Source of the DNA: Peristeroidobacter agariperforans
Lineage (GTDB): Bacteria > Pseudomonadota > Gammaproteobacteria > Steroidobacterales > Steroidobacteraceae
Direction: 5' to 3'
Length of the DNA stretch: 64,000 nucleotides
Assembly: GCF_004138335.1 (NCBI RefSeq)
Contig: NZ_RYFW01000002.1
Location: 477,501 to 541,500, forward strand
Part shown: piece by piece, positions 1 to 64,000 of the stretch
Position numbering within the stretch: the stretch's first letter is position 1
Layout of the letters: each line of letters opens with the position of its first letter
Notes under the pieces: model-generated
Database searches by the model: none
Told to the model about the DNA's origin: nothing
What the model saw: only the letters and a program-made list of their open reading frames with translations
Translations under genes and position numbers: made by a program

Positions 1-33
1 AACGGGCGGGTTTTCCCGCCCGTTGTCGTTTTG
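1..33 (+). terminator. Rho-independent terminator of a gene upstream of the window
   Basis: A perfect 10-bp stem, AACGGGCGGG paired with CCCGCCCGTT, closes a TTTT loop and is followed by GTCGTTTT. This is the form of an intrinsic terminator. It probably ends a gene lying left of the window. Because the window begins at the stem, any A-tract that would make it bidirectional cannot be seen. Confidence 0.75.
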
Positions 34-156
34 AGGGTCGCCCGGATCCGCCAGCAGTGGGGATCACCGATATCGGCGACTGTGAATCGGCAGTACTGTA
101 ATCTAAGGATTGAAACTCTCGATCAGCGGAGGTGGCAAGGGAATCGCCAGCAAGCC

Positions 157-669
157 GTGCCCGTCAGTATTCGCGATGCTTTGAATTCTCCACGCGACCG
201 TCAGTGGATCCAGGCTCAATATCCGGAGTACCTGGAAGACCTGTCGCTCATGAGCATGAACACCGGCGTGTTCCCGGCCACCCGTGAGGTGCAGACGGAG
301 CTCATGGCGCGCTGGTTCGCCGACGACAGCTCCTACCCATTGATCATTTTGAAGAACGAGCAGCCGGCAGGCTTCGCGCTCGTCAGCCGCCCAGCTCGGA
401 ATCGGCGCGATCAAGTGGACTTCCGCATGGCGGAGTTTTTCATCGCCTTGAAGTCGCGGCGGCTGGGCATTGGCCGGGATGCCGCGAATCTGATCTTCAA
501 CCGCTTCGCGGGCAGTTGGGAGATCACGGAGTTCCTGCACAACAAAGCCGCCGTCGGTTTCTGGCGCGCCATCCTGCTGGAGTACACCGGCGGAAAGTTT
601 CAGGAAAAAGTCGCGCACGGAGAAGTGCGCCAGACATTCACGTCCACGAATCGTCAGCGCGTCCGCTGA
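157..669 (+). CDS. GNAT-family N-acetyltransferase
   Basis: Small single-domain protein of about 170 residues, predicted to transfer an acetyl group from acetyl-CoA to an unknown amine. The strand-4/helix-3 signature of the GNAT fold is visible as RRLGIG, the acetyl-CoA pyrophosphate loop of type RxxGxG. It is preceded by the beta strand MAEFFIAL and followed by the N-K-A-x-x-F-W element typical of the C-terminal half. The frame stays open to position 31, but a TTG there would lie in the tail of the upstream terminator. GTG at 157 fits the start of the conserved part (VSIRDALNSP). No strong ribosome binding site is seen at either position, so the start is uncertain. Substrate unknown. Confidence 0.72.
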   Translation: MPVSIRDALNSPRDRQWIQAQYPEYLEDLSLMSMNTGVFPATREVQTELMARWFADDSSYPLIILKNEQPAGFALVSRPARNRRDQVDFRMAEFFIALKSRRLGIGRDAANLIFNRFAGSWEITEFLHNKAAVGFWRAILLEYTGGKFQEKVAHGEVRQTFTSTNRQRVR

Positions 670-753
670 TCCTGTCGCTGCGAAGTCCGCCGCGGCGCTC
701 TCATAGTTGTCATCAGCTATCCTATGGGGACCTTCCCGGGCGGAGAGCTTTCG

Positions 754-1551
754 ATGGCGATGGATGTGGTGGACTACGAGATCTTCGGCGATGACATGCA
801 GTACGTGGAGATCGAGCTCGATCCCGGCGAAGCGGCGATCGGCGAGGCGGGCGCGATGATGATGATGCAAGACGGTATCGAGATGGATACCGTCTTCGGC
901 GACGGCTCCGCTCAGCAGGGCGGCCTGTTCGGCAAGCTGCTCGGCGCCGGCAAGCGCCTGGTCACAGGCGAGTCGCTGTTTACGACGATATTTCACAACG
1001 AGGCGCGGGCCAAGCGCCGCGTGGCGTTCGCGGCGCCGTACCCGGGCAAGATCATCGCCGTGAAGCTGTCCGAAGTTGGCGGAACTTTGATCTGCCAGAA
1101 AGACAGCTTCCTGTGCGGAGCGCGCGGTGTGTCGCTCGGCATTGCATTTCAACGTCGACTCGGTGCAGGGCTGTTCGGCGGGGAAGGCTTCATCATGCAG
1201 AAGCTCGACGGCGACGGTCTGGTGTTCGTGCACGCCGGCGGCACGTTGATGATGCGCGATTTGCAGCCAGGTGAGCGGCTGCGCGTCGATACCGGTTGTA
1301 TCGTCGCGCTCGAGCCCAGCGTCGACTTCGACATCCAGTATGTCGGCAAACTGAAGAGCGCGCTGTTCTCCGGCGAAGGCTTGTTCTTCGCGACCCTTAC
1401 CGGGCCGGGCCGCGTTTGGTTGCAGTCTCTGCCTTTGTCACGTCTCGCCAATCGCATCATCGCTTCCGCGCCTGCGGCCGGCGGTCGCCAGGTCGGCGAA
1501 GGCTCTGTGCTCGGGTCGCTGGGCGGGCTTCTGGACGGCGACAATAGCTAA
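754..1551 (+). CDS. AIM24 / TIGR00266 family protein
   Basis: About 265 residues resembling the AIM24-like family (TIGR00266), beta-rich proteins of unknown biochemical function in bacteria, named after a yeast mitochondrial protein. Recognisable features are the N-terminal stretch leading to [15 protein letters not shown], the glycine-rich [19 protein letters not shown], the central [12 protein letters not shown] and a C-terminal [16 protein letters not shown] at 754 is preferred over 724 because GGAG at 742-745 lies 8 nt upstream of it. No signal peptide or membrane segment is present, so it is expected in the cytoplasm. It follows the GNAT gene by 84 nt on the same strand. Family assignment is firm; role is not known. 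Confidence 0.85.
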
Positions 1552-1626
1552 CTCGAATTGTGATCGTCGATAAACGCACGGTCGCCGGAACATCACAGCC
1601 ATTCGATCTTCCTGGGCAAAGCCACA

Positions 1627-2100
1627 ATGGAAGTAACCCTAGGTTTTCGACAAACCGCACTTGCCCTCGGCTCGATGCTCTGGCTCGCCGGCTGCTATCC
1701 TGCGTTCCGAACGGTTCAACCCCGAGTGGATGTCGTCGTGCTGGATTCGGCCGGGCGACCCGTGCAAGGCGCAACGTTCACTCTTGCGACCTATCGGTAC
1801 CCGCGCGCCGTACCCGCTACTACGAAGCTCGTTCCGTACCAAACCGACGCCGCCGGCACGGTGTCGATTCCACGACGCGGCGATTGGCAAATGGAAATAC
1901 TGTTGCCGGACGGCTCGAGTTGGTACGGATGGCGCTATTGTGTCGAGAAAGCAGGCTACCGGGCGATTGCATCCGCCGAGACCCAGAGATTCAGCCGCCC
2001 GCTGACGGTGGTGCTCGAGCCCCGCCAGGGATCGTCAAAGTGCAAATGGCCCCGCGAGGGCGAGGCGTACTATGACGTCAAGATCGTCGAGAATGAATGA
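1627..2100 (+). CDS. Small lipoprotein with a carboxypeptidase-regulatory-like (beta-sandwich) domain
   Basis: 157-residue protein with a short hydrophobic N terminus ending in the lipobox LAGC, so Cys23 is probably lipidated and the protein anchored in the envelope. The segment VDVVVLDSAGRPVQGATFTL is characteristic of the transthyretin/carboxypeptidase-regulatory-like fold, followed by a G-T-V-S-I-P turn and an L-x-V-V-L-E-P strand. Two further cysteines (near residues 103 and 140) could form a disulfide. No enzymatic motif is visible. The ribosome binding site is weak. It lies 75 nt after the AIM24-like gene and 21 nt before the VOC gene on the same strand. Function unknown. Confidence 0.72.
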   Translation: MEVTLGFRQTALALGSMLWLAGCYPAFRTVQPRVDVVVLDSAGRPVQGATFTLATYRYPRAVPATTKLVPYQTDAAGTVSIPRRGDWQMEILLPDGSSWYGWRYCVEKAGYRAIASAETQRFSRPLTVVLEPRQGSSKCKWPREGEAYYDVKIVENE

Positions 2101-2121
2101 TCTCGGGCTCGAGGAGGAGTC

Positions 2122-2502
2122 ATGCACCATTCACGGCTTTGCGCGGTACTCATCGACTGCAATACGCCTGACGTCGATCAGGCCGCGAGTTTCTGGGCGA
2201 GCGCATTGGGCCGCCCGGTCGATACCAATCACCCGGCAACTCGTGGCAACTACCGCATGTTGGCGACGCCGCCGGACGAGCCCATCGTGGAAATCCAGCG
2301 CGTGGACCACGAGAGCAGGGTTCATATCGATATCGAAACGGACGATATCCCTGCTGAAGTGGCGCGGCTGGAAAAGCTGGGCGCGACCGTGGTGAACCGG
2401 CTGGAGCGCTGGGTCGTGATGCAGGCGCCGACCGGGCAACGATTCTGCGTCGTGCGCGTACAGCGGCCCGGATGGCCGAAGAACGCAAACCGGTGGGATT
2501 GA
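2122..2502 (+). CDS. VOC-family (glyoxalase/bleomycin-resistance fold) protein
   Basis: 126 residues forming a two-repeat VOC fold: a first beta-alpha-beta-beta-beta unit begins LCAVLIDCNTPD and continues with ASFWASALGRP. A second unit contains RVHIDIETDDIPAEVARL, then EKLGATVV and a terminal strand with PTGQRFCVV. This is the arrangement of glyoxalase-like domain proteins. The metal-ligand positions are not clear enough to name a reaction. A strong ribosome binding site (GAGGAGGAGT, 2111-2120) immediately precedes ATG 2122 and fixes the start. It is convergent with uvrA, with only 6 nt between the two stop codons. Confidence 0.82.
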   Translation: MHHSRLCAVLIDCNTPDVDQAASFWASALGRPVDTNHPATRGNYRMLATPPDEPIVEIQRVDHESRVHIDIETDDIPAEVARLEKLGATVVNRLERWVVMQAPTGQRFCVVRVQRPGWPKNANRWD

Positions 2503-2519
2503 GCGGGCTCAAGCCCGCT
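2502..2519. terminator. Small hairpin at the convergent VOC/uvrA 3' ends
   Basis: AGCGGGCT at 2502-2509 pairs with AGCCCGCT at 2512-2519 across a two-base gap, or as a 6-bp stem with a 6-base loop. It covers both stop codons of the convergent genes. There is no U-tract on either side, so this is only a possible bidirectional terminator. Confidence 0.4.
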
Positions 2520-5364
2520 TGCGCACCGCCGGCTGCTTCTTCTTCTCCAGAATCGGCTTCAGATATTTACCCGTGTAAGAGTTCTTGACCTGAGCGATCT
2601 GCTCCGGTGTTCCGGTAGCCACGATCGTGCCGCCACCGCCGCCGCCTTCCGGGCCGAGGTCGATGATCCAGTCGGCGGTCTTGATGACGTCGAGATTGTG
2701 TTCGATGACCACGATCGTGTTGCCTTCATCGCGCAGACGGTGCAGCACGCCGAGCAACTGCTCGATATCGAAGAAGTGCAGGCCGGTCGTGGGTTCGTCC
2801 AGGATATAAAGCGTGCGGCCCGTCGAGCGCTTCGATAGTTCTTTGGCCAGCTTCACGCGCTGCGCTTCACCGCCGGACAGAGTCGTGGCGTTCTGGCCCA
2901 GGCGGATATAGGACAGGCCGACATCCATCAACGTCTGCAGCTTCGGAGCGATCACCGGAGCGTGGCGGAAGAACTCCAGCGCGTCCTCGACCGTCATCTC
3001 CAGCACTTCGTTGATGTTCTTGCCCTTGTAGCGAATCTCCAGCGTCTCGCGGTTGTAGCGTTTGCCTTTACAAACATCGCAAGGCACGTACACGTCCGGC
3101 AGGAAGTGCATTTCCACTTTGATGACGCCGTCGCCCTGGCAAGCTTCACAACGGCCGCCTTTGACGTTGAAGCTGAAGCGACCCGCTTCATAGCCCCGCG
3201 CGCGTGCTTCCGGAACGCCGGCGAAGATGTCGCGAATCGGAGTAAACAAACCGGTGTACGTTGCCGGATTGGATCGCGGGGTACGGCCGATAGGACTCTG
3301 GTCGATGTCGATGACGCGATCGATCTCGTCCAAGCCTTCGACGCCATCGCTCGGCGCCGGATCTGTCGAAGCATCGTTCAACTGACGCGCGACGAATTGA
3401 TACAACGTGTCGTTCACGAGCGTCGACTTGCCCGAGCCCGACACGCCGGTCACGCACGTCATCACGCCAAGCGGGATGTCGACCGTTACGCCTTTCAAGT
3501 TATTGCCGCGCGCGTTGACGATGCGCAGATGGCGACCTTCCTGCAGGGGCGTGCGCATCGCCGGAATCGCGATCTCGCGTTTGCCTGAAAGGTATTGACC
3601 CGTGATCGACTGCGCGTCCGCGGCGATTTCCGCCGGCGTGCCTTGTGCGATGACCAGGCCACCGTGTACGCCAGCGCCCGGGCCGAGGTCGACGACGTGA
3701 TCGGCATGGCGAATGGCGTCCTCGTCGTGCTCGACGACCAGCACGGTGTTTCCTAAATCGCGCAGCCGGTTCAACGTCAGCAGCAGCCGGTCGTTGTCAC
3801 GCTGGTGCAAGCCAATCGAAGGCTCGTCGAGGATGTACATACAACCGACCAGGCCCGAGCCGATCTGACTCGCGAGACGAATGCGCTGCGCTTCGCCGCC
3901 GGACAGAGTGTCGGCGCTGCGATCCAGCGTCAGATAATCCAGGCCGACATCGCTGAGAAAGCGCAGCCGCTCGCCGATCTCCTTGATGATCTTGCCCGCG
4001 ATCTCGCCGCGCCAGCCTTCGAGCTTCAAATCCGAGCTGAAGCTCAATGCATCGGCGACCGCGAGCCTTGCCAGGTCCGGCAAACTCCGCTCGGCAACGA
4101 ACACATTGCGCGCGGCGCGATTCAAACGCGTGCCACTGCAGTCAGGGCAGGGCTGATTGCTGAGATACTTGGAAAGCTCCTCGCGAACGGCGACCGACTC
4201 GGTCTCGCGATAGCGCCGCTCCAGATTCGGGATCACGCCTTCCCATTTGTGAGAACGGCGCAGCGTGCCGCCTTGGGCATTGACGTATTTGAAATCGATC
4301 TTCTCTTCGCCGCTGCCGTAGAGCACGATCTTGCGGCTCTTGGCCGGCAGCTCCTCCCAGGGCTCCTCGACGTCGAACTTGTAGTGCTTCGACAGCGATT
4401 GCATGAGCGCGAAGTAATAGGCATTGCGTCGATCCCAGCCGCGAATCGCGCCGCCGGCGATCGATAGATTCGGATGATGAATCACTCGACCCGGATCGAA
4501 GAATTGCTGGACACCCAAGCCCGAGCAGGTGGCGCAAGCGCCCGAGGGGTTGTTGAACGAGAACAGCTTGGGCTCGAGGTCGGCGATGCTGTAACCGCAG
4601 ACCGTGCAGGCGAACTTGTCGGAGAACACCAGCTCCTCACGCTTCGGATCGTCCATGAATGAAACGCGCGCGACGCCGTCGGCCATGCGCAGCGCCGTTT
4701 CAAACGACTCCGCCAGGCGCTGCGCCACGTCGGCCCGCACTTTCAAACGATCGACTACCGCATCGACGCTGTGTTTCTTCTTCGGATCGAGCTTGGGAAC
4801 CGCGTCCAGCTCAACGACGTGCCCATCGACGCGCGCACGCACGAAACCCTGGCCGCGCAATTGTTCGAACACTTGCGCGTGCTCGCCCTTGCGATCGTCG
4901 ACCATCGGCGCGAGCAGCAGGATCGGTGTGCCTTCAGGCAAGCGCATCACTTGATCGACCATCTGACTCACCGTCTGAGCGGCGAGATCGACGCCGTGAT
5001 CGGGACAGCGCGGCGTGCCGACGCGCGCGAACAGCAGACGCAGGTGATCGTAGATTTCGGTGACCGTTCCGACCGTCGACCTCGGATTGTGTGACGTCGA
5101 CTTCTGCTCGATGGCGATGGCGGGCGACAGGCCTTCGATCGAATCGATGTCGGGCTTTTCCATCATCGACAGGAATTGACGGGCGTAGGCCGAGAGCGAC
5201 TCGACATAGCGCCGCTGGCCCTCGGCGTAAATCGTGTCGAACGCGAGCGACGATTTGCCCGAGCCGGACAATCCGGTGAAAACGATCAGCTTGTCCCGCG
5301 GCAGCTCGAGGTCGATGTTGCGCAGGTTGTGAGTGCGGGCGCCGCGGATGACGATGGAAGGCAT
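2509..5364 (-). CDS. uvrA: Excinuclease ABC subunit A (UvrA)
   Basis: DNA damage-recognition ATPase of nucleotide excision repair, which loads UvrB at lesions. The 951-residue product has both ABC modules. The first Walker A is GLSGSGKSS near residue 31 and its signature [12 protein letters not shown] is near 486. The second Walker A is GVSGSGKST near 640 and its signature [12 protein letters not shown] is near 826. Zinc modules are CTVCG...CATCSG and CEACQGDG...[10 protein letters not shown]. The frame opens 28 codons further upstream, but ATG at 5364 gives the family's normal start ([17 protein letters not shown]) and usual length. The C-terminal tail is rich in lysine. It is divergent from ssb, as in many Gammaproteobacteria. 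Confidence 0.98.
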
Positions 5365-5602
5365 GGATTCCGTACGTGGCGTCAAAAGGGGATCGTTCAA
5401 TATACGGGGCCGGTCAACCTCGGGCAAAACCTGGTCAGGGAGCGGCATGAATTAGCGACCGGCGGAAAGCCGCTGCGCCAAGCACGAATCGGCCGGCAAC
5501 GGTGCGCTGAATAACTGGCAGTTTGCCCGTCGAGAATGTTCTGCGAACCCCGCGCGGCCTGTTTACAATCCCGGCCTTCCCTGAATTCGAGGTTCGCTAG
5601 TC
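5365..5602. promoter_or_regulatory. Divergent uvrA/ssb promoter region
   Basis: 238 bp separate the uvrA and ssb starts, so both promoters should lie here. A TACAAT hexamer at 5564-5569 could be the -10 element of ssb, but no good -35 lies at the proper distance. In E. coli this region carries a LexA box. Here only CTG-N9-CAG (5507-5521) is seen, one base short of the canonical spacing, so SOS control is not supported by inspection. Confidence 0.45.
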
Positions 5603-6097
5603 ATGGCGCGCGGTATCAATAAAGTCATTCTGGTGGGCAATTTGGGAGCGGACCCCGACACGCGCTACATGCCCAGCGGCAAGGCCGTCACCAACATCCG
5701 GATCGCCACCTCCGAGTCCTGGAAGGACAAGCAGACCGGCGACATGCAGGAGCGCACCGAGTGGCACTCGGTCGTCCTCTACGACAAGCTGGGCGAGATC
5801 GCGGCCGAGTACCTGCGCAAGGGCTCGCAGGTCTACATCGAAGGCTCGCTGCGCACCCGTAAGTGGCAGGACAAGGAAGGTAAGGACCGCTACACCACCG
5901 AAATCATCGGCCAGAACATGCAGATGCTGGGTGGCCGCGGTGGCGGAGGCGGCGGCGGCGGTGGGGGTGGCGGTGGCGGCTTCGGCGGCGACGATGAGCA
6001 GCCGCGTCGTGCCCCGTCCCGTCCTCAGCAGAACGAGCGCTCGGCGCCCCCGCCGGCCGATGACGGTGGCGGTTTCGACGACGACATCCCGTTCTAA
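5603..6097 (+). CDS. ssb: Single-stranded DNA-binding protein (SSB)
   Basis: 164-residue SSB that coats single-stranded DNA during replication, recombination and repair. The OB fold occupies about residues 1-112, starting [18 protein letters not shown] and including the conserved [18 protein letters not shown] and [15 protein letters not shown]. It is followed by a flexible linker with a long glycine run (about residues 114-130, encoded by a GGC/GGT-rich stretch) and then by Pro/Arg/Gln residues. The acidic tip ends FDDDIPF, the partner-binding tail of bacterial SSBs. The glycine tract could vary in length. It is divergent from uvrA; a palindrome follows 14 nt after the stop. Confidence 0.98.
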
Positions 6098-6110
6098 ACG
6101 CTCCTTGTCG

Positions 6111-6139
6111 GTAGAAGTCCTGCAGTGCAGGACTTCTAC
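6111..6139. repeat. 29-bp near-perfect palindrome downstream of ssb
   Basis: GTAGAAGTCCTGCA and its exact reverse complement TGCAGGACTTCTAC surround a single G, giving a 14-bp inverted repeat. No U-tract follows. It could end ssb transcription or be a REP-like palindromic unit: the GTAG...CTAC ends recall xanthomonad REP sequences, but copy number cannot be checked here. Confidence 0.6.
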
Positions 6140-6178
6140 GGCCCGCGGGACTGGCGTCCGTCAACCGCGCGGCTGGGC

Positions 6179-6742
6179 TCAGAAGTCGTCGAAGCACTCC
6201 TTGATGCACCCCGCGGTCATGTATCCCATGGACACGATCTCATAGATGCCCGTCGACGATTCCGTGCTGTCTGCGTCGACCATGTAGATCAGGTACTGCG
6301 GATCGCGCTTTGCTCCGAAGTCATAGGTAGGCGGCGACGTGGATGCTTTCACCTTCTCAATGAAGCCTGGCTCCGATTCCCGAGGCAGCAGATAGATCGC
6401 CGCCATCGACTTGTCCGTCGCGGATTCAAAGACCCGAGTCAGTTGCGAAGGATCCTTGACGCGTATGAGCGCCGCATAGCTGGCAATGAATAGGCGAAGC
6501 GGCGCGAGATACCCGGGAATCAGTGAACGAGTCCAGACGACTTCGACGCCTGGAAGCTGGCTCAGCTGCCGTATCTGACTTCGACGCTGGGCGCCCATGG
6601 CGTAGACAAGCGCGGATTTGTCGGTGTCCTTGGCCAAGCAGGCGGAAATCTTCCCCACCCGGTCCATCACGTGGCTCGATGTGCTCTCTCGATCGCTCTC
6701 CAACAAGGTGCTGGGACTCGAACTGAACGCCCGCAAAGCCAT
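6179..6742 (-). CDS. Unrecognised small protein downstream of the Rhs tip gene; candidate immunity protein
   Basis: 187 residues with no signal peptide and no domain I can name. The stretch SLIPGYLAPLRLFIASYAALIRV is moderately hydrophobic but does not look like a clear membrane helix. The C-terminal half has mixed alpha/beta character and ends GCIKECFDDF. ATG at 6742 has a GGGG-type ribosome binding site that overlaps the stop region of the Rhs core/tip gene, leaving only 9 nt between them, so translation is probably coupled. A cytoplasmic orphan placed directly after the variable tip of an Rhs protein is the usual location of a cognate immunity gene. That role is inferred from position alone. 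Confidence 0.6.
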   Translation of the reverse strand: MALRAFSSSPSTLLESDRESTSSHVMDRVGKISACLAKDTDKSALVYAMGAQRRSQIRQLSQLPGVEVVWTRSLIPGYLAPLRLFIASYAALIRVKDPSQLTRVFESATDKSMAAIYLLPRESEPGFIEKVKASTSPPTYDFGAKRDPQYLIYMVDADSTESSTGIYEIVSMGYMTAGCIKECFDDF

Positions 6743-6751
6743 ACGACCCCA

Positions 6752-7738
6752 CTATTTGCGCAGATGTAGATGACCCGGGTCCGCAGTACGCCAACCATCG
6801 ACGGGTATTCGCCGGGCTCGTAACCATTGGTTGAGACGCTGCAGCGACTGGCTGCCAATCTGCTTGATATAGATGCCGCCCTTGGTCGGCGAAGCTCCCC
6901 AGCGTATTGAAAGTGCGATCTTCTGTCCAAGCGCCTTGCTGTAGCTCGGGCCAATGCGCACCCACTGTTTGAGAGGGCCGAAAGCGGTGCCGATTCCCCG
7001 GATGGCAGTGCCGCCGAGATAGCCGGTTCCGGCGATCCAGGTCGTGTTGCCGATGTGGTGGCTATCGAGCGTCGTGGCCAGCGTCCCGAAGACGGTCCCG
7101 GTTATTCCCCCCACGTCCAACCAGTAGTCGACCGCATCGTCCGCGGCGGCTGAAACCGGTCCGAAGAACTCGACCGCGCGCTCATTGAACGCGTCTGCAA
7201 ATGTTGGCCACTCCACCGGGTCCTGCGCTGCAAGAGCAGACTTGTCGTCGGCCCTCGAGGTGCTCGCCTGATCCCACCACGGGTCGTCGTAGTGGCGGCG
7301 CCCGGTGACCGTCACGCCTTCGATCGGCTCGGCATCCCAGCCGGAAGGATCGACGAATCGATACGGATTGTCGTAGGCGTAGGCGTAGCGATTGAAGGTG
7401 TAGAGGTTCGCGAAATCCACCTGCAGCGGATCCATGCTGAGAAAACGGCCGAGCATCGGATCGTAGTAGCGGGCTCCCATGTAACTGAGCCCGGTATACT
7501 CGTCGTACTGTTCGCCGGCGAACCAGATGTCATTGTTATCGGCGGCGTCGCTGTCGATCACGGCCAGGCCGTAAGGCTCGTAGGTTTCGCGCCAGACGAT
7601 GAGTCCATTCGCATCGCTGGCAATCGTGGGGCTGCCGGCCGGATCGTCGTGGAAGTATGTAATGGTCTCGCCGCCGAACGCCGCCGTGGCCATGCCAAAC
7701 AGCGCCAGCATCATGCAGATCACGCGGATCGGGTTCAT
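6752..7738 (-). CDS. Separate secreted Rhs core plus variable C-terminal tip (candidate toxin)
   Basis: 328-residue protein with its own signal peptide (MNPIRVICMMLALFGMATAA). Directly after it comes the Rhs-associated core: YFHDDPAGSP, then GLIVWRETYEPYG, then GLSYMGARYYDPMLGRFLSM and NRYAYAYDNPYRFVDPSG. After the DPSG boundary follows a tip of about 200 residues with no recognised family. Its last 65 residues are basic and end DPGHLHLRK. ATG at 7738 is chosen because GGAG lies 6-7 nt upstream; an ATG at 7762 in the same frame overlaps the upstream stop but lacks a comparable site. In usual Rhs proteins this core is fused to the YD repeats, whereas here it is a separate gene 20 nt downstream of them. 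Toxin activity is inferred. Confidence 0.8.
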   Translation of the reverse strand: MNPIRVICMMLALFGMATAAFGGETITYFHDDPAGSPTIASDANGLIVWRETYEPYGLAVIDSDAADNNDIWFAGEQYDEYTGLSYMGARYYDPMLGRFLSMDPLQVDFANLYTFNRYAYAYDNPYRFVDPSGWDAEPIEGVTVTGRRHYDDPWWDQASTSRADDKSALAAQDPVEWPTFADAFNERAVEFFGPVSAAADDAVDYWLDVGGITGTVFGTLATTLDSHHIGNTTWIAGTGYLGGTAIRGIGTAFGPLKQWVRIGPSYSKALGQKIALSIRWGASPTKGGIYIKQIGSQSLQRLNQWLRARRIPVDGWRTADPGHLHLRK

Positions 7739-7758
7739 GTGCGCTCCAGTGTTTGCGT

Positions 7759-10700
7759 TCATTCGCGGTCGTCCTTTCGGAACACCACTTGTACGTTCTG
7801 TGTGTATGTCGTGGCGTTCGCCGCGTCGGTGACTCTGCAGCGCCAGTACGAAACGTAGGAGACGCCGTAGGTCGCGGTGAGCATGCCGCGCGTCCAGATC
7901 GTGGACGCTGAGGTCGGGCTGGCGATTTGCGTCGAGCCGTCACCGGAGACGCGCTCCCACTGATACGTGTAGCCACCCGCGCCGCCGGTGGCTGTAACCA
8001 CGATAGGCGGCGACGTCTCCACCGGTTGTCCTCTCATCTGATACCAGCCCCAATAGTCATTGTTCACGGCCGCAAGCAGTGCTGGCGCATTCACGGTGAC
8101 AGGAGGCGAATACAGATAAGGACTCCAGACCGCCGGGACCGTGGAGGTGTTGGCGGCGCGCACGCGGTAGTAGTACGTGCCATTGGTCCGGTTGGAGACC
8201 GTGATGCTGGTCGCCGGGCTAACGTGCAACTGCTCGTAATTAGCAAACGTCGGAGTCGTCGATTCATCGAGCAGGTAGGACGTGACCGTGCCTGTCGATG
8301 CACCCCAGCTGATCGTGTAGGTCCCGGTGGTGTTCGTCGTCGGCACGTTGATCCACGGTGGCGTGCTTGGCGGCTGAGTCACACCGATCGGTCCGCCGGC
8401 AGCAAAGCCGCCGCAGGCGCTGGCGTAACAAGCGCGCACTCGATAGTAATAACTGCCGGTCGCGCGACCCGACAGTTCCACGCTGTTGTTCGGTCCGCTG
8501 TAGGCCAGCGTTTCACCGGAGAAGCTGGCATTGGTCGCCTGGTACAGCTGATAGCTGGTGACCTGGCCGCTCGGTGTCGACCAGCTCACGACGAAGCTCA
8601 CCGTGTAGCTGTTCGCGGGAACGTTGATCGATGCAGGCGTGCCGGGCGGCAATGTCACTAGCGTGCCGTTCGCGCCAGTGCGATGGCCGCTGCAGCCGCC
8701 GCTGTTGCAAGCCACGACACGATAGTAATAACTGCCATTGCCGCGACCGGAAAGTTGCGTGGTCGTGCCGCTTCCGCTGTATACGAGCGCCTCGCCGGAG
8801 AAACTCGTGTTGGTCGCTTCGTAGAGTTGATAGTACGCAGCCAGCCCATTGGAGGCCCCCCAAGTGATCGCGTAGCTGCCGCTAGTGCTGCCGCTGGGCA
8901 CCGTGATCGACGCGGGTACGGCGGGCGCCGGCACCGTTACCTGAATCTGATACGTCAATGCGCCCGACGGATTCGCTGCGTCGCCCGAATACGTCGCGGT
9001 GATTGAATGTGCTCCATGGGTGAGTCCGGTCACATCGATGCTGGCGCGTGCGCTGCTCACGAATGCGGCGCCCAACGTGGCGCCTTGGCGTACAAATTTG
9101 ACGCTGCCCTGGGGCGACGTACCGCCCACGTTCACGGCAATCGTGACGCTGTTGAACTGATCGGCCGTCATTTGCGTGGCGACGGGCGTCAACGCCGTCG
9201 GCGGCGATTGGTCCGTGACGCGCTGGGCAATGCGCTTGCCCGCGAGATAGATATGTTCGACCAGCTGTGACGTCGAGGGCGTGTACTCGGCCAGCAGTTC
9301 GCCGGTCGACGCCGTGAACTCATAGGTCGTCGTGCCCGACTTCGTCACGGTGACGCGGCTGCCTTTGCCGTCGTACGCGTATTCCACTTTGCCGGCAGAG
9401 CCGCAGTTGACGCAGAGAAGATTCGGTACGCCGTCGTATAGATACGTCGTCCCGGCCGCCGCGGTGATGTTGCCGCGATCGTCGTACGAATAGGTCGCTG
9501 TACGGCGGCCGGCCACGCTCGACAACCGGTTGTCGTCGTCATATCCGTAGCTCAACGACAGCGCGCCGAGATTTTGCGCGGTGATGTTGCCAACGCCGTC
9601 GTAACCGATGGTGCCGCTGCCCCATGGCCCGGAGGCGGAGGTGAGGCGATTCAAATCGTCATACCCCAGCGAACGCGAGTTCATCGCATCGACCGAGTCC
9701 GTGACGGTTGTCAGGTTTCCCGCGCCGTCATAGATGGAGCTGCTGTTTGCGTAATAGGTCCCGGCGCGGCGCGTGCTGAAGCCGCTGGTCCACAAGCGCG
9801 CGTTCTGTTCGTAGTTCGTGGAGATGCCGTTGGCGTAGTCGATCTGCCGCACCAGGCCCGACGGCCAATAGGTGACCGACGACACATAGCCCGACACTTG
9901 TGTCGGCCGTCCTAGGTTGTCCGGCGCATAGCTTACGACCCGCTGCGAGATGGGGTAGGTGATGCTCGAGAGTTGGTCGTTGCCGTTGTACGCATACACC
10001 GCGGCCAGCAAAGTGCCGCCGACGTTGAGCGATTCGGTAGTCAGGTTGTCATTGTCGTCATAACCGAGAGTGCGCGACGTCGTCGCGGTCGTGACCGAAT
10101 GCAGCTGGCCTGTCTTGGTCCATGTATACGTGACGGCCGGCGTGCCGTCGGAGTAGGTGGTCGTCGACAATCGATTCTGGCCGTCGTAGGTCTGCTCGAC
10201 TCGCAGGCTGCCATGCGTGCTCGCTGTGACATTGCCCGCGTCATCCACTTCGAAGACGGTGGCGCCGGTTTCCGGATGCGTTTCCGAGAGCGGCAAGTTG
10301 CGCGAGTCATACTCGTACGTGCGCGTGTATCCACCTTGCGTGATGCTCGATATGTTGCCGTTTGGAGCGCGCCCGATCGTGACGTCGGCGGAAGCGTCGG
10401 GCGGCGCAATGCCGATCAGCAGTGCATCGCTGGGGCTGCCATAGCTGCGATACGTGCGTGTCGTGACCTTCGATCGTTCGTCGCGCGCGATCGTGGTGCC
10501 CGGTCCAAACTGCATGGAACGATAGGTATCGTCCGCGTTCGTAACCTTCGTCAGTCGGCCGAGTGCGTCGTATTCGAAGTGCGTGCCCCGCGTCTCGCCC
10601 GGATTCGATTCGAAAGTCTTGCGGCCGAAAGCATCGTATTGGAAGGTGACGTCGATGCCTGCGTTGCTGATAGTCGTGGGCCGCCACAACGCATCATAAG

Positions 10701-12879
10701 AGATGGTCTGCGTAAGACTGCCGCGCGTGGAGGTCTTGGTCGATTTGGCGGCGCCCAGGTAGTTGATTGTGGTGTCGTTGCCCACAGCCATGTCGATCGC
10801 GGTGACTCGTCCCATGGGATCGCGCTGAAACGAACGCGTATGCTGCTCGCCGTCGATCATGCTCATGACGAAGCCGGCGTCGTTGACGGTGCGGCTCAAG
10901 GCGATGCCTTCGGCCTGCGCTTCCGTCTGCGGAATGCCACGCTTGTAATTGGAATACTCGTGCAAGAGCGAGCGAGGTTTGGTGATGGTCGCGACCGTGC
11001 CATCGGGATGATACGTGTAGCTCGTCGTCACGCCATTGCGCGTGGCATCCTGCAGACTCGCGTCGGCATTGTAAGTCAGTGAGACACTGCGGCCGGGTGA
11101 GGTGCTGGTGGCGAGTTTGCCGATCACCCACTTGGCGAGATTGTTGTAATAGGTGAGCTGGGTCGTGCGTGATCCGCCGTTCGGTCCGGATTCCGCCACC
11201 GACTGGGGATTGAAATAGCTGTCCCAGTTCGAATGGGTCGTGACATACGTCGCGCCGTCTTGTGAGATCGTGCGCGTCGCTTCTCGGCGGACGATTTCGC
11301 TGGCGTAGGCATCGCCCGCGGCGCTGAACCCGAGGCCGCGCGCGGCGAATGTCTGCCAGCCGATGGATTCGTCGCGCAGAATCGACGACGCGGACGAGCC
11401 GGTTTGTATGCGCAACAGCGCGCCCTCATCGTCATGCCAGCGATTGCCGAAGGTGTAGCGCGCGAAGGTATTCGACGGCCCGGTGATATCCACATAGCGC
11501 GTCGTGGGCGAGGCCGCCGTGCATGCGCCAGTGCCATAGGTGTGACAACCGTTCGGCGGGCCGTAGCTGTAACTCCAGCCGAAACTCGTGAAGCCGGCGC
11601 CGGAGACGGCCTTGCTGAACAGGCCGACGTTATCGATTTCTTTGGGATGCGGCGGGCACGGCCAGCTTGCGGAGTTGTAAAAGACCCACGAAAGGCCGCG
11701 GCGGACCGGGCCGAAAACGAAAGTGCCGGTAGCCCCCGAACGCAGCTGGATAGTCACGGTGGCCTGCCCGTCATATTTCATCGACGGCGAGTTGCACGAG
11801 GTCGCTTTGAGCCGCCGAATGGTGCTGCTGATCGAGGCGCTCCAGACGGTGGAATCGGGAAACGTGACGCGCAGGCCATTGCTGTAGTCATAGCTCCAGG
11901 TGCGCGTGCCATCCGTGACCGAGCTCAATGCCCCGCCCGGAGTGACATAGCTCAGGGTCAGTTGCCGGCCGTCATTCGCGGTGATGTTGGTGAGATCCGA
12001 GCCCGAGTAGGTGTAGTTGACCCAGTTGCCGAAGCGGTCTTCGACGCGCCTCAGCAGCATTCGATATTCCGAGCGGCTGATGACCGTCGGATCGCCGATG
12101 AACGAGGTCTTCCACAGCGCGGACACGCTGCGCCACCGGACCAGCCAATCGAAGTAATATTTCTTGCCGTCCGGCGCACGCGCCAGAAAGCCTTCGCCCG
12201 CGACCCCGTTCGCGGTGCTCGGCAGACAAGAGAAATACCAATGATCCTTGGTGACGTAGCGGTAGGTCGCGCCGTCGGTCGGCGCGTTCATGTCAGACGG
12301 TCCGATGGCGCGGATCACTTGAGTGCCGCCGCCCGGCAGATAAATCTGATTGGCGTGCCAGTACTCGAAAGCTTCCCAGGTGCTTTCCTTGCCGCTGCTC
12401 TGCGTGACCTCGGGCGCACCGCCATGTGAGCAGCGCAGATTGGTGGCGCCGGCGAGGCCGTCGCCATCGCTGGATTGCCAACCAGCCCCCGATTTGTAGA
12501 TGCCGGAGAGATATGGGACCTCGTAGCGGCTCCAGGTGAGGAACTCGCCGGACAACATGCCAAGGGGCGTGCCCATGCCATCGTCGGCAGCATTGAGCGA
12601 GCGCTGCATCGAGACGGGCAGGTCGCTGTTGCCCGGCAGATTCACGTCGGTGACGAGGAAGCTGGTGGCGCCCGAATAGGTGTCGGTGCGATCGCCGAAT
12701 GAATTCGATCCAGCGTTCCCTGCGCCCGAGGCGCTGAGCATCTGGGTGGTGAAATCGTCGTAGAGCTCGCGTTCGGTCTGTTGGGCCCACGCCGCGCTGA
12801 CCGACAAAGCCGCAGACAGCACCAAAAACCACCAACTGCGCTTTACTGAATTATTCCGATCTTTCAGTGTGCTAATCAT
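7759..12879 (-). CDS. Large secreted Rhs/YD-repeat protein with C-terminal Ig-like and fibronectin type III-like domains
   Basis: 1706 residues. A signal peptide ends near AAWA (about residue 32). The N-terminal 500 residues resemble the region before the repeats in secreted Rhs proteins. YD repeats such as YDALGRLTKVTN, YDGQNRLSTTTYSDG and YDDLNRLTSASG run from about residue 500 to 1210 and would form a shell. They end with HIYLAGKRIAQRV, the point where the Rhs core normally begins. Instead there is an Ig-like domain (about 1230-1320), three fibronectin type III-like repeats (about 1323-1595) with near-identical YQLYxATNxSFSGE motifs, and a final Ig/PKD-like domain. GGAAG lies 8 nt before the ATG. 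The core sits in the next gene. Confidence 0.88.
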   Translation of the reverse strand: MISTLKDRNNSVKRSWWFLVLSAALSVSAAWAQQTERELYDDFTTQMLSASGAGNAGSNSFGDRTDTYSGATSFLVTDVNLPGNSDLPVSMQRSLNAADDGMGTPLGMLSGEFLTWSRYEVPYLSGIYKSGAGWQSSDGDGLAGATNLRCSHGGAPEVTQSSGKESTWEAFEYWHANQIYLPGGGTQVIRAIGPSDMNAPTDGATYRYVTKDHWYFSCLPSTANGVAGEGFLARAPDGKKYYFDWLVRWRSVSALWKTSFIGDPTVISRSEYRMLLRRVEDRFGNWVNYTYSGSDLTNITANDGRQLTLSYVTPGGALSSVTDGTRTWSYDYSNGLRVTFPDSTVWSASISSTIRRLKATSCNSPSMKYDGQATVTIQLRSGATGTFVFGPVRRGLSWVFYNSASWPCPPHPKEIDNVGLFSKAVSGAGFTSFGWSYSYGPPNGCHTYGTGACTAASPTTRYVDITGPSNTFARYTFGNRWHDDEGALLRIQTGSSASSILRDESIGWQTFAARGLGFSAAGDAYASEIVRREATRTISQDGATYVTTHSNWDSYFNPQSVAESGPNGGSRTTQLTYYNNLAKWVIGKLATSTSPGRSVSLTYNADASLQDATRNGVTTSYTYHPDGTVATITKPRSLLHEYSNYKRGIPQTEAQAEGIALSRTVNDAGFVMSMIDGEQHTRSFQRDPMGRVTAIDMAVGNDTTINYLGAAKSTKTSTRGSLTQTISYDALWRPTTISNAGIDVTFQYDAFGRKTFESNPGETRGTHFEYDALGRLTKVTNADDTYRSMQFGPGTTIARDERSKVTTRTYRSYGSPSDALLIGIAPPDASADVTIGRAPNGNISSITQGGYTRTYEYDSRNLPLSETHPETGATVFEVDDAGNVTASTHGSLRVEQTYDGQNRLSTTTYSDGTPAVTYTWTKTGQLHSVTTATTSRTLGYDDNDNLTTESLNVGGTLLAAVYAYNGNDQLSSITYPISQRVVSYAPDNLGRPTQVSGYVSSVTYWPSGLVRQIDYANGISTNYEQNARLWTSGFSTRRAGTYYANSSSIYDGAGNLTTVTDSVDAMNSRSLGYDDLNRLTSASGPWGSGTIGYDGVGNITAQNLGALSLSYGYDDDNRLSSVAGRRTATYSYDDRGNITAAAGTTYLYDGVPNLLCVNCGSAGKVEYAYDGKGSRVTVTKSGTTTYEFTASTGELLAEYTPSTSQLVEHIYLAGKRIAQRVTDQSPPTALTPVATQMTADQFNSVTIAVNVGGTSPQGSVKFVRQGATLGAAFVSSARASIDVTGLTHGAHSITATYSGDAANPSGALTYQIQVTVPAPAVPASITVPSGSTSGSYAITWGASNGLAAYYQLYEATNTSFSGEALVYSGSGTTTQLSGRGNGSYYYRVVACNSGGCSGHRTGANGTLVTLPPGTPASINVPANSYTVSFVVSWSTPSGQVTSYQLYQATNASFSGETLAYSGPNNSVELSGRATGSYYYRVRACYASACGGFAAGGPIGVTQPPSTPPWINVPTTNTTGTYTISWGASTGTVTSYLLDESTTPTFANYEQLHVSPATSITVSNRTNGTYYYRVRAANTSTVPAVWSPYLYSPPVTVNAPALLAAVNNDYWGWYQMRGQPVETSPPIVVTATGGAGGYTYQWERVSGDGSTQIASPTSASTIWTRGMLTATYGVSYVSYWRCRVTDAANATTYTQNVQVVFRKDDRE

Positions 12880-13266
12880 CTTTTATTCTTCCGTGTGCGT
12901 GACACCACACCCGGATGCTTGCGCATCCGGACCCGCATCCGTGGCTCGAAACAGCGTCAACTGGGAAAGGAGAGAATCAGAAGGTGGACATCCTGGTCCC
13001 GGTCATCGCGTCAATCCTTTGCCGCCCGTTGTTCGCTTGTAGGCCGATGGCCCTTGCTATTGTGGTGACGTTGCTGCCCCCGCCGCGAATTTGTCAAGCT
13101 GAATGTTCTTATGTAACGCCTTGATGGCAAGCGCCAGGCATTCGGCGTTCGCAGCCCTCGCAGCTCCGAAATATCCCGGGCAGCGTGCCAGCCGGTGGAA
13201 AAGCCCCGGCATCGCCCTTATCCTTGTCAGCCCTGTGATTTAGCGTTCGTCCGCCCGTTCCACCCC
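12880..13266. other. Intergenic region upstream of the Rhs gene and of miaB
   Basis: 387 bp between divergent genes with no credible coding sequence. CCGGATGC (12911-12918) and GCATCCGG (12923-12930) form an 8-bp stem with a TTGC loop in the leader of the Rhs gene, 31 nt before its ATG. There is no U-tract. The sequence was compared by eye with the GEMM (cyclic di-GMP) riboswitch consensus and does not match. No confident promoter was found for either gene. Confidence 0.5.
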
Positions 13267-14643
13267 ATGCCTCGCGTCTTTATCCGCACTTTCGGCTGCC
13301 AGATGAATGAGTACGACTCCGCCCGCATGGTGGACGTGCTGCGCGAGGCCGAGGGGTTTGAGCCGACCGACGACCCGGCGCAGGCCGACCTGTTGCTGCT
13401 CAATACCTGCTCGGTGCGCGAGAAGGCGCAGGAGAAGGTGTTCTCGCAGCTCGGCGGCTGGAAGCAGCTGAAGAAGGCCAATCCAGGCCTGATCATCGGC
13501 GTCGGCGGCTGTGTGGCCAGCCAGGAAGGCGACGGCATCACCAAGCGCGCGCCTCATGTCGATCTGGTGTTCGGCCCGCAGACCCTGCACCGCCTGCCGG
13601 ACATGATCCGCGAGATCCGCTCGGCCGGCCGGTCCGTGGTCGACGTGAGCTTTCCGGAAATCGAGAAGTTCGATCACCTACCGGCGCCGCGCTCGGAAGG
13701 CGCGACTGCATTCGTGTCCATCATGGAAGGGTGCAGCAAGTACTGCACCTTCTGTGTCGTGCCTTATACCCGCGGCGAGGAAGTGAGCCGTCCGTTCGAG
13801 TCGGTGATGCTGGAGATCCGCCAGCTCGCTGATCAGGGTGTCAAGGAAATCAATCTGCTCGGCCAGAACGTCAACGCCTACAACGGCCCGATGGACGATG
13901 GAACGCCTTGCGATCTCGGCACGTTGATTTATTGCGTGGCTGATGTGCCGGGCATCGAGCGCATCCGCTTCACTACGTCACATCCGGTCGAGTTCAAGGA
14001 CTCGTTGATCGAGGCTTATCGCGACGTGCCGCAGCTCGCGAATTATCTGCATCTGCCGGTGCAGGCCGGCTCGGACCGCATTCTCATGGCAATGAAGCGT
14101 GGCTACACCGCGCTCGAATACAAACAGAAGATCCGCAAGCTGCGTGCGGTGCGCCCGGATATCAGCATTTCCTCGGACTTCATCGTCGGCTTCCCCGGCG
14201 AGACCGAAAAAGATTTCGAAGCGACCATGAACCTGATCGCCGATGTCGGCTTCGATCAATCCTTCAGCTTCATTTACAGCCGTCGCCCCGGCACGCCCGC
14301 GGCGTCGCTGCCGGACGATGTCTCTCAGGAAGAGAAGCACAAGCGTTTGGATATTCTCCAAGCTCGCATCAATCAGCACGCAATGGAAATCAGCCGTCGC
14401 ATGGTCGGCACCGTGCAGCGTGTGCTCGTCGAGCGGCCCGCGAAGAAACACGAGGGGCAGATTGCCGGCAAGACGGAGAACATGCGCTGGGTCAACTTCG
14501 ACGGCCCGCACTCGCTGATCAATCAATTCGCCGATGTGCTGATCACCGAGGCCATGCCAAATTCGCTGCGTGGCCGGCTGGTCGGCGCGGGCAACACCTC
14601 TTCCATCCCGGCCGCGGCGGAGCTCGCCGTGGCTGCCCAATGA
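13267..14643 (+). CDS. miaB: tRNA-2-methylthio-N6-dimethylallyladenosine synthase (MiaB)
   Basis: Radical-SAM methylthiotransferase that converts i6A37 of tRNAs to ms2i6A37, using two [4Fe-4S] clusters. The 458-residue product has the N-terminal UPF0004 cysteines in FGCQMN (Cys11), NTCSVRE (about 47) and GGCVAS (about 81). The radical-SAM triad CSKYCTFC is at about 156-163, and a TRAM domain lies at the C terminus (about 380-445). The frame opens 24 codons earlier, but ATG 13267 starts the conserved [14 protein letters not shown]. Its last codons overlap the start of the PhoH-like gene (ATGA), so this is the first gene of the ybeZ-ybeY-corC-lnt run. Confidence 0.97.
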
Positions 14644-15680
14644 ACTCACATGCGAGTTCGCGTACTACGGCATTGAACGCATCCATCGCAACGCGGGAGC
14701 TCGCGTTCGAGCCAGTGGACAACGCCCGGCTCGCCAATTTCGTCGGCCCCATGGACGAAAACCTGCGCCACGTCGAGCAGCGGCTCAACGTGCAGGTGAA
14801 TCGTCGCGGCGGCCATATCGAAGTGTCCGGCAATCCGGCCGCGGCCAACGCGGCGGAGAAGGTGCTGCGACGCTTGTTCGATCTGTCGTCGAAAGAGTCA
14901 ATCACACCGGATCGTGTGCATTTAGCAGTGCAGGAGGCAGGCATGGAAGAATCAACGGCGCCAGTTCTGGTCGCGCCCCGTCCGTCGGATGAGGTGACGA
15001 TCCACACGCAACGCGGCGGCATCCGTGGACGGGGTCCCAATCAAAGACAGTATCTGCACAACATCCACACCAACGACCTGACGTTCGGCATCGGGCCGGC
15101 GGGCACGGGCAAGACCTATCTTGCCGTGGCCTGCGCAGTCGAGGCGCTGCAGACGGATCGCGTGCGTCGCATCGTGCTGGTCCGTCCGGCGGTGGAAGCG
15201 GGCGAGCGCCTGGGCTTCCTGCCCGGCGACATCGGCCAGAAAGTCGATCCCTACCTGCGGCCGATGTATGACGCCCTGTACGACATGATGGGCTTCGACC
15301 GGGTCGCCCGCGCGATCGAGCGCCAGGTGATCGAGATCGCGCCGCTGGCGTTCATGCGCGGCCGATCCCTTAATGACTCCTTCATCATTCTGGACGAAGC
15401 TCAGAACACTTCGGTCGAGCAGATGAAGATGTTCCTGACGCGCATGGGCTTCGGCTCCAAGGCGGTCGTGACCGGCGACATCACCCAGACCGACTTGCCC
15501 AAGCAACAGATGTCGGGCTTGAAGCACGTCATGAATGTTTTACCGGGCGTGGACGGCGTGGCCTTCAGCTACTTCACTTCGCGTGACGTGGTCCGGCATC
15601 CGTTGGTGCAGCGGATCGTGCAGGCGTACGAGCAGAAGCAGGCGGCCGCTCCCGACCGGCCTGGAGGCGACGGAGCTTGA
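14640..15680 (+). CDS. ybeZ: PhoH-family ATPase (YbeZ)
   Basis: 346-residue cytoplasmic P-loop NTPase of the PhoH family, which accompanies YbeY and is thought to act in RNA metabolism. An N-terminal KH/R3H-like part (about 1-105; [11 protein letters not shown]-like beginning, [17 protein letters not shown]) precedes the nucleotide-binding domain. Walker A is [11 protein letters not shown] near 152-159 and Walker B is [10 protein letters not shown] near 248. Other PhoH hallmarks are [18 protein letters not shown] and [12 protein letters not shown]. The start codon overlaps the miaB stop by 4 nt (ATGA), and the stop overlaps the next gene, so translation is coupled through the operon. Confidence 0.95.
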
Positions 15681-16171
15681 AATTGGCCGTGACCGTGCAA
15701 GTGGCAAGTTCGCGTCGCGGCGTACCGCATGCCCGGAGTTTCAACCGGTGGGCGCAGGTTGCCTGCGCCCGCTATCTGCCCAGCGTCGAGCGCGAGCTGG
15801 CGCTGACGATTCGCGTCGTCGGCGCCGCCGAAAGCCGTCGCCTCAATCGCACCTGGCGCAACAAAGACAAGCCCACCAACGTGCTGTCGTTTCCCGCTGC
15901 GCCGCTCGCGCCGGGCAAGAACGGCGTGCCGTCTCGATTTCCCGCTAAAGAATATTCAGAGCTCGGCGACCTTGCCATTTGCGCGCCCGTGGTGGCGCGT
16001 GAGGCGAAGGAGCAGGGCAAGACCGCGCAAGCGCATTGGGCCCACATGGTGGTGCACGGCGTACTCCACCTGCTGGGCTTCGATCATGAAACCGATCGTG
16101 ACGCCGATGTGATGGAAGCCCGTGAAGCAAAGATTCTCGCGCAATTCGGATATCACAACCCTTATGCCTGA
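15677..16171 (+). CDS. ybeY: Endoribonuclease / rRNA maturation factor YbeY
   Basis: Metal-dependent endoribonuclease needed for 16S rRNA 3'-end maturation and ribosome quality control. The zinc site motif HGVLHLLGFDH (three histidines, H3xH5xH pattern) lies near residues 122-132. RVVGAAESRRLNRTWRNKDKPTNVLSFP is the family's N-terminal block (positions 50-77). The frame begins at TTG 15677, overlapping the ybeZ stop. TTG at 15683 has GGAG at a better distance (7 nt) and GTG at 15689 is also possible, so the exact start is open. The insert GKNGVPSRFPAKEYS makes this copy slightly longer than E. coli YbeY. Confidence 0.94.
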   Translation: MKLAVTVQVASSRRGVPHARSFNRWAQVACARYLPSVERELALTIRVVGAAESRRLNRTWRNKDKPTNVLSFPAAPLAPGKNGVPSRFPAKEYSELGDLAICAPVVAREAKEQGKTAQAHWAHMVVHGVLHLLGFDHETDRDADVMEAREAKILAQFGYHNPYA

Positions 16172-17015
16172 AGAGCACAGTCACACTGGCAGTTGGCTGC
16201 GACGGATCACCGGCTCGCTGAGCGGCGAGCCACGCGATCTGGAAGATCTGAACGAGGTGCTGGGTCAGGCCCGCGAGCGGGGCATCATCGACGCCGATGC
16301 GCACGAGATGCTCGAAGGCGTGTTCCGCGTCGTCGAACTGCAGGTGCGCGACATCATGGTGCCGCGCTCGCAGATGATCATCGTCAATCGCGACGATCCG
16401 CCGGAAGAAATCCTGCCCATGGTGGTCGAGCACGGCCACTCGCGCTATCCGGTCATCGGCGAGGATCGCGACCAGATCGTCGGCATCCTGCTCGCCAAGG
16501 ATCTGCTGCGCTACTTCGCCGAAGGCACGCGCTCCAGCTTCGACATCAAGGAATGTTTGCGGCCGGCGGTGTTCATTCCCGAGAGCAAGCGACTCAACGT
16601 GCTGCTGAAGGAATTCCGCGTCAGCCATCATCACATGGCCATCGTCGTCGATGAGTACGGCGGCGTGTCGGGCCTGGTGACCATCGAAGACGTGCTGGAG
16701 CAGATCGTCGGCGACATCGGCGACGAATACGACACGGACGACGACCTCGACATCCGCAAGGAAGGCGAGCGGCAGTTCACCGTCAAGGCGCAGACGCGCA
16801 TCGATGAGTTCAACAGCTACTTCGGCACGGAGTTCAGCGACGAAGAGTTCGACACCATCGGCGGTCTGGCGATCAGCAGCCTCGGGCGGCTGCCCCGGCG
16901 CGGTGAATCTTTTTCGCTCGGCGGACTCGAATTCAAGGTATTGCGCGCCGATCGCCGCCGCCTCGATCTGCTGCGCGTAATCACGCCGCGCGATATCGAG
17001 CCGCAAGACGATTGA
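16164..17015 (+). CDS. corC: CorC/YbeX CBS-domain protein, putative magnesium/cobalt efflux partner
   Basis: 284-residue cytoplasmic protein of the CorC/HlyC family linked to Mg2+/Co2+ efflux. The region after a short leader contains two CBS domains (about 60-175), beginning VRDIMVPRSQMIIVNRDD and including GHSRYPVIGEDRDQIVGILLAKDLL and HHHMAIVVDEYGGVSGLVTIEDVLEQIVGDI. A CorC_HlyC (transporter-associated) domain follows at the C terminus (FDTIGGLAISSLGRLPRRGE). ATG 16164 is chosen because it begins the family-typical sequence; it overlaps ybeY by 8 nt. No membrane segment is present, as expected for YbeX-type proteins. Confidence 0.94.
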   Translation: MPEEHSHTGSWLRRITGSLSGEPRDLEDLNEVLGQARERGIIDADAHEMLEGVFRVVELQVRDIMVPRSQMIIVNRDDPPEEILPMVVEHGHSRYPVIGEDRDQIVGILLAKDLLRYFAEGTRSSFDIKECLRPAVFIPESKRLNVLLKEFRVSHHHMAIVVDEYGGVSGLVTIEDVLEQIVGDIGDEYDTDDDLDIRKEGERQFTVKAQTRIDEFNSYFGTEFSDEEFDTIGGLAISSLGRLPRRGESFSLGGLEFKVLRADRRRLDLLRVITPRDIEPQDD

Positions 17016-17023
17016 TCCGGTTC

Positions 17024-17041
17024 GATGCTGGGCGGGATGCC
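17024..17041 (+). repeat. Short repeat unit shared with 25551-25584
   Basis: ATGCTGGGCGGGATGCCCC, in the corC-lnt gap, closely matches the hairpin-forming sequence at 25551-25574, which has four extra bases in the middle. Two copies in intergenic DNA suggest a dispersed palindromic repeat. The second half of the long hairpin seen at 25.5 kb is less well conserved here. Confidence 0.4.
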
Positions 17042-17145
17042 CCGAATGCCGGGAGTGCGTGGATGCGCAGGACCGGCCCGCTCGGCGGCATCATTAGTTC
17101 TCAGTCATTCGTCATTGCACCCAAGTGAACACTGCGAAGGAACAA

Positions 17146-18684
17146 ATGGCGGCCGTGCCGCTCGAAAAGGATCACGCCGTGAGCGTGCGCACCTTCAAGT
17201 TCTACACGCACTTGTCCTTGCCGGTCGGTGCGGCGGTTTCGCTCGCGTTCGCGCCCTTCAATCTGTGGCCGCTGGCCATGCTGTGTTTCTCGTTCTTGTT
17301 TCTCGCCTGGGAAGAGGCGACGCCGAAGCAGGCTGCGAAGCGCGGGTTCCTGTTCACGGCCGGGACGTATCTCGCCGGCACCTATTGGCTGTATCACAGC
17401 ATTCACACCATCGGAAATGCGCCGCTGGCGCTGACGGCGTTCGTGATGCTGGCGCTGGTCGCCATCATGTCGGCGTACATGGCGCTGGTCGGCTATGCGT
17501 TGAAACGCTGGATTCCCGCGCAAGGCTGGATCAAATGGCTGCTCGTCCTGCCCGCCGCCATCGTCATTCTCGAATGGTTTCGTGGCTGGTTCCTCAGCGG
17601 CTTTCCCTGGCTCGCGCTCGGCTACACGCAAACTGATACGTGGCTGGCGGGCTTCGCGCCGGTCGGTGGTGTTTACACTGTCAGCCTGGCGGTGACTTTG
17701 TGTGCGGGCGCTATTGTCGCGATCGTCCTTGGCAACAAAAACATCCGCATCGCCGCGGCGGGTGTGGTTGGCGTCCTGTGGCTCATCGGCTTCTCGATCC
17801 ACGATAAGGAATGGACCGAAAAGACCGGCGAGCCCATCAGTGTCGCCATCGTGCAAGGCGCGGTCCCGCAGGAAATGAAATGGCAAGACGAGCAGCGCGA
17901 CAAAACCATCGCGTTGTATCGCGGCCTGACGCGCGAGCATCTCGGCACCAAGCTCATCATCTGGCCGGAAGCCGCATTGCCCGGCCTGTCCTATGAGCTG
18001 CACGACGTGCTGAGCGAGGAGTGGACCGCTGCGCATGCCGCAGGTTCGGCCCTGGTCCTCGGCCAGGTGCACTTCGATCCCGAGGAACAGGTGTTTTTCA
18101 ATGCGGTGCTGGCGCTCGACAAGGAGCCGCAGTGGTACGCCAAGCGGCGCCTGGTGCCTCTGACTGAATATTTCCCGAAGCTGCCGACGTGGCTCACGGG
18201 CTGGCTGCGGAGCATGGAGCTGCCCTACAGCGGCTTCAAAGCCGGGGTCGAGAATCCCGATCCACTCGACGCCGCCGGCCAGAAACTGGCGCTCACCATT
18301 TGTTACGAAGACGCTTACGCGTCGGAACAGCTCGATGTGCTGAAGTCCGCGACGCTGCTCGTGAATGTGACTAACGATGCGTGGTTCGGCGATTCCACCG
18401 CTGCGCATCAACACCTGCAGATCAGCCGCATGCGCGCGCTCGAGGCGGGCAGGCAGCTGCTGCGTGCGGCAAACGATGGTATCTCCGCGATCATTGCTGC
18501 AAACGGCGTCGTCGAAAAAACGTTCCCTCGCTTCAAGCCCGGCGTGCTGACCGGCGATGTTCAACCTCGCATTGGACTGACGCCGTATGCCAAGGTCGGC
18601 AACTGGCCCGTGATCATCCTGAGCTTGCTATTCCTGCTGGCCGGGCTCTGGCCACTGATGGCTCGTCGCAAGACGCAGAGCTGA
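17146..18684 (+). CDS. lnt: Apolipoprotein N-acyltransferase (Lnt)
   Basis: Inner-membrane enzyme that adds the third acyl chain to the N-terminal cysteine of lipoproteins, required for their sorting to the outer membrane in Gram-negatives. About 512 residues: several N-terminal membrane helices (first about 170 residues), then a periplasmic nitrilase-like domain, then a final C-terminal membrane helix (VIILSLLFLLAGLWPLMA). The catalytic triad is visible as Glu in IIWPEAALP (about 274), Lys in YAKRRLVPLTEYFP and Cys in ICYEDAY (about 386). A GTG at 17125 is in frame, but ATG 17146 has AAGG 5 nt upstream. It ends the miaB-ybeZ-ybeY-corC run, 130 nt after corC. Confidence 0.95.
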   Translation: MAAVPLEKDHAVSVRTFKFYTHLSLPVGAAVSLAFAPFNLWPLAMLCFSFLFLAWEEATPKQAAKRGFLFTAGTYLAGTYWLYHSIHTIGNAPLALTAFVMLALVAIMSAYMALVGYALKRWIPAQGWIKWLLVLPAAIVILEWFRGWFLSGFPWLALGYTQTDTWLAGFAPVGGVYTVSLAVTLCAGAIVAIVLGNKNIRIAAAGVVGVLWLIGFSIHDKEWTEKTGEPISVAIVQGAVPQEMKWQDEQRDKTIALYRGLTREHLGTKLIIWPEAALPGLSYELHDVLSEEWTAAHAAGSALVLGQVHFDPEEQVFFNAVLALDKEPQWYAKRRLVPLTEYFPKLPTWLTGWLRSMELPYSGFKAGVENPDPLDAAGQKLALTICYEDAYASEQLDVLKSATLLVNVTNDAWFGDSTAAHQHLQISRMRALEAGRQLLRAANDGISAIIAANGVVEKTFPRFKPGVLTGDVQPRIGLTPYAKVGNWPVIILSLLFLLAGLWPLMARRKTQS

Positions 18685-18792
18685 TGCGCTTATAGCTGGC
18701 GCGCAGGGCCCGCGCGCTGTAATAAATGATCCGCACGGCAAAGCTGCCGCTCTCGGCAGCAACTAACATCGTCGACTTTGCAGGATATGAAT

Positions 18793-19440
18793 ATGAGCGC
18801 CAGGGTGGATCGCTTCGCGCCGCGTTCCGATGCGGATTTGTTACGTCTCGTACAACAGCAGCCGCTGGCCTGGGTGGTGTCCGGTTCTGTTGCCGAGGAC
18901 AGCTTTCGTTCGACCCTGCTGCCCATCCTCGCCGAAACGGATGAGGAGGGTCGGGTCGTGCGCCTGGTCGGGCATTTCGCGCGCTCCAACGACCAATTCA
19001 AATTGCTGACGCAGAACCCGAAGGCCGTGATGCTGGTGCTCGGCACGAACGGCTACATCTCGCCGTCGTGGATGCAAGACAAGACCCAGGCGCCAACCTG
19101 GAATTACGCCAGCGCGCAGTTCTTCGTCGACGTGGAATTCTTCGAGCAGCCCGAGGCCATCGAGGCGCATCTGCGCGAGCTCGTGGATACAATGGAACGC
19201 CACGCGCCGCGCGCAGACGCGGCGTCTGCATGGAAGGTCGACGACATGGGGGCGCGCTATCGCTCGCTGGCCCATCGAGTCATCGGTTTCCGCGCGCAGG
19301 TCCGTGATGTTCGCGCCAAGTTCAAGCTGGGCCAGGATGAACGCGACGATGTGTTTGCCGAGATCATGACCGGCCTGAGCCAGGGCGGCCGCGCCGAATT
19401 GCATACCTGGATGCGTGAGTTCAATCCGGGCCGCGGCTGA
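18793..19440 (+). CDS. PaiB-family FMN-binding negative transcriptional regulator
   Basis: 216-residue protein of the PaiB family, split-barrel flavin-binding proteins named after a Bacillus protease regulator. Family landmarks are PLAWVVSG near the N terminus, GHFARSNDQFKLL, the FMN-site stretch VLGTNGYISPSWM, NYASAQFFVDVEFF, and the C-terminal IGFRAQVRDVRAKFKLGQD with a Q-N-type ending. Three in-frame starts lie within 16 nt (TTG 18778, ATG 18787, ATG 18793). The last has AGGA 7 nt upstream and is preferred. Direct DNA binding is not evident, so the name reflects the family and not shown function. It stands alone between lnt and uppP. Confidence 0.88.
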   Translation: MSARVDRFAPRSDADLLRLVQQQPLAWVVSGSVAEDSFRSTLLPILAETDEEGRVVRLVGHFARSNDQFKLLTQNPKAVMLVLGTNGYISPSWMQDKTQAPTWNYASAQFFVDVEFFEQPEAIEAHLRELVDTMERHAPRADAASAWKVDDMGARYRSLAHRVIGFRAQVRDVRAKFKLGQDERDDVFAEIMTGLSQGGRAELHTWMREFNPGRG

Positions 19441-19463
19441 AACCTGTCCAGGCCCTGTCGCGG

Positions 19464-19505
19464 GCCGGGGACTGCAATGTAAAAGCGTCGCACCCTGTCC
19501 CCGGC
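19464..19505. repeat. 9-bp inverted repeat with 24-nt loop between PaiB-like gene and uppP
   Basis: GCCGGGGAC at 19464-19472 is matched by GTCCCCGGC at 19497-19505. Such GGGGAC/GTCCCC ends recall palindromic repeats common in Gammaproteobacteria. The element has no U-tract, so termination is not indicated. Confidence 0.4.
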
Positions 19506-19558
19506 TGCGTCACGCCAGTATCATTGGCCGATGTGCCTTTGAATGGTGATGGGGACGA

Positions 19559-20341
19559 GTGGACAATTTTTTACAGGTCATCCTGCTCGGGATCATCGAG
19601 GGCATCACCGAGTTCCTGCCCATCTCCAGCACCGGTCACCTGCTGATCGCGCAGCACTGGTTGGGACGGCGCTCGGAGCTGTTCACTGTCGCCATTCAGG
19701 CAGGTGCGATTCTCGCGGTGGTCGTGATCTATTGGCGGCGCTTGTGGAACCTGACGATCAATCTCAGGGATCCCGTCAATCGCGACTATTTGTACAAGTT
19801 GAGCTGGGCTTTCATCATCACGGTCATTGGCGGCTTCGTCGCCAAGGAAGTGGGGCTGGAACTGCCCGAAACGGTGGCTCCGATCGCGTGGGCGTTGATC
19901 GTCGGCGGCATCGTGATCTTCGCGGTCGAAGCCTATGCCGACCGTCAGCCGGTGCGTGACACCCTGACTTGGGGCGTGGCGACATGGGTGGGCCTGGCGC
20001 AAATCCTGGCGGCGGTGTTCCCGGGAACATCGCGCTCGGCGGCGACGATTTTCGCGGCCATGCTGGCGGGCATGACGTCGCGTCCGGCCGCGGCCGAGTT
20101 CGCGTTCCTGGTCGGCATCCCGACCATGTTCGCCGCAACTGCTTACGAAGTGCTGAAGCTGTATGCAGACGGCCAGCTCGCGAATGAGAACTTCGGCGAC
20201 CTGGCGCTGGGCTTCGTGGTGTCGGCCATTGTCGCGTTCATCGCAGTAAAGTGGCTGCTGCAATACATCCAAACGCACCGTTTCACCGTATTCGCCTGGT
20301 ATCGCATCGCTCTGGGAATCCTGTTGCTGGTCGCCGTGTAG
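19559..20341 (+). CDS. uppP: Undecaprenyl-diphosphatase (UppP/BacA)
   Basis: Integral membrane phosphatase that converts undecaprenyl diphosphate to the monophosphate, recycling the lipid carrier for peptidoglycan and other surface polymers; it also confers bacitracin resistance. The 260-residue product starts with the conserved EGITEFLPISSTGHLLIA motif containing the catalytic Glu pair region, and GTSRSAATIFAAMLAG forms the second active-site motif. Eight or so hydrophobic segments span the protein. The start is GTG at 19559 with GGGGACGA just upstream. The symporter gene begins only 8 nt after its stop, so the two are probably cotranscribed. Confidence 0.96.
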   Translation: MDNFLQVILLGIIEGITEFLPISSTGHLLIAQHWLGRRSELFTVAIQAGAILAVVVIYWRRLWNLTINLRDPVNRDYLYKLSWAFIITVIGGFVAKEVGLELPETVAPIAWALIVGGIVIFAVEAYADRQPVRDTLTWGVATWVGLAQILAAVFPGTSRSAATIFAAMLAGMTSRPAAAEFAFLVGIPTMFAATAYEVLKLYADGQLANENFGDLALGFVVSAIVAFIAVKWLLQYIQTHRFTVFAWYRIALGILLLVAV

Positions 20342-20349
20342 AGGACTGC

Positions 20350-21621
20350 ATGCCGAATCGCCTGACACGCTGGATCATCATCGCGCTGGTGCTCGGCATC
20401 CTGAGCGGATACGTCGCGTTCGCGTACTTCCCGGCCTCGAGCGCGAGTTTCGCCGAGATCGCCTCGCTGCTGCCGTTCGTCTTCCTGCGACTGATCAAGA
20501 TGATCATCGCACCGCTGGTGTTTGCGACGCTGGTGGTGGGCATCGGCAAGATGGGCGACATCGTTACGGTGGGCCGCGTCGGCGGCAAGGCGCTGGCGTG
20601 GTTCATCAGCGCCTCGGTGCTGTCGCTGACGCTGGGCCTGGTCCTGGTGCAGATCTTCGAGCCGGGCAAGGCCATGTCGCTGCCCATTCCCGACGCTACC
20701 GTCTCCTCCGGCGTGCAGGCCGGTGCGCTGACGCTGAAGGGCTTCCTCACACACCTCATTCCGGTCAGCGTCATCGAATCGATGGCGCACAACGAGATCC
20801 TGCAGATCGTCGTGTTCTCGCTGTTCTTCGGTGTTGCGCTGGCCTCGCTCGGCGAGCGCAGCAAGAGCGTAATCGAAGTGCTCGACGCGGTCGCGCACAT
20901 CATGCTCAAGGTCACTGGCTATGTGATGCTGTTTGCGCCGCTCGCGGTGTTCGGTGCGTTGGCCAGCATCGTCGCGAAGGAAGGGCTGGGCATCATCAAG
21001 GTGTACGGGCTGTTCATGGGCGAGTTCTATCTCGCCTTGCTGACCCTGTGGGTGCTGTTGATCGTGCTCGGCGGCCTGGTCGTCGGGCCCAGGATCATGC
21101 AGCTCATCCGTCGCGTGCGCGAGCCGGCGATTCTGGCGTTTTCGACCGCCAGCTCCGAGGCCGCCTATCCGAAGACGCTGGAGGAGCTGGAGCGCTTCGG
21201 CTGCAGCAACCGGATCGCGAGCTTCGTGTTGCCGGTCGGCTACTCGTTCAATCTCGACGGCTCGATGATGTATTGCACCTTCGCAGTCATGTTCATCGCG
21301 CAGGTGTACGGCATCGAGCTGAGCATCGCGCAGCAGGTCCTGATGGTGACGATCCTGTTGTTCACGTCGAAGGGCATTGCCGGCGTGCCGCGCGCGTCGC
21401 TGGTCGTCATCGCCGCCACGTTGCCGCACTTCAATATTCCCGAGGCCGGCATGGTGCTGCTGCTCGGCATCGATCATTTCCTCGACATGGGCCGATCGGC
21501 GACCAACGTGATCGGCAATAGCATCGCGACCGCGGTGGTCTCGAAATGGGAAGGCGAGCTGCAACCTTCCAGTGACACCGGCGTGGCGGTGGCCGAGCCG
21601 AGCGAAAGTCGGCTGAGCTGA
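20350..21621 (+). CDS. Dicarboxylate/amino acid:cation symporter (DAACS family)
   Basis: 423-residue secondary transporter of the DAACS family (GltP/DctA-like), importing glutamate, aspartate or C4-dicarboxylates with Na+ or H+. The family's re-entrant loop and substrate site are visible: SSEAAYPKTLEELERFG (serine-rich HP1 loop), NLDGSMMYCTFAVMFIAQ (TM7 with the NxDG motif), and DHFLDMGRSATNVIGNSIAT (TM8 with Asp/Arg/Asn substrate contacts). ATG 20350 has GAGG 5 nt upstream and lies 8 nt after uppP. The in-frame opening further upstream lies inside uppP and is not used. The exact substrate cannot be decided by eye. Confidence 0.92.
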   Translation: MPNRLTRWIIIALVLGILSGYVAFAYFPASSASFAEIASLLPFVFLRLIKMIIAPLVFATLVVGIGKMGDIVTVGRVGGKALAWFISASVLSLTLGLVLVQIFEPGKAMSLPIPDATVSSGVQAGALTLKGFLTHLIPVSVIESMAHNEILQIVVFSLFFGVALASLGERSKSVIEVLDAVAHIMLKVTGYVMLFAPLAVFGALASIVAKEGLGIIKVYGLFMGEFYLALLTLWVLLIVLGGLVVGPRIMQLIRRVREPAILAFSTASSEAAYPKTLEELERFGCSNRIASFVLPVGYSFNLDGSMMYCTFAVMFIAQVYGIELSIAQQVLMVTILLFTSKGIAGVPRASLVVIAATLPHFNIPEAGMVLLLGIDHFLDMGRSATNVIGNSIATAVVSKWEGELQPSSDTGVAVAEPSESRLS

Positions 21622-21704
21622 TCCCGCTGCCGAAACGGGAGTGGGCTACCGCTCGTTGCCCTGGAGTGAGGCGGTGTATCCCAACCTCACTTGCCAGCTG
21701 CCTG

Positions 21705-22910
21705 TTATTCCTTCGCTTGCCCGCGGGCCTTCTGCGCCGCCTGCATCGCCTGTGCCCGCTTCTTCATCGCTTCCACGACGGCGGGATCGCTGAACTGCTT
21801 CTGTAGCGCTTCGGCCTGTTGGCGGGCCGCATCGATCTGCGGCTGCATGCTTTGCATCGCGTACTGTTGCTGCTTGTCTCTCATTGCCTGCGCACTGGCG
21901 TCCTCGCCGGCGACGCTATAGTACTCAGCAGCGAGCCCATACCGTTGATTGGAATCGGCCGCGGCGGCAAGTTGCTTTGCCTGCGAGCGGATCGCCGCGA
22001 GCTTGCCGTCGATGTTGGCTTCGCTGCCGAGCACGCGATAGAAATCCATTGCGTCTTCGAGCAGCTTGGGCGCGCCGTGGAATTTCTCGCGTAACAGGCT
22101 GGCTCTTTGTTCGACCAACGAAGCGACGCGAGCGTCCACCGACTTGCGCTGCGCCTCATCGCCACCGGTCGCTGCCCACATCCGCATGGATTCCAGCGCT
22201 GCACGCGAGGTCTTCATCGGTTCGGGATCCTTCCATTTCTGGGCAAACGCGGTCTGGACGTCGCCGGCGCGTTGCAAGGCTGCGAAGTCAGCGCCTTCCG
22301 GTCGTGACCGGATCAGTTGGACGTACTCACGCAGGTACTGCTCATTGAATGCAACTCGCTCAGCCTCGGCGGCCCGCTCGACGGCGCGCTTCGGCATGGC
22401 CTGCACCTCGGCCATGTATTTCGGATCGACCTTGTAATCGCCGGTGACTTTCAGCGCAGCAGCATTGTTGCTGTAGAACGCGCCTTCGCGATTGCGATAG
22501 TGCTCGAGCGCGCGTTGATAGGAGGCGGGGTTGTGCTGCTCGGCGCGGATGAGCTCGATGAACACGCGATCGGCAGCCGCGAACTGTCCGCCAGACTCAT
22601 ACAGATCGAATGCGTGTGCGAAGTCACGTTCCTTCTCGGCAGCCTGGCCGAGCTCCAGCCCGAGCGCCGCGGCGCGCCTGGCCGCATCCATTTCATAAGG
22701 ATTGTTGTTTTCGCAGGTATAGCCCACCGCCGCTTGATAAGAGAACAGGGCCTGCGTTTTCCTGCCTTCGCGATCCAGCATCTGAGCCGTCTGGAAGTGA
22801 AGTTTTTTATCTGCGACGCTCTCGCCCGCACAATCGGCGCGCGCATAGTCGATTGGGCTGATGCAGCCCGACAGGGTCAGGCACACCAGCAGGGGAAGGG
22901 GCTTGAACAT
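21705..22910 (-). CDS. Hypothetical lipoprotein with TPR-like helical repeats
   Basis: 401 residues starting MFKPLPLLVCLTLSGC, a signal peptide with lipobox (Cys16), so it is probably attached to a membrane of the envelope. The body is almost wholly helical, with repeats reminiscent of TPR or Sel1 units (for example LDREGRKTQALFSYQAA and YGLAAEYYSVAGEDASAQA). A glutamine/alanine-rich coiled-coil-like tail follows (QIDAARQQAEALQKQ). ATG 22910 has GGAG 6 nt upstream, which rules out the 73-codon extension. No enzymatic motif is seen. It is the last of a minus-strand set, 125 nt downstream of the gene ending at 23035. Confidence 0.75.
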   Translation of the reverse strand: MFKPLPLLVCLTLSGCISPIDYARADCAGESVADKKLHFQTAQMLDREGRKTQALFSYQAAVGYTCENNNPYEMDAARRAAALGLELGQAAEKERDFAHAFDLYESGGQFAAADRVFIELIRAEQHNPASYQRALEHYRNREGAFYSNNAAALKVTGDYKVDPKYMAEVQAMPKRAVERAAEAERVAFNEQYLREYVQLIRSRPEGADFAALQRAGDVQTAFAQKWKDPEPMKTSRAALESMRMWAATGGDEAQRKSVDARVASLVEQRASLLREKFHGAPKLLEDAMDFYRVLGSEANIDGKLAAIRSQAKQLAAAADSNQRYGLAAEYYSVAGEDASAQAMRDKQQQYAMQSMQPQIDAARQQAEALQKQFSDPAVVEAMKKRAQAMQAAQKARGQAKE

Positions 22911-23005
22911 GGGAAGCTCCGCGTTTGACGATGGGCGCGGAGTTTGCGGAAGCGAATGTGCTCGCGAATCGCTCGAAGGTGCTATCCGGTACGCAAGCGC
23001 GGAGC

Positions 23006-23023
23006 CATGCACTTCAGTGCATG
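23006..23023. repeat. 18-bp palindrome between two minus-strand genes
   Basis: CATGCACT and AGTGCATG flank TC. It lies just past the stop of the gene at 23035-24027, so it could end that transcript or serve as a binding site. No U-tract. Confidence 0.35.
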
Positions 23024-23034
23024 CCTCGAGAAAA

Positions 23035-24027
23035 TCAATCGGTGGCCAACCAGGGACGCAGTTCTTCAGGCCGTTGACGCACGTACGCGAGCACCTGCCG
23101 GCGCTTCTCCGGGCCGCGCTTGCCTTCATCGCCGCCCGCAGCGTCGCCGAAGAACTCGGGCATGCGATCCTCGATGCGCTCGTAAATGCCGCGCCAGAGT
23201 TTCTTCAGGCCGTGCACGGAAACATCGAGCAGCGGCATCAGCGTATCGTCGGAATCATCGAACAAGGCGAACCACAGCAGCCGGCGCTGCGAGGCCGAGA
23301 ACGTAAACAGCGGCGGCTGGTTTTGGAAACAATTGCGGGCCGGCGAACCGGGCAACAGCGTCTGCGCCTGCTCGCGCGTCAATCCATACAATGCGGGCTG
23401 GTGTTCCGGCGGCAGGTGCTGAGCCATAACGGAGTCGGCGTACTGACGCCGGATGAAACCCGATGCGACCGCTACCCGATCGTTGATCTCGCCGGTTTCA
23501 TAGTAGACGGCGCGCAGGTTATAGCCTTCATGAAACATCCGGAAGGTGTCCTGCGCGCAGGCGATCACGCTCTGGACGTACGGGTTGGCGATGTCGTAGT
23601 CCCGTTGCGAGAAGTGCAGAATCAACATCGTCAGCTCGCCTCGGGCGTTTTCCATGCCGATCTCGCGATCGGTCATCGGCTTGATGCTGCCGTCGCACAG
23701 GCCGCGATAGATACGCCGGGTGATGAACGCCTGCGGCCGGCCGTCCAGATCCAGCGTCTGCCTCAGGCTCCTCGGCACGATCAGAGTGGCGCCTGCCGCC
23801 TGGATGCGCTGGCCGGGCGGCAGCGCCATATCTTCGATGACCCCGGCCAGCATCGATGGCTCGTTGACCAGCCAATGCCACGCCTCGGCGACTTCGCGCC
23901 GCTGGTTGTCGTCGAGGCCGACCCAGGGCGGCAGCAATTCCAGCGCTTCCGCGAAATCACGACGCGCGATGGGCCGATGGCGCAAACGAGAGAACGCGCG
24001 GGCATTGCTGGCGTCGCTGGTGGCCAT
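23035..24027 (-). CDS. Unrecognised protein with a helix-turn-helix-like C-terminal segment
   Basis: 330 residues, no signal peptide or membrane helix. The N-terminal two thirds is mixed alpha/beta, including a central block that could be a sensor fold (GELTMLILHFSQRDYDIANPYV). Near residue 275 the segment LLDVSVHGLKKLWRGIYERI resembles the recognition-helix part of LuxR/GerE-type domains (xxVSxxTVKxxxxxIYxRL). It is followed by PEKRRQVLAYVRQRPEELRPW, a helix seen after such domains in some regulators. I cannot name the family. ATG 24027 was chosen because it avoids overlap with the methyltransferase gene; no clear ribosome binding site is present. Transcriptional regulation is a guess. Confidence 0.55.
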   Translation of the reverse strand: MATSDASNARAFSRLRHRPIARRDFAEALELLPPWVGLDDNQRREVAEAWHWLVNEPSMLAGVIEDMALPPGQRIQAAGATLIVPRSLRQTLDLDGRPQAFITRRIYRGLCDGSIKPMTDREIGMENARGELTMLILHFSQRDYDIANPYVQSVIACAQDTFRMFHEGYNLRAVYYETGEINDRVAVASGFIRRQYADSVMAQHLPPEHQPALYGLTREQAQTLLPGSPARNCFQNQPPLFTFSASQRRLLWFALFDDSDDTLMPLLDVSVHGLKKLWRGIYERIEDRMPEFFGDAAGGDEGKRGPEKRRQVLAYVRQRPEELRPWLATD

Positions 24028-24142
24028 TCTCGAGACGGTGACCTTGGAGCGGGCTTCTGATGGCTCGGATTCTAGCGGATGCGAACGCCGCCGAGCAGGC
24101 TGCTCGTCAGGACGGGCTGCAACTGTCAGGACAACCGACGCT

Positions 24143-24991
24143 TCAATTCGACTTATAGGCGAGCGTCGCAGTGAGCGGGCCAATGAGCGGTAGCAGGTCG
24201 CTGCGCTCGAAGCCGGCCGCCCGACAATCATCGTCGAGATCCGCCCCGCTCAATGCTCGATTGCGATGGTTTTCGGCGCCCAGCAGCGTCGCCAGCGCCG
24301 AGCTGCGGCGACGATCTTCGCCTGCGAGCAATTCGATGGCGATCAGGCAGCCGCCGGGCGACAAGGCCCGATGAGCGCGTTTCAAGAGCTGCGCTCGTGC
24401 GGCCTCGTCGAAGCGGCGCAGAATCATCGGCGCGACGATGACGTCGGTGCGAGCGAGGGTGGCTTGCCGGACCGGGATGGCGCCCCTCGTGCAAGACATA
24501 TGTGTGTGACGGGTGGCGATGGCTCGCGCCAACAGACCGCGTGGGCTGCCCAGGTCGAGCATCGTTACGTAAGGGGTGAAGTCGAAGCGGTCGGCCAATA
24601 ACGTGGCGGCGATGGTCAGCAATCCGGTCGCGAAGGATTTCGGCTTTCTCGACGTTGCCGCCGCCACACTTTGCAACAGCACTTCGCCCAGATAGCCGGG
24701 GCTGTTCCGGTCCAGGAAATGTCCGCTCTCGCGGCTGTTGACGTACACGGCGCCGGCGTCGTCGCCTTCACGCTCCAGAAACCCCAGTGCCACCAGCGGT
24801 TCGAGCAAATCGGCGACGGCGCTCTGATTCAAGCCGAGCGAGCGACGCAATTGGCGGTTCGAGCGCGGCCCCTTGCCGAGCTCGGTGAACAATCCAGCTT
24901 CGAGCGCCGACAGCAGAATGTGCGAAGCGCGGAATCCGAAGCCCGTCTGCAGAATGTGCTCCGGGGACAGCATGGCCGAAGGCGATCTCAT
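24143..24991 (-). CDS. O-methyltransferase-like protein, probably with a degenerate SAM site
   Basis: 282 residues with the layout of plant-type/COMT-like O-methyltransferases: an N-terminal winged-helix dimerisation domain (ASHILLSALEAGLFTEL, then LRRSLGLNQSAVADLLEPLVALGFLER) and a C-terminal Rossmann part. The SAM-binding loop, usually of the type DVGGGxG, reads MLDLGSPRGLLARAIA, and the fold is shorter than the normal 330-350 residues. RAHRALSPGGCLIAIELL is the late motif. Activity is therefore uncertain. Its ATG overlaps the stop of the LuxR-type gene by one base (TGATG), so the two are translated together and probably act in one response. Substrate unknown. Confidence 0.7.
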   Translation of the reverse strand: MRSPSAMLSPEHILQTGFGFRASHILLSALEAGLFTELGKGPRSNRQLRRSLGLNQSAVADLLEPLVALGFLEREGDDAGAVYVNSRESGHFLDRNSPGYLGEVLLQSVAAATSRKPKSFATGLLTIAATLLADRFDFTPYVTMLDLGSPRGLLARAIATRHTHMSCTRGAIPVRQATLARTDVIVAPMILRRFDEAARAQLLKRAHRALSPGGCLIAIELLAGEDRRRSSALATLLGAENHRNRALSGADLDDDCRAAGFERSDLLPLIGPLTATLAYKSN

Positions 24992-25374
24992 CAGTGTCGC
25001 GCGTACTTCCAGGTCGCTGCCTGCACGCGCGAGCTGACGCCGAGCTTGGTCAGGATGTTCGCGACGTGGCGTTTTACCGTGTGCAGGCTGAGATCGAAGG
25101 CCCGGGCGATTTCCTTGTTGCTGTCGCCAGCGGTGATGCGTTCGAGAATTTCCTGCTCGCGGGCCGTGAGCCGGACCGGGCTCGGAGCAGCAGCTGGCCG
25201 AGGCGATGAGACGCTCACGACATTCTCGGCTGCCGGGGCCGGCATGAGTTGCAGGAGCAGGGTGTTCAGATCGTCGCGGGTGGCGATGCGGGCCAGCGTA
25301 TCGCTGACGGCCTGTCGCACCGCCTCGCGCACTTGTTCGTAAATGTCGACCTGGTCACAGATCTCGGTATCCAT
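24991..25374 (-). CDS. LuxR/GerE-type helix-turn-helix transcriptional regulator
   Basis: 127 residues from ATG 25374 (GGAG 7 nt upstream). The C-terminal 65 residues are a complete GerE domain: RLTAREQEILERITAG, then DSNKEIARAFDLSLHTVKRHVANILTKLGVSSR. The N-terminal 60 residues are a short helical region (VREAVRQAVSDTLARIATRDDL) and a Ser/Pro-rich linker. There is no receiver or autoinducer-binding domain, so it is a minimal LuxR-type factor whose input is unknown. It directly precedes and overlaps the methyltransferase-like gene, which is its likely regulatory partner or target. Confidence 0.86.
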   Translation of the reverse strand: MDTEICDQVDIYEQVREAVRQAVSDTLARIATRDDLNTLLLQLMPAPAAENVVSVSSPRPAAAPSPVRLTAREQEILERITAGDSNKEIARAFDLSLHTVKRHVANILTKLGVSSRVQAATWKYARH

Positions 25375-25467
25375 GGACGCTCCCCAACCCTGTGTTGTTT
25401 CGATGGGGCGCATCCTAGGCAGTCGTCACAAGCGGCAAAATGCTCAAAAAGAGACTGCTCTAAAAGG

Positions 25468-25584
25468 GTACCTCCTGTGTCAGGTACACGGATGTAACCG
25501 CCGCCACAGGCGGCGAGCGACTGGCAAAAGTCACGCCTTTTGCCGGGCGCATGCTGGGCGGGGCAGGATGCCCCGATCCAGCAT
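25468..25584. repeat. Cluster of four hairpins upstream of the DUF2946 operon
   Basis: Four stem-loops follow each other in about 115 nt: GTACCT/AGGTAC (25468-25487); CGCCGCC/GGCGGCG with a 3-base loop (25499-25515); GGCAAAAG/CTTTTGCC with a 6-base loop (25523-25544); and a long bulged hairpin with ATGCTGG/CCAGCAT outside and GGGGC/GCCCC inside (25551-25584). The strand of any RNA is not decided. Possible roles are a structured leader of the metal-uptake genes or a nest of palindromic repeats; a related unit occurs at 17024. Confidence 0.5.
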
Positions 25585-25668
25585 CATCAAAAGCGCGCTG
25601 GGACAACTTGCCTAACCTTCGATGGTTGTTCCGTGCCCATGGACCGGGCGTATACTCCCGTCGCAGTC

Positions 25669-26091
25669 ATGCGTCGCCATTCCCTCAAATTGCTGAGCCT
25701 CTGGATCCTCCCGCTGCTGCTGGCGCGGGCGCTGATTCCAACTGGCTTCATGCTTTCGGTGGATGCGGGCCAGCTGCAGCTGATGTTCTGCCCCTCGGGG
25801 GTCGTGCAACCGCTGGCTACGCCGAAGGCGCTGCAGCAGCACGCACATGCCGAACATCACGAGGGCATGCATCATGGCGGAGGCGCGGATCAGTCATCGC
25901 CCTCGCACGATGGTGACAACGCACCGTGTCCGTTCTCTCTGGTCGCATCCGCGACGACTTGTGAAATTCCCTATCTCGCCGGCGCAGCCGATGCGCCGCG
26001 CGACGAGCGTTTTGAATATCTCTCCGCGCCGACCCTCCGTGTCGGCCCAGTTCGTGCCGATCGTATCCGCGGTCCTCCCAGCCTCGCCTGA
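25669..26091 (+). CDS. DUF2946-family membrane-associated metal-linked protein
   Basis: About 140 residues. An N-terminal hydrophobic segment (LLSLWILPLLLARALIPTGFML) is followed by LQLMFCPSG and a His/Met-rich stretch (HAHAEHHEGMHHGGG) that looks metal-binding, then CPFSLVASA, a layout typical of DUF2946 proteins. DUF2946 genes often sit next to copper-related TonB receptors, and the next gene here is such a receptor. Two in-frame ATGs (25639, 25669) are possible and neither has a clear ribosome binding site; 25669 starts in the family-typical MRRHS. Export or membrane anchoring with a periplasmic metal-binding tail is inferred. Confidence 0.75.
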   Translation: MRRHSLKLLSLWILPLLLARALIPTGFMLSVDAGQLQLMFCPSGVVQPLATPKALQQHAHAEHHEGMHHGGGADQSSPSHDGDNAPCPFSLVASATTCEIPYLAGAADAPRDERFEYLSAPTLRVGPVRADRIRGPPSLA

Positions 26092-26171
26092 CATTGCTCA
26101 CAGTGAGGGCGCCCCGGCCGTCAGGATCGCGGGCATTGCTGCTCGCTCCTGACCGTTCCGCGCCCTGATAG

Positions 26172-26192
26172 GCCGCGACCAAACATCGCGGC
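26172..26192 (+). promoter_or_regulatory. Leader hairpin ahead of the TonB receptor at 26216
   Basis: GCCGCGA and TCGCGGC form a 7-bp stem with a 7-base loop (CCAAACA), ending 23 nt before the receptor start. TCTGGAG serves as ribosome binding site after it. Function unknown. Confidence 0.4.
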
Positions 26193-26215
26193 GGCGAAGG
26201 TCTGGAGTCGATTTC

Positions 26216-28498
26216 ATGGACACCCGAACTATTCTCGCGACGGCGGCACTGCTCAGTGCCGGCGCGCCTGTCTGCGTGCGCGCTCAAGGCGTCGCAACGG
26301 ACAAACTGATCGATGCGATTACAGTGACCGGCCTGCGGGAGCGGGCGGCGATGGAAGTGCCCAACCCGACGGCGTCGAAGACCGCCGACGAGCTGCGCAC
26401 TCAGAATCTTTTCAATCCCGAGGACGCACTCAAATACTTACCCAATCTCACCATCCGTAAACGTTACATCGGCGACCGCAACGCGCTGATCGGCGGCCGC
26501 AGCTTTTCGACGTTGCAGCCGGCTCGCGGCCTGGTCTTCATGGACGGTTATCTGCTGTCCAACTTCCTCGGCCGCTTCGACGCGCCTCGCTGGAACATGA
26601 TCGCCCCCGAGGAGATCGAGCGCGTCGATGTGTTGTACGGGCCTTATTCGGCGACGTATCCGGGCAACTCCATCGGCACGACCGTTGCGATCCGCACCCG
26701 CCGGCCGGTCGACCTGGAGTCGAGCGTGCGAACCACAGCCTTCAGCGAGCACTTCGCCGAGTACGGTATCGAGGACGACTACACCGGATATCAAGTATCC
26801 GCATTCCTCGGCGACCGTTTCGACAATGGCGCGTGGTTCACCCTGGCCGCGAATCGCCAGGACGCAACCGGTCACCCGATGCAGTACTACACCGTATCCG
26901 CGAACGGGGCCGGAACCTTCCCGGCCGTCACAGGTACGCCGACGCCAGTCACGGGCGTGCGCTTCGACAAAGATCCGCAGGGTCGCCGCCGCGCGGTGTT
27001 CGGTGCGAACTCAGGCGCCATCGATCACACGATTCAAGATCAAGTGAAGCTGCGCGGCGGCTATGCACTCACGGATTGGATGGAGATCGAAGGCTTCGTC
27101 GCGCTGTGGCGTAACGACACCGACAATGAGAATCGCACCTTGATGCGCGATGCGGCCGGCAATGAAGTCTGGTCGGGCCCGGTGGTTGCCGATGGCATTG
27201 CGTTCGACATTCCGACCAACGCATTCCTGCCGAGCACACGCAAGGAAGAACATCGGCTGTGGGGGACGACGTTGCGAACGACGCGTCCCGACGGTTGGAA
27301 TGGATCGCTGGTTTTTTCCCAGTACGACATTCTCGAGGACTCGCAGATCGAGGGCTATCGAGGTGACTCCGGTCCTGGCGGCTCGCCTGATCCAACGAAT
27401 ACCGAGCGCGACGGCACCGGTTGGCAAACCTTCGAAGTGCAGGGCGTCTACACGCCGTTCGCCGACGACTGGACCGGCGGGCGTCATACACTGGCCATCG
27501 GCTATCACCGCAACGAGTACGAGCTCGACAATCCCGTCTACAACATCGTCAGCGGCGACCTGACGCAATACGTGTTCGGCCAGACGCGGTTGGAAGCCTG
27601 GTATCTACAGGATGAATGGCGCCTCGCCGACCGTTGGTCGCTGACCTTGGGCGCGCGCTATGAAGACTGGTCCGCATTCGACGGCGGTCAACTTGGCGCG
27701 GCCCCGTACGCCGATCGGAGTGACAGCGCGCTGTCGCCGAAGGCATCGTTGGCATTCACGCCCGACGATGATTGGACGCTGCGGTTGAGCGCGGGACGCG
27801 GCGTGCGTTTCCCGACTGTTCCGGAGTTGTTTCAGGGCACGAGCACGGCTGGGACGATCGTCGTCAACGATCCGAACTTGAAGCCTGAACGCTCCGACTC
27901 GGCCGACTTCACCGTCGAGCGCCGGTTTGGCTGGGGCAAGTTGCGCGCATCCTTGTTCCAGGACGACGTGCGCGACAGCATTTTCAGTCAGAGAAACATC
28001 ACGGTGACGCCGGTTCGCAGCTACGTGCAGAACGTCGACCGCGTGCGCACGCGTGGCATCGAGACCGCGTTCAGCCTCGCGATCCCTGCGATCGAATCGC
28101 TGTCGTTCGATGGCAGTCTCGCCTATGCGCACGCCAGGATTCTGGAGAATGACAAGAATCCGGCTTCAGTGGACAAGGTCTGGCCGCGCATCCCGAAGTG
28201 GCGCGGCAATCTGCAAACAGTGTGGCGGCCGACGGACCGTTGGCTGACCAGTCTCGGCATTCGTTACTCGGGCCGTATGTTCAACAACCTCGAGAACGAC
28301 GACATCAATCCCGATACGTACGGCGGGGTGTCGCGCTTCACGATGCTGGACGCGCGGGTCGCGTACACGACCGAGAGTAACATCGAGCTGGCGCTGGGCA
28401 TGGACAACCTCACCGACGAGCGCGCGTATCAATCCCATCCTTATCCAGGCCGCACTGCGTTCGTCGAGGCGCGCTGGTCGTTCGAGGGCACGCCATGA
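26216..28498 (+). CDS. TonB-dependent outer-membrane receptor, probably for a metal (copper?)
   Basis: 760-residue receptor. A signal peptide ends near VCVRAQG; the plug domain runs from about 40 to 165 and contains DALKYLPNLTIRKR, the GGRSF loop and IERVDVLYGPYSATYPGNSIG. A 22-strand-type barrel then continues to the end (VEARWSFEGTP). The TonB box-like stretch DAITVTGLRERA precedes the plug. GGAG is located before ATG 26216. It lies between a His/Met-rich DUF2946 gene and a CxxC/CECC-containing exported protein that overlaps it by 4 nt, a set often seen in copper uptake. Metal specificity is inferred from these neighbours and not from the receptor itself. Confidence 0.88.
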   Translation: MDTRTILATAALLSAGAPVCVRAQGVATDKLIDAITVTGLRERAAMEVPNPTASKTADELRTQNLFNPEDALKYLPNLTIRKRYIGDRNALIGGRSFSTLQPARGLVFMDGYLLSNFLGRFDAPRWNMIAPEEIERVDVLYGPYSATYPGNSIGTTVAIRTRRPVDLESSVRTTAFSEHFAEYGIEDDYTGYQVSAFLGDRFDNGAWFTLAANRQDATGHPMQYYTVSANGAGTFPAVTGTPTPVTGVRFDKDPQGRRRAVFGANSGAIDHTIQDQVKLRGGYALTDWMEIEGFVALWRNDTDNENRTLMRDAAGNEVWSGPVVADGIAFDIPTNAFLPSTRKEEHRLWGTTLRTTRPDGWNGSLVFSQYDILEDSQIEGYRGDSGPGGSPDPTNTERDGTGWQTFEVQGVYTPFADDWTGGRHTLAIGYHRNEYELDNPVYNIVSGDLTQYVFGQTRLEAWYLQDEWRLADRWSLTLGARYEDWSAFDGGQLGAAPYADRSDSALSPKASLAFTPDDDWTLRLSAGRGVRFPTVPELFQGTSTAGTIVVNDPNLKPERSDSADFTVERRFGWGKLRASLFQDDVRDSIFSQRNITVTPVRSYVQNVDRVRTRGIETAFSLAIPAIESLSFDGSLAYAHARILENDKNPASVDKVWPRIPKWRGNLQTVWRPTDRWLTSLGIRYSGRMFNNLENDDINPDTYGGVSRFTMLDARVAYTTESNIELALGMDNLTDERAYQSHPYPGRTAFVEARWSFEGTP

Positions 28499-30066
28499 AA
28501 TCATTCAACTCCGTGCTGCTGTCTCTAGTACTCGTCGTGCTGGCTCAGCCGGCGCTCGCCGCGATGTCGCACGGTCGTGCTCTGGGCACGACCGCGGCGT
28601 TCGATCGACAGCAGCGCCTGTGGATCGTCCGCAGCGAACCTGTCGATAAGAATGCTCATGTGGTGGTCGAGCGATCGGACGACAACGGCAAGACCTGGCA
28701 GCCGGCCATGCGCGTGACGGCGAAACCGGAACCGGTCTCGGCCGACGGCGAGAATCGTCCGAAGATCGCGTTCGGTCCTCGCAACGAGATCTATGTGAGC
28801 TGGACGTCGCCGACCTCCGCCAAATTTACCGGTGACATTCGCTTCACGCGCTCGCTGGATGGCGGCAAGAGTTGGTCAGCGCCCGCGGTCGTTCATCATG
28901 ATCGCCAGCTCATCACGCACCGCTTCGAGTCTTTGCTCGTCGATGAGGCCGGTCGCATCTGGGTGACGTGGATCGACAAGCGCGATCTCGGCGCGGCGCA
29001 GGCGGCGAAGCGTGAGTACGCAGGGGCGGCAGTTTATTACGCGTACTCGGATGATCGTGGCGCGACTTGGCAGGGCGATTACAAACTTGCCGACAATAGC
29101 TGCGAGTGCTGTCGGATTGCATTGACGCTCGATTCGAAAGGCCGCGCAGTAGCCATGTGGCGCCATGTGTTTCCGGGCAATGAGCGCGATCATGCATTTG
29201 CTGTGTTGAAGCCGGACGGGCAGGGCGTCGCTGTCGAGCGCGTCACGACGGATCGCTGGAAGATCGACGCGTGTCCGCATCACGGGCCATCACTCGCGAT
29301 TAGCGCGGACGGCACTCGTCACGCTGTGTGGTTCAATCAAGTCAAGGGCGAAGGGCGTGCGTTCTACGGACGTTTGACGGGCGCTACTACCGCGAACGTG
29401 CAGCCGTTACCGGTCGGAGCTGTGCACGCAGACATCGCCGCACGAGGAAACATCGTCGGCATCGTTTGGAAACGTTTCGACGGCAATGCCACGCAGGTGG
29501 AGTCGTGGCTCTCGAAAGACGGCGGCCGCCATTTCACACCCGGGCCGACGTTACAAACAGAGGGCGAATCCGATCAACCCCGCGTGCTGAGCACCGACTC
29601 GTCGATGCTGATTGTCTGGCGCAAGGCCGACGGCGTCGCCGTCGCGAATCTTGGCGATGCGGGCGGCGAGGATGAGATCAAACCATTCAGCCGCGACACG
29701 CTGCGCAAGATCGAGCAGCAGCATGCCGGTGCGGAGTTCTGGGTCGTGATGTGGGACCTGGAATGTGTCTATTGCATGAAGTCGCTCGGCAACATCGCGG
29801 CCCTGCAAAAGCAGCAACCCACGCTCAAGGTGGTGACGATCTCAACGGATCCCGTCGCTGCGGCGTCCGACATTCGTCAACGGCTCGATGAACTTGGCGT
29901 GCGCTCGGAAGCCTATGCTTTCTCTCCAGCGCCGGAAGAAGCGCTGCGATATGCGATTGATCCCGCGTGGATGGGCGAGAAGCCGCGCGCATATCGATAC
30001 ACCGCGAACGGCTCGCGGACCGCAATTTCCGGTGTGCTCACCGCCAAGGAATTGGCGGGATCGTGA
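28495..30066 (+). CDS. Exported sialidase-fold protein fused to a thioredoxin-fold domain
   Basis: 523 residues, with a signal peptide (ends near QPALAA). Residues about 30-390 form a BNR/sialidase-like beta propeller: DNGKTWQPA, LDGGKSWSAP and DRGATWQGD are Asp-box-like repeats. Two unusual cysteine motifs sit in it, NSCECCRIAL (about 200-207) and CPHHGP (about 261-266), which may bind metal. The C-terminal 115 residues are a thioredoxin/TlpA-type fold (EFWVVMWDLECVYCMKSL, active-site CVYC at about 424-427, then VVTISTDP). Sialidase catalytic residues are not evident, so a redox or metallochaperone role is more likely. The ATG overlaps the receptor stop (ATGA), so the pair is translationally coupled. 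Confidence 0.82.
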   Translation: MKSFNSVLLSLVLVVLAQPALAAMSHGRALGTTAAFDRQQRLWIVRSEPVDKNAHVVVERSDDNGKTWQPAMRVTAKPEPVSADGENRPKIAFGPRNEIYVSWTSPTSAKFTGDIRFTRSLDGGKSWSAPAVVHHDRQLITHRFESLLVDEAGRIWVTWIDKRDLGAAQAAKREYAGAAVYYAYSDDRGATWQGDYKLADNSCECCRIALTLDSKGRAVAMWRHVFPGNERDHAFAVLKPDGQGVAVERVTTDRWKIDACPHHGPSLAISADGTRHAVWFNQVKGEGRAFYGRLTGATTANVQPLPVGAVHADIAARGNIVGIVWKRFDGNATQVESWLSKDGGRHFTPGPTLQTEGESDQPRVLSTDSSMLIVWRKADGVAVANLGDAGGEDEIKPFSRDTLRKIEQQHAGAEFWVVMWDLECVYCMKSLGNIAALQKQQPTLKVVTISTDPVAAASDIRQRLDELGVRSEAYAFSPAPEEALRYAIDPAWMGEKPRAYRYTANGSRTAISGVLTAKELAGS

Positions 30067-30162
30067 ACTGGGTACTAGTTCGCCGGACATAATGCGACTG
30101 TAATCCCTGATTGCAACGCAGAATGTTCGCAGGCATAACGTGCATCCCATTGTTTTCGTTGG

Positions 30163-31668
30163 ATGGATGGCCGGCCCATGACGGCTGCAGCGAGAGGCTC
30201 GCCCACGGAGCGCTATCGGCGTGAGCGGCCGCCCGTGAGCCGTGAGTGCGGCGATGAGCTGACCCGGATCACGGATGACATCGACGATCCCATCGTCAAG
30301 CTGCGCTATCTGCAGAACGCTCTCAACCAGAAGGACGATAAGAGCGCACTCGTGCAGCTCGTGCCGATCCCGCCGGCGCGTCGCGCGTGGTATCGGTTGA
30401 AAGGATTGCGCGCGCTCGATGCCGTCGCCGATGCCAATGAAGAAATTGCCGAACGCACGCTCGCGGCGCGACAGACCGCGCGCCGTGTTGTTGTCGGCGC
30501 GAGCGCGGCAGCGATGTTATTTGTTCCCGTGCTCGTGGCCATCGTTGCCTGGCAAGTCAATCGATGGCGCAGCGAGCCCGAGCAAGTCGTGTCCGTTGGC
30601 TCGTCCACGGAAGCGAATGCGAGTGCAATCGAATCCACGACGGCGACGCTCGTTGTGCCGCCCACGACGACGGCGACGCTGAACTCTCCAGCGTCTGCGG
30701 AAGAGGCGCCTGTCAATCAGCCGCCGGTGGCTGAACCGTTGGCCGCAGAAGACATTGGCATCGTGCCCAGCATGCTGTGGGTTGCAGATCGTGGGCCGGG
30801 CTGGGAGCTGTATAGCAACGGCCTGCGCATCGAGACGTCTTACACGGTAAAAGGTACGCCCCGCGACTATCGCGTGCAGACTCGCGACGGCAAGTTGCTA
30901 CCCACCAAATTCGATCGCCCCATCGGCATTCTGTTTCACACATCGGAAAGCGATCTGTGGCCGCTCGAGCCCGGCTACGAGCAAGAATTGCGCAAGGGCT
31001 CGGCAGCGTTGCTCCGCTTCGTCCAGCGCGAGCAGGCCTACAATTACATGATCGATCGCTTCGGCCGCGTGTATCGCATCGTCGATGACGACAGCCGCGC
31101 CAATCATGCCGGACACGGGGTGTGGTCCCGCGGCGATGAGGTTTATCTGGATCTGAATTCGGCCTTCCTCGGCGTATCGTTCGAATCCCGTTGGGAAGGC
31201 GGACGCACGTTGCCCATCACGCGCGCGCAGCTGATCGCAGGTCGCAATCTCACTCATTACTTGCGACAGCGATTCGCGATTGCGCCCGAGATGTGCGTGA
31301 CGCACGGGCTTGCGAGCGTGTCGCCGAAGCGTGGCTTGATCGGATATCACCTGGACTGGGCGCGCGGCTTTCCGTTCCAGGCGTTCGGCTTGCCGGATCT
31401 GTATTCGCAGCCGCTGCCGAGCGTGGTGCTGTTCGGCTTCAACTACGACAGTGAATTCTTGCGCACGATGGGCGAGCGCTGGCCCGGCCTGATTGCGGCC
31501 GAGAAGCAGCTTGCCGATGAGGCGCGTCAGCGCGCGATCTCGCTCGATGAATTAAGGCACGAGCGCCAGGCGCAATACCGCCGCTGGCGCGCGGCGCTTC
31601 CTACTCCCGCCGGGCCCGAGCCTGCGCTGGAGACACCAGCTTCACAGACGGCAGACAAAAGAGGGTAA
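30163..31668 (+). CDS. Membrane-anchored N-acetylmuramoyl-L-alanine amidase-like protein
   Basis: 501 residues. A cytoplasmic, mostly helical N-terminal part of about 110 residues is followed by one membrane helix (about 111-132, AAAMLFVPVLVAIVAW), a Ser/Thr/Pro/Ala-rich linker (about 145-195) and a periplasmic amidase domain of the Amidase_2 type (about 205-420). The domain contains GILFHTSESD with His259, YNYMIDRFGRVYRI, NHAGHG and THGLASVSPKRG with His381, then HLDWARGFPF with Asp398. His259, His381 and Asp398 are the candidate zinc ligands. A helical tail follows (about 440-490). ATG 30163 or 30178 may be the start. The actin-like gene begins 4 nt after its stop. Confidence 0.82.
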   Translation: MDGRPMTAAARGSPTERYRRERPPVSRECGDELTRITDDIDDPIVKLRYLQNALNQKDDKSALVQLVPIPPARRAWYRLKGLRALDAVADANEEIAERTLAARQTARRVVVGASAAAMLFVPVLVAIVAWQVNRWRSEPEQVVSVGSSTEANASAIESTTATLVVPPTTTATLNSPASAEEAPVNQPPVAEPLAAEDIGIVPSMLWVADRGPGWELYSNGLRIETSYTVKGTPRDYRVQTRDGKLLPTKFDRPIGILFHTSESDLWPLEPGYEQELRKGSAALLRFVQREQAYNYMIDRFGRVYRIVDDDSRANHAGHGVWSRGDEVYLDLNSAFLGVSFESRWEGGRTLPITRAQLIAGRNLTHYLRQRFAIAPEMCVTHGLASVSPKRGLIGYHLDWARGFPFQAFGLPDLYSQPLPSVVLFGFNYDSEFLRTMGERWPGLIAAEKQLADEARQRAISLDELRHERQAQYRRWRAALPTPAGPEPALETPASQTADKRG

Positions 31669-31672
31669 CGCT

Positions 31673-32731
31673 ATGGACGATCGTAACGACCACGGCTCGG
31701 AATCGTCGGGCTCCGGCAGCCACACTGGCCAGAGCCAGAGCGGCACCCGCACACGCATCGGTCTCGACGTGGGCACCAGCAAGGTGGTCTCCGCGCGCGG
31801 CGACAACGTTTCGCCGACCACCGACTCGCAGCTCAACGCGTTCTTCGACGTGCCGTACTCGGCGTTGCACGAGCAAGGGCTGAAGGCGAATCGCACGCCG
31901 TTCTATCGCGAGGACGACCGGCTGATCGTCTACGGCGATGCTTCGGAGAAATTCGCGCACATCTTCAACGCCAACGTGCGCCGGCCGATGGCCAAGGGCA
32001 TCTTGAATCCGCACGAACCGCAGGCCACGCACGTGCTCGAGACCGTCCTTGGCACGCTGGTGCCTGTGTCCAGGAATCCTGGCGAATTGCTGGCGTTCTC
32101 CGTGCCGGCCGCAGCGCCCGAGACGGGCCACGAGCTGACCTATCACGAAGAAACCATCAAGCGTTATTTGAAGGGTCGCGGTTATACGCCGCTCGCCGTC
32201 AACGAAGGTCTCGCGGTCGTGTTGGCGGAGCTCGCGAAGGAAGGCTTCACCGGCATCGGCATTTCCTGCGGCGGCGGCATGTGCAACGTCGCGATCTCGT
32301 ACTTGTCGATCCCGTCGCTCACCATGAGCCTCGCGCACGGCGGTGACTTCATCGATTCGTCGGTGGGGGCGGTCGTCAACGAGCCGGCCACGCGCGTCAA
32401 AGCGATCAAGGAAGAAACGCTGGATCTGACCCGCGAGGCCGGCGACAAGATCGACAAGGCGCTGCACATCTACTACGACAAGCTGATCGAGTCGCTGGTC
32501 GACGAGCTGGGCAAGGCCGTGCAAAAAACACCCAAACTGCCCCGCAACGACCAGCCCATGCCCATCGTCCTGGCGGGCGGCACGTCCAAGCCCAACGGTT
32601 TCCGGGACCGCTTCGAGAAGGCGCTGCGCCGCCGCTCCTGGCCGTTCCAGGTGGGCGATGTGCGCATGGCGAGCGATCCGCTGACAGCCACCGCCCGCGG
32701 CGCGCTGGTGGCGGCGCTGGCGGAGCGCTAA
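31673..32731 (+). CDS. Actin/Hsp70-superfamily ATPase (MreB/MamK-like), not assigned to a known subfamily
   Basis: 352 residues. A 27-residue Ser/Gly/His-rich N-terminal extension is followed by the actin-fold motifs: phosphate-1 IGLDVGTSKVV (about 29-39), connect-1 like VNEGLAVVLAELA, phosphate-2 GIGISCGGGMCNVAI (about 193-207), LAHGGDFIDSSVG similar to the MreB/MamK GGDxID element, and adenosine motif IVLAGGTSKPNGF (about 297-309). It is too divergent to name as MreB, ParM, FtsA or MamK by eye. The canonical Asp of phosphate-2 is replaced by Ser. It starts 4 nt after the amidase stop, strongly suggesting joint translation and a working partnership with that envelope protein. Confidence 0.82.
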   Translation: MDDRNDHGSESSGSGSHTGQSQSGTRTRIGLDVGTSKVVSARGDNVSPTTDSQLNAFFDVPYSALHEQGLKANRTPFYREDDRLIVYGDASEKFAHIFNANVRRPMAKGILNPHEPQATHVLETVLGTLVPVSRNPGELLAFSVPAAAPETGHELTYHEETIKRYLKGRGYTPLAVNEGLAVVLAELAKEGFTGIGISCGGGMCNVAISYLSIPSLTMSLAHGGDFIDSSVGAVVNEPATRVKAIKEETLDLTREAGDKIDKALHIYYDKLIESLVDELGKAVQKTPKLPRNDQPMPIVLAGGTSKPNGFRDRFEKALRRRSWPFQVGDVRMASDPLTATARGALVAALAER

Positions 32732-32796
32732 AAGCCTCCTGAAAGGGAACTAGTTCACGCAATTAAGCGCTGCCTCCTCAGGCAAACCCTGAACCT

Positions 32797-32824
32797 GGCC
32801 GGTACTTCGCACGAAGTGCCGGCC
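32797..32824. repeat. 28-nt palindrome after the actin-like gene
   Basis: GGCCGGTACTTCG pairs with CGAAGTGCCGGCC around CA, with a single G-U type mismatch. No U-tract follows. It could end the amidase/actin operon or be a REP-like unit. Confidence 0.5.
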
Positions 32825-32906
32825 GGGTGAGTCTGAGACATTATTGCGCGGAAATTCGCGTCCGCCCCTGCTAGGATCCAAGCCTCAAGCCTTTTACGGA
32901 GTCCCG

Positions 32907-34049
32907 ATGACCGCTGATGCCACGCCGAATCGCGCGCCCCTGAACTGGCCCGCGATCATCATGTTCCTGATCTCCACCATTCCGGTGGTGACGGTGCTGC
33001 CGTGGTATTGGGCCACTTTCGGGTTCGACGGCTTTGAATGGGTGTGCTTCTTCGTGCTCTGGGCACTGAACGGCATGTCCATCACCGCGGGCTATCACCG
33101 CCTGTGGGCGCATCGCAGCTACGAGGCGTCGAAACCCCTGCAGATTTTCTACATGCTGTTCGGCGCGATGGCGCTTCAGAACAGCATCCTGGTCTGGGCG
33201 TCGTCACACCGCGTGCATCATCGCCATGTCGATGACGTGGATCAGGACCCGTACTCGGCCAAGCGCGGCCTATGGTTCTCGCACCTGGGCTGGATGCTGC
33301 GCAACTACGAGAGCGGCAAACAGGACTTCCGCAATGCCAAGGATCTGGAAGCCAACCCGATCGTGGCCTTCCAGCACAAGTACTACCTGCTGCTGGCTAT
33401 CGGCATGAACGTGGGCATCCCGCTGTTGCTGGGCATCCTGCACGGTGACATCTGGGGCAGCCTGCTGCTCGGCGGCTTCCTGCGCCTGGTCGTCAGCCAC
33501 CACTGCACGTTCTTCATCAACTCGCTGGCGCACTTCTGGGGCAGCCGTCCGTACACCACCGAGAATACCGCCCGCGACAACGGCATCCTGGCGCTGTTCA
33601 CCTGGGGCGAGGGTTATCACAACTATCACCACTTGTTTCAGTGGGACTATCGCAATGGCATCCGCTGGTACCAGTGGGATCCGACCAAGTGGCTGATCTC
33701 CGCTGCCAAGTTCGTCGGCCTGGCTCGCTCGCTCAAGCGCGTGCCCGAATTCCAGATCCGCCAGGCCCTGGTGGAGCGCCAGCTGCAGAAAGCCGAAGAG
33801 AACCTGGGCCAGTGCCAGGACCAGGGCCGCCTCGCCGCCCTGCGCCAGTCGCTCGAAACCGAAGCACAGCACTTCAAGGAAACGCTCGCTCACTGGGCTA
33901 CGCTGCAACAGAAGAAGGTCGAAGTCGCCAAGAAAGCCGTCATCGATCACATCGAGCACACCGAATTCGCTCATCGCGTTCGCGAACTCGAAGAGTCGCT
34001 GCGTCAGCAGTACCTGCGCGTCCGGTTGATCGCCGTGCAGGCGGCTTGA
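32907..34049 (+). CDS. Acyl-CoA / fatty-acid desaturase (delta-9 type)
   Basis: 380-residue membrane di-iron desaturase that introduces a double bond into fatty acyl chains and adjusts membrane fluidity. The three histidine boxes are visible: HRLWAH (about 67-72), HRVHHRH (about 103-109) and HNYHH (about 239-243), with EGYHN context. Several hydrophobic segments lie between them (IIMFLISTIPVVTVLPWYW; FFVLWALNGMSITAGY). The last 120 residues form an unusual coiled-coil-like extension rich in Glu/Gln/Lys (RQALVERQLQKAEENLGQCQ). ATG 32907 has GGAG 5 nt upstream. A strong terminator follows. Confidence 0.92.
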   Translation: MTADATPNRAPLNWPAIIMFLISTIPVVTVLPWYWATFGFDGFEWVCFFVLWALNGMSITAGYHRLWAHRSYEASKPLQIFYMLFGAMALQNSILVWASSHRVHHRHVDDVDQDPYSAKRGLWFSHLGWMLRNYESGKQDFRNAKDLEANPIVAFQHKYYLLLAIGMNVGIPLLLGILHGDIWGSLLLGGFLRLVVSHHCTFFINSLAHFWGSRPYTTENTARDNGILALFTWGEGYHNYHHLFQWDYRNGIRWYQWDPTKWLISAAKFVGLARSLKRVPEFQIRQALVERQLQKAEENLGQCQDQGRLAALRQSLETEAQHFKETLAHWATLQQKKVEVAKKAVIDHIEHTEFAHRVRELEESLRQQYLRVRLIAVQAA

Positions 34050-34073
34050 TCGGTCAAGCAGAGGTTGATTGAG

Positions 34074-34104
34074 AAAAGGGCGCCTTCGGGCGCCCTTTTT
34101 GTTT
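34074..34104. terminator. Bidirectional intrinsic terminator after the desaturase gene
   Basis: AAAAGGGCGCC, loop TTCG, GGCGCCCTTTT: an 11-bp stem with a stable UUCG loop and A/T tracts on both sides, between the desaturase gene (+) and the PepSY gene (-). It should terminate transcription from both directions. Confidence 0.92.
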
Positions 34105-34114
34105 GCGGTGGGGT

Positions 34115-35557
34115 TCACGCCCTTAGTCGGCGCCAGCCGATGACGACGCTGGTGATGGAGATGACGATGCCGGCGAAGCTCAGCAGCCACATCACCACGT
34201 CCCACGCGGGGCGGTGAGCGAGTAGCAGGCGGAAGTCGAGGCTGTGGAGGGCGTTGAAGAGCCAGCGGTCCATGCGGTCGGTGTGGCGCATCCAGTTGAG
34301 GACCTGGCCGGTGCGGGGGTCGACGTGGATCCAGGTGCGGTCGGGGTCGTTGAAGATGAAACGCAGGACGGGCAGGGGGCGCTCGCCGCGGCGGGAGTAC
34401 CAGTAGGCGTCTTCGTGTTCGAGGCGCTGGGTTGTGACGAGGCGTGCGTCACTCAACAAGCGAGGGGCAGCAGCCGTCAGCGAAGCATCGTCGAATTGAT
34501 GAGGCGAGCCAGCCAAAGCATCGAGAACGAGCGGCTCGGCAGCGCGTGTTCTCAGCACGAGCATCGGATGACCGAGACTCCAAACGAACGCGGCTTCGCG
34601 TACATCACGCCGGTTCAAGGAGTGCAGCACGTGGAGAGGTGCTGGAAAGTCAGGCTGCTCATTGCCGAGGAAGGCCGCATTGCCGGCCGACATGCGCTGA
34701 AAATCGAAGTCACGAGCCCAGGGCACAGGTGGCCCCATCGACAGCCAGCCACTGAAGATCCAAGTCAAAAGAAACACGCCTCCGACCAGGCCGGCGATGT
34801 GATGCCACGCCATCCAGCCGCGATAAGGAGTGACGTCGCGACCGCGATAGCGGCGCCGCAGGCGAAGGCGATCGATGCCGAGCCACAAACCGGTGGAAGC
34901 GACGACGATGCCCACGCCAGAGGTCCACAGCACAACCTGACTCCACAGCGCCGGCTGCGAGCGCAGATCGCGGAAGTACAGCCAGTGCAGCACAGCGCCG
35001 ATCCAATTCCACGCGCGCTCGCGAGAATGCGTGTCCAGCACGATCTCTCCAGTGCGAGATGAAACATACAGCTGCGTGCCGAGCGAGTCGTTCAAAGCAA
35101 CCCGGTGCAGCGGGCGATGTTGATTGAAGTTCTGGGCGACCGACCACTGATCGCGCTCGAGCGTCGTCACAGTCAGCGCGTCAGCGCGACCCGCAACACG
35201 TGACACGACAGCGCGAGCTTCAGCGGCGTCAACCTTTTGTATGATCCGGCCATCGACTGCTGAGACAGCGACTCGGGGCGCATCGACCGGCTGCACACGA
35301 TACACCGGCTCGCCAGCCATCATTTCCAGGCGAAATTCGCGAGGAAACGATGCGAGTGCGAGCCCATGGAGCACGCGCTCAGGCGCGATGGCGACCCGGC
35401 TCCAATCGATGCGCTCCTGCATCGACAATCTCTCCTCGGCCCTCAACGCCGGAAACGCCACATACATCATCACCAGCCCGGACAGAAACCACAGTGCAAA
35501 CAACAGGCACGTGGCGATACCCAGCCAGCGATGGCCAACGATCAGCCAGCGCAGCAT
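34115..35557 (-). CDS. PepSY-associated transmembrane protein, possible ferric-siderophore reductase-type partner
   Basis: 480 residues with about four membrane helices: one at the N terminus (about 6-34), one near 203-228, one near 253-277 and one at the C terminus (about 453-476). PepSY-type periplasmic segments lie between, such as PVYRVQPVDAPRVAVSAVDGRII and GTQLYVSSRTGEIV. His residues near helix ends (HRWLG, HRPLHR, AWHHIAG) are in keeping with heme-binding PepSY_TM proteins that act as inner-membrane reductases. It starts 2 nt after the stop of the TonB receptor upstream, so receptor and PepSY protein form an operon. A role in reducing an imported iron complex is inferred from this pairing. 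Confidence 0.85.
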   Translation of the reverse strand: MLRWLIVGHRWLGIATCLLFALWFLSGLVMMYVAFPALRAEERLSMQERIDWSRVAIAPERVLHGLALASFPREFRLEMMAGEPVYRVQPVDAPRVAVSAVDGRIIQKVDAAEARAVVSRVAGRADALTVTTLERDQWSVAQNFNQHRPLHRVALNDSLGTQLYVSSRTGEIVLDTHSRERAWNWIGAVLHWLYFRDLRSQPALWSQVVLWTSGVGIVVASTGLWLGIDRLRLRRRYRGRDVTPYRGWMAWHHIAGLVGGVFLLTWIFSGWLSMGPPVPWARDFDFQRMSAGNAAFLGNEQPDFPAPLHVLHSLNRRDVREAAFVWSLGHPMLVLRTRAAEPLVLDALAGSPHQFDDASLTAAAPRLLSDARLVTTQRLEHEDAYWYSRRGERPLPVLRFIFNDPDRTWIHVDPRTGQVLNWMRHTDRMDRWLFNALHSLDFRLLLAHRPAWDVVMWLLSFAGIVISITSVVIGWRRLRA

Positions 35558-35559
35558 CG

Positions 35560-37548
35560 TCAGAACTCGTAGGTGTAGCTGACGCCGTAAGTTCTCGGCA
35601 CGCCGAGGCGCTCCGCGATGAACGAGCCCGAGCCATCGTCACGTCGCGCCGAGCTAAGTCGGGTCGCGTACGCCTCATCAAAGACATTCTGCAAATTCAC
35701 ACCGATGCGATGCCGGCGTGCGGCGTCGACGAAATAGCGCGCGGCCAGGTTGAGAGTGAAGTAGTTGCCGTAGTTCTGGCGGCCGAACCCGCCCACTGAC
35801 TGATAAACGTTGCCGACCCAATTGAGCGTGGCGCTCGCATCCAGTGGCAACTGCGCGGGCGTGAACTGCAGCGAACCTTTCGCGTAGCTCTCCGGAAGAC
35901 GGGCGATCTGCAAGTCAGAGCCTTCTGCGCGCGACCGACTGTAGGTGTAGCTCAAGCTCGTTCTAAAGCTGCCCCCGAGCGGCGCAGCGACCGACGCTTC
36001 GGCGCCCCGAACCTGCACTTCACCCGGCAGATTTCGATAGCGGCCGTTGGGAAATTCATCCGTCGGGTCACCGACGTCGATGAGATTGTCGACATCGCGG
36101 GCAAAGCCTGTGAGTTGCCACGCTATGGCGCCTGCACTCAGCGGAACGTTGCCGCCGATAGAAACATTCAGATTCTTGCTTTCCTCGGGCTGCAGGTCCG
36201 GATTGCCGGCGTAGTCATCGATGCCGATGTAATAAAGCTGCTCGGCGCTTGGCAGCAGGAACGCCGTCGCCGCGACGCCTTCGACATACAGCGCATCGTT
36301 GAATGCGTAGCGACTGCTGACATTCCATACCGTTGCGTTCTTGCCGCCGCTGCCGCGGTTGTATCGTACGCCCGCAGCAGCCGCGACTTTCTCAAACGCA
36401 TTCTCCGCCGTTCGCACTTCGCCGAAGAATGCATGAACGGTCTCGGTCTCGCCCGCGATGGGGAATACATCGTCGCGCGCCTTGTAGTTCTGGTAGTCGT
36501 AGCCGACGTGATAATCGACCCATCCGCCGGGCCGGATCTTCACCAGCGCGCTGCCGCCGTAGTCATGAAACCCCCAGTACGTGCCCGGCGCATACACGAC
36601 GACTTCTTCGCCGGTCGCGGCATCGTTCTGGATGTTCGCGTACGTTGTGTCCCAGTCGTGCAGGTAGGCTTTGATCAGCAGCTGCACCAGCTCGCTGGCA
36701 TCGTGGGCGAGCTTGGCGCTGACGATGTCTTCGTCGCGATCGTTGTAGCTGCGCTTGGTGCCGGCCGCGCTGTTGTTGTCGAGCGTCGCGTCGGTGTGGT
36801 GATAAAGCATGTCCAGGCGCAACGAGTCGTTGAAGTCCAGGCCGTACTTCAAGCCGACGTTGGTCACGTCATAGCTGCGATCGCGATCGGTGGCGCTCGG
36901 TTCGTAGTGCGCGAACTGCCGATAGCCATCGCCCTCGTTCTTCGAGCTGTAGATCACGAACTTGTGCCGCCCGATGGCGCCGCGCGTGAAGCCGCTGACT
37001 TGATAGCCGTCGTTGCCGTCGTAGTTCACGGCGACGTTGCCGCCGGGCTCATCGGAGAAGCTTCGGGTCACGATATTGATGGCGCCGGCCACGCCTTGGG
37101 TCCCGTAGAACAGGCTCTCGCCGCCTTTCAGCACTTCGATGCGCTCGACCATGTTGGCGGGCAGGGTGTCCGGGCTGGTGTCGTTGAAGATGCGGTTGTT
37201 GATCCGCACGCCATCGACCAGCCACAGCACGTCGCCGGGCCGCGAGCCTTGCAGCGACACGTCCACATAGTCGAACGGCCCGCTGCCCGGAGAGACGAAC
37301 AGGCCGGGCACTTCGAACTGAAGCGCGGTGCTGACGTCGACATAGCCGGCCGCCCGGACGCGATCGGCGCTGATGTATTCAACGTCGTGACCGTAGCGCG
37401 CCAGCTCCACGGGCAGCGTCTCCTCGATGCTCCGGGCGGTCACCAGGATCTCCTCCAGCGGATCCTTGCCAGCGGGGTCGTGCGCGAACGTCACGGTGGA
37501 GGCGAAGGTCAGCAGGGAGGCTGCAACGAAGCGGCGATGGCGAAGCAA
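35560..37548 (-). CDS. TonB-dependent receptor (siderophore/cobalamin-type)
   Basis: 662-residue receptor. Signal peptide ending near VTFAHD; TonB box-like EEILVTARSIEETLP; plug domain with ALQFEVPGLFVSPGSG, VDVSLQGSRPGDVLWLVDGVRIN and VERIEVLKGGESLFYGTQGV. The barrel closes with the beta-signal YTYEF at the C terminus, whose final Phe is typical of outer-membrane proteins. The start is TTG at 37548, the only plausible in-frame start, with a GGGGACC-type site just upstream. It is cotranscribed with the PepSY gene (2-nt gap) and divergent from a membrane-anchored winged-helix regulator. The substrate, probably an iron complex, is not decided. Confidence 0.88.
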   Translation of the reverse strand: MLRHRRFVAASLLTFASTVTFAHDPAGKDPLEEILVTARSIEETLPVELARYGHDVEYISADRVRAAGYVDVSTALQFEVPGLFVSPGSGPFDYVDVSLQGSRPGDVLWLVDGVRINNRIFNDTSPDTLPANMVERIEVLKGGESLFYGTQGVAGAINIVTRSFSDEPGGNVAVNYDGNDGYQVSGFTRGAIGRHKFVIYSSKNEGDGYRQFAHYEPSATDRDRSYDVTNVGLKYGLDFNDSLRLDMLYHHTDATLDNNSAAGTKRSYNDRDEDIVSAKLAHDASELVQLLIKAYLHDWDTTYANIQNDAATGEEVVVYAPGTYWGFHDYGGSALVKIRPGGWVDYHVGYDYQNYKARDDVFPIAGETETVHAFFGEVRTAENAFEKVAAAAGVRYNRGSGGKNATVWNVSSRYAFNDALYVEGVAATAFLLPSAEQLYYIGIDDYAGNPDLQPEESKNLNVSIGGNVPLSAGAIAWQLTGFARDVDNLIDVGDPTDEFPNGRYRNLPGEVQVRGAEASVAAPLGGSFRTSLSYTYSRSRAEGSDLQIARLPESYAKGSLQFTPAQLPLDASATLNWVGNVYQSVGGFGRQNYGNYFTLNLAARYFVDAARRHRIGVNLQNVFDEAYATRLSSARRDDGSGSFIAERLGVPRTYGVSYTYEF

Positions 37549-37693
37549 GGGAGGTCCCCACGGAAGTGCTGAACGGCCGAGACTGTTTCGTAACCTGCGC
37601 GTTACCGCATAGCGAGACAGGCTCGGGCAAACTCACCGTAACGACACTACTCAGCGGACCTGGGCGATCTCCAGTAATTTACTGTTTCCAATG

Positions 37694-37710
37694 ACGTTAC
37701 TTAACGTTAA
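37694..37710. promoter_or_regulatory. Tandem ACGTTA motifs and TTAACGTTAA palindrome
   Basis: ACGTTA occurs twice with 10-bp spacing (37694-37699 and 37704-37709), one helical turn apart. The second lies in a perfect 10-bp palindrome. It is located between the divergent TonB receptor and the winged-helix regulator gene, where an operator would be expected. Confidence 0.4.
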
Positions 37711-37747
37711 AACTCCTAGCATTGCGACTATGGGAGTGACGGTCAGC

Positions 37748-39025
37748 ATGACGGTCGACGAGCTGCAGCGACTGGCGGAGCAGTTCCGCGCCAGCGGCTC
37801 CTTGGGCAAGCCGGGTGCCTTGTCGCGCCTGTTCGATTTTTTGCTGGCACGCTCGCTGAGCGGCGAGGCGCCGAAGGAGATCGAGATCGCCCTGCAGGTG
37901 TTCGGCAAGGATGCGAACTTCGACGTGGGGCAGGACTCGGTCGTCCGCGTTTATGTCCACAAGCTGCGGCGTCGGCTCGAAGAATTCGCGACACGCTCGC
38001 TGACGCCGTATGACAGCCGCATCACGATTCCGAAAGGCGAGTACCGCCTGGTGCTCGAACCGGGCAGTGCGGTTGCGCCTGTAGCGCCGGCTCCGGCCCC
38101 GGAGAGCGCTGAGCCACCGCTGATTCAGGTAGCGCCGCCGAATAAGCCGCGATGGCGGCAATGGCTGAGGCCGGCTTTGACAGCGGTGGCGGCGTTCGTT
38201 GCGGGTGTCGTGCTCACGTATTGGTTCACGTCGAATCCGCAGGATCGGGAGTTGAATGCGGTCCGGCAGAGTGCGGTGTGGAGGCCGCTGCTGGATGACG
38301 ATCTGCCGATCACGGTCGTCGTCGGCGATTATTTTCTGCTAGGCGAAGTGGACCAGGCCGGCAATGTCGAGCGTCTGGTGCGCGAGTTCTATATCAACTC
38401 CAATCAGGACTTCCTCGATCATCTGCAGCTCAATCCGGGGCAGTTGAGCAACTATCGCAATCTCGATCTCACGTATCTGCCGGCGGCGAGTGCGTTCGCT
38501 TTGCAGGACCTGGTGCCGGTGTTGAATGCCGGCAAACAAGTGAGAGTGACGCTGCTGTCAGCGCTCGATCCGAGGCTGCTCAAGACGAGCCACGTCGTTT
38601 ACGTCGGGTACATCAGCGGCATGGGAATGCTCGGCGATCGAGTGTTCGCGCAGTCGAGACTGGCGTTGGGTGGATCGTTCGATGAGTTGCACGACACGCA
38701 GACCGGCACGGATTACGTGAGCACGGCGATGCCGATGGGCGTGGAGGGCGGCGCGTTTCGAGACTTCGGTTACTTCTCGACGTTCGCTGGGCCGAATGGG
38801 AATCGGGTCGTTGTGATTTCGGGCACGCGTGATAACGGCGTCATGCATGTGGCTGAGGCGTTGTCACGTCGGGCGGGAGTTGAGGAAGTCGCGCGTAATT
38901 CCGCCGGAGCTTCGTCCTTTGAGTCGCTTTATGAAGTGGATGGAATGGCGCGCGCCGGGCTGAATGCGCGGCTGTTGTTTGTGTCGCCGATGAAGAGCGA
39001 TGCGATTTGGAGTGGGTCACCCTGA
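37748..39025 (+). CDS. Membrane-anchored winged-helix regulator (CadC-like layout)
   Basis: About 425 residues. The N-terminal 100 residues resemble the DNA-binding domain found at the start of many adenylate-cyclase/TPR-type regulators, with EIALQVFGKDANFDVGQDSV followed by VRVYVHKLRRRLEEF and ITIPKGEYRLVL. A proline/alanine linker leads to one membrane helix (about 142-160, ALTAVAAFVAGVVLTYWF). The remaining 260 residues are predicted to be periplasmic, with no known family. This is a one-component layout like CadC or ToxR. The frame opens at ATG 37691, but that falls in an operator-like repeat; ATG 37748, with GGGAG upstream, is used here, and ATG 37730 is also possible. The divergent TonB receptor is its likely target. 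Confidence 0.72.
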   Translation: MTVDELQRLAEQFRASGSLGKPGALSRLFDFLLARSLSGEAPKEIEIALQVFGKDANFDVGQDSVVRVYVHKLRRRLEEFATRSLTPYDSRITIPKGEYRLVLEPGSAVAPVAPAPAPESAEPPLIQVAPPNKPRWRQWLRPALTAVAAFVAGVVLTYWFTSNPQDRELNAVRQSAVWRPLLDDDLPITVVVGDYFLLGEVDQAGNVERLVREFYINSNQDFLDHLQLNPGQLSNYRNLDLTYLPAASAFALQDLVPVLNAGKQVRVTLLSALDPRLLKTSHVVYVGYISGMGMLGDRVFAQSRLALGGSFDELHDTQTGTDYVSTAMPMGVEGGAFRDFGYFSTFAGPNGNRVVVISGTRDNGVMHVAEALSRRAGVEEVARNSAGASSFESLYEVDGMARAGLNARLLFVSPMKSDAIWSGSP

Positions 39026-39136
39026 CCCAGCGGAGTAAGAGGGGAGCTGGCCGCGCGAACTTGGTTCGCTGGTCAACGCGCTCTACGAGCGTTTGGTGTT
39101 CCTCGCTGTCCCACTTGAAGCAATGTGAGATGTGTG

Positions 39137-39577
39137 TCACTGCCGCTTGCGATTGCGCCAATTGTCGCCCGCGGCTTTGGCCGCTTCTTTCGCCGCAGCG
39201 AGCTCCGTGGCATCGAGGACGTTGTCTTTATCCGTGTCGGCGCGGTCGAACAGCTTCGTGGGGCCGTTCACGAATTCGTCCTTGGTGACCTTCTTATCCC
39301 CGTCGGCGTCGAACTGACCCGCCATGCCGTCGCTCCCGCCTTTTTGCTTGCGGCGCTTGGCGAGACGTTCGGGAACGTCGTTGCTATCGATGTAACCGTC
39401 CGAGTTGCGGTCGAGCTTGGCGAAGTGATCGGCGCGGGCGGCGACGAATTCTTCTCGGGTGACGGTGCCGTCTTTGTTGAGGTCGGAGCGTTCGAAGACG
39501 CCTTCGCCGCGCATCTGGGCCAGCGCGGGAGTGCTTAACAGAATCAGCAGGGCTGCTGATACAAACGTGCGAGACAT
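39137..39577 (-). CDS. Exported EF-hand calcium-binding protein
   Basis: 146 residues with a signal peptide (ends near STPALAQ) and four EF-hand loops: DLNKDGTVTREE (32-43), DRNSDGYIDSND (56-67), DADGDKKVTKDE (90-101) and DTDKDNVLDATE (114-125). Loops 3 and 4 lack the usual Gly at position 6, so the affinity may differ from the first two. No other domain is present. It lies just downstream of the amidohydrolase pair on the same strand. A calcium-buffering or sensing role in the periplasm is inferred from the sequence only. Confidence 0.86.
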   Translation of the reverse strand: MSRTFVSAALLILLSTPALAQMRGEGVFERSDLNKDGTVTREEFVAARADHFAKLDRNSDGYIDSNDVPERLAKRRKQKGGSDGMAGQFDADGDKKVTKDEFVNGPTKLFDRADTDKDNVLDATELAAAKEAAKAAGDNWRNRKRQ

Positions 39578-39659
39578 GGTGCTTTCCTCGGTTTCGGGGA
39601 GGGGCTGGTGTGAGCCAGCTTCCTCCCATCAACGCACCAGGTCTCGCGACGTTGACCGC

Positions 39660-40910
39660 TTAGTTCGCGGTCGCGCGCTTCAGGCGTTCGAAGTAACGGT
39701 CGCGCAGGTCCGTCTGACGAGAGCGCATGTCGACCGGGCGGCCGGCGATCCAGACCTGATCGGCGAGGCTGGTGACTTCGAGCGGGTCGCCGCTCCATAG
39801 CACCACGTCGGCGACTTGACCGGCGGCGATGCGGCCGCGAGTCGCGCCGAGGCCGAAGATGTCTGCGGCGTCGGCAGTCAGCGCAGTGACTGCGGCTTCT
39901 TTCGGCATGCCGTGCGCGACGGCATTGCCGGCGAGCTGACGCACCTTGCGAGCGTTGTGGCTGTCTTCGAACATGCTGAATGTGACTTTCACGCCGGCCT
40001 TGTTGAGCAACGCTGCGTTGTCGAGCCGCGCGCCGATCGAGTCGAACGTGTTCGGCAGATTGTTGAGCGCGTCGACGATCACCGGCACCTTTGCTTCGGC
40101 CAGTTGGTCGGCCACGACCCAGGCTTCGGCGCCGCCGGCGATCACGGGCTTGATCCCGTACTTCCTGGCGAAGGCGATGGTCTTGACGATGTCGCCGGCG
40201 CGGTTGACGTTGAAGATCACGCGTCCGCCGGAGAGATAACGAGCGAACACTTCGCGCCCGAGCGGGTGCATCAGCGACTTCTCGTCGGAGACGCGATTGC
40301 GCGTTTCATGCACAGCCTGCTCGAGCACCATCCACTGCGCCGCGCGGCTGCCGCCTGAATGTGAGTTCATTTCTCCGCCCAGATCGATGAACAGCGAGCG
40401 GCTGCCATCGAGCACGGCATCCTGACGACCGTCGAGGGTCACGGCTGCGCCTTGCCCGGCAAGGAAGTTGCCGCTCTCGGCGATGCCGGGGTCCAGCACT
40501 GTCCAGGTCATGCCTTCGATGCGCGTCACCGGCACGAGCACCGAGCGGCCGTTATAAGCGACCGACACATCGAACTCCGGCCGCCACTGCATTTCATAAG
40601 CGGGCGCGCCGAGACCGATCGCTGCATCGTCAGTCGTCGGTTCCTGCGTGACTTCCTGGATGCCGATGGTGGTGAGGCCAGCGAACATGCCGGGCGTCAA
40701 CGCACGACCTTTCGCGTCGATGGTCGTCGCATTGTCGGCAGAGAGGCCGGCGCCGATGGAGTGGATCTTGCCGTCGCGAATCAGCACGTCAGTGTTCGTG
40801 AGCGTGCCTTTGGCGGTCGACGTGTAGACGGTCGCGCCGCGAATCAAAATGTCTTGGGCGAGGGCATGGCTGGCGGTCAGGGCCAGCGCCGAAGCAATCA
40901 GAGCTTTCAT
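39660..40910 (-). CDS. Amidohydrolase-superfamily protein lacking the HxH metal motif
   Basis: 416 residues with a signal peptide (ends near SHALAQ) and the amidohydrolase-like beginning ILIRGATVYTSTAKG. The N-terminal metal site, usually PGLIDxHxH, here reads LTPGMFAGLTTIG, so the two metal-binding histidines are gone. The C-terminal parts (ALTADAADIFGLGATRGRIAAGQVADVVLWSGDPLE) keep the fold. It may therefore be a pseudoenzyme or partner subunit. Its ATG overlaps the stop of the upstream amidohydrolase, which has the intact motif (ATGA), so the two are coupled. Such secreted amidohydrolase pairs are known in other proteobacteria; the natural substrate is unknown. Confidence 0.85.
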   Translation of the reverse strand: MKALIASALALTASHALAQDILIRGATVYTSTAKGTLTNTDVLIRDGKIHSIGAGLSADNATTIDAKGRALTPGMFAGLTTIGIQEVTQEPTTDDAAIGLGAPAYEMQWRPEFDVSVAYNGRSVLVPVTRIEGMTWTVLDPGIAESGNFLAGQGAAVTLDGRQDAVLDGSRSLFIDLGGEMNSHSGGSRAAQWMVLEQAVHETRNRVSDEKSLMHPLGREVFARYLSGGRVIFNVNRAGDIVKTIAFARKYGIKPVIAGGAEAWVVADQLAEAKVPVIVDALNNLPNTFDSIGARLDNAALLNKAGVKVTFSMFEDSHNARKVRQLAGNAVAHGMPKEAAVTALTADAADIFGLGATRGRIAAGQVADVVLWSGDPLEVTSLADQVWIAGRPVDMRSRQTDLRDRYFERLKRATAN

Positions 40911-42400
40911 TGTGCGCTCCCTTTGACGGCGGTTTCATACTGACCGAGCAGGAAATCGGATGCGGGCTTGGTCGGTGGGTTGGCGCGGTCATAGACCAGC
41001 GCGCCATCGATGAACACATTCTCCGCGAGCGCATACACGCTGAAGGGATCGCCATTCCAGATCACTACGTCGCCCATCTTGCCGGCTTCGAGCGTGCCGG
41101 TGACTTTGTCGATGCCGAGCGCTTTCGCTGCGTTGAGCGTGAGCCAGGTGATTGCGTGCTCGCGCGAGATATCGAGACCCATGCGATTGCCGCGAACCAT
41201 GGCCTTGCCGGCTTCTTGATTGAGCCTTTGTATACCTTCCGCCGAATCGGAGTGGACCACAGCACAACCGTTCTTGGGCATGTCGGTGAGCGCGAGGTTT
41301 TCCATCACGCCGTCGAACGCTTCCATCTTGAAGCCCCACCAGTCGGCCCACTCGGCGCCGCAGATGTTGTTCTGTGCGAGCAGGTCCGCGATCTTGTAGG
41401 CCTCGACAGCATGGTGGAACGCCGCGATCTTGAAGCCGAATTCCTTGGCCAGGTCGACCATGATGGCCATCTCGTCGGCGCGATAACAGTGGATGTGCAC
41501 CAGGATCTCGCCGTCCATGGCGCCCACCAGCGTCTCGGACTTCAGGTCGCGCTTCGGCGGTGAGGGCGGCTTCGCTTCGTCGTCCTTCTTCTTGGAAGAG
41601 TCCTTTTGTTTCTTTTCGTAGTCGGCGAGCTCGCGGCGATATTTATTCCACTCCTCGCGATACGCCTGCGCATCGGCGAAGGCCTGGCGATAGCCGGCCA
41701 CATTGCCCATACGCGTCATCGGGGCCTGGCCCTTGCCGCCATAGAATCCTTTGGGATTCTCGCCGCACGCCATTTTCAGGCCCTGCGGCGCGCCGGGGAA
41801 TTTCATGGCCTGATAGGTGGTCGCGTGAACGTTCTTCACGGTGACGCCGCGGCCGCCGATGAGATTGCCCGAGCCGGGCAGGATCTGCATGGAGGTGATG
41901 CCGCCTTCGAGCGCGGTCGCGAAACCTGGATCCTGCGGCCACACAGCGTGCTCGGCCCACGCCTGAGCGGTGACAGGGTCGACCATTTCGTTGCCGTCGC
42001 TGTGTGCGTCGACGCCAGGGCTTGCATACACGCCGAGGTGCGAGTGCACGTCGATCAAGCCGGGTGTGACCCAGCGACCGTTCGCTTCGATGACTTTCGC
42101 GCCCGCCGGTGCACCCAGTTGTGTACCGATCGCCGAGATTCTGCCATCGACGATGAGCACGTCACCGTTGTCGATGCGAGTGCCGGTGCCGGTAAGTACG
42201 GTCGCGCCACGAATCAGCGTGGTGCCGGAGGGAAGCGCTTTGTACGTCGATGTATACGGCGCAGGCGTCGATGGAGCTGGGGTTGCTTGCGGCGTTGGAG
42301 TCTGCGACTGCGGTGCGGTTGCGCAGGCACTCAACAAAACCCCCAGCAATGGAATCACGATCGGGCGGCGCGAGGCGCCGCGCGCATGAACGAGCTGCAT
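40907..42400 (-). CDS. Exported amidohydrolase (imidazolonepropionase-like), intact metal site
   Basis: About 497 residues. The N terminus is a lipoprotein signal (PLLGVLLSACA), followed by a Pro/Thr-rich linker and TTLIRGATVLTGTGTRI. Metal-ligand candidates are HSH in TPGLIDVHSHLG, HIHCYRADE and AAFHHAVEAYKIADLL, and the late motif HSDSAEGIQRLNQEAG with the catalytic Asp. The C-terminal VTGTLEAGKMGDVVIWNGDP is the family's beta-sandwich closure. A TTG at 42439 also opens the frame, but ATG 42400 starts just before the signal peptide. The next gene, a related protein without the metal motif, overlaps its stop by 4 nt. Peptidase or amide hydrolase; substrate unknown. Confidence 0.88.
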   Translation of the reverse strand: MQLVHARGASRRPIVIPLLGVLLSACATAPQSQTPTPQATPAPSTPAPYTSTYKALPSGTTLIRGATVLTGTGTRIDNGDVLIVDGRISAIGTQLGAPAGAKVIEANGRWVTPGLIDVHSHLGVYASPGVDAHSDGNEMVDPVTAQAWAEHAVWPQDPGFATALEGGITSMQILPGSGNLIGGRGVTVKNVHATTYQAMKFPGAPQGLKMACGENPKGFYGGKGQAPMTRMGNVAGYRQAFADAQAYREEWNKYRRELADYEKKQKDSSKKKDDEAKPPSPPKRDLKSETLVGAMDGEILVHIHCYRADEMAIMVDLAKEFGFKIAAFHHAVEAYKIADLLAQNNICGAEWADWWGFKMEAFDGVMENLALTDMPKNGCAVVHSDSAEGIQRLNQEAGKAMVRGNRMGLDISREHAITWLTLNAAKALGIDKVTGTLEAGKMGDVVIWNGDPFSVYALAENVFIDGALVYDRANPPTKPASDFLLGQYETAVKGSAQ

Positions 42401-42446
42401 TATTTGTGATATCCGTGCGGCGAAAAAATCGAAGCGCAAAAATCTA

Positions 42447-42977
42447 TCAGATCAGCCTGCCTTGCGCTGCTGCTTCGTGATCGAGCAGCCAGCGCTTGCG
42501 CGGCAGCCCGCCGCCATAGCCGGTCAGTGAGCCGTCGGCGCCGATCAAGCGATGGCAGGGCACGACCACGCAAATGGGATTGGATCCATTCGCATGACCG
42601 ACGGCGCGCACGGCTTTAGGGCGACCGATGCGTGCGGCGAAGTCGCCGTAGCTCATCGTGGTGCCGACGGGAATACGGCGCAGCTCCTGCCAGACCGAGC
42701 GTTGAAAGGCCGTGCCGCCGGTTTCCACGGGAATCGTATCGATGGCATCCAACTTGCCTTCGAGATAGGCGTGCAAACCATCGCGTATCGCTGCCGAAAC
42801 CGGCCGAGTTCGCAACTGCAGGTTGCCGTACAGCACGGCGAGCGTGCGATCGAGGCGCGCCTTCAGATCGGCCCAGCCCAGTGCGCGCAACCGATCCTGC
42901 TCATCGGCCACGACCAGCATGTCGCCGATCGGGGTCTTCATGCACTCGAGATGGAAACTGAACGTGGTGGCGGGCAT
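42447..42977 (-). CDS. ogt: Methylated-DNA--protein-cysteine methyltransferase
   Basis: 176-residue suicide repair protein that transfers the methyl group of O6-methylguanine to its own cysteine. The active-site motif VPCHRLIG (Cys141) and the helix-turn-helix segment (GTTMSYGDFAARIGRPKAVRAVGHANGSNP, 105-134) are complete. The N-terminal domain contains MKTPIGDMLVVADEQDRL, and the C-terminal LTGYGGGLPRKRWLLDHE is typical for Ogt/Ada-C. It lacks the Ada regulatory domain. The start lies 99 nt from the divergent TPR-sulfotransferase gene. Confidence 0.94.
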   Translation of the reverse strand: MPATTFSFHLECMKTPIGDMLVVADEQDRLRALGWADLKARLDRTLAVLYGNLQLRTRPVSAAIRDGLHAYLEGKLDAIDTIPVETGGTAFQRSVWQELRRIPVGTTMSYGDFAARIGRPKAVRAVGHANGSNPICVVVPCHRLIGADGSLTGYGGGLPRKRWLLDHEAAAQGRLI

Positions 42978-43076
42978 GCGACTTTCTCAATGCATTTGCA
43001 GTATCGGGTGTCAGCGGCGTTATGATCCTGCCAGATCATCGTCGTGAACATTGCGTTGTCACTGGTCCTCTGACGA

Positions 43077-44996
43077 ATGAGCGCAACACCGCAACCGGTT
43101 GGAACCCTGGAGATCGCCCTCGCGCACACCCGGCGCTTGCTGGATCATGACCCATCCGCGGCCGCCGAGCAGGCGCGGGAGATTCTAAAGGTCATTCCCC
43201 GACATCCTCTGGCGCAGTTTCTACTGGGCCTGGCTTACAGCGCCAACCGGCAAGGCGATCAGGCGATCGCGGCTTTGCGCCGGGCCGTCGAGTTGAAGCC
43301 CGACCTGCCCGATGCATGGCGGACGCTGGCCGATCATCTCACCGCAGCGGGCGATGTCGAGGGCGCCGACCACGCGTACGCTCAGCACATCCGCTTTTCC
43401 ACTCGCGATCCTCGTTTGCTCGAAGCGGGCGGCGCGCTGGCCGAGAATCGGATCGCTGTGGCGGAGGCCTTGCTTCGTGAGCATCTGAAGCAGCATCCGA
43501 CCGATGTCGCCGCCATTCGCATGTTTGCTGAAGTGGCTGCGAGACTCGGGCGATATGCCGATGCCGAAGCGTTGCTCGAACGTTGTCTCGAACTGGCGCC
43601 AAGTTTTCTCGGCGCGCGTCACAACTATGCGTATGTTCTGCACCGACAGAACAAACTGGCGAAGTCGCTCGAACAGATCGAGCGTCTGCTCGCCATCGAT
43701 CCTCGCAATCCCGGCTTTCGCAATATGCACGCCGCCGTGCTCGGCCGAGCGGGGGATTACGATCGTGCGCTGAAGATCTATGGCGACGTGGTGAAGGAAT
43801 ATCCGACCAATGCCAAGGTGTGGATGAGCTACGGGCATGCGCTGAAGACGGCGGGTCAGCAAGGCGAATGTGTCAGCACCTATCGCCGCGCCATCGAGCT
43901 GTCTCCACAGCTGGGCGAGGCGTATTGGAGCCTCGCGAATCTGAAAACGTTCCGCTTCAGCGAAGCCGATGTCGCGGCCATGCAGGAACAGCTGCGTCGC
44001 AACGACCTGAGCGAGGAAGATCGCTTTCACTTTCATTTCTCGCTGGGCAAAGCGTTCGAGGATGCGCGCGACTACGCGAAGTCGTTCGAGCACTATGACC
44101 GAGGTAACTCGCTGCGGCGCGCGATGGTCCACTACGACGCCGACGAGACCTCACAGCACGTGCGTCGCTCAAAGCAGTTGCTCACAGCCGAGTTCTTCGC
44201 CGCGCGTGAGGGGAGAGGATCGCCGGCGCCCGATCCGATTTTCATCGTCGGTCTGCCGCGCGCAGGCTCGACGCTGCTCGAACAGATCCTCTCCAGTCAT
44301 CCGTTGGTCGAAGGCACGATGGAGTTGCCCGACATCATCGACACGGCGCGCTCCTTGGGCGGTGGGCGAGTGCGCGGCGAGGCTTCCAGGTATCCGGAAG
44401 TGCTGGCCGAACTTTCCGCCGATCAGCTGCGCGAGCTTGGCGATCAGTACATCGCGAACACGCGCATTCAGCGCAAAACCGATGCGCCGTTCTTCATCGA
44501 CAAGATGCCGAACAATTTCGCGCACATCGGCTTGATTCAACTCATCCTGCCGCGAGCGAAGATCATCGATGCGCGGCGTCATCCATTGGGCTGCTGCTTC
44601 TCTGGCTTCAAGCAGCATTTCGCGCGCGGCCAGCCTTTCACGTATGGGCTCGATGACATCGGCCGTTACTACCGCGACTACGTAGATCTGATGGCGCATT
44701 TCGACACCGTGCTGCCGGGGCGCGTGCATCGAGTGATCTACGAGACCATGGTCGATGACACCGAAAACGAAGTGCGTCGGCTGCTCGAGTACTGCGGCCT
44801 GCCGTTCGACGAGCGCTGCCTGCGTTTCTATGAAAACGACCGCGCCGTGCGCACTGCCAGCTCGGAGCAGGTGCGCCGTCCCATCTATCGCGACGGCGTC
44901 GATCACTGGCAGCACTATGAATCCTGGCTCGGGCCCTTGAAGCGTGCTTTGGGGCCGGTGCTCGAGTCGTATCCCGCAGTGCCGAAAGAGGATTGA
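43077..44996 (+). CDS. TPR-repeat protein with C-terminal sulfotransferase domain
   Basis: 639 residues. About 9 TPR-like repeats occupy residues 1-330 (for example HPLAQFLLGLAYSANRQGDQ, LPDAWRTLADHLTAAGDVEG). The sulfotransferase domain (about 385-620) has the 5'-phosphosulfate-binding loop FIVGLPRAGSTLLEQILSSHP and the 3'-phosphate-binding stretch IDARRHPLGCCFSGFKQHF. It therefore probably uses PAPS to sulfate an acceptor. The start is ATG 43077; no signal peptide is evident. A TonB-dependent receptor follows 77 nt downstream on the same strand, a pairing repeatedly seen in related bacteria. The acceptor is not known. Confidence 0.9.
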   Translation: MSATPQPVGTLEIALAHTRRLLDHDPSAAAEQAREILKVIPRHPLAQFLLGLAYSANRQGDQAIAALRRAVELKPDLPDAWRTLADHLTAAGDVEGADHAYAQHIRFSTRDPRLLEAGGALAENRIAVAEALLREHLKQHPTDVAAIRMFAEVAARLGRYADAEALLERCLELAPSFLGARHNYAYVLHRQNKLAKSLEQIERLLAIDPRNPGFRNMHAAVLGRAGDYDRALKIYGDVVKEYPTNAKVWMSYGHALKTAGQQGECVSTYRRAIELSPQLGEAYWSLANLKTFRFSEADVAAMQEQLRRNDLSEEDRFHFHFSLGKAFEDARDYAKSFEHYDRGNSLRRAMVHYDADETSQHVRRSKQLLTAEFFAAREGRGSPAPDPIFIVGLPRAGSTLLEQILSSHPLVEGTMELPDIIDTARSLGGGRVRGEASRYPEVLAELSADQLRELGDQYIANTRIQRKTDAPFFIDKMPNNFAHIGLIQLILPRAKIIDARRHPLGCCFSGFKQHFARGQPFTYGLDDIGRYYRDYVDLMAHFDTVLPGRVHRVIYETMVDDTENEVRRLLEYCGLPFDERCLRFYENDRAVRTASSEQVRRPIYRDGVDHWQHYESWLGPLKRALGPVLESYPAVPKED

Positions 44997-45032
44997 GACG
45001 ACCTGCTGATTTTTGGCCGATTCATCAAAAGG

Positions 45033-45054
45033 AGCCGCGAGGACACCCGCGGCT
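45033..45054. repeat. GC-rich palindrome in the leader of the TonB receptor at 45074
   Basis: AGCCGCG and CGCGGCT pair across AGGACACC, 19 nt before the receptor ATG. The reverse strand reads GTAGCCGCGGGTG..., recalling REP-like units with a GTAG head. It may be a repeat or a leader hairpin. Confidence 0.45.
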
Positions 45055-45073
45055 ACAACATGGGGAGAGCAAG

Positions 45074-47515
45074 ATGGTTGATCGTCGCTTGCACGCTCAC
45101 AAACTTCGGCACAGCCGCCGAAGATCGATGTCGGTTCCATTGGCCGCCGCGCTGTCAGTCACGCTGTCGCAGGCAGCGTCGGCGCAAAGTAACGAAGGAA
45201 GGGTGCTCGAGCAGGTGATCGTCACGGCGCAGAAGCGCCAGGAGAACCTCCAGGAAGTGCCGTTGAGCATCACCGCGCTGGGCACAGCGAAGCTGGAAGA
45301 GTTGCACGTCACGGACTTCGCCGATTATTCCAAGTTCCTGCCCAGCCTCTCCTACACTTCACTCGGGCCCGGGTTCTCGCGAGTGTTTTTCCGCGGCGTC
45401 AGCAGCGGCGACAATGGCAATCACTCCGGCTCGATGCCTTCCGTAGGCATCTATCTCGACGAGCAGCCGATTACGACGATTACCGGCGCGCTCGACGTGC
45501 ACATCTATGACATCGAGCGAGTCGAAGCGCTTGCCGGGCCGCAGGGCACGCTGTATGGAGCGAGCTCGCAGGCGGGCACGATTCGTATCATCACCAACAA
45601 ACCCGATCCGTCGAAGTTCGCGGCGGGCTACGACGTCGAAGGCAATGTGCTCGATGGCGAGACCGGCTATGTCGCTGAAGGCTTCGCCAACCTGCCGCTG
45701 GGCGAGAAGGCCGCGATCCGCCTGGTCGGTTGGGGCAAGCGCGACGCGGGCTACATCAGCAATGTCGCGGCGGATCGTCTCTATCCGACGGCGGAAATCA
45801 CCATCAACAACGCCGATCGGGCCGAGGAGGATTACAACGACGTAGAGACCTACGGCGCGCGTGCCGCTCTGCGCGTGGACTTGAATGACAGCTGGACCGT
45901 CACGCCCACCCTGATGCATCAACAGCAGGAATCGAATGGCGCGTTTGCGTTCGACCCCAGCCTCGGCGATCTCAAAGTAGCCCGCTATCGCCCAGAGCAC
46001 GCCGACGATCGCTGGACGCAGGCCGCGCTCACGGTCGAAGGCAAGATCGCCAATCTCGATGTCGTGTACGCGGGCTCTTACCTGAAGCGCGACGTGGACA
46101 CCGAGCAGGACTACTCCGACTACTCGCTGTTCTATGACATGGCGTACTACTACACCGTGTACAACGACGACGGCATCACGATCGAGCCGACGCAGTACAT
46201 CCAGGGCAAGGATCGATACAAGCGTCAAAGCCACGAGCTGCGGCTATCGACGCCGAGCGACAAGCGGGTGCGTTTCGTCGGCGGCTTGTTCTACCAACGC
46301 CAGCAGCATCTGATCGAGCAGCGCTACAAGATCGACAACCTGACGCCCGTGTATGAAGTGACCGATTGGCCGGACACGATCTGGCTGACCGAGCAGAAGC
46401 GAATCGATCGCGATTACGCGGTGTTCGGCGAGCTGAGTTACGACATCACCGATCGGCTGACGGTGACCGGTGGCGCGCGCTGGTTCAAAGCCGAAAACTC
46501 TCTGGCGGGATTCTTCGGTTACGGCGAGGGCTATAGCAGCAGCGGCACCAGCGGCGAGGCGCTGTGCAGCGACTTCGCGGGCGACCCCATCGGCGATCGG
46601 TCCGGCTGGGTGCCCTATACCGCGGTTGGTACAGCGCCTTGTAAGAACCTCGACAAGTCTGTCGACGAGGACGGCGTGACGCCAAAGGTCAATCTCACTT
46701 ACAAATTCGACGACTATCGCATGGTGTATGTGACGTACTCCGAGGGCTTCCGGCCCGGCGGCGTCAATCGTCGTGGCACGTTTCCGCCGTACGATGCCGA
46801 CTATCTGAACAACTACGAGGTGGGTTGGAAGACGACCTGGATGGACAATCGTCTGCGCTTCAACGGCGCGCTGTTCCTGCTCGACTGGGACGATTTCCAG
46901 TTCTCGTTCACCGGCGAGAATGGTCTCACCAATATCACCAACGCGGGCGGCGCTCGCATCAAAGGCATCGAAACGGATGTAGAGTTCGCGGCCACCGAGA
47001 GTTTCCTGATCTCCGGCGGCCTGTCGGTGCTCGACGCCAAGCTCCGCGGGGAATTCTGCGAGTTGCTCGATGACGATGGCCGGCCGCTGCCGCTAAGCGA
47101 CTGTTTCGCGCCCAATCCGCACGGTGGCCCCGACGTGCTGCGCGGTGCAAGCGACGGAACGGAGCTTCCAGTCGTGCCGGACTACAAGGCCAATCTCACC
47201 GGCCGCTATCGTTTCCAGATGGGGGCGCTCGACGCCTTCGCGCAGGCCGCATTCGTTTATCAGTCCGAGAGCCGGGCGGCGCTCACGGCGTTCGACGAAA
47301 CGATCCTTGGCAAGAACAGAGCCTACGGCCTCGCCGATTTCTCGGTCGGCTTCGGCAAGGACTCGTGGACTGCCGAGGTGTTCGTGAACAATGCCTTCGA
47401 CAAGCGCGCTGATATCACGCGCTTTGCGCAGTGTCGCGAGGAGATGTGTACGAAGCCCTACATCGTCACCAATCGGCCACGCACGGTCGGTGTGAAGTTC
47501 GGGCAGAAGTTCTGA
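45074..47515 (+). CDS. TonB-dependent receptor linked to the TPR-sulfotransferase
   Basis: About 813-residue receptor from ATG 45074, which has GGGGAGAG 7-10 nt upstream. The long basic N terminus (MVDRRLHAHKLRHSRRR) is followed by a signal peptide ending SQAASAQ. The TonB box-like VIVTAQKRQENLQEVPLS is the form found in the large carbohydrate/steroid-type receptor group. The plug contains FLPSLSYTSL, VFFRGVSSG and VEALAGPQGTLYGASSQAGTI. The barrel ends VGVKFGQKF. Two cysteines (CELLDD and CFAP regions) may form an external disulfide. Substrate unknown; a sulfated or bulky hydrophobic compound is a possible but unproven choice given the preceding gene. Confidence 0.9.
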   Translation: MVDRRLHAHKLRHSRRRSMSVPLAAALSVTLSQAASAQSNEGRVLEQVIVTAQKRQENLQEVPLSITALGTAKLEELHVTDFADYSKFLPSLSYTSLGPGFSRVFFRGVSSGDNGNHSGSMPSVGIYLDEQPITTITGALDVHIYDIERVEALAGPQGTLYGASSQAGTIRIITNKPDPSKFAAGYDVEGNVLDGETGYVAEGFANLPLGEKAAIRLVGWGKRDAGYISNVAADRLYPTAEITINNADRAEEDYNDVETYGARAALRVDLNDSWTVTPTLMHQQQESNGAFAFDPSLGDLKVARYRPEHADDRWTQAALTVEGKIANLDVVYAGSYLKRDVDTEQDYSDYSLFYDMAYYYTVYNDDGITIEPTQYIQGKDRYKRQSHELRLSTPSDKRVRFVGGLFYQRQQHLIEQRYKIDNLTPVYEVTDWPDTIWLTEQKRIDRDYAVFGELSYDITDRLTVTGGARWFKAENSLAGFFGYGEGYSSSGTSGEALCSDFAGDPIGDRSGWVPYTAVGTAPCKNLDKSVDEDGVTPKVNLTYKFDDYRMVYVTYSEGFRPGGVNRRGTFPPYDADYLNNYEVGWKTTWMDNRLRFNGALFLLDWDDFQFSFTGENGLTNITNAGGARIKGIETDVEFAATESFLISGGLSVLDAKLRGEFCELLDDDGRPLPLSDCFAPNPHGGPDVLRGASDGTELPVVPDYKANLTGRYRFQMGALDAFAQAAFVYQSESRAALTAFDETILGKNRAYGLADFSVGFGKDSWTAEVFVNNAFDKRADITRFAQCREEMCTKPYIVTNRPRTVGVKFGQKF

Positions 47516-47520
47516 CGAGA

Positions 47521-47550
47521 AAGGGGCGGGAGCAGCGCGCTCCCGCCCTT
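47521..47550. terminator. Terminator-like hairpin between TonB receptor and serine hydrolase
   Basis: GGGCGGGAGC (47524-47533), loop AGCGC, GCTCCCGCCC (47539-47548), with AAGG/CCTT continuing the pairing. It lies between the convergent receptor gene and the serine hydrolase gene. The U-tract is short (TT), so strength is uncertain. Confidence 0.7.
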
Positions 47551-47553
47551 CGG

Positions 47554-48864
47554 CTACTTGGACGGCTCGACCAGCGCCTGGAATGTGAGTTGGCGCGACA
47601 GGTCTTCGATGTTCGGCACGCCTGCCGGTCCGCCGCGGCGCTGGATGATGCCGAGGAACACCACGTCGTTGGTGGGATCGATCCAGAACCAGGTGCCGGC
47701 GATGCCGTCCCACAGATACGTGCCTTTGCCGGTCGGGCTGCCGATTTCCAGCGGCTCTTCGTAGATCGCCACGTCGAACCCGAAGCCGAAGCCTGGCTGC
47801 ATGCGGTAGTTGCCGATGCCGAACTTGCCGCTCTGATTCTTCACCGCGTCGGGCACATGGTTCGCCGTCATCAGTGCAACCGTGCTCGGCGCGAGCAAAC
47901 GTTTGCCGTCGAGCTGGCCCTCGTTCGCCAGCATCTGCGCGAAACGCAGATAGTCATTAGCAGTCGAGTAGAGGCCGCCGCCACCGGAGGGCAGCGCGGG
48001 TGGCTGGTTCACGCCCTTGTCGTGAGGCATCGCGCTGAGACCTTCGCCGCCCCACTGATAAATCGTCGCGAGCCGCGACATCTTGTCCTTGTCGACATGG
48101 AACGCCGTGTCCTTCATGCCGAGCGGCTCGAAGATGCGCTCGCGCAGGAACTCGGGGAACGGCTTGCCGGACAACTTCTCGACCAGATAACCCTGGATGT
48201 CGACGCCGACGCTGTACACCCAGCCTTCGCCCGGCTGATACAGCAGCGGCAGCTTGGCCATGCGATCGATGAAGTCCTGCAGCGACGTTGCGGCGAGCGG
48301 CGAGGATTGCTGATACAGCTTGTCCACCGGCGTCGCGCCGAAGACTCCATATGTGAAGCCAGCCGTGTGCGACATCAGCTCGCCCATGGTCGGCGGGTGC
48401 GAGGGCGCGACGAACGTGGGCTGGCCGTCGGGGCCATTGCCCGCGTACACCTTCAGATCCTTGAACTCCGGGATGTGGCGCCAGATCGGATCAGACGGTT
48501 TCCACTTGCCTTCCTCGTACAACATCATCATCGCGACGCCGGTGATCGGCTTGGTCATCGAGTAGATGCGCACGATGGAGTCCATCTGCATGGGCCTGGC
48601 GCCGGCGATGTCGGCGTGGCCATACGTCATTTGCTGAACGACCTGGCCGCGACGCGCCACGATCGTGGCGATGCCGGCGAGTTGTTTGCTGTCGACGACA
48701 GCCTTCATGCCTGCGTCCAGTCGTTTCAGGCGCTCCGAAGAGAAGCCGACGCTCTCCGGCTTGGCCTCGGGCAGAGAAAGATTGCGCGCTTCGGCCGCAA
48801 CCGTGACGAGCATCGCCAGCGCGACCAGGCTCCATGCGCGCAGGCTGGGTGGTTGTATCCGCAC
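47554..48864 (-). CDS. Serine hydrolase of the beta-lactamase (class C / PBP4-like) family
   Basis: 436 residues with a signal peptide (ends near VAAEARN) and an exported domain of the beta-lactamase/transpeptidase-like fold. The active-site motif is YSMTKPITG, giving Ser102 and Lys105 (SxxK). The second motif region is GWVYSVGVDIQGYLVEKLSG with Tyr as the likely base. The KTG-equivalent motif is not certain (HDKGVNQP and TGKGTYLW are candidates). Such proteins include esterases and D-aminopeptidases as well as beta-lactamases, so resistance is not implied. It is convergent with the TonB receptor and divergent from tex (213 nt between the starts). Confidence 0.88.
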   Translation of the reverse strand: MRIQPPSLRAWSLVALAMLVTVAAEARNLSLPEAKPESVGFSSERLKRLDAGMKAVVDSKQLAGIATIVARRGQVVQQMTYGHADIAGARPMQMDSIVRIYSMTKPITGVAMMMLYEEGKWKPSDPIWRHIPEFKDLKVYAGNGPDGQPTFVAPSHPPTMGELMSHTAGFTYGVFGATPVDKLYQQSSPLAATSLQDFIDRMAKLPLLYQPGEGWVYSVGVDIQGYLVEKLSGKPFPEFLRERIFEPLGMKDTAFHVDKDKMSRLATIYQWGGEGLSAMPHDKGVNQPPALPSGGGGLYSTANDYLRFAQMLANEGQLDGKRLLAPSTVALMTANHVPDAVKNQSGKFGIGNYRMQPGFGFGFDVAIYEEPLEIGSPTGKGTYLWDGIAGTWFWIDPTNDVVFLGIIQRRGGPAGVPNIEDLSRQLTFQALVEPSK

Positions 48865-49077
48865 AGTGAAATCCCCCGCGATCCGTCGGAAGTTACTTGT
48901 TGTAACGGTGCGCGAGTGTAGCCCCAGCCTCGGGCCGGCGACCCCGGTTCAGGCGGGCCATGACAGAACTTTGCCCAGAACTGCTTAGACCAGTCCCGTC
49001 GGAATCTCAAGCCTTGTCGCGAGGGGGCTCGTTCTTCATAGTGCGCGCCTTCGTTTTCGCACTGTGGATCGGACCTG

Positions 49078-51450
49078 ATGCCCCTGCCGTCGATTGAATC
49101 CCGCATTGCCGCCGAATTGTCCGCCAAACCCGAGCAGGTCAAAGCCGCCGTGGCGCTGCTGGATGAGGGCGCGACGGTGCCGTTCATCGCGCGTTATCGC
49201 AAAGAAGCGACAGGGGGCCTGGATGACACGCAGCTGCGTACTTTGGAGGAGCGGCTGGGCTACCTGCGCGAATTGGAAGAGCGCCGCACGGCCATCATCG
49301 CGAGCATCGATGAACAGAAAAAGCTGACACCCGAGCTGCGCGCGAGCATCGAAGCGGCCGACACCAAGCAGCGCCTCGAAGATCTGTACTTGCCGTATAA
49401 GCCCAAGCGTCGCACCAAGGCGCAGATCGCGCGCGAGGCTGGGCTGGATGTGCTGGCGGCGGCGCTGCTGGCCGATCATTCGCTAACGCCGGAGACCGAG
49501 GCGGCGAAGTATTTGAAGCCGGCGTTCAAGACGGCGGCGGGCGACGACAATCCGGGCGTGGCCGACGTGAAAGCCGCTCTCGAAGGTGCGCGCACCATTC
49601 TGATCGAGCAATTCGCCGAAGACGCCGAGTTGCTGAACAATCTCCGCACGCATCTGCAGGACAACGGCATCGTCGTGTCAGCCGTTGCCGAAGGCAAAGA
49701 AGAGCCGGCTGCGAAGTTCCGCGATTACTTCGCGTACAGTGAAACGCTCAAGACTGTGCCTTCGCACCGCGCGCTGGCGCTGTTCCGTGGTCGCAAGGAA
49801 GAGCTGCTGAAGGTCTCGCTGAAGTTGCCGGAAGACATGCAGCCGCCGCCTGCGACCGGTCAGGCGCCGTTCAATGCGTGCGAGCTGAAGATCTCCGCGC
49901 GCTTCAATATCGCGGATCGCAAGAAGCCGGCCGATGCGTGGCTACTGCAGACGGTTCGTTGGACCTGGCAGGTCAAGCTCGCATGGCAGTTGGAAGCGGA
50001 ACTGCTGACGGCACTGCGCGAACGTTCGGAAGAAGAGGCGATTCGCGTCTTCGCGCACAACCTGCACGATCTGTTGCTCGCTGCTCCTGCCGGCCCGCGC
50101 GCCACGATGGGCCTCGATCCCGGCCTGCGCACGGGCGTGAAAGTCGCCATCGTCGATCACACCGGCAAGTTGCTCGAGACCGCGACGGTTTATCCGCACG
50201 TGCCCCGTAACGAATGGGATCGCACGATTGCCCATCTGGCGTTGCTGGCGAAGAAGCACAACGTCGATCTGATCAGCATCGGCAACGGCACCGCTTCGCG
50301 CGAGACCGACAAGCTCGCCGGCGACCTGATCAAGCTGCATCCCGATTTGAAGCTGACCAAGATCGTCGTGTCCGAGGCGGGCGCTTCGGTGTACTCGGCG
50401 TCGGCGCTGGCAGCGAAGGAATTCCCGGATCTCGACGTGAGCTTGCGCGGCGCCGTATCCATCGCGCGCCGCTTGCAGGATCCGCTGGCAGAGCTGGTGA
50501 AAATCGATCCCAAGTCCATCGGCGTCGGCCAGTATCAGCACGATGTGAGCCAGACCAAGCTCGCCAAGAGCCTCGATGCCGTCGTCGAGGATTGCGTGAA
50601 CGCGGTCGGTGTCGACGTGAACACGGCGTCTGCGGCTCTGCTGGCTCGCATTTCCGGCTTGTCGTCGACCCTTGCCGAGAACATCGTCCGCTATCGCGAC
50701 GAGCACGGCGCGTTCGCGAATCGCGCGGGCCTGAAGAAAGTGCCGCGTCTCGGTGACAAGACGTACGAACAGGCTGCCGGCTTCTTGCGCGTGATGAACG
50801 GCGACAATCCGCTCGATTCGTCGGCGGTGCACCCGGAAGCGTATCCAGTCGTCGAGCGCATCATTGCGGACCTGAAGAAGCCCGTGAAGGAAGTGCTGGG
50901 CGACGGCTCGACCCTGAAGAAGGTCGATCCTGCCAAGTTCACCGACGAGAAGTTCGGCTTGCCGACGGTGAAGGACATTCTCAAGGAGCTCGAGAAGCCG
51001 GGCCGCGATCCGCGCCCCGAGTTCAAGACCGCGACCTTCAAGGACGGCGTCGAGGAACTGAAGGATCTGCAGCAGGGCATGATCCTCGAAGGCGTCGTGA
51101 CCAACGTCACCGCGTTCGGTGCGTTCGTCGACATCGGCGTCCATCAAGACGGCCTGGTTCACATCTCCATGATGTCGACCAAGTTCGTCAAGGACCCGCG
51201 CGAAGTCGTGAAGGCCGGCGATGTGGTCAAGGTCAAAGTGCTGGAAGTCGATCAGCAGCGCAAGCGCATCGCGCTGACCATGCGCCTCGACGAGTCCGCT
51301 CAACGCGTCCGCGACAATTCTTCCGGCGACTTCCGCCGCGACCGCGACTCACGTCCACCGCAGCGTCAACAGCAGCAGCCGCGTCGTGAGGAGTCAGTGG
51401 GTGCCGGCGCTATGGCCGACGCTTTCGCTCGGGCGTTGAAGCGGCCGTGA
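49078..51450 (+). CDS. tex: Tex family RNA-binding transcription accessory protein
   Basis: 790-residue cytoplasmic protein. An N-terminal Tex helical domain (starting [16 protein letters not shown], with [21 protein letters not shown]) is followed by a YqgF/RNase H-like domain (about 340-480, [16 protein letters not shown]), a helix-hairpin-helix part (about 505-575) and a C-terminal S1 RNA-binding domain (about 668-735, [31 protein letters not shown]). The final 50 residues are rich in Arg/Gln/Pro. Tex binds RNA and affects transcription and virulence gene expression in several bacteria. Its 3' end overlaps the convergent LapC-like gene by 57 bp. Confidence 0.96.
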
Positions 51451-53382
51451 ATCGCCGCTGACGAAGCGCGCCTTCTGCTCGAGGGCGCCCGCAATGACTT
51501 CGGGGGCCAGCCGGGTATCGAGTTTGAGATGGTCTGCGTCTCGAACTTCCATTCCTTGCTTGCGCACGACCGCGATCTGGTTGCCGTGCTTGATGGCAAA
51601 GTCCGCGTACTCGCTCATGACGATGATTTCGCGTCCGCCGGGCTCGTATAGCGGCTGACCGACGCTGTAAGCAGGGAAGGGCGTGTCGCAGCCGAGATAG
51701 TCGCGCAACACCGTCGGCATCACATCGAAATGGGTGGTGCGATGGTGGAACACCCGAGGCTCGAGCCCGGGCGCATATATCGACATCGGCACAGCTGTTT
51801 GAAAGCGAGTGAAGTTGCTCGCGTGTCCCCAGTAGTTCTGGCCGTTGTCGTTGAACTCCTGGCCGTGATCGCTGGTGATGATGACGACGGAATTCTCCAG
51901 CAGTCCGCGCGATTCCAGGCCGGCAATCGCTTCTCCGACCAGCGAATCGACGTAGTGCACCGAGTTGCGATAGCGGTTGAGCAGCGGCAGTGGATCGGTG
52001 TCGCCATTCAGTTGCAGATAGTTCACGTGGCTGGCCGCGGGCTCGAACGGCGTGGGATAGTCTTTCGGATGAGCGAAGCTATGCGGCGCGTCGTAGAACA
52101 ACAGCGCGAAAAATGGCGCGGTCTGCTCTCGATTGCCGAGGTAAGCCAGAAAGTCATTGGTGAGATCGCGATCCCAGGCGTCCGGGCCCGCGCCTTCAGA
52201 GCGCATGCGCACCGTCTCGATCTGTGAAAACAGGGTGCGGTCGAACTCGGGGCTGTAAAGCGGCGCGCTGCGAAACACCTGCACGTCGTAGTCGAGGCTC
52301 GCGAGTTGCTCGATCAACACCGGTCCCCGCCGCTCCGCCAGTACTCGGTGCCAGTACGTGCCGGGTATCGAGTAGAACAGCGAGAACATGCCGATGCGCG
52401 TCGCGTTGCCGCCGCTGTAGTGATCCATGAAGCGCACCGAGCGTTGCGCGAAGCGCTCGATGTTTGGCGTGACTCGTGCGTCGAGCGCGTCGAAGCGCCA
52501 GGAATCGATGACGATGACGACGATGTTGGGCGGCTTTTCCGGCGCGTGACAGCTCAAGGGCTGCAAGGGATAGGTCAGCTGTCTTCTGGCGTGTGATTCA
52601 TCGGTGTGCGCGACCTGCAGCTCGTTCAGGTTCACACCATGTGCGCGCAGCAAGCGTTTCGCGGTCGCGGCGTAGCGCATTGGCAGCACTTCGGTTTGTT
52701 CGAGGAAAGGTTCGTAGCTCGCGGCGTCCGCCCAGATGTGTATGGAATGGAAGCTGAGCAGCGCGCAAGTCACTACGGCTACGACGATCGTTGGTAGCGG
52801 CGAGCGTCGGGCGGAGCCTGCGACTCGCCGCCAGAACCAGCTGGACGCAACGCCGAAGATCGCCAGGATCGCCGCCGCGATCAACGCGGCCTGCGCATAC
52901 ATCGCCGCGGAAAAAACAAAGGTCTCGGCCGCGGCGCCACCGAACAACAGATTCAGAACGCCCGCATTGATGTGAAATCGATAGAGCTGATAAACCTGCG
53001 TATCGATCAGCACCATCGCGACGGCTGCCGCTCCACAGAGCACACCCAGCGGAATCGCAATGCGGGGGTGCGGCCAGGCGACGACGAGAGCGAGCACCGG
53101 CAACAGCGATACGGCCGCGAATGTAGTGAAGTGCCCCACGAGCATGCTGGCCCGGAACAACAAAGAGGCGGGCTGCGCGTCGAGATCGACCACCTCGAAG
53201 TAGCGCAAGCTGACGAGCAGCAGCAGCCCGAGCGTGGTCAGCCAAAGCCATCCCCACCAGCGCATGAGACGAGCGCGCATGTCGATGTTGGGCCTCGCGG
53301 CCCATCCTCGAGTTTTATCGGTGTCGGTCGAACAATCAGTCGCTGGGCAGTCAGGTTCCTTGGAAGGCTTTGTCGTTGTCAT
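51394..53382 (-). CDS. LapC/YejM-like inner-membrane sulfatase-fold protein
   Basis: 662 residues. Five membrane helices (about 42-61, 75-100, 108-130, 155-183, 198-217) precede a periplasmic alkaline-phosphatase/sulfatase-fold domain. This is the layout of YejM/PbgA (LapC), which controls LpxC stability and lipopolysaccharide production. [22 protein letters not shown] and [15 protein letters not shown] contain the sulfatase nucleophile region, and [15 protein letters not shown] the metal-binding site; catalytic metal residues need checking. ATG 53382 or 53280 could be the start. The C terminus overlaps tex by 57 bp on the opposite strand. No operon partner is apparent. Confidence 0.86.
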
Positions 53383-53551
53383 TAGCCGGTGATGAACTCG
53401 GTGGCGATCGAAGCGCGGTTACTGCGCCCGACGGTCAGCGGGTGACGGCGCCAGGCGACAGCACTAGCGGCGACGAGCGAGGACGGCCCTCGCAAGAGCC
53501 GACCCCGAATGGTATCGGCTTCAGTGGGTCAGAGCGACCCTTGCGATGGCC

Positions 53552-55858
53552 TCACCGTTCTTTCGGCGAATTCCACGGCCGGTTGCCGCCGCGATTCCCG
53601 CCGCCGTTGTTGTTATTGGACGGCGACGACCGAGGCGCTTGCGGTTGGCTGCGAGGCTCCTGGCGCGGCGGTGGAGTGAACGTACGGGGTTCCTGCCGGG
53701 GCGGCGGAGAGTAATTGCGCGGCGGCGGGCTGTACTGGCGGGGCTCGACGCGATTGGGCCCGCTGGCGCCAGAGCCGGAACTGCGCGACCGCTCGCGATC
53801 GCGGAACGTGTCGTTGGTCGGCGGTCGATAGAAGCCGCTGCCGTTCTGCTGATAGCCGTTGCTCGGCACCCGTTGCATGTGATCGTTGCGGCGGATGTTC
53901 GATGACTCCTCCGCCGGCATGCTCCTGACCCGATCTCGATTGTTACGCTCCGCCGGGCGAGGCGTGGGCGTGGAGAAATTGCTGCCGGGACGGGTCAACA
54001 TGTCGTTGCGATTGTCACGATCGCGGCGTGACTGCCAATCGCGCACCGAGTCGTTGTTCAGCTCGCGTGGGCGATTGGCGCTGCCACTCAAGCCCAGCGC
54101 ACGCTCGCGATCCGCTCGATTGTCCGGGCCCTTGCCGCCGCTCGGGCGAATCACATTGAAATCGCCATAGCGTTTCGGGTTGCTCGGAGTGCGATCGACC
54201 AACTCGGCGCGGCCGATGGGGCGGTTGCCATTCGACTCGATCGCGCTGCGCTCGCGATGGAAGGGCACGCGGCCGCCATAGTAATCGCCGCGCCCCATGT
54301 TGAATCGATCCGCATCGCGCGGCGGGCGACGAACCGGTCCGCCCAGCACACTCTCGCGATACGGCGCGATGGCGGGCGGCTCACGCACGCCGTGCCAGTT
54401 GCGCATCTGGTTGTCGTCCGGTCGCACCCAGTGATCGCCAATGCGACGACCGCCGACGAAATAGTCACGCGGCACGGCGGTGACCGCGCCCGGATAGCGG
54501 TGATAGTCGAAGTGCGGCGGCGGCACGCGCCGGCCGTAGAAATAGTTGTGGTTGACGACGACCGTGTTGGAAACATTCACGTAGCGAATGTAACGCGGCG
54601 TGTGACGGTAGCCCGGATAGTAAACATCGCGGGGTCCGAGCGGATACCAGCCAACGTTGCCGAAGGAAACGGAGATGCCCACGGTCGGCCCACCGACCCA
54701 GCCGACCAGCGCCGGCGCATACACAGGACGAATGTGACGAGGCCCAGGCACCCAGCACCATCGGTTGCGGATGTGTGCCCAGCGTCCATAGTGGAACGGC
54801 GCGTAGCCCCAGCGAGCGTCATCGATCCAGGACCAGCCCCACGGCGACACGTAGACCCAGCGGCCGTAGCGATACGGCGCCCAGTTGCTGACGACATAGG
54901 TCGGTCGCCACACATAGCCGTATTCGGGCTCGCTGATCCATTCGCCGTTGTCGTCGAGGTCTTCGTAACCGACGACATCGCGAGAAACGTACTTGGCCGA
55001 TTGCGAGCGCTCGTTACGGCTATCGCGATCGTTGGCCCAGTTCTCGAACGCCGTGCGCGGGCCGATCGGCTCGATCGTGCCGGTCAGGCTGTCCACGCCG
55101 GTGAACACGCCGCGCTCGTTGTCGCGCACGGTGAATTGTTTGTTGCCGCCGCCTCTGACTTCCGCCTCGCCATTGCGCGTCTTGACGACGGTGCGATCGG
55201 CGGACTTGTCCACTTCGAGGTGATATTCGCCGACCCGATTCAGGAACACCGTGGAGTGGGGCGTTTCGACCTGAATGGTTTCGCCTTCGGCCAGGCGACG
55301 CACGCGGATGGTGGCTGCGCCTTCGGTCAGGCTCGCTTGCAGGACGTTGTCGTCGAGCTCGATCAAGCCGAAGCCGGTGTCACCATCGAGATACACCGCC
55401 GCCGAGCCGATCTGCAGCTCGGCACGGCCTTTGTCTTCGACCCACAGTCGATCGCCGCTGGTCAGCGGACGGTTCAGCACTGCATCGGCCCATTCTTCGC
55501 TGCCGGCCGGCGCGATCGTTACTTCGCCATCGATGTAGCCGAGACGGGCGACGCGGCTCGGCGGGTCGACCACGGCCGCGCCGCGAGTAGCAGATTCGGC
55601 GGATTCACTGGCGGACTGGGGTTCGACGACAGGTTCGACGGTGGGCTCGCCAGCATCGGTTTCAACGACGGCCTCCGGCTCGACGACCGGTTCGGGATCC
55701 TGCGCGCGGGCCACATTGGCGCCGAAAGCGACCAGCAATACCACACCGCCCGCGAGTCCCGTCAGCCACCGTGTCAGGGAATTCGTCACGTGCTTGCTGC
55801 CTATGGATTGGCCGCTGGATCGATCCGTGAATCGGCGGTCGGCGTTGCCCGAAATCAT
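53552..55858 (-). CDS. DUF6600/FecR-like envelope protein with low-complexity tail
   Basis: About 768 residues. The signal-anchor region (TRWLTGLAGGVVLLVAFGANVARAQ) is followed by an acidic Pro/Val/Glu linker, a FecR-like beta domain (about 95-250, VARLGYIDGEVTIAPAGSEEW), a Trp/Tyr-rich DUF6600 region (about 300-460, APYRYGRWVYVSPWGWSWID), and a long tail rich in Arg/Pro/Asn/Ser. Unlike iron regulators FecR it lies alone, with no sigma factor next to it. ATG 55858 was preferred over GTG 55867 because of the GGGGGTGG stretch just upstream. Function unknown; structural or envelope-stress role possible. Confidence 0.8.
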   Translation of the reverse strand: MISGNADRRFTDRSSGQSIGSKHVTNSLTRWLTGLAGGVVLLVAFGANVARAQDPEPVVEPEAVVETDAGEPTVEPVVEPQSASESAESATRGAAVVDPPSRVARLGYIDGEVTIAPAGSEEWADAVLNRPLTSGDRLWVEDKGRAELQIGSAAVYLDGDTGFGLIELDDNVLQASLTEGAATIRVRRLAEGETIQVETPHSTVFLNRVGEYHLEVDKSADRTVVKTRNGEAEVRGGGNKQFTVRDNERGVFTGVDSLTGTIEPIGPRTAFENWANDRDSRNERSQSAKYVSRDVVGYEDLDDNGEWISEPEYGYVWRPTYVVSNWAPYRYGRWVYVSPWGWSWIDDARWGYAPFHYGRWAHIRNRWCWVPGPRHIRPVYAPALVGWVGGPTVGISVSFGNVGWYPLGPRDVYYPGYRHTPRYIRYVNVSNTVVVNHNYFYGRRVPPPHFDYHRYPGAVTAVPRDYFVGGRRIGDHWVRPDDNQMRNWHGVREPPAIAPYRESVLGGPVRRPPRDADRFNMGRGDYYGGRVPFHRERSAIESNGNRPIGRAELVDRTPSNPKRYGDFNVIRPSGGKGPDNRADRERALGLSGSANRPRELNNDSVRDWQSRRDRDNRNDMLTRPGSNFSTPTPRPAERNNRDRVRSMPAEESSNIRRNDHMQRVPSNGYQQNGSGFYRPPTNDTFRDRERSRSSGSGASGPNRVEPRQYSPPPRNYSPPPRQEPRTFTPPPRQEPRSQPQAPRSSPSNNNNGGGNRGGNRPWNSPKER

Positions 55859-55991
55859 GTTGCCCACCCCCGTTTAGAACGGTTGTCAGCATGATCCGTT
55901 CCCTGGGGTGAACTCAAGGTGAACGGCTGAATGCGCTACTCTGTCGCTCCAGGCAGCGCAAAAAACGAGTAATTAAGTTCAAAGGAATGCT

Positions 55992-56708
55992 ATGCCGGGC
56001 GCCATCGTCATCGGCGCGAGCTCGGGGATCGGTGCGGCCCTGGCGCGCAGCCTGTCCAAACGCGGCTATCGCGTGGGTCTCGCCGCCCGGCGCGTCGACC
56101 TGCTGGAGCAGGTGCGCGCAGAGCTGCCCAATCCGGCTTTCGTCAAAGCCGTCGATATCTCCCAACCTGAACAGGCCATGGCTGCCCTGTGCGAGCTCGC
56201 GGCCGATGTGGGCGACGTAGAGCTGTATGTCGTCAGCTCTGGCGTGGGCTTTCTCAATCCGCAGCTGGAGTGGTCCAAGGAGTGCAGCACCATCGAGGTC
56301 AATGTGCTTGGCTTCACCGCCATGGTGAATGCCGCCATCCATGCGCTCGAGGAACGCGGCTCGGGCCACTTGGTTGGCATCTCATCGATCGCAGCGATAC
56401 GCGGCGGCCGGGCCGCGCCGGCGTACAACGCGTCCAAGGCATTTGTTTCCAACTACCTCGAAGGCATCCGTCAGCGCTGCTATCGGCGCGGCTTACCGAT
56501 CACGGTGACGGATATCCAGCCTGGGTTCGTGGCGACCGCTATGGCGCAGAGCCCGCAGCTGTTCTGGGTGGCAACGGCGGAGAAGGCGGCGGAGCGGATA
56601 ATCGCGGCGATTCGGGGCCGAAAGCGCCACGCGTATGTGACCCGGCGCTGGCGGCTGGTGGCCTGGCTGCTGCGGGGTTTACCCGCGAGCTGGTATCGGC
56701 GGATGTAG
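55992..56708 (+). CDS. Short-chain dehydrogenase/reductase
   Basis: 238-residue SDR, NAD(P)-dependent oxidoreductase. The Rossmann cofactor loop is GASSGIG (residues 8-14), preceded by VIVI; the catalytic set is Ser131/132 in GISSIA, Tyr145 and Lys149 in YNASK, with Asn104 in VNVLGF. The cofactor-specificity region LAARRVDLL after the second strand suggests NADP (two Arg). AAGGA precedes ATG 55992. It ends just before a hairpin-flanked segment, 131 nt from the cNMP gene. Substrate unknown. Confidence 0.9.
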   Translation: MPGAIVIGASSGIGAALARSLSKRGYRVGLAARRVDLLEQVRAELPNPAFVKAVDISQPEQAMAALCELAADVGDVELYVVSSGVGFLNPQLEWSKECSTIEVNVLGFTAMVNAAIHALEERGSGHLVGISSIAAIRGGRAAPAYNASKAFVSNYLEGIRQRCYRRGLPITVTDIQPGFVATAMAQSPQLFWVATAEKAAERIIAAIRGRKRHAYVTRRWRLVAWLLRGLPASWYRRM

Positions 56709-56793
56709 GCAGGCGCGACAGAATGTTGACGTTGCGGGCGTGGCCCCGCGCAGTTGTGAGATACATCGCGGATTAACGTGAGGCGCCTGCCTA
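56706..56793. ncRNA. 88-nt segment bounded by an 11-bp inverted repeat; candidate structured RNA or small repeat
   Basis: TAGGCAGGCGC (56706-56716) and its exact reverse complement GCGCCTGCCTA (56783-56793) enclose 66 nt, within which a GC-rich sub-hairpin (around 56744-56759) can form. The first arm includes the SDR stop codon. It may be the folded 3' end of the SDR transcript, a small RNA, or a small palindromic element. No promoter or U-tract was seen, so the class is tentative. Confidence 0.35.
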
Positions 56794-56839
56794 ATACTGC
56801 CCCAGGTTAATAGGGTCTAATAACAAAAGATCTGGGCGC

Positions 56840-57916
56840 ATGGACTTTACCGGGAATCCCAAAGAGCTGGCCCTGTTGCGGACTTTCGCGCCGTTCGACG
56901 GCATGAAGCCCGAAAGCATGGCCGTGTTCGCCCGTAAGATCACGCGCCGCCAGGCCCCCAAGGGGCGCCTGCTGTTCACCGAAGGCGACGAGGAAAGGCA
57001 GACCTTCTATCTGATCAGCGGCGCGATCGACCTGCTCGCCGAAGGCGAAGTCGTCGGCACGGTGAAGAGCGGCACGCCCAAATCCAAGAGCCCGCTGGCG
57101 CATCAGCTGCCGCGGCCCTATTCGGCGGTGGTCACTTCCGACCGCATCGAATATTTCCAGATCGACAGCGAGTTCCTGGACGTCGCGGTGACGCTCGATC
57201 AGACCGGCGCTTACAAGGTGCTGGAGTTGAACGGCCTGGATGATAACGCGCCGGGCCCGGACGACTGGATGACGGCGCTGCTGCAGACCAAGGCATTTCA
57301 CAAGATCCCTCCGGCCAACATCCAGGCAGTGTTCATGCGCCTGCAGCGCGTCGACTACCGCGCCGGCGAGGTAGTGATCAAGCAAGGCGACGGCGGCGAT
57401 TATTTCTATGTAGTCGTCAAAGGCATTTGTCAGGTCGCGCGCGAGACGCCGCTCAACAAGGACGGCGTGCGCCTGGCCGAGCTCAAGATGGGCGACACCT
57501 TCGGCGAAGAGGCGCTGATCTCCGACGTGAAGCGCAATGCCACCGTGAGCATGGTGACCGACGGCGTGCTGATGCGGCTGGCGAAGGAAGATTTTCGCAC
57601 GCTGCTGCACGAGCCCTTGCTCGAGTGGGTGGACTACGAGAGCGCCAAGCGCATCGTCGCCAGGGAAGAGGGGCAATGGATCGATGTGCGTCTGCCGTCG
57701 GAGTTCGAGCACTATCGGGCCGAAGGCGCGATCAACATTCCGTTGCACTCGCTGCGCCTCAAATTGAAAGCACTGGACCGCAACCGGCATTACATCGTCT
57801 GTTGCGATACCGGCCGCCGCAGCTCGGCGTGCGCCTACATTCTCGCGGAACGCGGCTTCCATGCCAGCGTGCTGCGCGGTGGGCTGGGCTCGACCGAGCT
57901 GGCCGCGCCACGCTGA
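56840..57916 (+). CDS. Protein with two cyclic nucleotide-binding-like domains and a C-terminal rhodanese domain
   Basis: 358 residues. The first cNMP-like domain is at about 18-130 (GRLLFTEGDEERQTFYLISGAIDLL). The second is at about 140-260 (YRAGEVVIKQGDGGDYFYVVVKG, then MGDTFGEEALISDVKRNATVSMVTD). The rhodanese domain is at about 270-358 with the active-site Cys in CDTGRRSSACAY (about 322-333), which has the CxxGxR loop of sulfurtransferases. The second domain has a good phosphate-binding cassette (FGEEALISDVKRNATV); the first is more divergent. No DNA-binding domain is present. Such fusions suggest cyclic nucleotide control of sulfur transfer or a redox step. ATG 56840 is assumed; its ribosome binding site is weak. 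Confidence 0.88.
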   Translation: MDFTGNPKELALLRTFAPFDGMKPESMAVFARKITRRQAPKGRLLFTEGDEERQTFYLISGAIDLLAEGEVVGTVKSGTPKSKSPLAHQLPRPYSAVVTSDRIEYFQIDSEFLDVAVTLDQTGAYKVLELNGLDDNAPGPDDWMTALLQTKAFHKIPPANIQAVFMRLQRVDYRAGEVVIKQGDGGDYFYVVVKGICQVARETPLNKDGVRLAELKMGDTFGEEALISDVKRNATVSMVTDGVLMRLAKEDFRTLLHEPLLEWVDYESAKRIVAREEGQWIDVRLPSEFEHYRAEGAINIPLHSLRLKLKALDRNRHYIVCCDTGRRSSACAYILAERGFHASVLRGGLGSTELAAPR

Positions 57917-57992
57917 TCGCGGCATCAGCACTTTAATTTCCCGGGCCGCCGGCCCAAGATGCCGCCTTCCAAAGTGCTATGGAGACGGCCTC

Positions 57993-59792
57993 ATGGGTTT
58001 CAGGTCCCGCCCCGCATCCGTTCTGAGCGGTCTTACTCTACTGCTGTCGTGTTCGCTGGCGCTGGCGCAATCGCCAGAGGCGAGCCTGAGCGCATTGATC
58101 GATGAGTACGAGCAGCTGATCCGCAAGGACGATCCCGTGAGCGCGGGCCAGGAAGGCGATCGCGAGGCGCTGCGACGGCTGCCGGACGTGCGGCCGGAAA
58201 CACAGCAGGCGATCGCCAGACAACTCAAGGGCATCGGCGAGCGGCTGGCGACGATCGATGTCTCCGGCCTGTCCGAAGACGCAGCGTTGAATCATCAGCT
58301 ACTGACAGGCGTCGTCGCGATTCACACCGAACAGCTCACGTTCGACCTGCCGCGCATTCCCTTCGAGAACGACAGCGGCTTCCACACATTGCTCGACTAT
58401 CTCGCCCGCACCACGACGATTGGCTCGCGTGACGATGCGGAAGCCTGGATCGCTCGACTCGAAGCCGCGCCGGAGTACTACGAGCAGAATCTCACCAATT
58501 TGAAGCGAGGCATCAAGAGCAAATACACGCAACCGCGCATCGTCGCCGATCGCGTGCTCGAAGTGGCTCGCAAGCAGGCGAACAGCAAGGCCGAAGACAG
58601 CTCGCTGCTGCTGCCGTTCGCTCGCATGCCTTCGAGCATTCCGGCGGCCGCGCAAGAGGAATATCGCAGCAAGGCGCTCGCTGTCGTGCGCGATCGGATT
58701 CTGCCGGCGCAGAACAAGTTCGCCGACTTCATGGAAAAGGAATATCTGCGCGCCGCGCGTCCCAAGCTCGCGTGGCGGACTGTGCCGAACGGTGAGAGCT
58801 CCTATAAGTTCTTCGTGCGGCGTGAGACCACGACGCAGATGACGCCTGATGAGATCCACGCACTGGGTCAATCGGAAGTCGCGCGCATTCGCGGCCTCAT
58901 GGAGACGACGATTGCGGAAACGGGCTTCAAGGGCAGCTTCGCGGACTTCCTGAAGATGATGCGCACCGATGCGCGCTTCTATGCCAAGACTCCGGAGGAG
59001 CTCATGGAAAAGGCGAGCGAAATTGCCAAGCGTTCGGACGATCAGCTGCCTCGCTTGTTCGGCACGCTGCCGCGACTGCCCTATGGAGTGCGCCCGGTGC
59101 CGGCCGACATCGCCGAGGGCTACACGACGGGTCGGTATTGGGTCGGCAGCATGCAGCAGGGGCAGGCGGGCGGTTACATGGTGAACACCTCGCACCTGGA
59201 TCAGCGGCCGCTGTACGAGCTGCCGGCGCTGACGGTGCACGAGGCGGTGCCGGGCCATCATTTGCAGATCGCGCTGTCGCAGGAGCTGAGCGGCATTCCG
59301 TACTTCCGTCGCAACACCAGTCCGACGGCGTTCGTCGAAGGCTGGGGACTGTATTCGGAGTTCCTGGGCGAAGAGATGGGGATCTATCGCGATCCGTATG
59401 AGCGCTTCGGCCGCTATTCGTACGAAATGTGGCGGGCGTGCCGGCTCGTGGCCGATACCGGCATTCACTGGCTGGGTTGGGATATCGAGCAGGCGCGGCG
59501 CTGCTTCACCGAGAACTCGGCGCTCGCGCCTCACAACATCCAGACCGAGCTGGAGCGCTATATCTCCTGGCCGGGCCAGGCGCTGGCGTACAAGATCGGC
59601 GAGCTGCGGTTCCGCGGTCTGCGTCGTGACGCCGAGCAGGCGCTCGGCGAGAACTTCAACGTGCGCGAGTTCCACGACGAGTTGCTGCTCAGTGGCGCGT
59701 TGCCGTTGGATGTGGTGAGCAAGCGCATCGAAGCCTGGATCGCTACAAAAGCGCCGGCCAAATCGAGCTCGTCGTCGGCGCTAGCGCCCTGA
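57993..59792 (+). CDS. DUF885-family exported protein, probable metallopeptidase
   Basis: 600 residues. Signal peptide ends near SLALAQS. The helical DUF885 fold contains the characteristic HEAVPGHHLQIAL (about 415-427), whose H-E-x-x-x-x-H-H resembles a zinc-protease site, then RNTSPTAFVEGWGLYSEFLG with Glu as the third ligand candidate and RYSYEMWRACRLVADTGIH. The end is a Ser/Lys-rich tail. ATG 57993 has GGAG 8 nt upstream, which excludes the 44-codon extension from within the preceding gene. Such secreted DUF885 proteins are widespread in proteobacteria; a peptidase role is inferred from the motif. A TonB receptor follows on the same strand. Confidence 0.9.
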   Translation: MGFRSRPASVLSGLTLLLSCSLALAQSPEASLSALIDEYEQLIRKDDPVSAGQEGDREALRRLPDVRPETQQAIARQLKGIGERLATIDVSGLSEDAALNHQLLTGVVAIHTEQLTFDLPRIPFENDSGFHTLLDYLARTTTIGSRDDAEAWIARLEAAPEYYEQNLTNLKRGIKSKYTQPRIVADRVLEVARKQANSKAEDSSLLLPFARMPSSIPAAAQEEYRSKALAVVRDRILPAQNKFADFMEKEYLRAARPKLAWRTVPNGESSYKFFVRRETTTQMTPDEIHALGQSEVARIRGLMETTIAETGFKGSFADFLKMMRTDARFYAKTPEELMEKASEIAKRSDDQLPRLFGTLPRLPYGVRPVPADIAEGYTTGRYWVGSMQQGQAGGYMVNTSHLDQRPLYELPALTVHEAVPGHHLQIALSQELSGIPYFRRNTSPTAFVEGWGLYSEFLGEEMGIYRDPYERFGRYSYEMWRACRLVADTGIHWLGWDIEQARRCFTENSALAPHNIQTELERYISWPGQALAYKIGELRFRGLRRDAEQALGENFNVREFHDELLLSGALPLDVVSKRIEAWIATKAPAKSSSSSALAP

Positions 59793-59871
59793 TTTGCAGG
59801 ATGTTATTGACGTTAACGAGCGCGCGGTAACCGTAATCAACGGCGCTGGTCTGGAGGCCGCCGCCTAAGCT

Positions 59872-59910
59872 CCTCGCACCCGTGCCTCGATGGGTCAGGC
59901 ACGCGCGAGG
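59872..59910 (+). promoter_or_regulatory. Hairpin at the ribosome binding site of the TonB receptor gene (59919)
   Basis: Outer stem CCTCGC/GCGAGG (59872-59877 with 59905-59910) and inner stem CGTGCCT/AGGCACG (59881-59887 with 59897-59903) form one long stem-loop whose right arm contains GAGG, the likely ribosome binding site, 8 nt before ATG 59919. Folding would hide that site, so the hairpin could control translation. No known riboswitch class is evident. Confidence 0.5.
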
Positions 59911-59918
59911 GGCGGACG

Positions 59919-61883
59919 ATGATCAAGTGGTTTGGGGCATTGGCATTGGCCGTGAGCAACGTCGCGTCGGCGGCGGATCCCCTGGAAGAGGTCGTGGTGT
60001 TCGCCCGGGGCGAGCAGCAGATCGGCCGAGCGGCCGCCGCGAGTGAAGGCGCCGTTGGTGGCGCCGACCTGTCGGTTCGTCCGCTGTTGCGAGTGGCGGA
60101 ACTGCTGGAGGTCGTGCCCGGCATGATCGCCGTCCAGCATTCCGGCTCGGGCAAGGCCAACCAGTATTTCCTGCGCGGCTTCAATCTGGATCACGGCACC
60201 GACTTTTCCAACTACATCGACGACGTGCCGATGAACCTGCGCAGCCACGGTCATGGGCAGGGCTATCTGGACGTGAACGGACTGATCCCGGAAGTCATCG
60301 ACCGCATCGACTACCGCAAGGGACCGTATCGCGCCGACACCGGCGACTTCTCCATGGCCGGCGCCGCGCACATGAGCACGGTGACACGCCTCGATCCTTT
60401 CATCGCAGCAGAAGGCGGCAAATACGATTGGCAGCGCCTGGCGGGCGGCACATCGACTCAGATCGGCGAAGGTAGTCTGGTCGCGGTCGGCGAATGGAAG
60501 TCTTACGACGGGCCTTGGCAGCTGGCGGAGAACCTGCGACATCAAGCGGCCTGGGCGAAATATTCGTTGCCGCTCGAGAACGCGCGGCTCGAATTGAGCC
60601 TGTCCGGCTACCACGCCGAATGGCGTCCGACCGAACAAGTCCCCGAGCGCGCCATTGGCACCGACGTGTGCGAGAACGCCTTCTGCTCGCTCGACCCGAC
60701 GGCGGTAGGTGAAACATTGCGCTGGATCGGCGCCGCTCGTTTGATCGGCGATGACTGGCGAGCGACGGCGTACGCGCAATATTACGACTGGCACATGCTG
60801 TCGAACGCCACTTATGACTATCAGATCAACCAGCTCGATCGTCGCTGGATCGGCGGTGGCCGCTTCGAGCGAGCGTTCCGGATCAACGAGCAGTTGTCAT
60901 TCACGGCAGGCGTCGAAGCGCGTCATGACGATATCGGCAACGTCGGCTTGCAACACACCGATGGCGGCCAGTTGATCGAGACCATCAGCCTGCACTCGGT
61001 GCGCGAAAGCTCGGCGGGCATCTACACCGAAGCGGCGTGGCATCCGATCGATGGCTTGCGACTCACGGGTGGATTGCGCGGCGACTACTACGATTTCGAC
61101 GTGAAGGCGCGCATCGATGGTGTGGATGCGGGCTCGGACTCGGACAACGCGGTGTCACCAAAACTGGGTGCGGCCTACACGATCAACGATCGTATCGAGG
61201 TGTATGGCAACTGGGGCAAGGGATTTCATTCCAACGACGCGCGCGGTGTCATGAACACAGAAACGCCGGTGGCCGGGCTGAGCAAAGGCTCGGGTCACGA
61301 AGTCGGCGCGCGTTTCGAGTGGGGCGCGGTCCGGCTGACTGCGACTTACTGGTGGCTGGAATTGGACAGCGAGCTGAAGTTCGTCGGCGATTCCAACTCC
61401 GTCGAGCCGGGTGCGGCGACCGAACGCCGCGGCTATGAGTTGGTCGGCTTCTGGCGTCCGATCGACTGGCTCGCATTCGACGCAGTGTGGACCGGCAGCC
61501 GCGCTCGTTATGAGAACAGTCCAGATGGAGTGTATGTGGCCGGCGCCGTCGAGAACGCGGGCGAGTTGGGCGTTTCCATGATTTACGACCGCTGGGAAGC
61601 GAGCCTTCGCGTGCGCCATCTCGGCGAGTACCCGCTGATCGAAGACAACTCACTGCGCGCCGATCCGGAGACCAGCGTGAATCTGCGCGGCGCATGGAAG
61701 GCGGAGCACTTCACCATTTACGCCGAGTTGCTCAACGCACTCGACGAGGACGGCAAAGACATCGTGTACTACTACGGCGCGCACGTCGCCGGGCTGGATC
61801 CGGAAGGCGAGCAGATCGACGGGCGCGTCAGCCGCATCCAGGAGCCGCGCACGGTGCGCTTTGGCGTGAAGTACAATTTCTGA
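59919..61883 (+). CDS. TonB-dependent receptor (vitamin B12/sugar-type plug)
   Basis: 654 residues. Signal peptide ends near SNVASA; TonB box-like DPLEEVVVFAR; plug with VAELLEVVPGMIAVQHSGSG, YFLRGFNLDHGTDFSNYIDD, MNLRSHGHGQGYLDVNGLIPEVIDRIDYRKGPYRADTGDFS. The barrel ends with the beta-signal VRFGVKYNF. Start ATG 59919, with the ribosome binding site inside a hairpin. An ArsC-like gene starts directly after its stop (TGA ATG), so the two are cotranscribed. Substrate not determined. A family reminder: the GHGQGYLDVNGLIPEVI stretch is shared with receptors of unknown specificity. Confidence 0.87.
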   Translation: MIKWFGALALAVSNVASAADPLEEVVVFARGEQQIGRAAAASEGAVGGADLSVRPLLRVAELLEVVPGMIAVQHSGSGKANQYFLRGFNLDHGTDFSNYIDDVPMNLRSHGHGQGYLDVNGLIPEVIDRIDYRKGPYRADTGDFSMAGAAHMSTVTRLDPFIAAEGGKYDWQRLAGGTSTQIGEGSLVAVGEWKSYDGPWQLAENLRHQAAWAKYSLPLENARLELSLSGYHAEWRPTEQVPERAIGTDVCENAFCSLDPTAVGETLRWIGAARLIGDDWRATAYAQYYDWHMLSNATYDYQINQLDRRWIGGGRFERAFRINEQLSFTAGVEARHDDIGNVGLQHTDGGQLIETISLHSVRESSAGIYTEAAWHPIDGLRLTGGLRGDYYDFDVKARIDGVDAGSDSDNAVSPKLGAAYTINDRIEVYGNWGKGFHSNDARGVMNTETPVAGLSKGSGHEVGARFEWGAVRLTATYWWLELDSELKFVGDSNSVEPGAATERRGYELVGFWRPIDWLAFDAVWTGSRARYENSPDGVYVAGAVENAGELGVSMIYDRWEASLRVRHLGEYPLIEDNSLRADPETSVNLRGAWKAEHFTIYAELLNALDEDGKDIVYYYGAHVAGLDPEGEQIDGRVSRIQEPRTVRFGVKYNF

Positions 61884-62228
61884 ATGACGACCATTTACGG
61901 CATCAAAGCCTGCGACACCATGAAAAAAGCGCGCACCTGGCTCGACGAGCACGGTGTGGAATACCAGTTTCACGATTACAAGGTCTCGGGCATCGACCGC
62001 GAGCACCTGGAAGCGTGGTGCAAGAAGGCGGGCTGGGAAACAATCCTGAATCGCGCCGGAACCACGTTCCGCAAATTGCCCGACGACCAGAAGGCCGATT
62101 TGACTGAGCGCAAAGCCATTGCGCTGATGTTTGAACAGCCCTCCATGATCAAGCGGCCGGTGCTGGAGAAGGGCGCCAAGCTGCTGGTCGGGTTCAAGCC
62201 GGCGGAGTATCAAGCCGCCTTCGAGTGA
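61884..62228 (+). CDS. ArsC-family (Spx/YffB-like) reductase
   Basis: 114-residue thioredoxin-fold protein with [33 protein letters not shown], whose Cys10 corresponds to the active-site Cys of YffB/Spx-type proteins (a CxxC is absent: CDTM). [19 protein letters not shown] is the late motif typical of this group. True arsenate reductases have different downstream arginines, so arsenic reduction is not implied. The ATG follows the receptor stop immediately (TGA then ATG), so it is the second gene of that operon. The reaction is unknown. Confidence 0.88.
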
Positions 62229-62289
62229 CCCACTGCGCCTGGCAGACCTGTTACCGGCCGCAAGCCGCGGATCGCCTGATTCCAGGAGT

Positions 62290-62303
62290 GTAAACGGTTC
62301 CAC
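62290..62303 (+). promoter_or_regulatory. Candidate LacI-family operator
   Basis: TGTAAACGGTTCCA matches the TGnnAnCGnTnnCA pattern of LacI/GalR-type operators with a central CG. Its half-sites are 5 of 7 identical by symmetry. It lies 19 nt before the ATG of the TIM-barrel isomerase gene (62323). Confidence 0.45.
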
Positions 62304-62322
62304 GATCTGCCAGACTCGGGGC

Positions 62323-63564
62323 ATGAGCACCACAGCCTTTGCCCCCAAGCCCATGAAACTCAGCATCCTGACCGCGGCGCTGCAGGAGCTGACGCCCCGG
62401 GACAAACGGGATGCCGACCCGGACCTGGCCATTGAGGAATGGCTGCAATTCGCACGCGACATCGGCTCTCCGAACATTCAGTTGTCGGCGGCGTTGCATC
62501 CGACCGAGAGCGACGTGCCCGCCGAGGCGATGCTCGATCCGGTCGCGAACACCCTCGACTTGCGGCAGCCGTTCAACAAGCAGCGCGCGGCCCGCGTGCT
62601 CGCATCCATGAAAGAGAACGACGTCGGACTGTCCGATCTCGGCTACTTCGACAACATGCTGGTCGCCGATCCGGCAGCACGGCGCAAGAAACATGACTTC
62701 ATGCTGCGAGTGTTCGATGCCGCCGTGCTGTTGGGAACCGATGCCGTGTGCGGCTTCGTCGGCCGCAATCCGCTTCTGGAAATGGATCAAAACCTCAGCA
62801 TGTTCGAAGAGGTGTTCATTCCGTTGCTGCAGGAAGCCAAGGCTCGCGGCCTGACGTATCGCGTCGAGCAATGTCCGATGCCGGGCTGGAATGTGCTCGA
62901 TCGCTGGCACAACAACATTGCTTACGCGCCGGGCCCGTGGATCGCCTTGCACCGGATCTGCGAGAAGCACGGTGTGGGCGATCAGTTCCGCATCCACTAC
63001 GACCCGTCGCACGCGATTCTGATGGGGCAGGACACGCGCTCGCTGTTTCAATATCTCAAGGACGCCGGCTACGGATTCCTCATCGGCGGCTTCCATGTCA
63101 AAGGGCAGGTCGTCGATTCGCGGGGCGTCTCGGCGTGGGGCTATGGCGGCCAGACCATGCAACGTGGCGACTGGATCGATGGCAAGCCCTCGCCGAATCC
63201 AGCCGATCACGCCAACGCGTGGAAGAAACAAACCGTGCTGTGCGAGCACGAGCTGCCCGGCACGGCGCGCCATGATCCGCTCGCGTATCTGCAGAATCGC
63301 AGCGTCGATTGGCTCGATCATCAGCTGGCCGCGCGCGAGTTGTTGTCGATCGATCCGGCCGAGACGTATCTGGTCGTCGAACACGAATATCCGCCGGCCC
63401 GAATTCAGGACAAGTCGCGGCTCGCGCCCATCCTCAAAGGCTCGTTGGCTTTCGTGAAGGCCATCGACGAGGCCGCTGCGGCCATGTATGCGCTCCAGCA
63501 CGACGTGCTCAAGTCGCAGGGCATCCCCGTCCAAGGCGTTGGCCGCGAAGCCTACCGGTCATAA
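62323..63564 (+). CDS. Xylose isomerase-like TIM-barrel protein (sugar phosphate isomerase/epimerase family)
   Basis: 413 residues. A TIM barrel of the AP endonuclease family 2/xylose isomerase-like group, with metal-ligand candidates in [12 protein letters not shown] (Glu), [13 protein letters not shown] (Asp/His) and [10 protein letters not shown] (His), and a C-terminal [16 protein letters not shown]. The beginning [15 protein letters not shown] and the [20 protein letters not shown] stretch are family-typical. A LacI-type operator candidate lies just upstream, which fits a sugar catabolic gene. ATG 62323 has a weak ribosome binding site (CGGGG); ATG 62353 is an alternative. No transporter or kinase is adjacent in the window. 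Confidence 0.85.
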
Positions 63565-63687
63565 TCGGCCGCCGCCGGGCACGGCGGTTGTCGCTGGCCG
63601 TTTTTGACCGCTGCCTGGCGACGGGCGCTCTCGTCCCGGGACCGCGTGACGCGCACCATGCGCACACGTTGTTCTGGAGGAGTCGCC

Positions 63688-64000
63688 ATGAAGTCCGCGT
63701 TGCTGGTCATCGATGTGCAGCAGTCGTTTACCCGCCGTCCGTATTGGGACGAGGCGGAGCTGCCCGAGTTCATACAGAACTTGCAGCAGCTCGTGAACCG
63801 CGCTCACAAGGCTGGCCTGCCGGTGCTGCAGGTGTTCCATGTGGACGAAGAGGGTGCGGAAAACGCTTTTTCCTACGAGTCCGGCTTGATCAAGACACTG
63901 CCGCAGCTCGATATCCGTCCGACCGAAGTGTTCACCAAGGCGGTGCACTCGGCCATGTTCGCGACCACCAAGAACGGCAGGAGCCTGGATTACTGGCTGC
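63688..64000 (+). CDS. Isochorismatase-family cysteine hydrolase, cut by the window end
   Basis: The first 104 codons only; the frame is open at the last base. The start is ATG 63688 with a strong GGAGGAG (63676-63682). MKSALLVIDVQQSF contains the conserved Asp (residue 9) and DVQ of the family, and TKAVHSAMFATTK contains the Lys (about residue 89) of the catalytic triad; the Cys would lie beyond the window. Such enzymes include nicotinamidases, N-carbamoyl hydrolases and related hydrolases. The end of the protein is missing, so the reaction is unknown. Confidence 0.85.
   Translation, partial: MKSALLVIDVQQSFTRRPYWDEAELPEFIQNLQQLVNRAHKAGLPVLQVFHVDEEGAENAFSYESGLIKTLPQLDIRPTEVFTKAVHSAMFATTKNGRSLDYWL

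Follow-up and report, generated by a model that had tools for sequence, protein, structure and literature searches.

We describe here two adjacent genes in a 64,000-nucleotide stretch of the Peristeroidobacter agariperforans genome (contig NZ_RYFW01000002.1; the whole stretch is hereafter called the window), one encoding a membrane-anchored amidase-type protein and the other an actin-fold protein of the volactin family. The reading that we favor, with a probability of about 0.6, is that the two genes constitute one module, a filament-guided cell wall amidase that perhaps acts at the septum, with a short motif in the cytoplasmic head of the amidase as the dock.

A membrane amidase gene adjoins a volactin gene

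The first gene (positions 30163..31668, + strand) encodes a 501-residue membrane-anchored Amidase_2 protein, as judged from its ORF, Pfam, an AlphaFold2 (AF2) model, Foldseek and an alignment of 34 family members; its start is ambiguous, with two in-frame ATG codons at 30163 and 30178. The second gene (31673..32731, + strand) encodes a 352-residue volactin-family actin-fold protein, identified by its ORF, Pfam (PF25216), AF2 and Foldseek. Both ORFs were found where an earlier note, made from the sequence alone, had placed them, and the ORF calls put the actin gene 4 nt after the amidase stop codon, as that note had said. On reading the sequence, a Shine-Dalgarno-like AGAGGG (31660..31665, + strand) lies within the final amidase codons and ends 7 nt before the actin ATG. 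Translational coupling of the two genes is plausible from this arrangement, and the two would presumably be co-transcribed.

The window amidase is 28–91% identical to 33 aligned relatives and the window volactin 31–97% identical to 40, and compared with four other loci (L013, L014, L015 and L016) both genes differ mostly at third codon positions; against L013, for example, the differences at codon positions 1/2/3 number 38/18/142 for the amidase and 14/4/70 for the actin. Because of these identities and this third-position bias, we conclude that the pair is not due to chance. The closest named relative in the genome scan described below was Steroidobacter agaridevorans, whose actin is 99% identical, and the host genome of the pair is itself Steroidobacter-type.

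The ATPase belongs to the volactin family of actins

The second protein matched the Pfam Volactin profile at 276.3 bits (cut-off 35; E 5.5e-82) over residues 29–348, covering positions 3–321 of the 321 in the profile. Its AF2 model was confident (mean pLDDT 87.6, pTM 0.85), and the best Foldseek matches to it were MamK, BeeR and MreB. The actin fold that had been proposed is thus found by AF2, Foldseek and Pfam alike. At the sequence level the family is more distant from these proteins: a search of PDB sequences with the single volactin gave no match at E up to 1, while a volactin profile reached MamK and MreB. MreB and MamK are therefore among the closest solved folds, but their family models do not take in the window actin, for which MreB_Mbl was not listed by Pfam at E up to 1 and the NCBIfam MamK model scored 25 bits (cut-off 400). 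Kinship with a known chaperone or sugar kinase family had been raised as one finding that would refute the note's reading; no Hsp70/chaperone or sugar kinase family of Pfam or NCBIfam matched at E up to 1, and the ATPase belongs to an actin family. The ATPase that the note called divergent is thus a member of a family that already has a name. Because the closest solved folds are filament-forming actins, we favor a filament as the form in which the protein would act. The host genome also encodes a separate MreB (488 bits).

The earlier note had also drawn attention to a Ser in place of the phosphate-2 Asp. This substitution is present (Ser198, in the loop GIGISCGGGMCN at 32252..32287, + strand, located by alignment), but it is a hallmark of the family rather than an oddity of this protein, since all 41 volactins in the alignment have Ser at this position, including two archaeal ones (from Haloarcula and Natrinema; HVO_2015, the volactin of Haloferax volcanii, was itself left out of the alignment). 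The Gly/Ser/His-rich N-terminus that had been remarked upon is likewise real: it comprises residues 1–24 (31673..31744, + strand), is probably disordered given model confidence below pLDDT 50, and is lineage-specific, occurring only in Steroidobacter-type volactins.

Other lineages carry other extensions. Vicinamibacteria-type volactins have a different N-terminal extension (..DHLWKV..), and at 8 loci of a Blastocatellia clade the sequence reads as an HU-type N-terminal domain in frame with the volactin, with Pfam PF00216 over its cut-off in both of the loci scanned (L033 and L041). The HU-type fusions would fit a volactin that mainly moves DNA, in the manner of ParM or salactin, with the amidase coupling division to segregation. 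That role is very unlikely in our view: the HU-type extension is absent from the listed Steroidobacter, Vicinamibacteria-type and Bryobacterales-type members, and we noticed no centromere-binding-like partner among the recurrent neighbors, few clusters of which were searched for families. The recurrent neighbor clusters included c4, c7, c12, c16, c24 and c25, while c2 consists of ORFs antisense to volactin; at Steroidobacter loci, the recurrent neighbors other than the pair itself are shared mostly by close relatives.

The pair is conserved and its members co-occur

A pattern scan with the actin over 84,980 species genomes returned 44 loci; by record title, 8 of them belong to Gammaproteobacteria and 35 to Acidobacteriota, and the remaining one is labelled Desulfosudis. 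An amidase of the same family adjoined the volactin, on the same strand and within 306 nt, at 39 of these loci (upstream at 37, downstream at 2; apparent gene overlaps, as at L027, are false, the ORF caller having over-extended the actin). At the remaining five (L033, L036, L038, L050 and L054) the amidase is not adjacent, yet the genome carries one elsewhere; the genome of L050 is, judging by accession prefix, also that of the linked pair L053 and holds two amidases. The survey of gene neighborhoods that had been suggested as a check on the pairing thus came out in its favor. The pair occurs in some soil and water bacteria.

Since such a scan finds close relatives only, we also searched samples of genomes drawn without regard to either gene. 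The first sample, 40 genomes drawn from the genus, family and order of the host (its own genome included), held 9 with both genes, 31 with neither and none with one alone; all 9 lay within the genus, 5 further members of which had neither. Among 199 Acidobacteriota (the phylum of L023), 5 had both, 2 only the volactin (G111 and G195), 1 only the amidase (G197, a fragment at a contig end) and 191 neither, that is, 7 genomes with a volactin above the cut-off and 6 with a strong amidase match, a co-occurrence with a Fisher p of 5e-8 when kinship is ignored. Sub-cut-off volactin matches, which we did not count, were seen in 1, 10 and 86 genomes of the order-level, Acidobacteriota and Pseudomonadota samples, respectively. 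Weak, domain-level amidase matches of 41–55 bits were set aside as ordinary Amidase_2 proteins; these were the only matches in 4 of 10 Acidobacteriota genomes (G057, G086, G221 and G245) and 5 of 6 Pseudomonadota genomes.

The sample of 398 Pseudomonadota gave a different picture, in that 16 genomes had a volactin above the cut-off and, of these, only the window's genome gave a strong amidase match. The other 15 volactin-bearing genomes, all of another class, yielded no amidase of the family in a search limited to 4 first-look candidates per genome (8 per Acidobacteriota genome), which may therefore have missed some; order-level and targeted searches scored all or nearly all candidates. Every candidate was scored in G111, G195 and four of the 15, and none proved to be an amidase of the family. 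A GLDVGTMN motif, also present in the two archaeal members, was found in the 12 of these 15 volactins that were read (G292, G320 and G324 were left out, G324 being only a fragment). The two haloarchaeal genes follow a DUF7139 gene (L056) and a gene annotated as a permease (L057), with no such amidase gene within 4 kb. Because the amidase was not found with the volactins of this Pseudomonadota clade, of G111 and G195, or of the archaeal loci, we conclude that volactin does not need the amidase.

The pair may have moved between phyla as a unit

When amidase presence was mapped on the volactin tree, a single change separated 48 rows with the amidase from 16 without, the two archaeal rows being counted among the latter from their 4-kb flanks alone. 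Support for the dividing branch was 100/100 in a tree built without MreB, L097 and L099. The volactin tree omits L019, whose C-terminus is divergent. We do not trust the root of that tree because the MreB outgroup sits on a branch of length 10; of 11 candidate outgroup loci, L124 alone passed the motif filter.

In both the volactin and the amidase trees, Steroidobacter-type sequences and those of Vicinamibacteria-type Acidobacteriota group together (100/99). This supported grouping across phyla, together with the patchy presence of the pair within the genus, suggests, in trees with uncertain roots, that the pair has moved between phyla as a unit, in either direction. Pairwise identities of volactin and amidase were correlated over 48 loci (r 0.79; Mantel, 0 of 1000). 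For comparisons with volactin identity below 60% (967 of 1128), the correlation was only 0.34. Common ancestry accounts in part for both this correlation and the co-occurrence.

We also considered whether the pair is the remnant of a phage or mobile element, an endolysin-like amidase beside a phage actin, for which the amidase does give PHROGs endolysin matches. Such an origin is extremely improbable and we rejected it: these matches are weak (best E 1.6e-4), the volactin had no PHROGs match at E up to 1, the pair is kept in at least two phyla, and the changes within Steroidobacter are mostly at third positions.

The amidase has a conserved motif in its cytoplasmic head

The architecture proposed for the first protein, a cytoplasmic head, one membrane helix and an amidase-type domain, is one on which ORF, hydropathy, AF2 and Foldseek agree, with the topology predicted from these. 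Pfam Amidase_2 matched at 48.3 bits (cut-off 26), and the AF2 model had a mean pLDDT of 82.2, with the head before the membrane helix modelled as helical. The transmembrane helix spans residues 109–127 (30487..30543, + strand; hydropathy 2.54) and is preceded closely on its N-terminal side by Arg107, which is invariant in the amidase alignment; 30 of 34 amidases have one segment over the same hydropathy threshold and 4 have none. The amidase-type domain and C-terminal helices (about residues 203–480; 30769..31602, + strand, from AF2 and Foldseek) would be periplasmic, and the head cytoplasmic. Of the 49 sequences in the amidase tree, the alignment takes in 34; truncated, near-identical, unlinked and some later-fetched sequences were left out.

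The head is variable except for a stretch of about 15 residues (codons 40–54; 30280..30324, + strand) around I-x-D-P-x-x-[RK]-L-[RK]-[FY]-L-R, with the core P-x-x-[RK]-L-[RK]-[FY]. In the alignment, [RK]46, Leu47 and [FY]49 are each conserved in 34 of 34 sequences and Pro43 in 31 of 34. The unlinked amidases of L102, L103, L104, L106 and L107 all keep an [RK]-L-[RK]-F core, with Asp replacing the motif Pro in L106 and L107. Conservation on the cytoplasmic side of an enzyme that would work in the periplasm is most readily understood if the motif meets a partner in the cytoplasm. Since volactin is the candidate that co-occurs with the amidase, the motif may dock volactin.

The same observations bear on whether the two proteins might serve one process, such as a stress response or wall recycling, without touching, their linkage serving only co-regulation. 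Five loci without an adjacent amidase in a genome that holds one, and two loci with the gene order reversed, would be as expected if so. Absence of contact nevertheless seems to us distinctly unlikely, as the co-occurrence persists even when the genes are unlinked and the short cytoplasmic motif, needless for a purely periplasmic enzyme, is conserved.

The active site departs in part from that of AmpD

The zinc site of AmpD is formed by His-His-Asp and is accompanied by a Glu and a Lys. The AmpD-like part of the window protein was modelled with pLDDT mostly above 90, and its best Foldseek matches were AmpD (2y28, E 7.2e-6), AmpDh2 and AmiD; a profile of the 34 amidase relatives, searched against PDB sequences, found AmiD, a clostridial endolysin, AmpDh3 and AmpDh2. 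The AmpD equivalog model NF008758 scored 21.3 bits against a cut-off of 143. Alignment with the AmpD of the same genome and four others places His259 (30937..30939, + strand) and His381 (31303..31305, + strand) at what we take to be the first and second AmpD zinc-ligand positions, and Glu341 at the presumed AmpD Glu. His259 and His381 are invariant (34/34), as are Glu341 and His315 of an HAG motif. The columns of the AmpD catalytic Lys and of the third zinc ligand, Asp, are not conserved in this family, and near the lost Asp column sits another invariant residue, His396 (of GYHxDW; 31348..31350, + strand; 34/34), a candidate replacement for the third ligand. The family is therefore like AmpD, AmiD, AmpDh2 and AmpDh3 in its Amidase_2 fold and its aligned zinc His residues and Glu, but unlike these AmpD-type amidases it is membrane-anchored, with a cytoplasmic head, and does not conserve the Lys and Asp columns. 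Since the His, His and Glu are kept but the other two columns are not, catalytic activity appears likely but not assured. The host genome encodes, in addition, a protein that matches Amidase_2 more strongly and resembles a true AmpD, and it has one Amidase_3 gene.

Because the columns of the third zinc ligand and the catalytic Lys of AmpD are not conserved, we gave weight to the idea that the domain does not cut at all and instead binds peptidoglycan as a tether, anchoring the volactin filament to the wall across the membrane, for shape or positioning. There is precedent for such a change, as some wall proteins of hydrolase families have lost metal binding and become regulators, according to PMC10945521. 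A tether nonetheless strikes us as unlikely, since His259, His381, Glu341 and His315 are invariant, an invariant His396 lies near the lost ligand, and SPOR genes beside the pair in one clade (below) imply denuded glycan, the product of amidases (PMC6895207).

A SPOR protein gene accompanies the pair at most loci of a Blastocatellia clade

A single SPOR-protein profile matches the gene immediately upstream of the amidase at 12 Blastocatellia-clade loci (L026, L030, L031, L032, L037, L039, L040, L041, L043, L048, L052 and L100). The SPOR domain was confirmed by Pfam in all 4 of the upstream genes scanned, and one transmembrane segment was found in all 11 of the proteins tested. The clade has 17 rows in the tree; among the five without the link, L029 is truncated by the contig end, the profile does not match at L035, and the amidase itself is missing beside the volactin at L033, L036 and L038. 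The linkage was seen only in this clade and not in Steroidobacter. SPOR domains bind glycan stripped of its peptides, which is the product of septal division amidases (PMC6895207), and the linkage for this reason points to septal work of the pair, at least in the Blastocatellia clade.

Discussion

In the filament-guided amidase reading, volactin would polymerize in the cytoplasm and the helical head motif (about residues 40–54) would bind the polymer, so that the filament could gather, place or switch the periplasmic amidase domain. That domain would then strip peptidoglycan of its stem peptides at particular places, most probably at the septum during division or wherever else the wall is being remodeled, and in the Blastocatellia clade the upstream SPOR membrane protein may read the denuded glycan left behind. 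Polymerization, binding of the head to the filament, catalysis and site of action are each predicted here from fold, conservation and gene neighborhood. A link between a cytoplasmic filament and wall cutting, as the earlier note had proposed, stands as the best reading of a pair that is conserved and that has a SPOR gene beside it at 12 loci, and it is tempered by an active site that departs from that of AmpD and by one bacterial volactin clade without the amidase.

A bolder extension is that the filament turns the amidase on across the membrane, that the SPOR protein reads the product, and that filaments of the HU-volactin fusions are tied to the nucleoid, which together would make an actin-based division checkpoint; in lineages with the fusion, wall splitting would wait until the DNA clears. 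This extension is speculative and, on balance, unlikely. We found no description of an actin-based division checkpoint of this kind among the matches listed in the open-licence literature.

The haloarchaeal volactins provide the nearest point of comparison for the actin. The window protein shares one Pfam family over its full length with HVO_2015 of Haloferax volcanii, and plasmid-borne haloarchaeal volactins are 36–38% identical to it over 87% of its length; bacterial volactins, unlike HVO_2015, have varied N-terminal extensions. To our knowledge, archaea lack the wall polymer that the amidase would target. HVO_2015 forms dynamic filaments in the cell, as reported in PMC10869688.

Among systems that control wall hydrolases from within the cell, FtsA-FtsEX-EnvC is alike in that an ATPase system on the inside, in contact with the actin-like FtsA, controls division amidases on the outside, as abstracts on that system describe; it consists of an ABC transporter, a separate activator (EnvC) and separate amidases, whereas here head, membrane helix and amidase domain form one chain. 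Bactofilins are nucleotide-free β-helix polymers, and neither a bactofilin nor an M23 peptidase was listed for the pair by Pfam and NCBIfam at E up to 1. In the bactofilin system BacA-LmdC, the filament recruits a membrane M23 endopeptidase whose cytoplasmic tail attaches to it (PMC10945521). The two systems are alike in combining a cytoskeletal polymer and a single-pass membrane hydrolase in one putative operon, and LmdC has a short conserved polymer-binding cytoplasmic tail (both from PMC10945521), for which the head motif of the amidase is only a proposed counterpart. They differ in their parts, a bactofilin and an M23 DD-endopeptidase in BacA-LmdC as opposed to an ATPase-fold actin and an Amidase_2 protein here, and we claim no kinship of sequence. 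By analogy, then, we propose that the pair may work like bactofilin-LmdC but is not a member of that module. The suggestion that the system had not been described holds for the pair itself, of which we found no description in the open-licence volactin literature or, among the matches listed, in the literature on actin with amidases or the cell wall; it does not extend to the general design, which is known from bactofilin-LmdC (PMC10945521).

Volactin, known as a shape-determining actin of archaea, occurs here in walled bacteria, closely tied to a membrane amidase, and the volactin family thereby gains a partner that can be tested. In the host, the pair comes in addition to an ordinary MreB, AmpD and Amidase_3 gene. 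If the link between the two proteins is direct, these bacteria would pair an actin with a wall hydrolase of its own, a parallel to bactofilin-LmdC built from other parts, and the pair would offer a handle on wall remodeling or division in Acidobacteriota and Steroidobacter.

HU-type N-terminus on a subset of volactins

In eight loci of the Blastocatellia clade (L033, L035, L036, L038, L041, L048, L052 and L100), the open reading frame (ORF) for volactin, the actin-fold protein of family PF25216, opens with an in-frame HU/IHF-like stretch, which was detected by Pfam (PF00216 at the ORF start) in both of the ORFs scanned, L033 (E = 4.7e-14) and L041 (E = 4.6e-7), and assigned by reading the sequence in the other six. 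Because GGAGG and an ATG immediately precede the volactin part in all eight ORFs, such loci may make two products, the HU-volactin fusion and a short volactin. In L033, L036 and L038, a conserved membrane-like protein and a hemA-like gene (neighbor clusters c30 and c31, named from sequence reading) lie 3′ of volactin.

Neighbors of other volactins

A second bacterial volactin group, with the motif GLDVGTMN, was found without the amidase in 12 loci (L084-L095) from Pseudomonadota of a class other than that of the window. Cluster c5, small proteins whose N-terminus is hydrophobic (no Pfam match for the one member scanned), is represented near volactin in six of the 12 loci, and a FimV-like protein (cluster c6), confirmed by Pfam as PF25800 in L091, is likewise a neighbor in six. 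Among haloarchaea, a DUF7139 gene (L056, 2869-3825; PF23600, E = 1.3e-40) precedes the Haloarcula volactin, and a gene annotated as a permease (L057, 2971-3894) takes its position before the Natrinema volactin. The product of this preceding gene is a possible membrane partner of archaeal volactin.

A double set in one genome and possible movement of the pair

One Bryobacteraceae genome carries two volactins and two amidases (L050 and L053, the same assembly by accession prefix), with the L053 pair linked and the other unlinked. In trees of both proteins, the Steroidobacter-type members (L012-L019) cluster with those of Vicinamibacteria-type Acidobacteriota (L020-L028 and L096), and this shared grouping suggests that the volactin-amidase pair moved between phyla as one unit.
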